Assembly (NCBI GenBank): GCA_003094555.1
Contig: NATW01000132.1
Coordinates: 1 to 43,096 of the forward strand
DNA: 43,096 bases
Source of the DNA: a gamma proteobacterium symbiont of Ctena orbiculata
Lineage (GTDB): Bacteria > Pseudomonadota > Gammaproteobacteria > Chromatiales > Chromatiaceae
Direction: 5' to 3'
Below the pieces are notes generated by a model, which saw nothing but the letters and a program-made list of their open reading frames with translations, was not told where the DNA came from and ran no database searches. Made by a program: the position numbers and the translations under genes. Shown piece after piece: positions 1 to 43,096 of this stretch (its first letter is position 1; every line of letters begins with the position of its first letter).

Positions 1-447
1 CTGTATGTCGATTGCAGTTTTGCGCCCTGTGTCCACCATGTGGGTGGAGACTGTTCCCAGGTGTTGGGATGACCCGACCACACCTGAAACAGCAAGTGAA
101 AAACCATCGCCTATCTCTTTAAACGCAGTTCCAATTTGGTTGAGTTCATCACGTGTGTCGATGTTCAGGCGTTTACTGAGATCGCCTTCTGACATCTGAT
201 CCGAGACGTTTTTCAAGTGCTGCAAGTTTCCAGTCAAGCTTAAATATATGCCAGTGGAAAAAAGAATCAGCATGGCTGTTGCGGCCCCTACAATAATATA
301 GTGTCTGAGGAAGAATTGGCCGGCGGTATAGAGTTCAAAACTAAGATAACCGATGGTGGTTAGAAACAGCACGATAACCAGAACAAACTTTACCCTATAG
401 GTGAGCAGGTTGGTCAGGTTGACGATAGGAGTCATTAGGTCATTCAT
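1..447 (-). CDS. Methyl-accepting chemotaxis protein, N-terminal part (cut by window edge)
   Basis: Reading leftward from an ATG at 447, the frame stays open for 149 codons to the window edge, so the C-terminal signalling domain is missing. The protein starts MNDLMTPIVNLTN and has two hydrophobic segments (about residues 20-38 and 48-70) separated by only a few residues, so it has almost no periplasmic sensor domain. A HAMP-like linker follows (LKNVSDQMSEGDLSKRL, then DELNQIGTAF), and then a helical stretch with Gly, Ser and Thr typical of the start of a chemoreceptor signalling domain. Such receptors are inner-membrane proteins that feed CheA/CheW. It could instead be another HAMP-containing sensor, because the hairpin tip is outside the window. 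Confidence 0.75.
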   Translation of the reverse strand, partial: MNDLMTPIVNLTNLLTYRVKFVLVIVLFLTTIGYLSFELYTAGQFFLRHYIIVGAATAMLILFSTGIYLSLTGNLQHLKNVSDQMSEGDLSKRLNIDTRDELNQIGTAFKEIGDGFSLAVSGVVGSSQHLGTVSTHMVDTGRKTAIDIQ

Positions 448-736
448 AAAATCACCACAGTGATGATCAAGCCTATCTAGATATAGCGTTCGTATCGCTT
501 AATTCTTGAAATACTTTGAGAAGCTCCCTATTCAAGGAAGGACTGATCTTTAAGTCTAAAAAATCAATAATTATATGGATATTATATAATTACAGATTGA
601 GCTGGACGTCAATTGTACATTCGCCAAGACATTTTTTATTACAGCTTTACGGTGAAGTGTTTGGTTGATTTCCATCTTGAAGCCGGGTTTTGAATTTATT
701 TGATTGGGGTTCTGAATAGTCTCGAAGAAGTGTTAA
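448..736. other. AT-rich intergenic gap with a palindrome
   Basis: No gene is seen. The stretch separates two minus-strand genes, so it should hold the promoter of the receptor gene at 447 and the 3' end of the transcript from 737. It contains a perfect 8-bp inverted repeat, AATTATAT at 569-576 and ATATAATT at 584-591, with a 7-nt spacer. This could be an operator or simply AT-rich chance. Confidence 0.4.
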
Positions 737-1948
737 TCAGGCATTGAACCTCAGGACGTGAATCCCTTCGCCCCGCTCGTGAACATACGCCAGGCGATTG
801 ACAGGATCGAAGCCGAGGGTCCGCACCTGGTCGAGTTCACTGATCCAGGTAATGTCCGTGTTGCGCAGGCAGAAGTCCATGTCGAAGGTCGCATAGGGGC
901 GAATGTTGTTTAAAGGACTCTGATTGCCGTCGAAGGCCTGCTTGAGGTCGCGGGCGTCGTAGAGATAGAACCTGTCATTCATGGTGCCGCCGGTTGCGTA
1001 GGTGCCCTGCCAGCTGCCTGTGATCGCGCCACCCGTGTCATAGAAGGCGTCACTGCCGCCACAGCCGTAGGCCATGAAGGTGCGTGTCTCGGGCAGGACG
1101 ATAGTGCCTCGATGGGTGCTCATGCCGTTCCACACATCGCTCTCGTAACCGGGGGTGAAGGGATAGCCGCTGCCGGCGATGTCCGTGTAGTAGCAGGCAT
1201 TCACACCCGGGACCGTCTGGCTGGTGCTCCCCTGGACATCGTCTGGGTTGAAAAAGTGGAAGCCTGGGCCGTAGCCGGCGTTGTTCATCAGGGAGAGGTT
1301 GCCGCCGCCACCGACGATGGCCTGGTAGCCGCCGAACACGCTCTGCCACTCAGGCGGGAGTTCACAGCCCATGCCGTTGCCGACGATGCGCTGGTTCACA
1401 TTCGTGACCCGATAGGGTCCCAGCACGGTGTCGTCTGAAAGGTCGAGGCTCGGCCGAACGAACATGCAGGAGGATGTGGGATCGTTGATGTAGAGGCCCG
1501 CCACGGTGATCAGTAACCGGCCATTGGAGACCAGCATACCCGTTACAGGGGCGCCGTTGCCGTATTGCCCGTCGTTGACTTGGGCCTGACGGTTCAATCC
1601 GCAGGCCAAGGTGAAACTCTGCAGCATGCCGGCCGTATTGTACGGGGCCGAGAGGCTGGGTGTGGGGATGGATATCTCCGCAAGTATGGTGTTCACGCGA
1701 TCATTGTTGGTGGTCGATCCGGTGAGGAACAGGGAGTTGTTCGCCGGGTTGTAGGCAATGCCGCCACCGCCCTGATCCGGTGAGCCTTGGAAACCATCGT
1801 GGGCCTGCCCGCCAACGCTTCCGCTGCCGCTGGGTAGTGCAAAGCCTCCCAGGTATTCAATCTTCGAGGTGTCGTACAGCGGCAGATCCAGCTGGTCACC
1901 AAGGGCGGGTAAGACGCGAATCGTGAAGCTCTGTGTTGAACTTGCCAT
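737..1948 (-). CDS. Propeller-like protein with an N-terminal Ig-fold last strand (third cistron of a split Ig-propeller set)
   Basis: 403 residues. It begins MASSTQSFTIRV, which looks like the last strand of a bacterial Ig/cadherin-like domain, with no signal peptide. The rest is Gly-, Asn- and aromatic-rich with motifs such as GGIAYNPANNSLFLTG and a terminal VNRLAYVHERGEGIHVLRF. These resemble blades of a secreted beta-propeller; I do not recognise the family. Cysteines are scattered, suggesting an oxidising compartment. The start ATG is preceded by AGGAG at a 7-nt spacing inside a 35-nt spacer that directly follows the stop of the upstream cistron (1981-2271). Without that spacer the upstream ORF end (YVATADDGNA) and this start would read as one Ig domain. 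It may therefore be the body of a once-continuous Tat lipoprotein now translated separately. Export is unexplained if it is made alone. Confidence 0.75.
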   Translation of the reverse strand: MASSTQSFTIRVLPALGDQLDLPLYDTSKIEYLGGFALPSGSGSVGGQAHDGFQGSPDQGGGGIAYNPANNSLFLTGSTTNNDRVNTILAEISIPTPSLSAPYNTAGMLQSFTLACGLNRQAQVNDGQYGNGAPVTGMLVSNGRLLITVAGLYINDPTSSCMFVRPSLDLSDDTVLGPYRVTNVNQRIVGNGMGCELPPEWQSVFGGYQAIVGGGGNLSLMNNAGYGPGFHFFNPDDVQGSTSQTVPGVNACYYTDIAGSGYPFTPGYESDVWNGMSTHRGTIVLPETRTFMAYGCGGSDAFYDTGGAITGSWQGTYATGGTMNDRFYLYDARDLKQAFDGNQSPLNNIRPYATFDMDFCLRNTDITWISELDQVRTLGFDPVNRLAYVHERGEGIHVLRFNA

Positions 1949-1983
1949 GGTGTAACTCCTGTATCTCTATGGATCGTCCGCTA
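1949..1983 (-). promoter_or_regulatory. 35-nt intercistronic spacer with ribosome-binding site (copy B)
   Basis: Counted from the TAG stop of the 1981-2271 ORF (1981-1983) to the base before the ATG at 1948, the spacer is 35 nt. It carries AGGAG at 1956-1960. It is nearly identical to copy A at 2272-2306: three substitutions and two one-base indels that cancel, so both are 35 nt. It marks a translational restart in the middle of an Ig-like domain. Confidence 0.7.
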
Positions 1984-2271
1984 TGCATTCCCGTCATCGG
2001 CGGTAGCCACATAGGAAGCCGCGTCGGCCTCTCCGGTGGGGGTTCCACTGATCACACCGTCGTTGAGGGTGACGCCGTCTGGCAGTGCCTGGTCGAGGGA
2101 AATCGTCAGTGTGTCGCCATCCGGATCGGTGACATAGTCGTTGAGATCGATGTGGACGGCAACGCCCACGGTCCAGGTCTGCGCCGGAATCGTGCTCCAC
2201 ACGGGCGCCTCGTTCTGGTCGCCATCGGCGGGCATGACGTTAATTGTGAAGCTTTGTGTTGAACTTGCCAT
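1981..2271 (-). CDS. Stand-alone permuted Ig-like module (second cistron of the split set)
   Basis: 96 residues with no signal peptide. It starts MASSTQSFTINV (last strand of the preceding Ig domain), then a linker MPADGDQNE, then an almost complete Ig-like domain from APVWSTIPAQTW to YVATADDGNA, where it stops at TAG. That domain lacks its own final strand, which sits at the start of the next cistron. The start ATG at 2271 has AGGAG six bases upstream. The He_PIG/cadherin-like Ig family is common in secreted bacterial proteins, usually as uninterrupted tandem domains, so a cistron in which the domain boundary is shifted by one strand is odd. It is either a functional separate subunit, a fragment of a broken gene, or part of a product joined by recoding. 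Confidence 0.65.
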   Translation of the reverse strand: MASSTQSFTINVMPADGDQNEAPVWSTIPAQTWTVGVAVHIDLNDYVTDPDGDTLTISLDQALPDGVTLNDGVISGTPTGEADAASYVATADDGNA

Positions 2272-2306
2272 CGTGTACTCCTGTATGCTCTATCGATCGT
2301 CCTCTA
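2272..2306 (-). promoter_or_regulatory. 35-nt intercistronic spacer with ribosome-binding site (copy A)
   Basis: It runs from the TAG stop of the 2304-2618 ORF to the base before the ATG at 2271 and carries AGGAG at 2278-2282. It is a near duplicate of copy B at 1949-1983. The length is not a multiple of three, so stop-codon readthrough alone would not keep the frame. Confidence 0.7.
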
Positions 2307-2618
2307 GCCGGTTCCGTCATCGGCGGTCGCCGCATACGAGGTCGATGCGGTCGCTGTGGTGGGGGTTCCACTGATCACGCTACCGTTGAGGGTGACACCG
2401 TCTGGCAGGGGTCTGTCGAGGGAAAATGTCAATGCATCGCCTTCCGGATCGGTGACATAGTCGTTGAGATCGAGATGGACGGGATCGCCCACGGTCCAGG
2501 TCTGCGGTGGAATCGTGCTCCATACGGGCGCTCCGGGTTCACAGCCCGAGAAGACAATGCCCATGGCGACGTACCCGGTGTTGCGAATGAATTCCCGACG
2601 GGTTTGCAGCTTGCTCAT
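2304..2618 (-). CDS. Tat-exported lipoprotein with an incomplete Ig-like domain (first cistron of the split set)
   Basis: 104 residues from the ATG at 2618, chosen because AAGGAT lies just upstream and because it gives a compact signal: MSKLQTRREFIRN contains a twin-arginine motif (TRREFIR), then a short hydrophobic stretch ending in a lipobox (VFSGC). The mature part goes straight into an Ig-like domain (GAPVWSTIPPQTW to YAATADDGTG) and stops at TAG before the expected last strand. An upstream ATG in frame at 2639 is less likely. By family knowledge such proteins are folded in the cytoplasm, exported by Tat and anchored by lipid. Downstream cistrons at 2271 and 1948 follow after 35-nt spacers, so the three probably share a transcript. 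A close paralogue lies at 3123-3494. Confidence 0.7.
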   Translation of the reverse strand: MSKLQTRREFIRNTGYVAMGIVFSGCEPGAPVWSTIPPQTWTVGDPVHLDLNDYVTDPEGDALTFSLDRPLPDGVTLNGSVISGTPTTATASTSYAATADDGTG

Positions 2619-3122
2619 GTTCGTCATCCTTGTGCGCATGTGATCATCGACTCCCTGAAGCTACCAGTTACGACCGGGTATAAAAAGGGTATTACAGGAA
2701 AAATGAGACCTTTATCATTTTTTGGCGGTTGCACTTTTTATTTTGCGACGCTGTTGAGTCGGTACCGCTTACTTTTCCCACGTTAAGGATCTCTGTTGCC
2801 GGATTGATAGATTTCCCTGAATGTTGTGGAATAAATGCTGTTCAGTTTCTTTATCCTGTTTCGCATATCATTCCCTTTACCGATGTTGAGATATGGGCGG
2901 TCAGTTCCATGCTGATCCCGGCCTGAATATCAGATGGAATATCGAAAACAGTCCGGGCACCCTGAATCTGGATATGGGTTGTCTCAATGACAGGCCAAAA
3001 CGCGTGATCCTTATTGATGCAATTGATGGAGTGGCAAGGCGTTAAATTAAAGAGGGTGGGACTAGAGGAGAGTGGCTGCTGTTTACCTGGCCCGATTCAA
3101 TATCTATAACGGATTGGGTCTC
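2619..3122. other. Intergenic region with upstream duplicate and a possible gene remnant
   Basis: Positions near 2656-2711 resemble the region upstream of the paralogue at 3494, so the duplication included the promoter area. Between about 2865 and 3100 the minus strand has a start-less open frame that reads protein-like (for example HAFWPVIETTHIQIQ, then FDIPSDIQAGISMEL) and ends in a stop near 2865. It could be the remnant of a broken gene. I recognise no family and do not annotate it as a gene. Confidence 0.3.
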
Positions 3123-3494
3123 CTAGGCATTTCCGTCATCGGCGGTTGCCGCATACGAGGTCGATGCGGTCGCTGTGGAGGGGGTGCCACTGATCACGCC
3201 GTCGTTGATGGTGACACCGTTCGGCAGAGCGCTGTCGAGGGAAATCGTCAGCGCATCGCCATCCGCATCGGTGACATAGTCGTTGAGATCGAGATAGACG
3301 GGAACACCCACGGTCCAGGTCTGGGCCGGAATCGTGCTCCACACGGGCGCCTGGTTGTTGGTTGATCCGTCGTCGGGTGTTTCGTCATCGGCGGGTGGAT
3401 CGGAATCCTCGGAGCCACAGCCCATGAAGGCAATGCCCATGGCGACGTACCCAGTGTTGCGAATGAATTGTCGGCGTGTTTGCAGCTTGGTCAT
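3123..3494 (-). CDS. Tat-exported lipoprotein with an incomplete Ig-like domain (paralogue)
   Basis: 123 residues. MTKLQTRRQFIRN carries a twin-arginine motif (TRRQFIR), followed by a short hydrophobic run and a lipobox (AFMGC). A low-complexity acidic linker (SEDSDPPADDETPDDGS) leads into one Ig-like domain that ends, like its neighbour at 2304, exactly at YAATADDGNA and a TAG stop, lacking the final strand. AAGGAT precedes the ATG. No ATG with the ASSTQSFT strand follows here; the next 60 bases only weakly resemble the 35-nt spacers. It seems to be the orphan member of the family: either a truncated duplicate or an acceptor that uses a donor strand from another protein. Confidence 0.7.
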   Translation of the reverse strand: MTKLQTRRQFIRNTGYVAMGIAFMGCGSEDSDPPADDETPDDGSTNNQAPVWSTIPAQTWTVGVPVYLDLNDYVTDADGDALTISLDSALPNGVTINDGVISGTPSTATASTSYAATADDGNA

Positions 3495-3950
3495 GATCGT
3501 AATCCTTGCACGCGCGTGCTCATCGACATCCAGAGGCTATCAGTTCAGTCTGAACATATGAAGGGTTTATAGGGATAAAACGAGACCCGGATCGCGGGTA
3601 GTACGAGATATCAATCGTTTTTTTCCTGAAACTCCTTACAGTCTTAGCAAGCTAAAATCCCGATTTTGATTATTACTTTATCGCTGTGCTATTTAGTTGT
3701 CGCGATTGAGCGAGGGCTTTGTTCCTGGACCAGTGGCGGTATGCAAAGTAGGTGATAGAGAGGAGGTAATGAGGCTATGCCTTAGTTTTAAAAGAGTTTT
3801 TATATGGTTGATCTTGAAGTATCGATTTCATGCATTTCACTAAAAAGTCACCATTCAATTTTTTCATGTAATAGTGGTGTCATCAAAAAAATGTAGCATG
3901 CAGCCTGCTGTACCCACTCAACATTCTGATACGGACGAAAGGAGAGCGCT
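3495..3950. other. Divergent intergenic region upstream of the phosphate transporter
   Basis: No gene is seen in these 456 bases. The left part should hold the promoter of the minus-strand lipoprotein, the right part the promoter of the plus-strand transporter operon, including the candidate Pho-box-like repeat at 3834-3851. Confidence 0.4.
3834..3851 (+). promoter_or_regulatory. Possible Pho-box-like direct repeat
   Basis: Two heptamers 11 bases apart, ATTTCAC (3834-3840) and AAGTCAC (3845-3851), separated by TAAA, partly match the PhoB half-site CTGTCAY with AT-rich 4-nt spacing. The position, about 100 bases before a Na+/phosphate symporter gene, makes phosphate control reasonable. The match is imperfect, so this is a weak call. 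Confidence 0.25.
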
Positions 3951-5111
3951 GTGAACGAAGCAGTAGCACAAAGCTCTGCTACGGCAGGGTCATCTAATTG
4001 GAAACAGTGGATTAGCATTGCTTTCCTGGTTTATCTTCTCTTGGTTGCGGTAGGGATGATCGGAAGCGGCTTCAAAATGGCCGCTGGTCCCCAAGCAAAA
4101 GAACTCTTTGAATTTGCCAGTAATCCCATTACCGCACTAGTTATCGGTGTCCTGGCAACTGCACTGATCCAATCTTCAAGTACGGTCACATCCATTATTG
4201 TGGGTCTGGTGGCTGGTGGAATGCCAGTGGAAATTGCAATTCCAATGGTCATGGGCGCCAATATCGGTACCACCGTTACCAATACTATTGTATCGCTGGG
4301 TATGGTGAGACAGGGAGAGGACTTCCGGCGCGCATTCGCAGCGGCAACAATACATGACTTCTTCAACGTACTGAGCGTAGTGATATTTCTCCCGCTTGAG
4401 GTGATGTTTGGTTTCCTGGAGAAAATGGGGGCCTACATGGCCAACCTGATGGTGGGTGGAGAGTCGATGTCGGTCAAAGGTTTCAACTTTATTAAGCCTT
4501 TGGTAAAGCCACCGTTGAATTTTCTCAAGGATACCTTTAGCGGTATCGGATTATCAGATCTGATAGTAGGTATTGTGCTGATTGTTCTAGGTATCGCGAT
4601 GATCTTTTTTGTGATTACCGCCATTGGAAAGATCCTTAAAGTGCTCATGGTCGGTAAAGCAAAAGATATCCTGCACAACGCCGTCGGCCGTGGACCGATC
4701 TCCGGTGTCACCTCGGGTACACTCATTACGGTGTTGGTTCAATCCTCGTCAACCACCACCAGCTTGATCGTTCCCTTGGCGGGGAGTGGCGTATTCACGT
4801 TGCGTCAGGTCTACCCGTTCACCCTGGGAGCAAATATCGGTACTACAATCACCGCGCTGCTTGCGGCAACGGCTGTTACTGGTGTCAATGCAATTTTTGC
4901 ATTGCAAATAGCCTTGATCCATTTTCTCTATAATCTGATTGGTGTGATAGTGATCTACGGAATTCCGCTGTTGCGAGATATACCGATTAAAGCCGCAGAG
5001 ACCCTTTCCGTATTGGCCCAGAAGAACAAGTTGTATGTGGCTGGCTATATGCTGCTGGTATTTATCATTCTTCCACTAATTCTAATTGGCACCAGCGAGC
5101 TGCTGTTCTAA
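3951..5111 (+). CDS. Na+/phosphate cotransporter family protein
   Basis: 386 residues starting at GTG, with GAAAGGAG nine bases upstream. It is a polytopic inner-membrane protein with the two inverted PF02690 (NptA/SLC34-type) repeats. Each carries the signature QSSSTxT: QSSSTVTSI at about residue 73 and QSSSTTTSL at about 264. Each is followed by a GANIGTTxT motif. The family couples Na+ entry to phosphate uptake or export. There is no C-terminal PhoU-like domain, unlike many bacterial members of about 550 residues, so this is the short form. A separate coiled-coil protein follows after 20 bases, which may take over that cytosolic role. Probably co-transcribed with the next two genes. Confidence 0.9.
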   Translation: MNEAVAQSSATAGSSNWKQWISIAFLVYLLLVAVGMIGSGFKMAAGPQAKELFEFASNPITALVIGVLATALIQSSSTVTSIIVGLVAGGMPVEIAIPMVMGANIGTTVTNTIVSLGMVRQGEDFRRAFAAATIHDFFNVLSVVIFLPLEVMFGFLEKMGAYMANLMVGGESMSVKGFNFIKPLVKPPLNFLKDTFSGIGLSDLIVGIVLIVLGIAMIFFVITAIGKILKVLMVGKAKDILHNAVGRGPISGVTSGTLITVLVQSSSTTTSLIVPLAGSGVFTLRQVYPFTLGANIGTTITALLAATAVTGVNAIFALQIALIHFLYNLIGVIVIYGIPLLRDIPIKAAETLSVLAQKNKLYVAGYMLLVFIILPLILIGTSELLF

Positions 5112-5131
5112 GTATCAAAGGAGTTATCGAA

Positions 5132-5356
5132 ATGTCAGATATACAGACACATAAGCAGGCCCTGGAAGAAAAAATTGACGAACTGGAGACGAAACTGGCC
5201 GTCTTGAAGGCTGAGTTGAGAAAAGAAGCCGAATCAGAACAACACCGAGCCATTGACCAGTTGGATTTTCACTACACTGATCTGGACACCACATTCAGTT
5301 CACTCAAGGAATTCCTGGATGTGCTTCGTGATGACTTCAGGAAAACTTTCGGTTAA
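5132..5356 (+). CDS. Small coiled-coil protein of the phosphate-transport operon
   Basis: 74 residues, no signal peptide, strongly charged. The N-terminal half is a heptad-like helix (LEEKIDELETKLAVLKAEL); the C-terminal half is also helical and acidic. AAGGAGTT sits just before the ATG. It lies 20 bases after the Na+/phosphate symporter and 10 before the next gene, so translation is likely coupled. I recognise no family. A cytosolic helical partner or regulator of the transporter is an inference from context; it might stand in for the missing PhoU-like domain. Confidence 0.7.
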   Translation: MSDIQTHKQALEEKIDELETKLAVLKAELRKEAESEQHRAIDQLDFHYTDLDTTFSSLKEFLDVLRDDFRKTFG

Positions 5357-5366
5357 GGAGGCTACC

Positions 5367-5843
5367 ATGAGAGCGTTAGTCATATCTATTGTTTCCTTTC
5401 TTGTATTGTCAACCCAACCAGCTTTTGCCGGAAAAGAGAAGAAGATCGCCTTGTCGGAAGTGCCGGAAACAGTAATAAGTGTGATTAAGCGTCGTTTCGA
5501 AAAAGCCACCCTGTTGACTGCAAATACTGAGACTGAAGCAGATGGAACCATGGTTTATGAAGTTCAGGGTAAACTGTCAGACGGCCATCAGGCAGAGTTC
5601 GATGTCTTCCCGGATGGTAAATTCGAAGAGGTTGAAGTTATTTTTCCCATCGAAATGGTGCCAGGCGCGATCACCAAAGCCATAGAAAGCAAAATATCCG
5701 GGTTTATTCCGACAAAAATAGAAGCGTCTCACTCGGCAAGCATGAAAGTTGTTAGTTATGAATTTGAAGGCACAGTCAATGGTCAGAAAATTGACTTGGA
5801 AGTGTCTGCGGATGGTCGCACCATTACAGTTGCAGATCAGTGA
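5367..5843 (+). CDS. Periplasmic PepSY-like protein
   Basis: 158 residues from the ATG at 5367, chosen because it follows AAGGAGG and opens a clear Sec signal peptide (MRALVISIVSFLVLS, cleavage after AFA). The mature part has two similar modules: PETVISVIKRRF then EVQGKLSDGHQAEFDVFPDGK, and PGAITKAIESKI then EFEGTVNGQKIDLEVSADGR. This is the pattern of PepSY-like/DUF2874 (PF11396) domains, small periplasmic folds. It is the third gene of the phosphate-transport cluster, ten bases after the coiled-coil gene. A periplasmic accessory or sensor role is inference. Confidence 0.7.
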   Translation: MRALVISIVSFLVLSTQPAFAGKEKKIALSEVPETVISVIKRRFEKATLLTANTETEADGTMVYEVQGKLSDGHQAEFDVFPDGKFEEVEVIFPIEMVPGAITKAIESKISGFIPTKIEASHSASMKVVSYEFEGTVNGQKIDLEVSADGRTITVADQ

Positions 5844-6115
5844 GTGATACATTCGGGATAATTTAGGTTGTTTGATTCTCATCGTTAGTAAATGCTGCCA
5901 GCTTTGCTGGTCAGTCAATATGTTCTCTATCGCACGACCGTAACAGCTCAGTGCAAGTTGTTGGCTATCTCACTGCTGATCGCCATGTTAATATTAGCCG
6001 ACCTTGCCTTGACGGCCCCCGAAACCAAGAGGACATTAGAGCCGATATTGAAAGCTAATTATTCGCGAGCGCTTGTCAATACATGCAATTTGTGAGTGCC
6101 CCCGGTATATTAACT
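5844..6115. other. Convergent intergenic region
   Basis: It lies between the 3' ends of the PepSY-like gene and the membrane-protein gene on the opposite strand. A 67-codon plus-strand frame here has no recognisable features. I see no convincing terminator hairpin. Confidence 0.3.
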
Positions 6116-6682
6116 TCACCGGAAAATGTGTCGAGTTTTTACAATAGCAAAAGCGAGTAAAACTAACGAGCCTGCGATCACTATTCCGCCGAAAAAGGTA
6201 TAGCCCAAGACTAGAAGAAATACGGCGGTCAAAGTGGTTAATGCAAAGGCCAGATATAAATAATAAAAACATAGTTTGTAAGGTGTTTGTGGAATTATTT
6301 GATGGTTCGATTTGCTACTATCAAGCTTAGTCTCACTGGCAATTGTATTGTTAGGTTTTCCAAGCAGAAGGCCAATCGCTACCAATATATTTATGCTGTT
6401 TAATCCTAGCAACGACAAAAGGATAAATAGTTTTGGAATTCCTTCAATCTGTGCTCTGATAACAGATGGCTTTAGAATTCTGTGCAGATCATTATATCTA
6501 TTTTGCAATAGCTCTCTGCTTACTGTCTCTTGTTGCAGGAGTTCTTCGAGTAGTTGAAGTTCACTATCTAATTGCAACCCTTCAGCCAATCTGCCGTCAA
6601 CAGGGAGTGCTCTAGGTGCCAATAGGACAAGCGTAATAGACAAAATGGCCGATAGCAAAATCCAACTATGAGCAATTTTCAT
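6116..6682 (-). CDS. Hypothetical inner-membrane protein
   Basis: 188 residues with an AAGGA site nine bases before the ATG. The N-terminus is a signal anchor (about residues 7-27), followed by an acidic amphipathic helical region (ELQLLEELLQQETVSRELLQ), then three more hydrophobic segments at about 82-106, 140-160 and 162-182. No motif points to a known family. The gene is AT-rich compared with its neighbours and stands alone. Confidence 0.6.
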   Translation of the reverse strand: MKIAHSWILLSAILSITLVLLAPRALPVDGRLAEGLQLDSELQLLEELLQQETVSRELLQNRYNDLHRILKPSVIRAQIEGIPKLFILLSLLGLNSINILVAIGLLLGKPNNTIASETKLDSSKSNHQIIPQTPYKLCFYYLYLAFALTTLTAVFLLVLGYTFFGGIVIAGSLVLLAFAIVKTRHIFR

Positions 6683-6788
6683 GATTTATGTTCCTTCAAA
6701 ACCAAGTTGGTGAGATCAAAGATCCTTTGAATTTACACCTACCTGTATCCATCTGATGGGCCTGCTGTCAAGCATATGCCTGAACGTC

Positions 6789-8036
6789 TCAGAACACCCA
6801 TGCATAGCTTATCTCAAGCTCTGTCTGCTCCATATAGAGGGTGCCGGTCTGTCCACTTGTGTTAGGATTAGTGCCCTTGAGCTCTTCTTTGGGTGAGTAT
6901 GTCAGCGATAGTGTGATCTCGTGCTGCGCCGAGAGCTGACGACTTAATCCGAAGCTGTAGTGATCCCGCCCCACAGCCGGCGCCAGAATATTGAGCAATG
7001 CTTGGTTTGGAGGAATGATCTGGTTACCGTGGCTGTAGCCCGCCCGCAGAACCGTTTGGGGATCGTACTGCCAGCGGATACCGGCCTTAAACACCTTCGC
7101 ATCCCGCCAGCCACCGCCGATGCCGTCATCGGCACCCAGGATCGGTGCCAGTAACGGGATATCATTAGGATTGCCGACTGATGCTATGTTGCTGTAGTAG
7201 ATGCGTTGGTAATCGATTGCCAGTTGCAGATCGTCACTGAGGCGAAACGATGCCCCCGCCTGGAAACTGGCGGGTATATCAAAATCGCCCTGTTCCGCGA
7301 ACAGACCGCGGTAGTCGTCGAACTCACTCATCCTCAATCTGGACTGAATACCCAGGCCCAAAGCGACCCCATCCACAGGCCGGTAGTTGACGCCGAGATT
7401 GAGTCCGAAGCCGTGGGAGTAGTCAAAGCCGTTATTGGTCACGTCGTCGGGGTAGATGGAGACCGCGCCAAAGGGGTCCAATCCCTTCGCCCTGAAGGCC
7501 TGCATGGCAAGGATCGGAGCGACACCCAGCGCCAGGCTGTCAGAGATCCGGTGGGAGTAGGGCAGATGGAGTACCATTTGATAGAGGTCGACACCGGTTG
7601 GGGCCGTTGCCTCCCAGCCGGGGCGCTCGAAATATCTGAATATCTCGTCATCATATTCCGTATTTAGTCCATTCATCACAAGCGCGACACCGATCGCCCT
7701 GTCTTCATCCAACTGCCGGCTATAGGCGAACTGGGGAATGAGAAAGAGACTGTTTTCGCTGTCGTAAGTCATGGGGGCGATCTGTACAGGTCCCGTCGCG
7801 TCGTCATTGGCACGAAAGCCCCGGTCTGGCAGAAACAGGGAACCACCCAACTCCAATCGCCCACCCACCAATACCAGATTGGCGGGATTCAACGCGCCGC
7901 TCGCCGCATCCTCCCCAAGGGATACTCCTGCCCCTGCCATGCTCTTGCTTTTAGTGCCGATGCCGTGGGAAAAATAGCCATTGGTGGCGTTGAGGTTTGC
8001 GCTGAAGAACAGCAGGAGAATGAGCACTCTTTTCAT
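6789..8036 (-). CDS. FadL/OmpP1/TodX-family outer-membrane transport protein
   Basis: 415 residues with a Sec signal peptide (MKRVLILLLFFSANLNA). The mature start, TNGYFSHGIGTKSKSMAGAGVS, is the classic FadL hatch-domain opening (NGYxxxGxGxKsxgmaGAG), and EDAASGALNPANL is the conserved follow-up motif. The rest alternates polar and hydrophobic residues as in a 14-strand barrel, and it ends with an aromatic residue (SYAWVF), the usual BAM signal. The family passes long-chain fatty acids, aromatics or other hydrophobic molecules across the outer membrane. AGGAA precedes the ATG. The substrate is not visible from sequence. Confidence 0.9.
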   Translation of the reverse strand: MKRVLILLLFFSANLNATNGYFSHGIGTKSKSMAGAGVSLGEDAASGALNPANLVLVGGRLELGGSLFLPDRGFRANDDATGPVQIAPMTYDSENSLFLIPQFAYSRQLDEDRAIGVALVMNGLNTEYDDEIFRYFERPGWEATAPTGVDLYQMVLHLPYSHRISDSLALGVAPILAMQAFRAKGLDPFGAVSIYPDDVTNNGFDYSHGFGLNLGVNYRPVDGVALGLGIQSRLRMSEFDDYRGLFAEQGDFDIPASFQAGASFRLSDDLQLAIDYQRIYYSNIASVGNPNDIPLLAPILGADDGIGGGWRDAKVFKAGIRWQYDPQTVLRAGYSHGNQIIPPNQALLNILAPAVGRDHYSFGLSRQLSAQHEITLSLTYSPKEELKGTNPNTSGQTGTLYMEQTELEISYAWVF

Positions 8037-8194
8037 GGTTATTCCTGGGGAGCGTACATCAGATAGAATCGAACATAATATTACCGAATCTCAAAAGCAA
8101 AGACTTATACTCTAAATGTTAAAATTGGTGTCCCCAATTGCTCCTTATCCTGTCCCACAATTTTCGTCAGAGAGCAGATTCTGTTCGCGCATAA

Positions 8195-8551
8195 CTACTG
8201 AAACCACAGCAGCATCAAGCCCACTGCCGCAGGCAAAGCCTGAACATAGAGAATCTTTCGGCTGACAGTAAACGCCCCGAAAAGTCCGGCTGTAAGCACA
8301 CAGCACAAAAAGAAAGTCAGGACTCCGATGCCGGCGCTGCCTAGGGAAAGTCCCCAGACTAGCCCCGCGGCAAGAAATCCATTGTACAGACCCATATTTG
8401 CCGCCAGTACCTTAGAGGTTTGAGCTTGCTTGAGCGTTTGATTGAAGATCTTCAGGCCTACAGGTCTATCCCACAAGAACATCTCGAGCACAAGAAAGCA
8501 TAAATGGAGCGCCGCCACCAAGGCTATAGTGATGTTAGCAACGATTGTAAT
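8195..8551 (-). CDS. DUF1304 family small membrane protein, apparent ATT start
   Basis: DUF1304 (PF06993) proteins have four membrane segments, about 118 residues and an early LHLxFLVLEMFLW motif, seen here as LHLCFLVLEMFLWDRP. The first ordinary start in this frame is a TTG (8521) that would remove half of helix 1. Reading back, the frame is open to a TGA, and an ATT at 8551 gives TIVANITIALVAALHLC, the expected N-terminus and a length of 118 residues. GGGAGG lies eight bases before that ATT. No ATG exists in frame. The function of the family is unknown. Confidence 0.75.
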   Translation of the reverse strand: MTIVANITIALVAALHLCFLVLEMFLWDRPVGLKIFNQTLKQAQTSKVLAANMGLYNGFLAAGLVWGLSLGSAGIGVLTFFLCCVLTAGLFGAFTVSRKILYVQALPAAVGLMLLWFQ

Positions 8552-8729
8552 GGTTCATGCCTCCCTTGGCTTCAGCGCGTTAGTGGCAGTGTGCTATGTA
8601 GAAGATAAAGGTGTCTGTGACCTGTTTATTTCCCTCGGGTCAACAAATGATATTGAAATATTCTATTATTTTTACACCCCTGCGTTATTATTATATTTTC
8701 ATTGTAGAAGATTATTTTATATAACCAGC

Positions 8730-9632
8730 ATGAATGACGAAACTCCGCAAAACGGCAGCCTGAGCGTCATAAACGGTGTGGAGCGCATTTACTACGACGG
8801 CTACTGGATCAAGCGCTACCATGCGCCGGTGGACAGCCTGACTGATAAAAAACTGCTGATCCAATCCCTCACCCGCCGCCTGTTCAACCACATGGAGCAC
8901 GGCATCAATATCCCTGGGCGCCTGCTGGACAAGGTCCGTGCGGAGTACCAGGCTGAAACCGATCCCGCCAAAAAGCGGGTCAGGGGTGCGATGTTGGCAG
9001 GCGCGTTATTCAATCGCGCGGCGGATATCTTCAACCAGCTGGTTGAGCTGGAAGCCAGCGGTGTGCATATAAAAACCGACAATGACCTGATGCGCACCTG
9101 CGGTGAGTGCCTGCAGGAGGCGCTGGAGCTGGGCAAGTTGGTCCGTCACCGTAATGGTAGCGCCGGAATCGACGAACTTTGGGGCGAACCATTTAAAGCT
9201 TTCGTCATGTCGATCGAGGATTTCTATCAGTCACGCTACGTCAAGATTGCCCTCACCATGCGTAATATCGATGAGGTTGCCGAACACATGATCGGATGCG
9301 TGCGGAACAACCAGGGGTCTGGGGAGATGACGGCACTGATCAGGCACTACGCCTGCATGGCGCGGCGCAAGTGTGAAACCCTCAGAACCGACCCTGACAT
9401 CTTCGACGCCTGGGTTGAGTTTGTCGTGGCGGGGGAGGCGATTACCGGGTATACGGCCGAACAAGTGGAAGTTGAAACCGGCAAGGGTATCCTCGATGAA
9501 TTCGATACCCGTTACATGCTCGAACAGGGTGTCGAGCTGATTGCAGACATCACCAGGGCGAGAACTTCAATGCCGAATAGCACTAAGGAATACCTGGGGT
9601 TGTGCGAGCAATTCAAGCGCAGGAAAGTATAG
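8730..9632 (+). CDS. Hypothetical cytosolic protein
   Basis: 300 residues from the ATG at 8730. Upstream codons in the same frame cover AT-rich, protein-unlike sequence, so that extension is rejected. No signal peptide or membrane segment; mostly helical and charged (for example LIQSLTRRLFNHMEHGINIPGRLL). It contains a few cysteines (RTCGECLQEALELG, HYACMARRKCETL) that are not arranged as a standard zinc or heme site. I do not recognise a family. No clear ribosome-binding site is seen before the ATG. It is divergent from the DUF1304 gene. Confidence 0.65.
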   Translation: MNDETPQNGSLSVINGVERIYYDGYWIKRYHAPVDSLTDKKLLIQSLTRRLFNHMEHGINIPGRLLDKVRAEYQAETDPAKKRVRGAMLAGALFNRAADIFNQLVELEASGVHIKTDNDLMRTCGECLQEALELGKLVRHRNGSAGIDELWGEPFKAFVMSIEDFYQSRYVKIALTMRNIDEVAEHMIGCVRNNQGSGEMTALIRHYACMARRKCETLRTDPDIFDAWVEFVVAGEAITGYTAEQVEVETGKGILDEFDTRYMLEQGVELIADITRARTSMPNSTKEYLGLCEQFKRRKV

Positions 9633-9642
9633 ACAGATAAAG

Positions 9643-9663
9643 ACCCTGTGGCTGAAACAGGGT
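9643..9663 (+). terminator. Weak hairpin after the 8730-9632 gene
   Basis: A 7-bp stem, ACCCTGT (9643-9649) and ACAGGGT (9657-9663), lies ten bases after the stop. No T-run follows, so it is at best a weak terminator or an RNA-stabilising hairpin. Confidence 0.35.
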
Positions 9664-9896
9664 TGCCTTGTGTGACCAACCCAGACTCGTTCCTGGTCTT
9701 GTCTATGCTATTGGGTGCTCCTGTTTTCTATTTGAACCGAACCGTCACGCTAACCAAGTGAATGGCATAATCAATAACTCGCATGATAATATTACTCACA
9801 CGGTCAACAACATTGAATCATTAGAGCCGACGGAATAACTAGCCTCTCAGATACAGATAATTATCGCTTCAAAATCCATTTTAAGGGGAAACTGTC

Positions 9897-10550
9897 ATGA
9901 TAAGGACAATAACGCTCAGCCTCTGTGCACTATTACTGCCCGGCATTGCCAGCTCGGATATTGTTGATGAAGTGGCAGACGCCATGTGTAAATGCGGCGT
10001 TCCCCCCAGATCGGCCTGTATGGATGCGTTGGCGAAGAAATATCCGGAAATGGATAAGAGCATAGAGTTGCAGGATCAGGTTATGAATAGGTATCAGAAC
10101 GATTGTGTCGCAGGGATGGGCTCGAAGGGTGGCTCCAAAATGGGTATGCCCGGCATGCCCGCAGCTGCCGGTGGGTCGGCGGATGCCGCCGACTGCTCCA
10201 CAAGCGCTTTCAGCGTTGCGATTCCAAAAGGTTGGAAATGCCGCAAGATGGGGGCTAACCCCCAGGATGTGACACTCTATGCCTATGGAAACAAATTGAA
10301 TGTCTCCCTGGGTAAGAATCAGGGAAAGACCAGCTGTTCTGTCATTCCTGGTTGCAAGCGTGCCAAGCATGAGCTCAGCAGCAGATTCGAGAGTACGCGT
10401 TTCACCAATCCGATGATCGGCACGCATGAATATGCCGGGCACTTTAAAGACGACAACTCTTTACTATTGACCATCACTTCAAATATCCCGCCTACAGATA
10501 AACAGCTCAGTGAGATCAAAGCAATTTTGGAATCTTTTAAAAAACGATAA
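9897..10550 (+). CDS. Secreted hypothetical protein with a cysteine-rich start
   Basis: 217 residues with a Sec signal peptide (MIRTITLSLCALLLPG, cleavage near IASS) and AAGGGGAA before the ATG. The mature N-terminal part (about residues 20-75) is helical with C-x-C and two further Cys (MCKCGVPPRSAC, then NDC), suggesting disulfides. A Gly/Met/Ala linker (GMPGMPAAAGG) follows, then a C-terminal alpha/beta region (FSVAIPKGWKC to LESFKKR) with four more Cys. The latter resembles small periplasmic domains of unknown function. A strong terminator follows at 10593. Confidence 0.65.
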   Translation: MIRTITLSLCALLLPGIASSDIVDEVADAMCKCGVPPRSACMDALAKKYPEMDKSIELQDQVMNRYQNDCVAGMGSKGGSKMGMPGMPAAAGGSADAADCSTSAFSVAIPKGWKCRKMGANPQDVTLYAYGNKLNVSLGKNQGKTSCSVIPGCKRAKHELSSRFESTRFTNPMIGTHEYAGHFKDDNSLLLTITSNIPPTDKQLSEIKAILESFKKR

Positions 10551-10592
10551 CCAACGCCGCGAATCTCCGGCTGAGACCTGATTCTGCTAACT

Positions 10593-10630
10593 GGCCGGGC
10601 GAATGCCCGGCCACCAATATTTTCTCTTTT
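10593..10630 (+). terminator. Rho-independent terminator
   Basis: Perfect 8-bp GC stem, GGCCGGGC (10593-10600) and GCCCGGCC (10605-10612), with a GAAT loop, followed by a T-rich tail (ATATTTTCTCTTTT). It ends the 9897-10550 transcript. Confidence 0.8.
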
Positions 10631-10708
10631 GTCGGTTGGTGGAGTTTAGAGAAAAGGTGTCAGACTAAAGCCCCCTATTTCATCTACTTCACTATTTACT
10701 TGACGGTG

Positions 10709-12646
10709 TCAGTTGTTTGGTCGCCATGCGGGTTGACGGCCGTCTTCGGCCAAGATGCGTAGATTAGAACCGTCAACGTCCATGATCCACAATGCGCATG
10801 GACAGAGTAGTCTGGGTCCGAACCTGCCAGTATCGAGCGCGTCATCAAGTCTCGGGGCTCGCTCAAAGACGACGCTGTTGCTATCCGGCGAAATGGTGAA
10901 ATTGCCGATAGCTTCATTGGGTAAGCGGATGACCTCGTAGATCAAACCGCTGGCAAACTCAATGTAGTAGATAGCGCCTGATGCGGAGTCGAAGTCGTCT
11001 TCATAGAGGGAGAATGCCACGCCCGACCCATCCGGTGCCCATTCAATATCGAGGATATCGCATGTCGTTTGCGGGCAGAGACCCAGATCGAGGGCGACAT
11101 GGTTCGACGCATCCGAGGCGGTGGCGTAATAGATCACATCGCTGAGGGCCCTTGTCTCGAGAAAAAAGAGCTCGTCCGACGTTTCGGCAGTCGGCCCACT
11201 AACGATGCGGTAAGGCTTTCCCCTGTTGATATAGTTGCGTAGATCGAGCAGCCGGGTGCCGAGGGTGCCCACAGGGGGGGAATGGGGAACCTGCCAGAGG
11301 TTGTTCTCCGGGTCGGAGTGCTCCGGTTCCTGGTAGAGGTAATTGAGTGCGCTGCCGTCATGGGTCCAGGAGGGGGAGAAGAGCACCGGGCAGGTGACGT
11401 CCGAGGTGATATTGAAAAACACCTCGCCGCGTTCGGTGACTGTGCCGGGTACCACGTCCACCCATCCCGCTTCGCTGAAATTGCAGGGCTCTTGGAGTGG
11501 GTCCAGGTCCCAGATACGCATGTATTGACGGTGATTATCACCGAAGTCCGCCAGGGTCAGGGTGAAAGTCCAGTCCTGACCCAGATCTGTGAAATAGGAA
11601 TAGGGCTCGTCCATACCCTCGATATAGAGTTGTATGTCGCCATGTTCGATCATGTCCAGGGTGAACCTGACCGTCCCCTGGGGATATTGATCGTAAGCCT
11701 CCGGCAACGGGGGTCGGCTAATGCGGCGCAGGTTCTGTCCGTCCGCAGAGACGGCATAGAGGTCGCGGATATTGAGCGAGCGTTGCCAGTCGTGGCCGCT
11801 GTCAAAGGCCAGCTCACCGCCGTCGGGACGCCAGCTGAGACCGCCCAGTGCGATGCCGTCTACCGCTGCCACCTGGGCGGGTACCTGCCACAGCAGGGTG
11901 TCATGGGATCCGTCCGGATGGATGGTGCGGATGGTCTGGTTTGTGGTGCTGGGACTGACGTAAGCGATCAGTGGAACCGCTTGGGTAGCAAGCACGGTTA
12001 CTGTCACCGTTTGGCTGTCGCTGCCCCCGTGTCCGTCGTCGACGGTCACCGTGACGCTATGTGTACCGGCATCGCCTGTCTGGGTGGTGTAGCTGTTAGC
12101 TGTCATCCAGCCTGAATAGCTATAGTTGAGGGGGTCGTTATCCGGGTCATTGGCGGTCGGATTGAAGGCCACGGTCTCTCCCTCGGCAACGCTGATGTCG
12201 GCAATGGGGTCGAGCACCGGGGGCTGGTTGTCGCCTGTCGAGCTGGCGACGGAGAAGTTGATCGGGAAGTCGCCGGTGTTGATGTTGCCTGCGTTATCCT
12301 GACACCTGACAAAGTAGTTATAGGTATTACCGTCCGCGAGACCTGTCAGATCGGTCGAGTGGGACGTCGTTTCTGTGTTGGTGAAAGTGCCGGTCATGGC
12401 TGCATAGTCGGTACCGGCCGTGTCGGCATAGCGACATACGGATGCTTCATCCGTCGTGACGCCAAGGCTGGTAGAGGTCGTACCTGTCGGAAGCACGCTG
12501 GACAGGGGCGGTGTAGGGCTCGAAAGGCTGGGTGGGGAGGTGTCTGTCTCATCGAGTGGTGCATTACCCCCGCCACCACCAGAACCGCCACCACAACCTG
12601 ATATCAGTAGAATGTAAACCAGTCCGATTGGTATTCGCCTCGACAT
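10709..12646 (-). CDS. Lipoprotein with Ig-like domains and a TolB-type propeller
   Basis: 645 residues from the ATG at 12646, chosen for GGAG eight bases upstream and because it opens a lipoprotein signal (MSRRIPIGLVYILLISGC). A Gly/Ser linker is followed by two domains: a fibronectin/Ig-like region at about residues 40-135 and an Ig/cadherin-like domain at about 145-225 (VLDPIADISVAEGETVAFNP to DDGHGGSDSQTVTVTV). Then come TolB/WD40-like repeats such as IRTIHPDGS, LSWRPDGGELAF, IEWAPDGSGVAFS, FTISPDSNSVVFE and PAWRPNN. It is likely an envelope protein. It is the intact counterpart of the Ig-then-propeller layout that is split at 737-2618: here the last Ig strand directly follows DDGHGG without a break. 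Confidence 0.8.
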   Translation of the reverse strand: MSRRIPIGLVYILLISGCGGGSGGGGGNAPLDETDTSPPSLSSPTPPLSSVLPTGTTSTSLGVTTDEASVCRYADTAGTDYAAMTGTFTNTETTSHSTDLTGLADGNTYNYFVRCQDNAGNINTGDFPINFSVASSTGDNQPPVLDPIADISVAEGETVAFNPTANDPDNDPLNYSYSGWMTANSYTTQTGDAGTHSVTVTVDDGHGGSDSQTVTVTVLATQAVPLIAYVSPSTTNQTIRTIHPDGSHDTLLWQVPAQVAAVDGIALGGLSWRPDGGELAFDSGHDWQRSLNIRDLYAVSADGQNLRRISRPPLPEAYDQYPQGTVRFTLDMIEHGDIQLYIEGMDEPYSYFTDLGQDWTFTLTLADFGDNHRQYMRIWDLDPLQEPCNFSEAGWVDVVPGTVTERGEVFFNITSDVTCPVLFSPSWTHDGSALNYLYQEPEHSDPENNLWQVPHSPPVGTLGTRLLDLRNYINRGKPYRIVSGPTAETSDELFFLETRALSDVIYYATASDASNHVALDLGLCPQTTCDILDIEWAPDGSGVAFSLYEDDFDSASGAIYYIEFASGLIYEVIRLPNEAIGNFTISPDSNSVVFERAPRLDDALDTGRFGPRLLCPCALWIMDVDGSNLRILAEDGRQPAWRPNN

Positions 12647-12784
12647 ACGCACATCTCCATCTGTGGTATCGTGTCTAACACCCTATATCAGGACTTTAAT
12701 TCTCATGGAAGATCATTGTTGGAACCGGGATGGCGGTCACATTAGGGTCAATTAGTACTGCCTGAATCAGGTCGGGCCACAGGG

Positions 12785-12810
12785 TAAAAGGGAAGTTCAG
12801 ACCCCTTTTA
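12785..12810 (-). terminator. Probable terminator of the diguanylate cyclase gene
   Basis: Perfect 8-bp inverted repeat, TAAAAGGG (12785-12792) and CCCTTTTA (12803-12810), immediately after the minus-strand stop at 12812. The T-run is part of the stem, so strength is moderate. Confidence 0.5.
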
Positions 12811-12811
12811 T

Positions 12812-14677
12812 TTAGTCACTTTCCGGGGTGAAAATATGATAACGATTTTTACCACTATCCTTAGCGATATACATTGCTTGATCGGCGTGTCGGATTAGCA
12901 ACTCGGCATCATGCTCATCAGGAGGAACGGACGTCACGCCTATGCTAGCGGTCACGTTTACTTGAACATTCTCGATTTGAATCGGCATCGCAATAGCATC
13001 GAGCACGCGTTGCACCGCATGCGCCAGGTCATCGGCAGAATGATAATTCACCAAGACGAGAACGAACTCATCTCCTCCCATGCGCGCGACTGTGTCCCCG
13101 GCACGCAGATTTGACTGTATACGCTGGGTAGTTTCTATCAGGACCTGATCGCCGACCTGGTGGCCGTGTTGATCGTTAATCGGCTTGAACCTGTCAAGAT
13201 CCAGGTAGCATACGGCAAGGGGTTGATTCGAGCGGCTGAAAATGGAGATGAGCTGGCGCAACCGGTCAAGGGCCAGGCGTCGGCTGGGTATCCCGGTGAG
13301 TGGATCGTGATCCGCACGAAGCGCTAGTTCAGCCTCGCGGCGTTTAATCTGATTGATATCGGAAAACACCCCGATGTAATTCGATACCTCACCATTCTCA
13401 TCTTGAACCTCGGAGATCGACAGGAGTTCGGCATATATCTCTCCGTCCTTTCTGCGATTCCAAATCTCACCACGCCAGTAACCATTCGATATTAGGGAGT
13501 GCCACAGATCCTCATAGAAATGCTTTGTCTGACGTCCCGAACTGAGAATGCTGGGATTCTTACCTATCACCTCTTCCCGGCTGAATCCTGTGATATCCGT
13601 AAAACCCTGATTGACTTCCACGATGTCATTTTTGGCGTCCGTGACAATGAATCCTTCGTAGCTGTGTTGGAAAACCCGCGCGGCGAGCATCAGCTGTTCT
13701 GAGCGCTGTACAAGCTCCCTCTGTTTCGCCGCTCTTAGCGCCATGTAAGAGATTCCGAAAGAAAACGCGGCCAATAATGCTATGACGCCGACCGCATTCC
13801 GGCGATCTTTGCTGTTGCTCTCCTCGATTGGTTTGAGGACGGCGTTTTCGCTTAACCCAAGCACGATGGTTACCGGGTAGTCGGCCAATCGCATCCAGGA
13901 ATAGAGGCGTGTCAATTTATCGAAGTAGGCGGGTGCGGTGAAAGTGCCGCTCATGGCTGCCTCTGGCCCGATAAACGGGGAAGCTGGATCCGCGGAGGTT
14001 CCAAGCACTTGTCCCTGGTTTCTGTTACGGGCCAGGTATTCGCCGGATTCACGCAGAATCGCCACGGCATCGTCCGATTCAAGGGTAATCTTGGTCAGCG
14101 CCATCTGCAAATAGGAGGGAGAAATCGACAACACCATGACACCGATGAACCGCCCCTCCTGCAGAATCGGCCGGGTAAACTGGATGCTCCACCTCTTCGA
14201 GACACGGCCGAAAACAGGCTTGCTGACATACAATCGATCTTTGTGCTCACCCAAATGCGCCTTGAAATGGGCTCGGTCGTCAATCATTACCTTCTTCTTC
14301 AGGCCAAGGTTGGAATAGGTGACATCGCCCGACGTATCGGCTATCGCAACCTGAACCAGTGATCCAACAGGCAACCTGGCCTCTGTTAGACGCACCGCCG
14401 TCTCGAATTGGGCGGAGTTGTTCGATGCATAGATTTGTTTGAGTTCCAATAAGGCGTGATCGACAACCTCAAAAAGGGTGGTGACCTGATTGCCAATTGC
14501 AATATTGACCTGATGCGCGCGAAGACTTGCCTGATCGAGGGCGGCCTCCCGCAAGCGGTTACCGGCTTCGAGCACTTGGAACCAGAGTGTGGCCGCAAGC
14601 ACTATGGATACAAGCCATACTATCGCGATTTCGATAGTCGGGATTTGCTTGATTGAAAAATAGTGCCCGATTCTCAT
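12812..14677 (-). CDS. Membrane diguanylate cyclase: Cache sensor, PAS, GGDEF
   Basis: 621 residues. Transmembrane helix at about 17-35, extracytoplasmic double-Cache (PDC) type sensor at about 40-285, second helix at about 295-314, PAS domain at about 330-445 (FIVTDAKNDIVEVNQGF), then a GGDEF domain at about 452-615. The active-site loop is intact (GGDEF at 534-538), and an inhibitory-site motif RAGD sits five residues before it (525-528), as in product-inhibited cyclases. The conserved DHDPLTGIPSR and DLDRFKPINDQHGH motifs are present. It should make cyclic di-GMP from two GTP in response to a periplasmic ligand. There is no EAL domain. Single gene. Confidence 0.92.
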   Translation of the reverse strand: MRIGHYFSIKQIPTIEIAIVWLVSIVLAATLWFQVLEAGNRLREAALDQASLRAHQVNIAIGNQVTTLFEVVDHALLELKQIYASNNSAQFETAVRLTEARLPVGSLVQVAIADTSGDVTYSNLGLKKKVMIDDRAHFKAHLGEHKDRLYVSKPVFGRVSKRWSIQFTRPILQEGRFIGVMVLSISPSYLQMALTKITLESDDAVAILRESGEYLARNRNQGQVLGTSADPASPFIGPEAAMSGTFTAPAYFDKLTRLYSWMRLADYPVTIVLGLSENAVLKPIEESNSKDRRNAVGVIALLAAFSFGISYMALRAAKQRELVQRSEQLMLAARVFQHSYEGFIVTDAKNDIVEVNQGFTDITGFSREEVIGKNPSILSSGRQTKHFYEDLWHSLISNGYWRGEIWNRRKDGEIYAELLSISEVQDENGEVSNYIGVFSDINQIKRREAELALRADHDPLTGIPSRRLALDRLRQLISIFSRSNQPLAVCYLDLDRFKPINDQHGHQVGDQVLIETTQRIQSNLRAGDTVARMGGDEFVLVLVNYHSADDLAHAVQRVLDAIAMPIQIENVQVNVTASIGVTSVPPDEHDAELLIRHADQAMYIAKDSGKNRYHIFTPESD

Positions 14678-14730
14678 TGCTACCTACGTACCATATACTC
14701 GCGTATAGCAAGGTGGTGCTGGTTCACCTG

Positions 14731-14774
14731 GGCGTCTCAGGACTGGAGTCCGAGTTGCCTTGTTTGTTATAGCC
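14731..14774 (-). other. Possible degraded attC site after the VanX-like gene
   Basis: Directly after the stop at 14775 the minus strand reads GGCTATAACAA, then an imperfect hairpin (GGC, CTC, GGAC pairing with GTCC, GAG, GCC around a TCCA loop). The left end resembles an attC R'' box (AAC core), but no matching GTTRRRY box is seen on the other side. It may be a decayed cassette end. Confidence 0.3.
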
Positions 14775-15449
14775 TTACTCGATAATTGAATATGTGCTTC
14801 TGGCATCTTTCTTCGTCATACCGTTGAAATGCCACCATTCATGAGATAGTGGATAAAAGCCCGCCTTTACCATTGTTTGCTTCAATAGATCGCGATTCTC
14901 TTGTTGATCTACAGATACACCCATGCCTATCTGTTTCAGAAAATACTGCCAATAAATCTTGGCGTGACTCCTATAAAAAGGGCTGGGCCCCATATCCAGT
15001 TGATTGCCTCTCTCATCAATGATTGTGATATCTACAGCGATACCATAATTATGCATTGAGCCTTTATCCGGGTTTGCAACATACCTTTCAAAACCTGTGC
15101 CTTGCATTTTTTCATACATTGCACGAGAAACCGATCTTGGGCGTGCAGCATCAAGCACCTGAAGAGAATAAGTTGGTTGAGCTTTCTTTAGTATACTCTG
15201 CGCTTTGGATAGCATAACAGCAATGCTTCTTCTAAGATAAGCTTTATTCAGCCCGCCATAGAAGTCTGCTTCAAAGAAGTTTTTCCTGGGATCCGAGTTA
15301 ACAAGATCTACCTTGATTGAGCTATCGATGGCATTCACATCGATAAGACCTGCAGCTATGAATTTTCTTTCGACGCCATTTGCCAATACATTGCTCGATA
15401 GCAAAAGAAAAATGAGCAAAATGATCTGCTTGGTTGTGTGGTTCAGCAT
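14775..15449 (-). CDS. VanX-like D-Ala-D-Ala dipeptidase (peptidase M15D)
   Basis: 224 residues with a signal peptide (MLNHTTKQIILLIFLLLSS, cleavage near LANG). The zinc and catalytic motifs of the M15 family are present: SMHNYGIAVD with His133 and Asp140 as metal ligands, HEWWHF with Glu204 as the catalytic base and His207 as the third ligand, and DAARP with Arg103 near the position of the VanX substrate arginine. The reaction is hydrolysis of D-Ala-D-Ala or a related cell-wall dipeptide, here in the periplasm. The preceding attC-like site and AT-rich composition mark it as a cassette gene. Periplasmic M15D enzymes more often serve wall recycling than vancomycin resistance, which has little meaning in a Gram-negative. 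Confidence 0.85.
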   Translation of the reverse strand: MLNHTTKQIILLIFLLLSSNVLANGVERKFIAAGLIDVNAIDSSIKVDLVNSDPRKNFFEADFYGGLNKAYLRRSIAVMLSKAQSILKKAQPTYSLQVLDAARPRSVSRAMYEKMQGTGFERYVANPDKGSMHNYGIAVDITIIDERGNQLDMGPSPFYRSHAKIYWQYFLKQIGMGVSVDQQENRDLLKQTMVKAGFYPLSHEWWHFNGMTKKDARSTYSIIE

Positions 15450-15465
15450 TGCCTTTTCAGGTTGT

Positions 15466-15521
15466 AATGACCAAGCTCAGTCGCGCCGTTTATTGGCGTC
15501 GGCTGTAGCGCCTCGTTGGGC
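15466..15521 (-). other. attC-like recombination site overlapping the end of the DUF1697 gene
   Basis: The minus strand starts GCCCAACGAGGCGCT, pairs a CCGACGCC arm with a GGCGCGAC arm around an AATAAAC loop, continues GAGCTTGG and ends TCATTAC. This is the usual attC layout, with the R' box degraded from GTTRRRY. The DUF1697 stop lies inside the site, as is common for cassettes. Confidence 0.6.
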
Positions 15522-16046
15522 AGACGCTATGGAGACGAGTTTGGTCATAGTATTAAGATTCCTGGTGGTCGCTGTGACTTTCAGTTTACGCTCGAAATAA
15601 TTATTGTTGAACTTTGAGTCGCTATGTTTGGTTGCATATAAAGTGTATATCGTGTTTCCCACATACCGCACCTGGTCAGGCGAAAAATTTGTAGATAGAA
15701 ATTCTTTTAAAAGCTTCTTGTCCGGTTCTGTTGCAAGCAGCGAAAAATAAAGTCTCTTTCCATCCTCTTCTTTGAACGGATTGCACTTCAAGATTTCAGA
15801 AAACTGACCTGGTGATCTTGCTAGAACAGCGATGTCTCCGCCAAAACTTTTATGGATAACGTCATGCACTAGATTTTCAATCTGATTAAAAGTGAGACTG
15901 GATAGGGCGATAATATTGCCGCTTTGTATATATGTCTGTACGTCTTTTAGTCCTGCTTTTGTAAGAGCCGCACGCAGCGGTGCCATCAGAACCTTGTTTT
16001 TTCCAGTAGGTGTAATGCCTCTTAGTAAAATAACGAATGTATTCAT
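15477..16046 (-). CDS. DUF1697 domain protein
   Basis: 189 residues from the ATG at 16046; an in-frame ATG at 16067 overlaps the attC site and is less likely. The start MNTFVILLRGITPTGKNKVLMAPLR, the segment DVQTYIQSGNIIALSS, and the later RSPGQFSEILKCNPF and GNTIYTLY are the standard blocks of DUF1697 (PF08002). These are small cytosolic alpha/beta proteins of unknown function often carried by integrons and other mobile DNA. The last residues (ASAQRGATADANKRRD) are encoded by the downstream attC-like site rather than by the family core. Confidence 0.85.
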   Translation of the reverse strand: MNTFVILLRGITPTGKNKVLMAPLRAALTKAGLKDVQTYIQSGNIIALSSLTFNQIENLVHDVIHKSFGGDIAVLARSPGQFSEILKCNPFKEEDGKRLYFSLLATEPDKKLLKEFLSTNFSPDQVRYVGNTIYTLYATKHSDSKFNNNYFERKLKVTATTRNLNTMTKLVSIASAQRGATADANKRRD

Positions 16047-16061
16047 TTTCTTGTTTATGAC

Positions 16062-16117
16062 GCCCAACGCTAAGCTTAGAGGCGCGGCGATGCCGCGTCC
16101 GTTAGAGTATATTGTTA
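16062..16117 (-). other. attC recombination site
   Basis: On the minus strand it runs from CTAACAATATACTC, through a GACGCGGC arm, ATC loop and GCCGCG arm, to CTTAGCGTTGGGC. The layout and spacing line up base for base with well-known attC sites such as that of the aadA1 cassette: R'' AAC box, L'' and L' arms, and R' GTTGGGC box. It follows the 16141-16575 gene and precedes DUF1697. Confidence 0.8.
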
Positions 16118-16140
16118 GTTTTTTGATTTTCGAGAATTCA

Positions 16141-16575
16141 TCACAAGTTTAACTCGTTAATAGCCAAACTCATCATAACCAAAGCATCTACAGTCCATAA
16201 TACCGCGAGAACATACGCTGTGATCTGCGCTGACCTTGTTCCAATCTTCAGACCACGCTTCCCTAAAACAATTCTAGTTATAGTGAAACAGCCAGGTATG
16301 TACAAATATACAGCTCCCCCAACTAGCGCAAATACAGGCCACCATGCATTACCAATAATCATTAAATATCCTGACACAGGAAGAATCCACATGAGCAAGA
16401 AATCCATTATTCCCATGCTGAATCTTTCGAAAGCAAGCATTGTAGGATTCATAACTTCTTCAGTTTCGGAAAGACCGAGCTTAGTGGCTAAATCATTATT
16501 AAAAACCGCTAATGTCTGTCCGACCCAACCAATGAGACCTAAAATGATTGTAATGATGCCTATCGTGATGGTCAT
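16141..16575 (-). CDS. Small four-helix membrane protein (cassette gene)
   Basis: 144 residues with four hydrophobic segments at about 4-24, 55-74, 78-103 and 118-138. The loop between the first two is acidic (GLSETEEVMNPTM), and a basic loop precedes the last (GKRGLKIGTRS). No known family is recognised. The ribosome-binding site is weak. It ends 24 bases before the attC site at 16117, so it is the gene of that cassette. Confidence 0.65.
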   Translation of the reverse strand: MTITIGIITIILGLIGWVGQTLAVFNNDLATKLGLSETEEVMNPTMLAFERFSMGIMDFLLMWILPVSGYLMIIGNAWWPVFALVGGAVYLYIPGCFTITRIVLGKRGLKIGTRSAQITAYVLAVLWTVDALVMMSLAINELNL

Positions 16576-16856
16576 AGATCTCTACTTTTTGATCAAAACT
16601 AACAGTGGATTATGTGGACGGCACAAATAATGTGTTACGTGGAAAAATATTCTCGTCTCTTTCCCCGTCAGGGAATCGTGAGATAACTGGCAGTCGCGGA
16701 TCAGGTTTGCTGGAAATAGCGTCCTGCCAGAGAGGATTCCCATGGTTGTTCACAGGTTATCACGGTTAGCTGCCAAAACTGAAAACGAGAGGAAGAAAAT
16801 TCCAGTTCTACAGGGTCTCTATACCTTTGCATGGTAATGCTCTGGGGGGCTATCCA
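16576..16856. other. Intergenic region between the cassette cluster and the B12 operon
   Basis: No gene is seen. It holds an inverted pair CTGGCAG (about 16687-16693) and CTGCCAG (about 16723-16729) with a long loop. I find no convincing attI or attC site and no integrase here. Confidence 0.4.
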
Positions 16857-17645
16857 TTAATCTGGTCTGTGCAGTCGCCGCCAAGGCAGACTGGTGGGTT
16901 TCAACGCATTCCCATTGGCCTTGGTCAGGGCAATGTCATAGGCATCCGCCAGATTTTTCTCATTAAGTACCGCTTCCGCCGATCCCTCTGCCAGGGTGGT
17001 GCCCTGATGCAGAAGCTGCAACCGATGGCAGTAGTGCGCCGCCAGACTGAGATCATGCAGAACGACAATCACCGAGTGGCCGCTGTCGCAGTGTTGGCGC
17101 AGCAGGTTCATCACATCGAGTTGATGGGCTGGGTCGAGGGCGGAGACGGGTTCGTCGGCGAGCAGGATGTCGGGTTGGGTGACCATGGCGCGGGCGAGGA
17201 GGACACGGGCCTGTTCTCCGCCGGAGAGGGTGTTGAAGGCGCGATCCCGGAAGGCCAGCAGATCGGTCTGGCAGATTACCCGCTCGATGATCTCTTGATC
17301 CTCTTCTCCCGGATCCTGCCAGGGTTCAAGGTGGGGGATGCGTCCCAGCTCGACGATCCGCTCCACGCTCATGGGCCAGGCGATTTCGCTGAGCTGGGGG
17401 AGATAGGCGATACGTTGTGCCCGCTGTGATTGGGGGATCGATTCGATTGCCTCGCCATCGATGCCGAGTTCACCGGCATCGGCTTCGATCACCCCGGCGA
17501 GAACGCGGAGCAGGGTGCTTTTCCCCGCGCCATTGGGGCCGATCAGGCCCAGCATCTCACCCTGTTGCAGGGAGATCTCCACCCCCTTGAGGATCGGCCG
17601 CTGCCCACGGGTGACGCAGAGGCCCTTGCCGTTCAGCAGCGTCAT
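16857..17645 (-). CDS. btuD: Vitamin B12 ABC transporter, ATP-binding protein
   Basis: 262 residues. It has all ABC ATPase motifs: Walker A GPNGAGKST at 36-44, signature LSGGE at 140-144, Walker B ILLADEP at 160-166, and the switch histidine in VIVVLHDLS. It belongs to the FecE/BtuD/HemV group that energises import of B12, iron-siderophores or heme. Assignment to B12 rests on the cobalamin riboswitch at the head of the operon. Its ATG overlaps the stop of the permease gene by four bases (ATGA), so translation is coupled. It is the last gene of the operon. Confidence 0.88.
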   Translation of the reverse strand: MTLLNGKGLCVTRGQRPILKGVEISLQQGEMLGLIGPNGAGKSTLLRVLAGVIEADAGELGIDGEAIESIPQSQRAQRIAYLPQLSEIAWPMSVERIVELGRIPHLEPWQDPGEEDQEIIERVICQTDLLAFRDRAFNTLSGGEQARVLLARAMVTQPDILLADEPVSALDPAHQLDVMNLLRQHCDSGHSVIVVLHDLSLAAHYCHRLQLLHQGTTLAEGSAEAVLNEKNLADAYDIALTKANGNALKPTSLPWRRLHRPD

Positions 17646-18643
17646 ACCCCCCTCCTTCTATGGTGCAGGATCAGCCAGAGGAAGAAGGGTGCGCCGATGA
17701 GGGAGGTGACCACGCCGACCTTGATCTCACCCTGCACCGGCAGCAGGCGCACCCCCATGTCGGCCAGCATCAGCAGCAGTGCCCCGCCCATGGCGCCGGG
17801 GACCAGCAACCGGCTCGGCTGGTAGCCCACCAGGGGGCGCAGCAGATGGGGCACCACCAGGCCGATGAAGCCGATGGCGCCGGTGATCGAGATGGCCGAG
17901 CCCACCGCCAGGGCGACGGCGAGAAAGAGACGCTTTCTCAGATTCGCCAGATCGGCGCCCATGGAGCTGGCGGTCTCCTCCCCCAGGGTGAGGAGATCCA
18001 GGGGGCGGCCCTGGCGCCAGATCAACAGCCAGCCCAGGAGTGTGCCGGGGAGCAGGATCCACATCTCGTTACGGCTCACATTGGCCAGGGAGCCGAGCAT
18101 CCAGAGGGCGATCTCCTGCACCGCATAGGGGCTGGGGGCCAGGTTGAGCAGCAGGGAGACCAAAGCCAGGGCGAAGGCGTTGACCGCCACCCCGGCCAGG
18201 ATCAGGGTGAGGGTGCCCCCGTTGCGCCCGGCCAGGAGATAGGCCGTGAGGGTCGCCAGCAGGGCCCCCGCCATGCCGCCTAAAGGAAGTGCGTATGCGA
18301 ACAGGCCGGCGACGCCGAAGTAGAGGGTGATCACCGCCCCCAGGGCGGCGCCGCTGGCGCTGCCCACCAGGCCGGGGCTGGCCAGGGGGTTGCGCAGCAG
18401 GGCCTGCATCACCGCGCCGCAGAGACCGAGGGAGGCCCCGGCCAGCAGGGCCACCAGGGTTCTCGGGATGCGCAGCTCGGTGAGGATCAGGCTGTAGACA
18501 CCGGGTGTGTCGCTGAAGCTCTCCTGCAATGCCTGCAACAGGGGCAGGGGTTGGCTGCCGATGGTGAGGGAGAACAGGGCGGTGATCAGGATGGCCACCG
18601 CTAGGGAGAGGATCAGACGGTGTTGTCGCATGGCGGCGATCAT
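17642..18643 (-). CDS. btuC: Vitamin B12 ABC transporter, permease
   Basis: 333 residues of a FecCD/BtuC family permease with about ten membrane helices. Typical blocks are RIPRTLVALLAGASLGLCGAVMQ, NPLASPGLVGSASGAALGA and GAIGFIGLVVPHLLRPLVG; the last contains the coupling-helix region that touches BtuD. I chose the ATG at 18643 because GAGAGG lies eight bases upstream; a GTG nine bases earlier is too close to that site. It forms the inner-membrane channel with the ATPase encoded after it. A palindromic repeat separates it from btuF. Confidence 0.88.
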   Translation of the reverse strand: MIAAMRQHRLILSLAVAILITALFSLTIGSQPLPLLQALQESFSDTPGVYSLILTELRIPRTLVALLAGASLGLCGAVMQALLRNPLASPGLVGSASGAALGAVITLYFGVAGLFAYALPLGGMAGALLATLTAYLLAGRNGGTLTLILAGVAVNAFALALVSLLLNLAPSPYAVQEIALWMLGSLANVSRNEMWILLPGTLLGWLLIWRQGRPLDLLTLGEETASSMGADLANLRKRLFLAVALAVGSAISITGAIGFIGLVVPHLLRPLVGYQPSRLLVPGAMGGALLLMLADMGVRLLPVQGEIKVGVVTSLIGAPFFLWLILHHRRRGV

Positions 18644-18660
18644 TGGCACCACCCTCTCAT

Positions 18661-18732
18661 CGTCATCCCGGCGGATGCCGGGATCCAGTCTCTACCAGTA
18701 GCATCTGGATCCCGGCCTTCGCCGGGATGACG
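18661..18732. repeat. Palindromic repeat between btuF and btuC
   Basis: Two 28-base arms (18661-18688 and 18705-18732) are reverse complements with two mismatches and a 16-base loop. Their ends read CGTCATCCCGGC and GCCGGGATGACG. This kind of intergenic GC-rich palindrome is widespread and multicopy in many bacteria (REP/BIME-like). In RNA it would form a long hairpin that may protect or separate the two parts of the operon transcript. Confidence 0.8.
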
Positions 18733-18818
18733 GGGTGCTAGGGATACGAGAAGGTTATTTACCTGATCGGGGTACTGCGCCAAGTCCAGTCCAGGGTATT
18801 TGCCAGGATGGTGGTGCT

Positions 18819-19646
18819 TCATTGATCTACGCCCTCTCTTGCCTGGCGCAACAAGGCCACCGCATCGGCCAGCATCGGGCCGGGACAGATCCAGTACTTG
18901 AAGGGGATCTCCACCATCGGCCGCTTCGCCAGCAGGCGTTTCAGGGCGGGGTGGCGCAGTTGTCGCTCCGCCAGGGAGTCCCCCGACTCGCTGAAACTGG
19001 AGGTGAAGAGGGTACCGGGTTGCCAGCGGAGGATCTCTTCCAGCGGGACAGGGGTGTAACCCTTCACACCATGTTGTGCGGCCAGGTTGTGCCAGCCGGC
19101 GAGTCGTAGTGCTTCGTCCTGCAGGGTGTCGGTGCCGCTGGTGTAGCCGCGGGGTTGCAGGAAGAGGGCGCCGGGTGGTTGAGGGTTTTTGTCTTCTCCG
19201 GTGTGTAAACGTTGTTGCATCTCTCTAATAAGCGACTCGCCCCGGGAGACCTGCCCGAGCCGGGCGGCCAGTTGGCGGATGTCTGTATGAATAGTGTCGA
19301 GCCGGTTGCCGAGAGAGAGTTGATGCAGCGGATAACCCAATTGTTTAAGGGTCGTGTGCAGGCGGGGGTTGTCGTGGGGGGTGATCAATATCAGATCGGG
19401 GTTTAATCGGATGATCTCTTCCGCCCGGGCGTGGTTGATCGGATAGGCCTTGGCTTTCTCTGCAACAAAGGAGCTGTCGGGATCCCGGGAGAGAAAACTG
19501 ACCGACGCCACCTGTTGGGGGTCGGCCAGCATCAAAAGCAACTGATCACTGCAGAGATTCACCGAGACCACCCGCTGGGGTGGCCCGGCGGCGATAACCA
19601 TGCCTGAGCAGAGCATCAGGATTATGGCGATCGCGCTAGTCCGCAT
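18819..19646 (-). CDS. btuF: Periplasmic B12-binding protein
   Basis: 275 residues with a signal peptide (MRTSAIAIILMLCSGMVIA). It has the class III solute-binding fold of BtuF/FhuD: an N-terminal PPQRVVSVNLCSDQLLLML block, LNPDLILIT, a long connecting helix, and a C-terminal lobe ending in MLADAVALLRQ. In the family it captures B12 delivered by the outer-membrane receptor and hands it to BtuCD. Its ATG lies three bases after the receptor gene stop. Substrate assignment comes from the riboswitch and neighbours. Confidence 0.85.
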   Translation of the reverse strand: MRTSAIAIILMLCSGMVIAAGPPQRVVSVNLCSDQLLLMLADPQQVASVSFLSRDPDSSFVAEKAKAYPINHARAEEIIRLNPDLILITPHDNPRLHTTLKQLGYPLHQLSLGNRLDTIHTDIRQLAARLGQVSRGESLIREMQQRLHTGEDKNPQPPGALFLQPRGYTSGTDTLQDEALRLAGWHNLAAQHGVKGYTPVPLEEILRWQPGTLFTSSFSESGDSLAERQLRHPALKRLLAKRPMVEIPFKYWICPGPMLADAVALLRQAREGVDQ

Positions 19647-19649
19647 GGG

Positions 19650-21611
19650 CTAGCCGAAGTGGTAGTCGATGGTCAGCCAAAGGTTTCTCTCCGGTGCCGG
19701 GAAATAGGCCTCTCGATTGGTGAAGCTGGCGTCCATCCCCACCGCGCCAGAGTTTGAGTACGCCTTGTCCAACAGGTTATCGATGCGCAGGCCGATGCGC
19801 CAGGGGCCGCTGCTGAATTGGGAGCCGAGATTCAACAAACCGTAGCCGGGGAGCTGTGCATAGCTGTTGCTGAAATCCCCGCCCAGCACCCGTTTGCTGC
19901 TGAAGATCCCTTCGGTAAAGAGATTCCACCGGGATGAGATGCGCCAGTCGCCGGTAAGTTTGCCGGTCCTCGCCGCCACCAGGGGGATGCGGTTGCCGTC
20001 GTAGGGACCGTCGCTGATACGGGGGTCGGTGTAGCTGAGGGAGCCGCCCAGGGAGAAACCGGGGGCGATTTTCCAGTTGGCTTCCAGGGTGATCCCTTTG
20101 CGACTGGTGTCCTCCAGGTTGATGTTGCTATAGCCACTGGCGTCGAAGCTGATCTCGTTCTCCAGGTCGAGGCGGTAGAGGGCCAGCTTGGTGCTGAAGC
20201 CATCCCGGTTCCACTCGGCCCCGGCCTCATAGGAGATACCGCTCTGGTTCTCCAATCCTGTTGGATTGCCGAAGATGGGATTGGTGTGCTCTTCCACCGT
20301 GGCGTAACGGAAGTTTTCGTCTGCACGTAGAAACAGGCGCAGGGCGTCGGTCGCGCGAAAGCTGGCACCAAGGGAGCCAACTGTTTGACTGTCGTCCAAC
20401 TGATCGATACCGAGATAGCTCTCGATATGGTTGTCGATGGAGGAGTGACGCAGGCCGCCGGTGATGGAGAGTTTCTCGTTGGCGGGGATAGTGATTTGGG
20501 CGTAGATCGCGTCCACCGATTGATCCAGGATGGTGGGGGCGAAGCTGGTGATCAGCTCGTAATCGGTCCGCTCAAGATCGGCGCCCGCGGTCAACTGCAT
20601 CTCGCCGGAGGCGATGGGAAACTGCCCGATGATGCGTGGGTTGAAACCTTTCACCGTTCTATCCTGGGTGTTGATTGAGCCGGGTAAGGTGCGGAAGCTG
20701 GTCTGGAACTCCCGGTCGTCTTTGCGATAGGTGAGCTCTCCCTCGAAGGTCCAGTGGCTGACCAGACTCTGTTGCAGGCCGATGCGGCTGATGTCGGTCT
20801 CGGCATCGGCGAAGTCGCCGTCGTAGGCTGAGACCGATTGGGTGCGGTCCAGTGCCATCTCTTCGGAGAAGAGCGCACCAGGCAGCCGTTGGTACTCTTC
20901 GGTTCGCTGTTGCTCGAAGAAGATGCCACCGCTGGCGTAGTCGTAGTCGAGTCGCAGATTGTAGTCCTTGCGCTCGGTTTCGTTGTTGTCCCGGTAGTTG
21001 TCGCTCTCGTGGTGCTTGGTGGAGAAGCGGTAGGCCAGGCCGTTATCCAGGCGGTCTTCGATGTCGACATAACCTTCCCGGCCCTGGTAGCTGCCAACGC
21101 CCAACGAGATATTGGTGGAGAAGGTGTTCGGTGGCCTGGTGATGATATTCAGCATCCCCCCCACCGCCTGGTTGCCGTAGAGCACACCGGCGCTGCCCTG
21201 GACGATCTCGATTCTTTGCACACGCCGCAGATCGATGCTGTTGAGATCGGGGGCGGCGGTGTCGCCGGTGTTGTTCAGGCGTCGCCCATCCACCAGCACC
21301 AGAGTGTTGGATTGGGCCGAGGCACCAAAGCCACGCATGTCGATGACCGCTTTACTGCCGTCGCCGTAGAGGCTGTCGATCTGGATGCCGCTGCGGGACT
21401 GCAGCAGCTGTTGTATTGTTTGCGCACCGCTCTGTTCGATCTCCTCCCGATCGATGACGGTGATGTTGGCCGGAGTATCGATACTCGCCTGGTCGTGGCG
21501 CGATGCGCTGACGGCAATGGTCGGCAGATCAGAGGCCGCAAACAGCGGTAGACTGGGAAGGAGTAACAGACCGGTGGTTATCAACCGGCTTCTTTTTGAA
21601 AAAACCATCAT
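19650..21611 (-). CDS. btuB: TonB-dependent outer-membrane receptor, BtuB-like
   Basis: 653 residues from the ATG at 21611. Longer frames run into the riboswitch and are rejected; CGGGAG precedes the ATG. Signal peptide MMVFSKRSRLITTGLLLLPSLPLFA, then a TonB-box-like DLPTIAVSAS, a plug domain at about 40-155 (TPANITVIDREEIEQSG, RGFGASAQSNTLVLVDGRRLN, VQGSAGVLYGNQAVGGMLNI), then a barrel ending in WLTIDYHFG. Direct control by a cobalamin riboswitch supports corrinoid uptake. It heads the btuB-btuF-btuC-btuD operon. Lengths and motifs are normal for the family. Confidence 0.9.
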   Translation of the reverse strand: MMVFSKRSRLITTGLLLLPSLPLFAASDLPTIAVSASRHDQASIDTPANITVIDREEIEQSGAQTIQQLLQSRSGIQIDSLYGDGSKAVIDMRGFGASAQSNTLVLVDGRRLNNTGDTAAPDLNSIDLRRVQRIEIVQGSAGVLYGNQAVGGMLNIITRPPNTFSTNISLGVGSYQGREGYVDIEDRLDNGLAYRFSTKHHESDNYRDNNETERKDYNLRLDYDYASGGIFFEQQRTEEYQRLPGALFSEEMALDRTQSVSAYDGDFADAETDISRIGLQQSLVSHWTFEGELTYRKDDREFQTSFRTLPGSINTQDRTVKGFNPRIIGQFPIASGEMQLTAGADLERTDYELITSFAPTILDQSVDAIYAQITIPANEKLSITGGLRHSSIDNHIESYLGIDQLDDSQTVGSLGASFRATDALRLFLRADENFRYATVEEHTNPIFGNPTGLENQSGISYEAGAEWNRDGFSTKLALYRLDLENEISFDASGYSNINLEDTSRKGITLEANWKIAPGFSLGGSLSYTDPRISDGPYDGNRIPLVAARTGKLTGDWRISSRWNLFTEGIFSSKRVLGGDFSNSYAQLPGYGLLNLGSQFSSGPWRIGLRIDNLLDKAYSNSGAVGMDASFTNREAYFPAPERNLWLTIDYHFG

Positions 21612-21728
21612 AAGCTCCCGATGACGCACACCCGCGTCTTTGGATGAAAAAGCGCGTGCGTTGGGAGCCGGGTGGAGCCGATGTGGTCGGCGATCCCCAT
21701 GCCGCCCGCCGCAACACATCGAATCGCC

Positions 21729-21897
21729 CAGGCCGGTCTCCGGACTCACAGATTGGATTAAACCGATGTCACGCCTTCCCATGGTCTTAGCCACAGTGGC
21801 TTGTTGTGACACCTCATCTGTTTACCGTTGCGGGGGCAGTGCAGGCATCTCACCTGCTTCCCGTTTAACCCGGCTTGCGCCGGGCACCTGAGGCAGG
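21729..21897 (-). promoter_or_regulatory. Cobalamin riboswitch
   Basis: Minus-strand RNA upstream of btuB. It contains the core GGTGAGATGCCTGCACTGCC followed by CCCGCAACGGTAA, the B12-box segment AAGCCACTG near 21795-21803, GGGAAGGCGTGAC, and the closing AGTCCGGAGACCGGCC. These are the conserved blocks of the AdoCbl riboswitch class. It lies 118 bases before the btuB start. Cobalamin binding is expected to repress the operon. Confidence 0.95.
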
Positions 21898-22002
21898 CGG
21901 CAAAACTTACAGAGATTGGGGCTATGGGTCAAGCGATCATTGCCTGGTGAGTTGCTACACTGGTTCGATTCTGGTGAGCGGACTTCGATTTGAGTGTTAG
22001 AA

Positions 22003-22134
22003 ATGATTGTCCACTTACACGGTCTGAATAGCGCAGGTGGTTCGGCCAAGGCGGCGATGTTGTTGAGAGAGCAAGCTGTAAGGGTTAATAAATCGTCTGA
22101 TGCCTCGGATAGTCTGTCTGGAGTATGTTTGTGA
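22003..22134 (+). pseudogene. Duplicated 5' fragment of a yqiA-type esterase gene
   Basis: A 43-codon frame starts MIVHLHGLNSAGGSAKAAML, nearly the same as the beginning of the intact esterase at 22996 (VIIYLHGLNSAGSSGKAAVL). Similarity stops after about 25 codons, and the frame ends soon after, overlapping the 3' end of the methyltransferase on the other strand. It is a truncated duplicate or the left scar of an insertion that split or copied the esterase start. Confidence 0.7.
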
Positions 22135-22866
22135 TAGGGATATCCCAGGATAATCCGGGATCTGGTAATGCTGTTTTTCGTGCCAGTACAGCGATACTCT
22201 GGTTAATAGGTGCCAGATGTACTTTGGATGTGGTGCGATCGCGGGACAGTGAGATGATTCGGCCTGGTGTTCCTTCAATGGACTCAATTATTAGAAATCC
22301 GGTTCTTTCATTTAGCAATGTTTTGAAAGTTTCGATGGAGTAGCGCCAAAAGTCCCAGGGCATTTCGTGGGGTGGTATGGCTGGATGAGTGGATACATAT
22401 AGTAGTCCACCGGGTTTCAGGATCTTATTGATTTCTATCACCGCCTTCCATGGCATCGCCAGGTGCTCAAATACAGATATCGAAAAGACGGCATCGTAAT
22501 GTTCAGTAGGAAGATGTGAGGATAGTGCATGAACGTCTCCAACCACATCAACGTTCTCGCCTTGATGAATATCCAGTCCAGTATATGAAACAGAGGAATG
22601 AAACGCATCTCGCCAAACCACACCAGTAACATTTCTTGAACCTATCTCAAGCAGTTCCGGTTTCGGTGACTCGTTTACAGACGCTATAAACTTACCAAAG
22701 AGCTGATAAAAGGAACCCTATCTGTCCCTTTTTTCAATGGAGTCAGTAACACAGCCAGGATTGTGAGTAGTGCAGCCACTGTTTGACGGGTAAAAAAATT
22801 CGCCACACCTTCTTCTTGTATATGCTTAGGGATCATCTTGATCCGATCTGACAATCTAGCATTCAT
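22085..22866 (-). pseudogene. SAM-dependent methyltransferase, frameshifted
   Basis: The N-terminal part (ATG at 22866, MNARLSDRIKMIPKHIQEE) and the rest are in different frames. The join falls at an A4 run (22708-22711, plus strand): one extra base there would give a single protein of about 260 residues reading through FYQLFGKFIASVN into ELLEIGSRNVTG, the SAM-binding motif I. Later blocks fit class I methyltransferases: YDAVFSISVFEHL, LKPGGLLYVSTHP. In its present form only a GTG-start fragment (from 22621) lacking motif I could be made. It is AT-rich relative to neighbours and flanked by a partial esterase copy, suggesting acquired DNA. A sequencing error at the A-run is possible. Confidence 0.7.
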
Positions 22867-22995
22867 TGTTAACTATCCGTAGTCGTGATCATATGGCTTG
22901 GGCGACTCCATGTAATTCGTTCTATTATATCCTAATCATCGTGCTGGCTTTAAATCTCCGGCATTACTGTTGCAACCAGCTGTTATCGATTTATT

Positions 22996-23613
22996 GTGAT
23001 TATCTATCTCCATGGGCTCAACAGCGCCGGCAGTTCCGGTAAGGCGGCAGTATTGAGGGAGTCGCTGCCCGAACTTAAGGTCATCACCCCCACCTATCCC
23101 GCCCATACCGCGGCGAAGGCGGTGGCGACACTCACCCATAGTCTGCAGCCCCTGCTGCAAGAGGAGCGCAATGCCGATGAGCCCCGCGTCATTGTGGGAA
23201 GCTCCATGGGGGGCTTCTACGGCGCCTGGCTGGCGCAACGCTTGGGGATTCACCACCTGGTGATGATCAACCCCGCCCTGCGACCCTGGGAGTTGCTGCT
23301 GCAGGTGGTGGGTTGGCAGTACAACCAGGCCCAGGACGAGCGCTACTATCTATCCTCGGAGATGGTGGCCGCTACCCGTGGATTTGCCGTGGAACCGAGT
23401 GCCAATGGCGTGCCCACGACCCTGCTGCTCGACAAGGGGGATGAGCTGATCGACTACCGCATCGCCGAGGGGATCTATCGGGGGATCGGTGACATTCACT
23501 GTTTCGAGGGGGGGAGCCACACCTTCGATCACATGGTGGAGGCGGTGGGGATAGTTGCTGAGATTCACCAGAGAGTGGCGGAGAAGATTGATTCCGCAAA
23601 TCAACGCGAATGA
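22996..23613 (+). CDS. yqiA: YqiA/UPF0227 family alpha/beta-hydrolase esterase
   Basis: 205 residues with a GTG start. The opening VIIYLHGLNSAGSSGKA is the oxyanion region of the family. The nucleophile elbow is GSSMGGFYGAWLA, with the serine at about residue 70. NPALRPWELL follows, the acidic residue is in LLDKGDELIDYR, and the catalytic histidine is in EGGSHTFDHM. Members hydrolyse short acyl esters in the cytosol. It lies next to topA on the opposite strand. The family is usually about 190-200 residues, so it is full length. No good ribosome-binding site is seen. Confidence 0.85.
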   Translation: MIIYLHGLNSAGSSGKAAVLRESLPELKVITPTYPAHTAAKAVATLTHSLQPLLQEERNADEPRVIVGSSMGGFYGAWLAQRLGIHHLVMINPALRPWELLLQVVGWQYNQAQDERYYLSSEMVAATRGFAVEPSANGVPTTLLLDKGDELIDYRIAEGIYRGIGDIHCFEGGSHTFDHMVEAVGIVAEIHQRVAEKIDSANQRE

Positions 23614-23669
23614 ACGCAATTGTTGCATTTCTCATTCCGTGTTCTTGGTATGAATTAGAAGGAGTCACG

Positions 23670-23773
23670 GTGGCTGGCGTAGCTCTTTCTACGCCGCCCC
23701 AACAGCACGTCCGTGTGCTGACGGGGCTATCGCGGCATCCCTGCCGCTGCTACGAAAGAGCTACGCCAGCCAC
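23670..23773. repeat. Inverted-repeat element with perfect 20-bp ends
   Basis: The left arm 23670-23689 starts GTGGCTGGCGTAG and its exact reverse complement lies at 23754-23773. The interior holds a smaller hairpin, CAGCAC and GTGCTG near 23703-23720. It has no coding frame. The size and form match REPIN- or MITE-like non-autonomous elements. Confidence 0.8.
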
Positions 23774-23872
23774 CTCCGTTCTGATAGTGGTGACTTGCAA
23801 CGGCATGTAGAACAGCAAAGAGAGGTATGAGTTTCCACGTTGGAGCTTGGTAATTTGAAATGTTCTTTCTTG

Positions 23873-23963
23873 CGTAGGGTGCGGCTTGCCGCACCGATAC
23901 ACAAACATCAGAGTGGCAAGGTGTTTCCGGATGGTTTAATGGTGCGGCCAGTCGCACCCTACG
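23873..23963. repeat. Second inverted-repeat element
   Basis: The ends CGTAGGGTGCG (23873-23883) and CGCACCCTACG (23953-23963) are exact reverse complements. Next to them are shorter palindromes, TGCCGCACC and GGTGCGGC. It is a REPIN/BIME-like element distinct from the one just before it. Confidence 0.75.
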
Positions 23964-24002
23964 TAATATTTGCGTTTATTCGTGTTTATTTGCGTGCTGA
24001 TG

Positions 24003-26282
24003 TCAGCCGTCGGTCACAGGTTCGCTGAAGGAGCAATCCTTCTGCGGGCAGACCTTCTCGGTGCCCTTGCGCTTGGTGGTCTTGATGGTCAGTACCGGCC
24101 AGCCGCAGTTGGGGCAGGGTTCGGCCACCGGCTCGTTCCACACCGCGTAGTCGCAATCGGGGTAGGTTGAGCAGGAGTAGAAGATCTTGCCGCGCCGGGA
24201 TTTTCGTTTCAGCAATTTGCCCTTGTTGCACTTGGGGCAGCTGACGCCGGTATCCTCCGGCTTTTCCAGGGGTTCGATGAATTTACAGGTCGGATAGCTG
24301 GAGCAGCCGATGAACTTGCCGTAGCGGCCCCGCTTGATCACCAGTTCGGAGCCACAGTCGGGACAGTTGCGCCCCTCCACGACCTCCGGTTCCTCCTTCT
24401 CCGCGGTGTCCGCATTCAGATCCCGGGTGTAGTCGCACTCGGGATAGTTGGTACAACCGATAAAGCGGCCGTGACGGCCGAGGCGGATGGAGAGCTGCTT
24501 GCCGCACTGGGGACAGGTCTCGTCCAGTGCCTCATGGGTGACGTCGCTGCGTTTCACATTCTCCTGGGTATGATCGATCCGTTCCTTGAACGGGCCCCAG
24601 AATTTACTCAACAGCGGGATCCAGTCCTCCTCCCCGCGGGAGACGGCGTCCAGCTCATCCTCCAGATTGGCGGTGAAGTCGTAGTCCACGTAACGGGTGA
24701 AATATTCGGTGAGAAACTTATTCACCACCCTGCCCACGTCGGTAGGCTGGAAGCGCTTCTTCTCCAGTACCACGTATTCCCGGTCCTGCAGGGTGGAGAT
24801 GATGGAGGCGTAGGTGGAGGGGCGGCCGATGCCGTACTCCTCCAATGCCTTCACCAGGCTCGCCTCACTGTAGCGGGGGGGTGGCTCGGTAAAGTGCTGC
24901 TCGGGGCGGATCGCCTTCAGCGGTAGGGTTTCGCCTTCGATCAGCGGTGGTAACAGTTTCTCATCGCTGTCGCTCTTGGCCCCATCGTCGAGTCCTTCCT
25001 GGTAGACGGTGATGAAACCCGGCTTGGCGATAACCGAGCCGTTGGCCCGAAACAGGTTGCCCTCGCCACACGCTAGATCGGCGGCAACGGTATGAATCGT
25101 GGCGTGGATCATCTGGCAGGCCACCGATCTTTTCCAGATCAGCTCGTACAGCTTTGCCTGATCCTTGGTCAGGTGACCCTTGATCTCTTCGGGGATGCGC
25201 AGCACAGAGGTGGGTCTGACCGCCTCATGGGCCTCCTGGGCATTCTTGGCTTTTGTCTTGAAGTGACGTACCGATGCAGGCAGCTGATCGGCGCCATAGC
25301 GATTGCTGATGAGGTCACGGATCTCATCCAATGCCTCATCCGCCAGGTGAACGGAGTCGGTACGCATGTAGGTGATCAGGCCCACGGTGCCCTGACCCAC
25401 GTCCACCCCTTCATAGAGTTGCTGCGCAGTGCGCATGGTGCGTTGGGTGGTAAAGCCCAGCTTGCGTGCCGCTTCCTGCTGCAGGGTGGAGGTGGTGAAG
25501 GGCGGCGCGGGATTGCGTTTGCGCTGTTTCTTCTCAACCTTGACCACCTGCAGACCGCTACGGCCAGCCTCCAGCAGCTGATTCTCGGCAGCCTTGGCGC
25601 TTGTCTCGTCGGTGATGCTGAACTTCGCCAGTTTTTCACCCTGGTAGTGGGTAAGGCGTGCGGAGAAACCCTGTTTCTCCTTTTCCGAGTCCGCCTCGAT
25701 GCTCCAGAACTCTTCCGCCTTGAAGGCCTCGATCTCCAGCTCCCTTTCCACGATCATGCGCAGCGCCGGGCTCTGCACGCGACCTGCCGAGAGGCCTCTG
25801 CGTACCTTTTTCCACAGCAGGGGCGAGAGGTTGAAACCGACTAGATAATCAAGCGCCCTGCGCGCCTGCTGGGCATCCACGAGTTCATGGGAAAGTTCGC
25901 GGGGATTGGCAATGGCGTCATTCACCGCCTTCTTTGTGATCTCGTTGAACACGACCCGGTAGACCGGCTTGTCCTTGAGCTTGCCACGTTGCTGGAGCAG
26001 CTCGGAGAGATGCCAGGATATCGCCTCGCCCTCGCGGTCGGGATCGGTTGCCAGATAGAGGGCTTCAGATTTTTTCAGGGCCTTGGTTATTGCCTGAACA
26101 TGGCGATCGTTGCGTTCGATCACCTGGTATTTCATGGCAAAACCCTTGTCAGGATCGACTGCCCCCTCTTTGGGTATAAGGTCTCTTACATGCCCATAGG
26201 AGGCCATTACCTCGAAGTTGCCACCGAGGTACTTCTTGATGGTTTTTGCCTTTGCTGGCGATTCAACAATAACCAGATTCAT
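24003..26282 (-). CDS. topA: DNA topoisomerase I
   Basis: 759 residues from the ATG at 26282, chosen because MNLVIVESPAKAKTIKKYLG is the invariant start of the TOPRIM domain. The metal motif DPDREGEAISWH follows at about 108. The active-site tyrosine is in GLITYMRTDS at about 315. The C-terminus has four zinc-ribbon-like units starting CPQCG, CPDCG, CPKCN and CPNCG, which bind single-stranded DNA. The enzyme is type IA and relaxes negative supercoils behind RNA polymerase. It lies downstream of smg on the same strand, 87 bases apart. Confidence 0.97.
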   Translation of the reverse strand: MNLVIVESPAKAKTIKKYLGGNFEVMASYGHVRDLIPKEGAVDPDKGFAMKYQVIERNDRHVQAITKALKKSEALYLATDPDREGEAISWHLSELLQQRGKLKDKPVYRVVFNEITKKAVNDAIANPRELSHELVDAQQARRALDYLVGFNLSPLLWKKVRRGLSAGRVQSPALRMIVERELEIEAFKAEEFWSIEADSEKEKQGFSARLTHYQGEKLAKFSITDETSAKAAENQLLEAGRSGLQVVKVEKKQRKRNPAPPFTTSTLQQEAARKLGFTTQRTMRTAQQLYEGVDVGQGTVGLITYMRTDSVHLADEALDEIRDLISNRYGADQLPASVRHFKTKAKNAQEAHEAVRPTSVLRIPEEIKGHLTKDQAKLYELIWKRSVACQMIHATIHTVAADLACGEGNLFRANGSVIAKPGFITVYQEGLDDGAKSDSDEKLLPPLIEGETLPLKAIRPEQHFTEPPPRYSEASLVKALEEYGIGRPSTYASIISTLQDREYVVLEKKRFQPTDVGRVVNKFLTEYFTRYVDYDFTANLEDELDAVSRGEEDWIPLLSKFWGPFKERIDHTQENVKRSDVTHEALDETCPQCGKQLSIRLGRHGRFIGCTNYPECDYTRDLNADTAEKEEPEVVEGRNCPDCGSELVIKRGRYGKFIGCSSYPTCKFIEPLEKPEDTGVSCPKCNKGKLLKRKSRRGKIFYSCSTYPDCDYAVWNEPVAEPCPNCGWPVLTIKTTKRKGTEKVCPQKDCSFSEPVTDG

Positions 26283-26369
26283 CGATATTAGGGTCGTTTC
26301 AAGGGAAAAACGCGGCACAGTGAACCGCCCCGCGAGAAAGAAATCAAGTTTTTTTAATGTTTGCTGCTA

Positions 26370-26846
26370 CTAATGCAGGAATACCGGGACTTCGTTATAG
26401 ACCATATCCTCCATCCGCGCGAAGGCAGCTTCCTGGCCGGGCTGATTCATCAATACCAGTAGAATTATCCATTTCAACTCCTCTTCCGTGATGATCGCGG
26501 TATCGAGCGCCAGGGCCCGATCGATGACAAGCTCGCGGGCGTTTAGCGTGAGTATGTCATTCTGCTCCAGAAACAGCAGCAGACCGCGGGAATCCACATC
26601 CAGCCGGGTGGTCTCCTCTTCGGTAAAGACCCTCAGAGAGTGGGATTGGTTCGTATCGCCATGTTGAGACTGATCGTGATTGGCAAGTTCATCCAGCCAA
26701 TCAAAGGCCTTGGTAATCTCTACCGCAGGGAAGCCTGCTTGAATCAACTCGTCACGAAGCTCGTGTTGATCGGATGGTGGGGCCTGCTCGCCGTCCATAT
26801 AGTTTTCATAGAGGTAGATCAGAATATCGACCACGTTCTCGTTCAT
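26370..26846 (-). CDS. smg: Smg family protein (DUF494)
   Basis: 158 residues of an acidic, helical cytosolic protein. MNENVVDILIYLYENYM and the C-terminal LKWIILLVLMNQPGQEAAFARMEDMV are the hallmarks of Smg (PF04361). The function is unknown; the gene is almost always beside dprA and topA in gammaproteobacteria, as here. Its ATG overlaps the dprA stop by four bases, so the two are translationally coupled. Confidence 0.93.
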   Translation of the reverse strand: MNENVVDILIYLYENYMDGEQAPPSDQHELRDELIQAGFPAVEITKAFDWLDELANHDQSQHGDTNQSHSLRVFTEEETTRLDVDSRGLLLFLEQNDILTLNARELVIDRALALDTAIITEEELKWIILLVLMNQPGQEAAFARMEDMVYNEVPVFLH

Positions 26847-28003
26847 ATGCTCTCTCTCCCGCTGTGGCGGGATGTCAATCTGTCTGTGCGGCAGTAGTAG
26901 CCGCCGGGAGCCGATGATACATGACCTTCTAGCTCGAGCAACAGCAGCATGGACGAAACTGCCTCCGCGGTCAAACCCGTTCGGGTGATTAATTCGTCAA
27001 CCGATACCGGATCATAACCCAGGGCCTGATCCAACAGCTGATAGTCGGCATCGCGTTCTACGATTTCTAAAGTCTGTCCAGGTATCTGTGTTTCCACTGG
27101 ATTTTCAAGTGTTGCGAACAGGGAACCCAATTCCTCGATAATATCCTGGGCCGACTCCACCAGTTTTGCCCCCTGTCGGATCAGGGCATGACAGCCGCGG
27201 GCCTGGGGATTGTGAATCGATCCCGGAATGGCAAACACCTCTCGACCCTGCTCCGCGGAGAGTCTTGCGGTGATCAGTGAACCGCTCTGCAGGGTGGCCT
27301 CCACCACCAGGGTGCCGAGGGAGAGGCCGCTGATGATTCGGTTTCGACGTGGGAAGTTTTCCGCCCTTGCCTGGGTGCCTGGCGGAAACTCGGTGATCAA
27401 GAGTGACTGATCGGCAATCTGGTGGGCGAGGCCTTTATGACTGCCCGGATAGATACGATCGGGTCCTGTACCCATGACGGCAATGGTTGAACCGCTCTTG
27501 AGCGCGCCCTGGTGGGCTGCCCCATCGATGCCCTGGGCCAGACCACTGGTGATGCAGAAGCCGGCCGCGGCCAGGCAGCTGGCAAACTCGCGGGCATTAT
27601 CGAGGCCCGTGGTGGTCGGGTTGCGGCTGCCGACTATGGCCAGCTGAGGTTGTTGCAGCAGCTGTTCGTCACCCACCAGAAAGAGCAGGGGGGGTGGGGC
27701 GTCTATCTGCCGTAACAGGGAGGGATAGCCCTCGTCCTTCAGGGTGAGGAGTTGATGGTCAGGATGTGTCAGCCACTCGAGGGAGGGCTCTATCCTGCTC
27801 CGGTCTTGGCTCAAGAGGGCGTCTATAGCCGGTTGTGGTAAGCCAAGTTGTTTAAGCTCGTCACCCTTGGCGCCCAGGATGGCTTGCGGATCACCATAGT
27901 GGTTTAAGAGTCGCTGAAAGTAGCGGCTGCCGATACCGGAGGCCAGGCTGACAAGCAGCCAGGCCTCCATCTCGGAAGCTGATGTGCCAGGTGTACCATC
28001 CAT
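26843..28003 (-). CDS. dprA: DNA-processing protein DprA
   Basis: 386 residues. An N-terminal SAM-like helical region is followed by the Rossmann-like DprA domain at about 80-290, with AIVGSRNPTTTGLDNAREFA, ITSGLAQGIDGAAHQGAL, and FPRRNRIISGLSLGTLVVEA. A C-terminal winged-helix DprA_WH segment (DELITRTGLTAEAVSSMLLLLELEG) follows. In transformation it loads RecA on incoming single-stranded DNA. It is first in a dprA-smg pair, 25 bases after the LysM gene on the same strand. Confidence 0.95.
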   Translation of the reverse strand: MDGTPGTSASEMEAWLLVSLASGIGSRYFQRLLNHYGDPQAILGAKGDELKQLGLPQPAIDALLSQDRSRIEPSLEWLTHPDHQLLTLKDEGYPSLLRQIDAPPPLLFLVGDEQLLQQPQLAIVGSRNPTTTGLDNAREFASCLAAAGFCITSGLAQGIDGAAHQGALKSGSTIAVMGTGPDRIYPGSHKGLAHQIADQSLLITEFPPGTQARAENFPRRNRIISGLSLGTLVVEATLQSGSLITARLSAEQGREVFAIPGSIHNPQARGCHALIRQGAKLVESAQDIIEELGSLFATLENPVETQIPGQTLEIVERDADYQLLDQALGYDPVSVDELITRTGLTAEAVSSMLLLLELEGHVSSAPGGYYCRTDRLTSRHSGRESI

Positions 28004-28027
28004 GCTACACGGCCTATTCAGATTGGT

Positions 28028-29062
28028 TTAGGAGCCTGGTGTGCGTACCCAGTCCAGAACATGCAGGGGTTTGGTGGCATCCATCACCAAGGCGAAGCTG
28101 ACCTTCTCGAAGGTGCGAAAGACCATCAGATGGCCGGCCTCTTCCAGGGGCAGGGTGACGGTTTCACCGCGGCCTTTGACGATATCGCGCACCTCGTCAC
28201 CACCCTGCAGGATCTTCATTACATGGCCGGCTTCCAGTCCCGCGTTGGCACCCTTGTTCAGCACCACCACGTTGTACTGTCCGATCTGGGTGACACCGTT
28301 GAGGACTGATATGATACGCCCTTCAATGGCCGAATCAGGCACCCTGGGTTGAAAATCGATCAGTGGTTCATCCTGCTGTTCCTTGATCAGGCGATCCCCG
28401 ATGATCGCTTCCATGTCGGTGGAGGTAAGCAGCAGTTTGGCGGGATCGCCGGTTCGTTTCAGCTCCGAAGTGCCCACATAGAGGGCTTCATAGCCCAGAA
28501 TCTCACCGGTATCAGGATCTTTGTAGGGCTTTTCCGGTCTAACCACGGCGTATTGGATGGGACTTGTCTCCATGATACTGCGTGCGTAGTAGCTGATCCC
28601 CGCACCCCCTACAATGTGGTCATCCAGAAAATGGACGATATAGGGTGCCTTCTCCAGCTCATTCTCGTCGACCACGTAAGGTCTGGTGAGGAATGGGGCT
28701 ATGGCGTCAATGGGGATGGTTGGAATGGCCTGATCCAGGGGAGTTGCCCGAATTCTGGGCCCAAGCGCGTTTTTGCGATTCAGCTGAAGTACCGGACGAC
28801 CGTCCCGATAGGTGAGCAGGATCTCATCGCCGGGATAGATCAGATGTGGGTTTTCGATCTGCGGATTCACATACCAGACCTCCGGCCACAGCCAGGGGTC
28901 CCGCAGAAACATCGATGAGATGTCCCAGAGTGTATCGCCTTTGACCACGGTGTAACGTTCCGGGTGAGAGGGATTGAGAGCGACATGCTCAGCCGCAATT
29001 AAGGAAAAGGAGAGCAGCAGGCCGCTGATGACTCCGATGAGTTTGTTGTTAAGATATGACAT
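28028..29062 (-). CDS. LysM domain envelope protein
   Basis: 344 residues with a signal peptide (MSYLNNKLIGVISGLLLSFSLIA). A LysM module sits at about residues 37-84: YTVVKGDTLWDISSMFLRDPW, NPQIENPHLIYPGDEILLTY. It binds peptidoglycan. The remainder (about 100-340) is a beta-rich domain of unknown role that is conserved with LysM at this locus upstream of dprA in many gammaproteobacteria. It is divergent from def across a 195-base gap that should hold both promoters. Confidence 0.88.
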   Translation of the reverse strand: MSYLNNKLIGVISGLLLSFSLIAAEHVALNPSHPERYTVVKGDTLWDISSMFLRDPWLWPEVWYVNPQIENPHLIYPGDEILLTYRDGRPVLQLNRKNALGPRIRATPLDQAIPTIPIDAIAPFLTRPYVVDENELEKAPYIVHFLDDHIVGGAGISYYARSIMETSPIQYAVVRPEKPYKDPDTGEILGYEALYVGTSELKRTGDPAKLLLTSTDMEAIIGDRLIKEQQDEPLIDFQPRVPDSAIEGRIISVLNGVTQIGQYNVVVLNKGANAGLEAGHVMKILQGGDEVRDIVKGRGETVTLPLEEAGHLMVFRTFEKVSFALVMDATKPLHVLDWVRTPGS

Positions 29063-29257
29063 AACTATTCCCTTGGGTACGAAGCGGAAATTCTTCGGCT
29101 TGGCTAGCGATCAACTGCGGATATCTCCCATGAGTTGTGTTCTATACTCGATGACGATTTTGGTGAAAAAACAGTCTGTGACACTACACCAGTTTCCAGT
29201 ATGATCATAATGTTAGCGCAATTTCTTGCATTTGTACTATAGATTTTGGAAAAACAG

Positions 29258-29791
29258 ATGGCGATTCTTGACATACTCCACTTTCCCGATCCACGACTGC
29301 GCAACAAGGCCAAACCTGTGGCTCAGGTTGACGACTCTATACGTCGGCTGATTGACGATATGCTTGAGACAATGTATCAAGCTCCGGGGATCGGACTCGC
29401 TGCAACCCAGGTCAATGTGGCCAAGCGTGTGGTCGTTATCGACCTCTCCGAAGAGAAAAATGAGCCCCTTTGTCTGGTCAATCCGAAGATAATTGAGAAG
29501 GATGGCGAGGAGCAGATGGAAGAGGGTTGTCTCTCGGTCCCCGGTATTTACGAAATGGTGAAAAGGGCCAACAAGATCCGGGTGAGAGCCCTTGATCGCG
29601 ACGGTGCTCCCTTTGAGATGGAGGCCGAAGAGTTGTTGGCGGTCTGTATTCAGCACGAACTGGATCACCTGGAAGGTAAATTGTTTGTGGACTATCTATC
29701 CAGCCTCAAGCGACAACGGATCCGCAAGAAGCTGGAAAAGGAGAATCGACAGCAAGTTGCCCCTGGCGATAATGCCCACCAGGCCATCTGA
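29258..29791 (+). CDS. def: Peptide deformylase
   Basis: 177 residues from the ATG at 29258; a TTG four codons earlier is not needed. All three motifs are present: GIGLAATQ at 44-51, EEGCLSVPG with the metal-binding cysteine, and QHELDHLEG with the two histidines and the catalytic glutamate. It removes the formyl group from new polypeptides, using Fe2+. First gene of def-fmt-rsmB, 120 bases before fmt. Confidence 0.97.
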
Positions 29792-29911
29792 GCCTTCTCT
29801 GGAGTCCCATCTTGATCCAATCTTCATCCGTGAATGCGGGTTTGTCTGAGACACCGTTCCCAAAGCTATCAAATCTACCCTTCGATATCGATCAAAGCAG
29901 GTCAACAACCT

Positions 29912-30850
29912 ATGTCTGAGCCACTGAATATCGTCTTTGCCGGGACCCCGGAGTTTGCCGCTACTGCGCTCGAGTCCCTGCTGACTACCCAACACCGGGT
30001 GGTGGCTGTCTATACACAGCCCGATCGGCCTGCCGGTCGCGGCAGAAAAGTCCACATCAGTCCGGTGAAGGCGTTAGCCCTGGAGACAGGTATCGAGGTG
30101 AGGCAGCCCCAGACACTCAAGGATGAGGGTGCGCAGCAGGCACTGGCCGATCTGAAAGCGGATTTGATGGTGGTGGTGGCCTATGGACTGCTGTTACCTC
30201 AGGCTGTTTTGGATATACCCAGACTGGGTTGCATCAATATCCATGCATCCCTGTTACCGCGCTGGCGGGGGGCCGCACCGATACAGCGGGCGCTGTTGGC
30301 GGGGGACGAGGAGACGGGCGTCACCATCATGCAGATGGAGGCGGGTCTGGATACGGGGCCGATGCTATATACATTGAAGACCCCTATTCATGACCAGGAT
30401 ACCGGTGGCTCGCTACACGATCGCCTGGCGGAGATGGGTGCACAGGCGCTGTTGGCCTGTCTGCCCGATATGGCTGCAGGTCGGCTACAGGCCGAAATCC
30501 AGGATGACCAACTGGCCAACTATGCCAGTAAACTGGATAAACAGGAGGGCCTGATAGACTGGTCGCAGAGTGCTGTAGAGATCGACCGCAAGGTACGGGC
30601 CTTCAATCCATGGCCGGTGGCCCAATGCCGCTTTGGGGAAAAGGTAATGCGCATCTGGCAGGCAGAACCGCTTAAGCAGGGGTGTGCCGCTGAGCCGGGA
30701 GAGGTATTGCGCAGCGGTAAATCGGGCATCGACGTTGCCACGGGTGATGGCGTGCTACGCATCACTCAGTTGCAGATGCCGGGTAAACGCGCCATGTCCG
30801 CAGCCGATTTCCTGAATGCCCATTCCATGCAAGGCGTGGTCCTAGGCTGA
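29912..30850 (+). CDS. fmt: Methionyl-tRNA formyltransferase
   Basis: 312 residues from the ATG at 29912; MSEPLNIVFAGTPEFAA is the normal family start, so the longer frame is rejected. The catalytic segment GCINIHASLLPRWRGAAPIQ holds the Asn and His, and MEAGLDTGPML the following Asp. A C-terminal OB-like domain covers about 205-312. It formylates initiator Met-tRNA with 10-formyl-THF. The stop overlaps the start of rsmB by one base (TGATG). Confidence 0.97.
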   Translation: MSEPLNIVFAGTPEFAATALESLLTTQHRVVAVYTQPDRPAGRGRKVHISPVKALALETGIEVRQPQTLKDEGAQQALADLKADLMVVVAYGLLLPQAVLDIPRLGCINIHASLLPRWRGAAPIQRALLAGDEETGVTIMQMEAGLDTGPMLYTLKTPIHDQDTGGSLHDRLAEMGAQALLACLPDMAAGRLQAEIQDDQLANYASKLDKQEGLIDWSQSAVEIDRKVRAFNPWPVAQCRFGEKVMRIWQAEPLKQGCAAEPGEVLRSGKSGIDVATGDGVLRITQLQMPGKRAMSAADFLNAHSMQGVVLG

Positions 30851-32178
30851 TGCCGGCTGGCGCAAGGAGAGTAAACTCCGGTGATCCGCGCCTTGTTTCC
30901 GCGCTTGTCATCCAGCAGGTATTGGCGGGTCGTTCGCTCTCCGAGTTGCTGCCCCACTATCTCGATCAACTTGACGATAGTCGCGACCGGGGATTGGTCC
31001 AGGCGATCTGCTTCGGCGTGATGCGGTTTTATCTCAAGCTGCAATATCTGCAACGCCAATTATTGGCAAAACCGTTGAAGTCGAAGGACCGGGATGTGGA
31101 GGCCCTGATTCTGGTTGGGTTCTATCAGCTGCTCGAACTCAGAGTTGGTGATCATGCCGCGGTGCATGAAACGGCCGGTGCGGCGAATAAACTCGGCAAG
31201 CGTTGGGCCGTGGGTCTGATCAATGGTGTGCTACGCAACTTCCTGCGCCGGAAGGAGAAGCTGCTCGCTGATCTGGCGGATGAAGTGGAGGCGCTGCATG
31301 CCATGCCCGGTTGGTTACTGCAAGCGCTGCAGACCCAATGGCCCGAGAGTTGGCGTCAACGGGTAGAGGCGCTCAATGCCCATCCACCCATGAGTCTCAG
31401 GGTTAACCGGCAAATCAATTCGCGCCAGGATTACCTGCAACTGTTGCAGGAGAGTGCTATCGAGGCCAGTCCCATGCCAATCATCGAAAGCGGCATCAAC
31501 CTGGCCCTGGCCATGGACGTGGAGAGGCTGCCCGGTTTTGCCGAGGGGCGTGTCTCGGTACAGGATGGGGCAGCCCAGTTGGCGGCAGGTCTTATGAGAT
31601 TGCAGCCTGGGCAGCAGGTACTGGATGCCTGTGCGGCGCCGGGGGGCAAGAGCTGCCATATGTTGGAGCTGGAGCCAAAGATCGAGTTGACTGCCCTGGA
31701 CAACGACGCCGACCGTCTGCAACGGGTGGGGGAGAATCTGTCACGCCTGGGACTTCAGGCGACCCTGCAGCAGGGAGATGCGGCTAACCCCAGTGGATCC
31801 TGGGCGAGGCAGTGTTATGATCGGATATTGCTGGATCTGCCCTGTTCAGCGACAGGTGTGATCCGACGCCATCCTGATATCAAGTACCTGCGCAGGGAGA
31901 CGGATATCGTCAATCTTGTGAAACTTCAGTCAAAAATTCTGGACGCTGTCTGGCAGTTATTGAAACCGGGTGGTGTGATGCTCTATGCAACCTGCTCAAT
32001 CCTGCCGCAGGAGAATGAACTGCAGTTACAGCAATTTCTCTCCCGCCAGGCCGATGCCAGGGAGGATATGATGAATGAGACTTGGGGAGAAGCCAGATCG
32101 TCAGGACGCCAGATCGCCCCTGGTGAGGATGGTTTGGACGGTTTTTACTATGCTCGTTTAGTAAAACAGGCCTCATGA
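30850..32178 (+). CDS. rsmB: 16S rRNA m5C967 methyltransferase
   Basis: 442 residues. An N-terminal NusB-like RNA-binding domain (about 12-145) is followed by a Rossmann methyltransferase domain with motif I DACAAPGGKSCHML, motif IV DLPCSATGVIRRHPDIK, and motif VI YATCSILPQENE. The cysteines in motifs IV and VI are the catalytic pair of m5C methylases. It overlaps fmt by one base and its stop overlaps the next gene (ATGA), so the three are tightly coupled. Confidence 0.96.
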   Translation: MPAGARRVNSGDPRLVSALVIQQVLAGRSLSELLPHYLDQLDDSRDRGLVQAICFGVMRFYLKLQYLQRQLLAKPLKSKDRDVEALILVGFYQLLELRVGDHAAVHETAGAANKLGKRWAVGLINGVLRNFLRRKEKLLADLADEVEALHAMPGWLLQALQTQWPESWRQRVEALNAHPPMSLRVNRQINSRQDYLQLLQESAIEASPMPIIESGINLALAMDVERLPGFAEGRVSVQDGAAQLAAGLMRLQPGQQVLDACAAPGGKSCHMLELEPKIELTALDNDADRLQRVGENLSRLGLQATLQQGDAANPSGSWARQCYDRILLDLPCSATGVIRRHPDIKYLRRETDIVNLVKLQSKILDAVWQLLKPGGVMLYATCSILPQENELQLQQFLSRQADAREDMMNETWGEARSSGRQIAPGEDGLDGFYYARLVKQAS

Positions 32179-32723
32179 GGAGGGGATCACCATGGCTGTT
32201 GTCGATTCTGCTGTTGCTGCCACTGGCGCAGGCAGCGGCCTTTAACATCAAGGATGTTCAGATCAATCAAGTCGACAACGTGTACCAGTTGAATGCCCGC
32301 ATAGATTATCAATTGAGTGAACAGGCCCATGAAGCGCTGAGCAACGGGGTGCCGCTGACCTTGAAAGTACAGCTTTTTGTGGAGAAGGTATGGCGTGGAT
32401 TCTGGGAACCGAGCCCATTTGCCACCACCTTGAGTTTTCAGATTCGCTACCATGCCTTGACGGAACTCTATCGAATCGTGGATAGACAGACCGGGGATGA
32501 AGAGAATTTCGTCACCCAGGAAGCGGCCCTGCATGCATTGGGTGAGATCACCAGTCTGCCTATGGTCAGCATGACAAAACTGACCCCTGGCGAGGCCTAT
32601 CAACTGCGTCTACGCGCCGACCTCGATATCGAATCACTTCCCTTACCGCTGCAGCCCTTGGCCTACCTGGGCCGGGGCTGGAAGCTGACGACAGGATGGT
32701 CCCAATGGCCCCTTCAACCTTGA
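32175..32723 (+). CDS. DUF4390 family periplasmic protein
   Basis: 182 residues with a signal peptide (MRRGSPWLLSILLLLPLAQA). The mature part, rich in beta strands (VDNVYQLNARIDYQLSEQ, SNGVPLTLKVQLFVEK), fits DUF4390 (PF14334). It overlaps rsmB by four bases and ntrY by up to 28, an arrangement found in many gammaproteobacteria. The family usually lies just before an NtrY-like kinase, so a role with that sensor is an attractive guess. Confidence 0.88.
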   Translation: MRRGSPWLLSILLLLPLAQAAAFNIKDVQINQVDNVYQLNARIDYQLSEQAHEALSNGVPLTLKVQLFVEKVWRGFWEPSPFATTLSFQIRYHALTELYRIVDRQTGDEENFVTQEAALHALGEITSLPMVSMTKLTPGEAYQLRLRADLDIESLPLPLQPLAYLGRGWKLTTGWSQWPLQP

Positions 32724-34894
32724 GTCGATTACGCCTGGGAGGGCTCTCCGTCGGCCTATTGCTGATACTGTTGCTGGTGAGCCTGCACCTGATGAGCAGT
32801 GCGGTGCAGAATTCAACCGAGTTGAGCCGCTATTTTGTCCCGCTGCTGATCTTCAACCTGGCGGGTATGTTCGTCCTGATCGTCATGATCACCTACAACT
32901 CGATACGTCTGATACGCCAATATCTGCGACACAGCGCCGGTTCGCGGCTGACCCTGCGCATGGTGATGATCTTCACCCTGATCTCACTGTTACCCGTAGG
33001 CGTGGTCTATTACTATTCGTTCAGTTTCCTGCAGGGGGGTATCGACAGCTGGTTCGATGTGCAGATCGACCAGGCCATGCAGGATGCTCGGGATCTGGCC
33101 CAGGCCTCTCTCTCCCTCAATCAGCGGGTGTGGCTGAAGTATACGGAGCAGCAGCTACTCAGTATCGCGGATACCTCTGAATCGGCGCTCTCTCTGACCA
33201 TAGCCAAGCTGCGCCAACAATCGGGCGCGTTGGAGCTCTCACTGAGTGATCCAACGGGGCAGATCATCGCCTATTCAAATGCTGTGGCGGATGAGTTGGT
33301 GCCGGCCAAACCGGACGATTACATCATGCAGCGGCTGCGTGAGGGTAACAGCTACGTTGGATTGGCCAGGGAGAAGGATGAGCTGATGATTCGCGTTGCC
33401 GTGGCGGATCCCCTCGGCCGACCCTTCATTATTCAGGGGCTCTACCCCGCGTCGGAGAGGGTCAGCGTCCTCTCGGAGAAGCTTGAAGTGGCCTATAACC
33501 GCTACAATGAGCTCTCGTTTCTGCGTCAATCACTGAAGCGCAACTTCTCCCTGACCCTGTTTCTGGTACTGATGTTCGCGATGCTGTCGGCTGTCTGGGC
33601 CGCGTTCTTTTCCGCCAGGCGCATGGTGGCGCCGATTGCAAACATCGCTGCAGGCACCAAGGCGGTTGCCGAGGGGGACTACGATCGCCGTCTGCCCGTA
33701 CCGAGACGGGCGGATGAGCTTGCCTTCCTGGTATCCTCATTCAACACCATGACCCGGCGTATCCGCCAGGCCAGGGATCAAGCCGCGGAGAGCCAGAGGG
33801 AGGTGGAGGGACAGCGGGCCTACCTGGAAACCGTGTTGGCCCGACTCTCGTCCGGGGTGCTGACCTTCGATGCCCAACGCAAGATGCGCACCGCCAATCC
33901 GGCCGCGGAAAAGATTCTCGGTATCAACCTGAACCGCAGAATCGATATGCCGGTTCAGGCCTTGGCCCTTGAATCCCCCATTCTGAGGCAGTTCGCCGAA
34001 GGTTTGGAGGCGCCGTTACGCCAGATCGATGAGGAGTGGCGCGGTGAGTTGACCCTGTTTGGTGGTGAAGGACGCAAGGTGTTGATCTGCAGGACCACCC
34101 CATTTGCCCAGCCCAACGGGCGCAAAGGTCATATCGTCTTGTTCGATGACGTGACGGCACTGATCCGCGCCCAGCGGGATGCCGCCTGGGGTGAGGTGGC
34201 GCGGCGTTTGGCCCATGAGATAAAAAATCCACTCACGCCTATTCAGCTTTCGGCGGAGCGTTTGCGACACAAATATCTGAATGACATGCCGAAATGTGAT
34301 GCCGAAGTACTCGATCGCGCGACCCATACCATCGTGCAGCAAGTGGAGGCCATGAAGAGCATGGTCAACGACTTCTCCGAGTATGCCCGTCCGCCGCAGA
34401 TGGAGTTGAAGCCGATCAAACCGGATACCCTGATCGGGGAGATTGTCGACCTCTACCGGGGTACTCGCGGGGTGGGGTTTGAGATCGACCTGTCAGCCAA
34501 CCACGCCAGGATCGAAGCCGATCCCTTGCGTATCCGTCAAGTTGTTCACAATCTCGTTAAAAACGCTGTCGAGGCGTTGGAGGGGAAGAAGCGGGGTAAG
34601 GTCTCCCTGGTCTCCTCGGTGCGTAGCCGGGATGATCATCCGTTCTATGAATTGCGTGTGCAGGACAATGGTCCGGGCTTCGCCGAGGCGATGATACAAC
34701 AGCTCTTTGAGCCCTATGTCACATCCAAACCCAAGGGTACGGGACTGGGTCTGGCGATTGTAAAGAAGATTGTTGAGGAACATGGCGGTATCATCTGGGC
34801 AGAAAACTGTGATAAAGGTGCCTGTATGGTGGTGCAACTACCTATGCTGCTGGATTTGACGCGAGAGACCGCAACAGAGGAGAGTGAAGTATGA
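32696..34894 (+). CDS. ntrY: NtrY-like sensor histidine kinase
   Basis: 732 residues. Two or three N-terminal membrane helices within 15-110, an extracytoplasmic region at about 120-275, another helix at about 285-307, a HAMP domain (RRMVAPIANIAAGTKAVAEGDY), a PAS-like domain at about 385-480, then HisKA with HEIKNPLTPIQLSAERLRHKY (phosphoacceptor His507). The HATPase domain has an N-box (VVHNLVKNAVEAL), G1 (DNGPGF) and G2 (GTGLGLAIVKK). It phosphorylates the regulator encoded next, overlapping by four bases. An in-frame ATG three codons later is another possible start. The trigger could be redox or nitrogen status by analogy; not shown by sequence. Confidence 0.9.
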   Translation: MVPMAPSTLSRLRLGGLSVGLLLILLLVSLHLMSSAVQNSTELSRYFVPLLIFNLAGMFVLIVMITYNSIRLIRQYLRHSAGSRLTLRMVMIFTLISLLPVGVVYYYSFSFLQGGIDSWFDVQIDQAMQDARDLAQASLSLNQRVWLKYTEQQLLSIADTSESALSLTIAKLRQQSGALELSLSDPTGQIIAYSNAVADELVPAKPDDYIMQRLREGNSYVGLAREKDELMIRVAVADPLGRPFIIQGLYPASERVSVLSEKLEVAYNRYNELSFLRQSLKRNFSLTLFLVLMFAMLSAVWAAFFSARRMVAPIANIAAGTKAVAEGDYDRRLPVPRRADELAFLVSSFNTMTRRIRQARDQAAESQREVEGQRAYLETVLARLSSGVLTFDAQRKMRTANPAAEKILGINLNRRIDMPVQALALESPILRQFAEGLEAPLRQIDEEWRGELTLFGGEGRKVLICRTTPFAQPNGRKGHIVLFDDVTALIRAQRDAAWGEVARRLAHEIKNPLTPIQLSAERLRHKYLNDMPKCDAEVLDRATHTIVQQVEAMKSMVNDFSEYARPPQMELKPIKPDTLIGEIVDLYRGTRGVGFEIDLSANHARIEADPLRIRQVVHNLVKNAVEALEGKKRGKVSLVSSVRSRDDHPFYELRVQDNGPGFAEAMIQQLFEPYVTSKPKGTGLGLAIVKKIVEEHGGIIWAENCDKGACMVVQLPMLLDLTRETATEESEV

Positions 34895-36261
34895 GTCGCG
34901 CCTATATCCTGGTTGTGGATGATGAGCCTGATATCCGCAACCTGGTAAAAGAGATTCTCCAGGACGAATCCTATGAGGTAGCGATGGCGGAGGATGGCAA
35001 GTCTGCGCGTCAGGCATTGCGTGATCGTCGCCCCGAACTGATCCTGCTGGACATCTGGATGCCCGATGTGGACGGTATCACCCTGTTGAAGGAGTGGGGT
35101 GAGAACGAGGGCCTGCCCTGCCCGGTGATCATGATGTCGGGGCATGGCACAGTGGAGACAGCTGTCGAGGCCACGCGTCTGGGGGCCTATGATTTTCTGG
35201 AGAAGCCTCTCTCTCTGGCCAAGTTATTATTGACGGTCAATCGCGCCCTGGAGGCGGAACAGCTCAAGCAGGAGAATGTTGGCCTAAAACGCCATGTGCA
35301 TGCCGTGCATGAGCCTACGGGCCGCAGCCCGGTGATGCTGCGTCTGCGAGAGCAGGTGAAGCGGATAGCCCAGCACGATACCTGGGTGTTGGTAACCGGT
35401 GAGCCAGGTAGTGGCCGTGAAACCCTGGCCCGCTATCTCCACTCCCAGAGCGTTCGCCGCGATCGACCCTTTGTGGAAGTGAATGTCAGCTCGATCGTGA
35501 AGGGAAACGCTGCGCAGGAACTGTTTGGCAGTGAAAGTGACGGCCGAATTCACTACGGTCGACTGGAGCAGGCGGTGGGAGGGACCCTGTTCCTCGATGA
35601 AGTGGCGGATATGGACCTGGAGGCCCAGTCACAACTGGTCGGTGCGCTGGATACCGGGAGTTTTCTTCGGGTCGGCGGCACAGAGCCGGTGAGTATCGAT
35701 GTACGGATCATTGCCGCAACCCAACACAATCTGGAAGAGGCGGTGCAGGAAGAGACATTTCGTGAAGACCTCTTCTACCATCTCAATGTGGTACCCCTGC
35801 ATGTTCCTCCCCTGCGTGAGCATGCGGAAGATGTCCCGGAGCTGCTCAACTTCTACGTGGACTGGTATGTGAACCACGAAAAGCTGCCTTACCGGCACTT
35901 TAACGTGGGAGCGCAGAATACCCTGCGTAACCATCCCTGGCATGGCAACGTGCGGGAGTTGAAGAACCTGGTGCAGCGATTGTTGATCCTGGGTGCCGGC
36001 AATGAGATCTCCCAGGAGGAGGTGGAAGCGGCGCTGGGCGCCCCCGATGTGGGGAGTGCATTGGGGGGGCTGGAGTCATTGGTCAGTTTCGATCAACCCT
36101 TGCGACAGGCCAGAGAGGAGTTCGAGAAGGTCTATCTGGAGTATCAGCTGCGCCAGCACGAGGGCAATATCTCGCGCATGGCCAAGGAGGTGGGCATGGA
36201 ACGCACCCATCTCTATCGCAAGCTCAAATCCCTGGAAATCGAGTTCAAAGACAAGCGGTGA
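34891..36261 (+). CDS. ntrX: NtrX-like response regulator, altered AAA+ domain
   Basis: 456 residues. Receiver domain at 1-120 with phosphoacceptor Asp54 (ILLDIWMPD), AAA+ sigma54-interaction-like domain at about 143-380, and a Fis-type HTH at about 410-455 (GNISRMAKEVGMERTHLYRKLKSLEIEF). The Walker A loop reads GEPGSGRET, so the usual lysine is Arg176. The GAFTGA loop expected near residue 215 is replaced by SESDGRIHYGRLEQA. Walker B (GGTLFLDEVAD) is normal. Loss of the loop is known in NtrX proteins, which can act without sigma54; the lysine change further questions ATP use. It overlaps ntrY by four bases. Confidence 0.9.
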   Translation: MSRAYILVVDDEPDIRNLVKEILQDESYEVAMAEDGKSARQALRDRRPELILLDIWMPDVDGITLLKEWGENEGLPCPVIMMSGHGTVETAVEATRLGAYDFLEKPLSLAKLLLTVNRALEAEQLKQENVGLKRHVHAVHEPTGRSPVMLRLREQVKRIAQHDTWVLVTGEPGSGRETLARYLHSQSVRRDRPFVEVNVSSIVKGNAAQELFGSESDGRIHYGRLEQAVGGTLFLDEVADMDLEAQSQLVGALDTGSFLRVGGTEPVSIDVRIIAATQHNLEEAVQEETFREDLFYHLNVVPLHVPPLREHAEDVPELLNFYVDWYVNHEKLPYRHFNVGAQNTLRNHPWHGNVRELKNLVQRLLILGAGNEISQEEVEAALGAPDVGSALGGLESLVSFDQPLRQAREEFEKVYLEYQLRQHEGNISRMAKEVGMERTHLYRKLKSLEIEFKDKR

Positions 36262-36270
36262 TGTAAAATC

Positions 36271-36310
36271 GGGGACAGACCACGGTTTCCCAAAACCGTG
36301 GTCTGTCCCC
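36271..36310. repeat. Perfect 18-bp palindrome, hairpin terminator or REP element
   Basis: The arms 36271-36288 (GGGGACAGACCACGGTTT) and 36293-36310 are exact reverse complements around CCCA. It stands between two converging genes, ten bases after the ntrX stop, and is followed by TTTACCTTTC. It can end both transcripts. A GGGGACAGACCAC core is common in dispersed repeats of proteobacteria, so it may also be a mobile palindrome. Confidence 0.75.
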
Positions 36311-36327
36311 TTTACCTTTCTTCTTCT

Positions 36328-37968
36328 TCACCAGGCCAGACGCATATCCCAGTCATACTGACGTTCGGTGGGTAAAACCGGTGCGATCTCCGGATCGACC
36401 GCATCATAGACGTTCACCGCCGGTGTGACATTGGCGTCACGGCCGTGGATGAAATCCTGATCCCGTACGATGGCCATGTAGGCCTTGTTCAGGGTCAGGG
36501 CGCGCTCAGGGCTTGGGGCCAGCAGCTCATAGACATCCGCGGCCAGGACCTTCTCCTCGTTGACGCTGCCATCCTCGTTGAACCACTTCTGGATGATCTC
36601 ATTGTTTTCGCGGAACTCGTTGCCGCCGCCAGCAAGCTTCAGGTAGTTGAGAATCTCACCCTCCGTGCCACCCACATTGGGGGCGTCCAGCATACCCTTG
36701 AGGTTGATATAGCCCCAACCCGAGGCTCCGGTCACCTTGCGGGGGAAGGCAAAGGTCTGGTCGATAGTGCTGCCGATGGAGGTATGGCAGCCCATGCAGA
36801 AGGTGGTCTCCTCTTCGCTCTGCTTGCGCAGATGGCCGTCAGCACCTTCGATAAAACCCAGCACCAGCCAGCCGAAGCCGTTATCCAGGCCGTTGTCACC
36901 CCGGGAGACGAAGTTGGGGAGGTTGCCATCGAGTTTCTCCTGCTTCTCGTTACCATACATCGAGAGCAGCTCGGCGGGTGTGTAGAAGGTCTGCTTGACC
37001 ATATAGCGCACCTCTTTCATCCGCGCCGGGATATTGATCGACATATCCTCGTCGAGGCCGATATAGCGCACTGTATGCAGGAACTCGGTACCTTCGGGGT
37101 AGAGCATCGGGGTGACGCTGACATTGGAGGCGTTGCCGACATAGGCATCGGGGCGGATGATCTCGTTGATCACCCCAAGCTGCCCATCCCCATTCAAATC
37201 TGTACAGAAGCTGTTTTCATCCACTTGCGGCAGGCTTACCCGTTGCAGCTCCTGTATTGCCGCCTCCAGTATCGCCAGGTTGGCGATGTAGGTATCCCGG
37301 GAGTAGCCGCTGCCGTTGCAGCTCTGTTCGCGAAACGCTGCGGGAAGCCGCAGCATGACGTCATCGGTGGAACCGTTGGTCGGCCAGAATGTGCTGGGCA
37401 GGGGTTTGTAGTTGAAGGCCACCCAGTGGCTGCCATCGAGTGCAAAGCCCTGGTCGTCAAAGGCGCCGGCACCGAGATGCAGATCTTGGATGGCGGGGAC
37501 TGGTCCATCCCAGGAGTCGCTCTGCAACTGCTCGATCAGGGTCGAGTAGTTGTCGGTATAGATATAGTCGATGACTTCCTGGTCGCTGATTTGGGAGACC
37601 GCGTCCGAACGGTCTTCAAACAGATTCTGCCAATGGTTGGTAACCCCGATCTCCGAGAATGAGTACTCAGCCTGCAGCGCCTTGTCGCTCATATAGTTCG
37701 GACGGCTGCCAAAGGTATAGGTCTGGTGGCAGATCATACAGGGATTGTGGGTTGCTTCGTGCTTGGTATAACACTGGGGGGGGACTATCGCCTCCAGATT
37801 GTAGACCACACCGGTCTCCTCGGGTCGCAGGTCTCCGGCAGGTGATTTCGCATAACTTGTGGGAAAAACCAGCGATTGATTTTGCGTGTCTGAGTCGCTG
37901 CTTGAGCCGCCGCATGCCGTGAGGGCCGCAAACACTACCGTCATCAAGAACATGTGAATATGTTTCAT
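36328..37968 (-). CDS. Lipoprotein with two CxxCH heme-binding motifs
   Basis: 546 residues from the ATG at 37968, chosen for AGGAG just upstream and a lipoprotein signal (MKHIHMFLMTVVFAALTAC). Two c-type heme motifs are present: CMICH at about residue 75 and CMGCH at about residue 390. They suggest a periplasmic electron carrier or oxidoreductase anchored to a membrane. The large region between them has loops with Asp/Asn/Gly but no family I can name. Cysteines in PPQCYTKHEATHNPC lie just before the first heme site. It lies 136 bases downstream of the PhoX-like gene on the same strand, with a hairpin between. Both genes interrupt the ntrX-trkA neighbourhood. Confidence 0.8.
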   Translation of the reverse strand: MKHIHMFLMTVVFAALTACGGSSSDSDTQNQSLVFPTSYAKSPAGDLRPEETGVVYNLEAIVPPQCYTKHEATHNPCMICHQTYTFGSRPNYMSDKALQAEYSFSEIGVTNHWQNLFEDRSDAVSQISDQEVIDYIYTDNYSTLIEQLQSDSWDGPVPAIQDLHLGAGAFDDQGFALDGSHWVAFNYKPLPSTFWPTNGSTDDVMLRLPAAFREQSCNGSGYSRDTYIANLAILEAAIQELQRVSLPQVDENSFCTDLNGDGQLGVINEIIRPDAYVGNASNVSVTPMLYPEGTEFLHTVRYIGLDEDMSINIPARMKEVRYMVKQTFYTPAELLSMYGNEKQEKLDGNLPNFVSRGDNGLDNGFGWLVLGFIEGADGHLRKQSEEETTFCMGCHTSIGSTIDQTFAFPRKVTGASGWGYINLKGMLDAPNVGGTEGEILNYLKLAGGGNEFRENNEIIQKWFNEDGSVNEEKVLAADVYELLAPSPERALTLNKAYMAIVRDQDFIHGRDANVTPAVNVYDAVDPEIAPVLPTERQYDWDMRLAW

Positions 37969-37990
37969 TTTGTATCTCCTGAAACACAAT

Positions 37991-38012
37991 GGGGGTGGCC
38001 TATGCCACCCCC
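37991..38012. terminator. Hairpin between the PhoX-like and cytochrome-like genes
   Basis: Perfect 9-bp GC stem, GGGGGTGGC (37991-37999) and GCCACCCCC (38004-38012), with a CTAT loop. On the minus strand it lies between the two genes and is followed by ATTGTGTTTC. It may be a partial terminator or a processing and stability hairpin; the T-tract is poor. Confidence 0.5.
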
Positions 38013-38104
38013 ATTTCCCTGATTTGATTACTCAAGCCCGTTCATCCCGCACCCTTGAGCCGTCTCGCTAGGTCCGGGTGCGAGAAATACGGGCCAGCCG
38101 GTGT

Positions 38105-39943
38105 TTAGATCGCAGGATCATCGAATACCCAGACCACATTGTTTTCGTGGTTGCCGGTATCCTCACCGATGAGTACGCGACCATCATCCATGATCAGCAG
38201 GTTGTCGGGGTTGGAGATGTTGTTGACGTTACACTCGTTGACTGAACGGTCAGCGTAGTAGGGTCCGCCAACAATGGCCGGGACCATGGTTGCCACATCA
38301 ACCTCGCCCTGGGCATTGCGCATCAGCTGCATGCGGTAGACAACGCCGCACTTGCCGTTGTCGCCGTTGAGTTGAATGGCTCCTTCGTCGTCGCTCATGG
38401 TGGCGTCGAAGCTGGACATGGCCATGTACATGTAGGCCTGGTCACCGTCGGCAGCACCATCGTTCCACCAGTCCGAGGCCAGGCCGTAGTTGATGTTCAC
38501 CCCTTCCATCTTGCGGAACTCGCCGGTAGCGCCCAGGGCGACTGCCGCCTTACGGCTCTCCAGAAAGGCCACCCGGTCATCGCTGAATGGGTTGGCGTCG
38601 ACAGTGACGTCTTCGTCACAGGTCAGATCGGTGCCGGTCTTGGACTCGGCCCAGTCACAGACCTGCTCGTCGGTGATGTAGTTGCCATCGGCGAAGCTAC
38701 CATCGAAGGAGTCGATAGCAGCCTCGATGTCGGCTTCACCCATACTGGCGAGTTCGACCCACTCGATACCCAGAGCAGCCTCTGCAGGATCGTCAACACC
38801 GGAAGCCTGGGTGATCTGCGCGGCATACAGGGTGCCTGAACTCATATCACCGGCCGCATCTGCAACGAACTTGAAGAATACGACACCGGTGCCGTCGTCA
38901 CTGAGGAAGACAGTCCGCTGATCGGGCATGACAACCGAGTTCTCGTGGGAGAAACGGCCCATGGTCTCCAATTTGTTGACCGTGACGTTGGCCACTGCCG
39001 CATCGGCAGCATTGCCGATCTCCACGATGTAGCCATAGCGATAGGGATTGGGCCAGTCGCCGCTACCGTCGGTGGGATAACCGAAATAGGTGGCCAGGGA
39101 CTGAGGATTGTCGAAATATTCGTAGTCCGGGTTGAACCAATCAGCAGTATCGTCGAAGTAGAGCTCTTCCGATGAGAGCGGGGTTTCCCAGGGACTGACA
39201 GTACCGAAGCAGTTGACCCAGGTGCCACCGACACTGGAGAAGTCGATCATGCCTTCCTGGACGATGGTGCTGTAGCCGCTGTCGGTAAGACCGCTGACAT
39301 GGATACGGCTCATGCTGCCGGGACGGTCTTCCCAGTTGCTGTAGACATAGAAACCGGTGTCGCCATCGGAGATGACGCCGTTGAAGTCAGGATCGTTGGA
39401 ACTCTTGATCAGGGTGGTGCCGTCGAGGGCTATGATATCACCCATGGAAGTGCCGTCATCCAGGGCGTCGCCCTGCTGGGTCAGTACCTGATAGGAGCCA
39501 ACCGCGGTCATGACCACCTCTTTCTCGGTGGTAGTGACCGGCAGGTCGAGGGCGCCGAAGCTCTCGGACAGGGCCGAGAAATCCTGGCCAACGATGACAC
39601 CCACAGTGCCCTTGTCGAATACCTTACCTGCGGCGTCAGTGGTTGTGTTGCTGCTGCTGGGATGCTGAACATTGAGAAACAGGGTGTTGTCGCTGTTCAG
39701 GTACATGCCGGTGAACTCAGCTCCCAGGGGAGCGGTCGCAAGTCGCTTCAAGCCCAGTGGGGTGTTGTTACTACCGCCGCTGACACCGTCCTGACCATCG
39801 ATACCGTCGACACCATCAATGCCGTCAACACCATCTTTGCCGTCATCACCGTCGCATCCGGTTAGCAGCACAGATGAACAGACAATTGCTGCCGCAATGG
39901 AGGCAGGCAGGGTTAATAGACGAAAAGATCTCTTCTTCAACAT
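38105..39943 (-). CDS. PhoX/DUF839-like lipoprotein with a collagen-like stretch
   Basis: 612 residues. A lipoprotein signal (MLKKRSFRLLTLPAS, lipobox LLTGC) is followed by eight Gly-x-y triplets (from GDDGKDGVDGIDG to about residue 56), a rare collagen-like spacer. The rest fits the DUF839/PhoX propeller family: APLGAEFTGMYLNSDNTLFLNVQHP, GRFSHENSVVMPDQRTVFLSDDGTG, and the late NPDNLLIMDDGRVLIGEDTGNHENN. PhoX enzymes are Ca2+/Fe-dependent alkaline phosphatases exported to the periplasm, usually by Tat; this one has a Sec lipoprotein signal. Whether it is a phosphatase is inference. It faces away from trkA across 283 bases. Confidence 0.82.
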   Translation of the reverse strand: MLKKRSFRLLTLPASIAAAIVCSSVLLTGCDGDDGKDGVDGIDGVDGIDGQDGVSGGSNNTPLGLKRLATAPLGAEFTGMYLNSDNTLFLNVQHPSSSNTTTDAAGKVFDKGTVGVIVGQDFSALSESFGALDLPVTTTEKEVVMTAVGSYQVLTQQGDALDDGTSMGDIIALDGTTLIKSSNDPDFNGVISDGDTGFYVYSNWEDRPGSMSRIHVSGLTDSGYSTIVQEGMIDFSSVGGTWVNCFGTVSPWETPLSSEELYFDDTADWFNPDYEYFDNPQSLATYFGYPTDGSGDWPNPYRYGYIVEIGNAADAAVANVTVNKLETMGRFSHENSVVMPDQRTVFLSDDGTGVVFFKFVADAAGDMSSGTLYAAQITQASGVDDPAEAALGIEWVELASMGEADIEAAIDSFDGSFADGNYITDEQVCDWAESKTGTDLTCDEDVTVDANPFSDDRVAFLESRKAAVALGATGEFRKMEGVNINYGLASDWWNDGAADGDQAYMYMAMSSFDATMSDDEGAIQLNGDNGKCGVVYRMQLMRNAQGEVDVATMVPAIVGGPYYADRSVNECNVNNISNPDNLLIMDDGRVLIGEDTGNHENNVVWVFDDPAI

Positions 39944-40226
39944 AGAAAGTGCTCCCCTTGATAAGACGTAATAGAATAAGCCGTCAGAATTCTAGGGAGC
40001 CGCCATTTCTAAATGGTGTCATATATATGTCGTTTCCATGAATGCTATATTTCAAGCAGGTATAGACTTCAGCGTGAATGCAATTTTGAGCCCTGAACAG
40101 GGAGGGGCTTGGTGTTGATTGGATCCTGGCCCCAGGTTGCAGTAATACAGCTTTAGCGACTAAGGTAGACGGATCGCCTCTGAACACTGTTTTGGCGGGC
40201 ATTGAACAACTACAAACAATGAAAAA
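39944..40226. other. Divergent promoter region between the PhoX-like gene and trkA
   Basis: No gene is seen in these 283 bases. It should hold the promoters of the two divergent genes. I see no clear operator repeat. Confidence 0.4.
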
Positions 40227-41600
40227 ATGAAAATAATTATCCTCGGTGCCGGTCAGGTGGGTCGTTCAGTTGCGAATGCGTTGGTCAGCGAGGCCAACGA
40301 CATCACCGTCGTCGATCAGGATGAGCAGCTATTGATGGATTTGCACAACCGCCTCGATCTCGGAACTGTCAGGGGGCATGCGGGTCATCCGGATGTGTTG
40401 CGCAGAGCCGGTGCCGAGGATGCGGACATGATCCTCGCGGTCACCAACAGCGACGAGACCAACATGGTTGCCTGCCAGATCGCCTTTACCCTGTTCCATA
40501 CACCGACCAAGATCGCCCGGGTGCGGGCTCAGGGCTATCTGGACTATCCCCAGCTGTTTGAGCAGACCGCGGTACCGGTTGATGTGCTGATCAGCCCGGA
40601 GCAGCTGGTAACCGACTATATTCTCAAACTGATCGAATACCCCGGGGCACTGCAGGTGCTCGACTTCGCGGATGGCCGGGTCAGGTTGGTGGCGGTAAAG
40701 GCCTATCATGGCGGGCCCCTGGTGGGGAATGCCCTGAGCGCGCTGTATGAGCATATGCCCAATGTGGACGCCCGGGTCGCCGCCATCTACCGCGAGGGTG
40801 AGGTGATAATTCCCAGGGGTGATACCCTGATCGAGGAGAGAGATGAGGTGTTCTTTATCGCCGCTGCGGGGAATATCCGTTCCGTGATGAGTGAACTGCA
40901 GAAGCTGGAGAAGCCCTACCGGCGCATTGTGCTTGCCGGGGGCGGGAACATAGGCAGGCGACTGGCCTCATCCCTGGAACAGAAGTACCGGGTCAAGCTC
41001 ATCGAAAACGATAAGGTGCGGGCAAGAGAGATTGCCGAGCGACTCGAAATGACCATCGTGCTGCATGGAGACGCGGCGGATGAGAGTTTGCTGCTGGAGG
41101 AGAATATCGAGAACACGGATGTATTCTGTGCCGTGACCAATGATGATGAGGACAATATTCTTTCCGCCATGCTGGCCAAGCGCCTGGGTGCCGCCAGGGT
41201 AATGGCATTGATCAATCGTCCCTCTTACGTCGACCTGGTGCAGAGTGAAACCATCGATATTGCCATCTCTCCCCAGCAGGCCACCATCGGTACCCTGCTG
41301 ACCCATGTGCGACGCGGTGATGTGGTACAGGTTCACTCCCTGCGAAGGGGTGCTGCAGAAGCGATCGAGGCAGTGGCTCACGGGGATAGAAATTCATCCA
41401 AGGTTGTGGGTCGCGCGGTTGAGGAGATCAAGCTCCCCAAGGGCGCGACCATTGGCGCGATTGTGCGGGGGGATGAGGTGCTGATCGCCCACCATGACAC
41501 CATGATCGAGAGTGACGACCATGTAATCTTGTTCCTGGTGGACAAGCGGAAAATCCGTGATGTGGAAAAGCTTTTCCAGGTCGGTGTGACCTTCCTGTAA
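40227..41600 (+). CDS. trkA: Trk potassium uptake regulator TrkA
   Basis: 457 residues in two similar halves. Each has a Rossmann NAD-binding RCK_N domain ([19 protein letters not shown] at the start, [21 protein letters not shown] at about 232) and an RCK_C domain ([61 protein letters not shown]). It is the cytosolic gating ring of the TrkH channel. trkH follows after 16 bases. No strong ribosome-binding site is seen. Confidence 0.97.
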
Positions 41601-41616
41601 TCCAGGAAAATAGAAT

Positions 41617-43068
41617 ATGCATCTTTTTGTGGTTCAACGGATACTCGGTGTGCTGCTGATGGTCTTCAGTCTCAGCATGCTGCCACCCCTTGGGATCTCC
41701 ATGTGGACCGGTGACGGCGCCCTGGTGGGCTTTACCGATGCCTTTATCCTCACCCTGGGACTCGGCCTGGCGTGCTGGGCACCGGTACGCAACCGCCGCC
41801 AGGATTTACGCGTCCGCGACGGATTTCTCGTTGTGGTGATGTTCTGGGGCGTGCTGGGGCTGACCGGCTCCCTCCCTTTCCTGTTCGCGGAAAACCAGGA
41901 TATGACCATCACCGATGCGGTGTTCGAATCCATATCGGGCCTCACGACCACCGGCGCCACGGTCATCGTTGGCATCGATGAGCTGCCGGTTTCCATCCTC
42001 TACTACCGACAGCAACTGCAGTGGCTGGGGGGGATGGGGATCATCGTCCTGGCGGTGGCGGTGTTACCGATGCTGGGTATCGGTGGCATGCAGCTCTATC
42101 GGGCCGAGACCCCGGGTCCGGTAAAAGACAATAAACTGACACCCCGTATAACCGAGACCGCCAAGGCGCTCTGGTATATCTACCTGGGTCTGACCCTCAG
42201 CTGTATGCTCGCCTATTGGTTGGGGGGCATGCAGCCTTTTGACGCCATGGGACACGCCTTCTCGACGGTGGCCATCGGCGGATTTTCCACCCATGATGAG
42301 AGCATCGGTTATTACGACAGTACCCTGATCGAGATGATCGCGGTGATTTTCATGCTCCTCTCCGGGGCAAACTTCGCCCTCCATTTCCTTGCCGTGCGGC
42401 GTAGGTCCCTTCGCACCTATTTCGAGGACCCGGAGTTTCGCGGCTATATCACCACCCTGGGGGTGGTCATAGTTATCGTCTCCTCGGCGCTCTTTTTCAT
42501 GGGGGTTTACGGCAACTGGGGTGAGTCGATTATACGTGGGCTGTTTCAGGCGGTTTCAATCGGCACCACCACCGGATTTACCACGGCAGACTACTCCCTA
42601 TGGCCGGGATTCATATCCATCCTGTTGCTGTTCTCCAGCTTCGTCGGCGGTTGTGCCGGCTCCACTGGTGGTGGCATCAAGGTGATACGCTTTTTGCTGT
42701 TGATCAAACAGGGTGTACGCGAGATCAATCGCCTGATCCACCCCAATGCTGAGATTCCGATCCGCATCGGCACCAAAACCATTCCCTGGCGGATTGTGGA
42801 GGCGGTGTGGGGATTCTTCGCCCTCTATGTGGCCAGTTTTGGTGTCATGTACCTGGCCCTGGCCTCCACCGGGCTCGATCTGATGACCTCGTTCTCCGCA
42901 GTGGCCGCCAGTATCAACAATCTGGGGCCAGGTCTGGCCGATGTGGGTTCCAACTATGCCAACCTCAACGACCCCGCCAAGTGGATACTCTGTTTCGCCA
43001 TGCTGTTGGGTCGTCTGGAGATCTTCACCCTGCTGGTGTTGTTGACCCCCGCGTTTTGGCGTAAGTAA
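41617..43068 (+). CDS. trkH: Trk potassium transporter, membrane subunit TrkH
   Basis: 483 residues, matching the family's usual 483-485. Four membrane-pore-membrane repeats with selectivity-filter motifs: SGLTTTGATV, VAIGGFSTHD, SIGTTTGFTT and NNLGPGLADVG. SFVGGCAGSTGGGIKVIRFLLL is the intramembrane loop region of TrkH. It imports K+ with the TrkA ring encoded just upstream; CCAGGA precedes the ATG. The gene is complete, with its stop 28 bases before the window end. Confidence 0.97.
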   Translation: MHLFVVQRILGVLLMVFSLSMLPPLGISMWTGDGALVGFTDAFILTLGLGLACWAPVRNRRQDLRVRDGFLVVVMFWGVLGLTGSLPFLFAENQDMTITDAVFESISGLTTTGATVIVGIDELPVSILYYRQQLQWLGGMGIIVLAVAVLPMLGIGGMQLYRAETPGPVKDNKLTPRITETAKALWYIYLGLTLSCMLAYWLGGMQPFDAMGHAFSTVAIGGFSTHDESIGYYDSTLIEMIAVIFMLLSGANFALHFLAVRRRSLRTYFEDPEFRGYITTLGVVIVIVSSALFFMGVYGNWGESIIRGLFQAVSIGTTTGFTTADYSLWPGFISILLLFSSFVGGCAGSTGGGIKVIRFLLLIKQGVREINRLIHPNAEIPIRIGTKTIPWRIVEAVWGFFALYVASFGVMYLALASTGLDLMTSFSAVAASINNLGPGLADVGSNYANLNDPAKWILCFAMLLGRLEIFTLLVLLTPAFWRK

Positions 43069-43096
43069 GGGACACTCTGTTATCGACGAATCGCCA

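Follow-up and report, generated by a model that had tools for sequence, protein, structure and literature searches.

Cistrons and spacers at the locus

Three successive ORFs lie on the minus strand of the window (the whole 43,096-nucleotide stretch of DNA analysed), at 2304-2618, 1981-2271 and 737-1948, with the ADDG-TAG ends and strand starts that the original prediction had described. ORF1 (2304-2618, minus strand) starts with the ATG at 2618, a longer alternative start being possible at 2639, and encodes a Tat-type lipoprotein signal and, after it, an Ig domain from which the last strand is missing (hereafter referred to as an acceptor). Its signal, read by eye as TRREFIR...FSGC including the lipobox, occupies residues 1-26 (2541-2618, minus strand). 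The TAG codon of ORF1, which follows ADDGTG, is separated from the ATG of ORF2 by a spacer of 32 nt (J1; 2272-2303, minus strand) with the sequence AGGAG at 2278-2282, 6 nt 5' of the ATG. ORF2 (1981-2271, minus strand) begins with a donor strand (residues 3-13; 2233-2265, minus strand), identified by both the strand matrix and the Ig profile described below, and continues with a second Ig domain without its last strand, ending in ADDGNA-TAG. A second spacer (J2; 1949-1980, minus strand), of 32 nt in the window and 33 nt in the related genome G008, leads from this stop to the ATG of ORF3, with AGGAG at 1956-1960, 7 nt 5' of the start. ORF3 (737-1948, minus strand) shares the N-terminus MASSTQSFTI with ORF2; its donor strand (residues 3-12; 1913-1942, minus strand), identified by the strand matrix and weak in the Ig profile, precedes a domain of about 380 residues without a Pfam name. 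As originally predicted, no signal peptide was seen in either ORF2 or ORF3.

The three-cistron layout held for ORF1 to ORF3, but a fourth cistron had been missed. ORF4 (3123-3494, minus strand) encodes a second Tat-type lipoprotein, the Ig domain of which is cut at the same place as those of ORF1 and ORF2 and which, like ORF2, ends in ADDGNA-TAG. Its signal, with a TRRQFIR motif and a lipobox cysteine, was read by eye at residues 1-26 (3417-3494, minus strand). No ORF with a strand start is present 3' of ORF4, leaving this acceptor with no donor cistron. After its TAG codon, the window frame reads ETQSVIDI, resembling the last strand of an Ig domain; the sequence 3' of this stop differs between the window and G008. 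In ORF1, the Ig domain follows the lipobox cysteine with almost no linker, whereas ORF4 and the corresponding lipoprotein of L011, a related genome considered below, have a linker rich in aspartate at this point.

An intact lipoprotein at 10709-12652 (minus strand) served for comparison. It contains a complete Ig domain (Big_9 matched over positions 1-89 of 89) and, at the position equivalent to the split, reads VDDGHGGSDSQTVTVTV without interruption, in agreement with the earlier description; the end given there as 12646 corresponds to an in-frame ATG and is corrected to 12652, the position of a GTG start.

Position of the cut within the Ig fold

A local Ig profile of 87 positions combined 11 intact Ig domains that do not belong to the split locus, originating from two other contigs of the same genome (L004 and L006), another genome of the genus (L015) and the intact window lipoprotein. 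Seven truncated domains from three genomes (three from the window, three from G008 and one from L011) all fitted this profile from position 1 to position 74-75; the fit covered positions 1-75 for ORF1, and residues 22-95 of ORF2 corresponded to positions 1-74. Profile scores of 29.6 and 28.7 bits were obtained for ORF1 and for the L011 lipoprotein, respectively. Three donor starts were scored: residues 3-13 of ORF2, in both the window and G008, matched positions 77-87, and residues 3-12 of the window ORF3 matched positions 77-86, with a weak fit in the last case (E value of 1 for the protein). Among Pfam families, He_PIG scored above its cut-off of 24 bits in ORF2 (40.4) and ORF4 (34.3), with an alignment ending at the same place in both and in agreement with the local profile. 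ORF1 fell below the cut-off (Big_9, 17.9 versus 23.6 bits), and no Pfam Ig family was found in the L011 lipoprotein. A complete Ig domain within a single chain was thus found neither with He_PIG (aligned to position 83 of 96) nor with the local profile (to 74-75 of 87).

We ranked the N-termini with an eight-residue strand matrix, for which the last strands of 12 Ig domains beyond the locus were used. Among the 185 mechanically listed window ORFs of at least 60 amino acids, ORF2 came first (19.1) and ORF3 second (15.7), the next score being 7.4; the best score anywhere in ORF1 or ORF4 did not exceed 6.1. The complementary split exceeds chance. At the sequence level, the strand missing from the acceptor is found at the N-terminus of another chain, the match being weak for ORF3. 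In the five donor starts available, codons 1-4 are identical and residues F8, I10 and V12 are invariant, with variation at residues 5, 7 and 11.

Conceptual read-through proteins were also considered. In those of L011 and L009, the Pfam Ig match was not lengthened into the strand behind the spacer (no Ig family was detected in the L011 protein, and Big_9 without He_PIG in the L009 protein), which either counts against completion of the domain or is due to the inserted spacer. AlphaFold2 modelling of the L011 read-through chain yielded a mean pLDDT of 31, too low to inform on a joined fold. The model of ORF2 alone had a pLDDT of 76, with its own N-terminal strand in beta conformation (residues 5-13, pLDDT about 58-62), and this strand may fit self-completion. 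A Foldseek comparison of the ORF2 model with the PDB returned 133 matches at E≤10, the best with an E value of 0.23 and none at E≤0.001.

Related genomes and the ORF3 family

ORF3 was found in three of the 22 genomes of the genus: that of the window, G008 (labelled as the same species) and G004. The junction pattern was present in exactly these three genomes, which include a single-contig genome and L011, a metagenome-assembled genome of a gamma-proteobacterial symbiont of the clam Ctena orbiculata and the sole match among named records; L011 and G004 were counted as one genome, and the L011 sequence was used for G004. The clam host, together with the literature, suggests that the genus is Ca. 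Thiodiazotropha. G008 has the same four cistrons as the window. L011 has two cistrons, the lipoprotein-Ig cistron ending in ADDGNG-TAG and the ORF3 cistron starting with MASSSQSFTI, and lacks ORF2, which is carried by both the window and G008; one lineage would therefore have acquired ORF2, or else the other would have lost it. The split layout looked for in relatives thus recurs, in a four-cistron version in G008 and a two-cistron version in G004/L011, and the genus yielded no uninterrupted ORF. The three genomes and their five junctions are closely related and hence not independent. A sequencing error is an unlikely cause of the split, because three assemblies carry it, including one that consists of a single contig.

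Searches for relatives of ORF3 covered the genus (22 genomes), family (146 sampled), class (369 sampled), phylum (398 sampled), one order (210 genomes) and the order of G585 (293 sampled), these samples overlapping; no unsplit protein combining Ig domains with ORF3 was present among the relatives found. In viral contigs, 112 stretches fitted a pattern and none was a relative. A search with the ORF2 protein identified Ig relatives in 10 of the 369 sampled class genomes and, beyond the three matches at the split locus, all 18 Ig matches lay in open frames of 484-4679 amino acids.

The original prediction had assigned a propeller to ORF3. This fold is putative: no Pfam family exceeded its cut-off (the best being Secretin_N, 13.8 versus 28.2 bits), no NCBIfam family was found, and PDB sequences yielded no match at E≤1 to a three-row ORF3 family and 10 matches at E≤10 to a 15-row family, none of them convincing (the best, to an antibody light chain, had an E value of 0.0019 over 48 positions; another, to 6-phosphogluconolactonase, had an E value of 0.053). 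Distant members of the family were recovered with a three-row and then a five-row profile at 20 places (one in the class, one in the phylum, three in the order of 210 genomes and 15 more in the order of G585). Identity to ORF3 was 18-25% across the 12 distant rows of the family alignment (A3). A signal-like start was recognised by eye in 17 of the 20; the starts of L045 and L047 lie outside the fetched DNA, and L048 is doubtful and contains a TGA codon. None of the 13 distant relatives scanned with Pfam contained an Ig family (for L045 and L047, the scan covered the part within the locus). In ORF3, an Ig strand occupies the N-terminal position at which relatives bear a signal, an arrangement that fits export of ORF3 on a partner.

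LamG domains are fused to the ORF3-family protein in L045 and L047, and the family member at 2704-3810 of L032 adjoins a right-handed beta-helix protein, making a polysaccharide-related role possible for the family. The C-terminal halves of L035 and L042 look beta-helical by eye, and no Pfam family was found there. Six cysteines are invariant in the three-genome alignment of ORF3; if disulfide-bonded, they would be awkward for folding before Tat export.

A putative strand-linked complex, its alternatives and known systems

We consider there to be about an even chance that the locus encodes three subunits joined by donated Ig strands and exported by the Tat pathway on the lipoprotein ORF1. ORF1, ORF2 and ORF3 would be separately translated subunits of one complex, probably from a single transcript; a scan for promoters and terminators detected fewer sites than in shuffled sequences on average, and co-transcription is therefore deduced from the 32-nt gaps. 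At their N-termini, ORF2 and ORF3 would each supply the missing strand with their first dozen residues, completing the Ig fold of the upstream subunit in trans. The complex would fold in the cytoplasm and then be exported through the lipoprotein signal of ORF1, which would anchor it and hold the signal-less ORF3 domain outside the inner membrane. We infer the pairing in trans, the export on ORF1 and the final location. ORF1 and ORF4 have the twin-arginine motifs of Tat substrates, read by eye, and TatC is present in the genome (238.8 bits). Usher proteins (PF00577) had no matches in this genome and, among 14 control genomes, matched in E. coli only. Donor-strand complementation, as originally proposed, gains from the recurrence of the split in relatives; the low-confidence read-through model lends it no support, and the beta conformation of ORF2's own strand would also suit self-completion.

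Production of one polypeptide by recoding, either by read-through of TAG or by bypassing, with ribosomes moving from the stop into the following cistron, is highly improbable. At all five related junctions, AGGAG lies 6-7 nt 5' of the ATG. The distance from stop to ATG (stop counted) is 36 nt at J2 of G008 and in G004, giving an open stretch in frame, as would suit read-through, but 35 nt at both window junctions and at J1 of G008, so the frame is not maintained. Likewise, the bypassing take-off codon GCA is matched by a downstream-frame triplet at J2 of the window and of G008, but at the other three junctions the take-off codon has no in-frame counterpart. Each mechanism thus fits two of the five junctions and is disfavoured; together with the AGGAG and start codon at all five, this speaks for separate initiation of each cistron. 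Gene decay, the simple alternative of the original prediction, would imply that a single lipoprotein gene was broken and that its fragments are drifting. It accounts for the weaker constraint on the Ig parts than on ORF3 (omega of 0.285 for ORF4, and 0.258 for ORF1 against the L011 lipoprotein), for an ORF4 without a donor and for the variable number of Ig cistrons among genomes, but is unlikely given the selection on the locus. The dN/dS of ORF3 is 0.08-0.10 (0.078 for window-G008, 0.096 for window-G004 and 0.101 for G008-G004), with an alignment free of gaps over 403 codons in the three genomes; nonsynonymous and synonymous differences number 10:39 for window-G008 (P=1.6e-15 under neutrality) and 31:88 for window-G004, with the L011 sequence (P=9.6e-29), and the G008-G004 counts give P=8e-28. 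Between the window and G008, ORF1 has zero nonsynonymous and five synonymous differences (P=0.0012) and ORF4 has 21 and 22 (P=0.00025); ORF2, with one of each, has too few for a selection test. ORF3, ORF1 and ORF4 are under purifying selection, and AGGAG, the start codon and the strand core are preserved at all five junctions. Decay consequently fails for ORF3 and is the less favoured account of ORF1 and ORF4. Values of dS between the window and G008 are uneven (0.014 for ORF2 and 0.064 for ORF1, versus 0.142 for ORF3 and 0.282 for ORF4), a hint that recombination or gene conversion has occurred in the region of the Ig cistrons (1981-2618).

The main rival to a complex assembled in trans retains separate proteins but dispenses with strand exchange: after fission, a vestigial strand would persist on ORF2 and on ORF3 and each protein would fold alone, with ORF2 folding its own strand back into its Ig domain, the strand of ORF3 being a leftover, and ORF3 acting elsewhere or binding through another surface. 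The strand at residues 5-13 of the ORF2 model, albeit of low confidence there, and the persistence of ORF4, an acceptor without a donor, in both the window and G008 are in its favour. It nevertheless leaves the constancy of F8, I10 and V12 in all five donor starts to be accounted for; ORF3 contains neither an Ig domain that its strand could fill nor the signal-like start seen by eye in most of its distant relatives, and we regard this explanation as conceivable but doubtful. A narrower version of the complex, in which only ORF1 and ORF3 pair and ORF2 is a dispensable duplicate cistron, is suggested by L011, with just a lipoprotein and an ORF3 cistron, and by the near identity of ORF2 between the window and G008 (dS as above), as after a recent spread; it is improbable, since ORF2 is open and retains both its donor strand and its truncated Ig domain in the two genomes that bear it. 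Returning to the three-subunit complex, a more extended form would be a modular chain exported by Tat without chaperone or usher and assembled in the cytoplasm, with an anchor (ORF1, perhaps also ORF4), a repeatable ORF2 and an ORF3 tip linked by interchangeable Ig strands. ORF2, with a donor strand and an open groove, could repeat as a polymer. We consider such a chain rather unlikely, and the same reserve applies to the idea that gain and loss of cistrons lengthen or shorten it.

In chaperone-usher pilins, an Ig-like fold without its last strand is filled by a strand from the N-terminus of the following subunit. The likeness to the Fim and Pap pilins would reside in this supply of the missing strand; the present locus differs in the lack of an usher in the genome, in Ig domains that belong to He_PIG or Big_9 where a cut-off is reached, and in a first subunit with a Tat-type lipoprotein signal followed by ORF2 and ORF3, which show none. 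The type V pili of Bacteroidetes are built from lipoprotein precursor subunits, the groove of which is freed by a protease. Lipoprotein precursors and strand exchange between subunits would be common features, but in type V pili the subunits are themselves made as lipoproteins and the groove is opened proteolytically.

For TasA and TapA of Bacillus subtilis, two papers describe an N-terminal strand that completes the beta-sandwich of another subunit without a chaperone-usher system, and draw a parallel with Fim and Pap (PMC9674648; PMC10151520). The resemblance would lie in this mechanism, no sequence relation being seen; at the present locus, an otherwise ordinary Ig array is cut internally into separate cistrons. 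Signal-less partners are likewise exported on a Tat-signal subunit in the hitchhiker complexes HybOC and E. coli PaoABC, which include a three-part case (PMC4273604). These complexes are cofactor enzymes, whereas at the present locus a lipoprotein would act as carrier and an Ig strand would provide the link. Tat hitchhiking and donor strands beyond the chaperone-usher pili are therefore each already known; a report joining the two was not evident in the open-licence literature.

In domain, linker and order, the locus resembles an ordinary array of tandem He_PIG/Big_9 Ig surface proteins; the cuts fall before each last strand, whereas the 18 Ig matches elsewhere in the 369 sampled class genomes lie in open frames of 484-4679 amino acids. 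If the three-subunit reading is correct, donor-strand linking arose by gene fission of such an ordinary tandem-Ig protein, without pilus machinery, and a single donated strand holds a Tat cargo together. This would suggest an evolutionary route to strand-exchange assemblies, and the system comprises two or three small genes.
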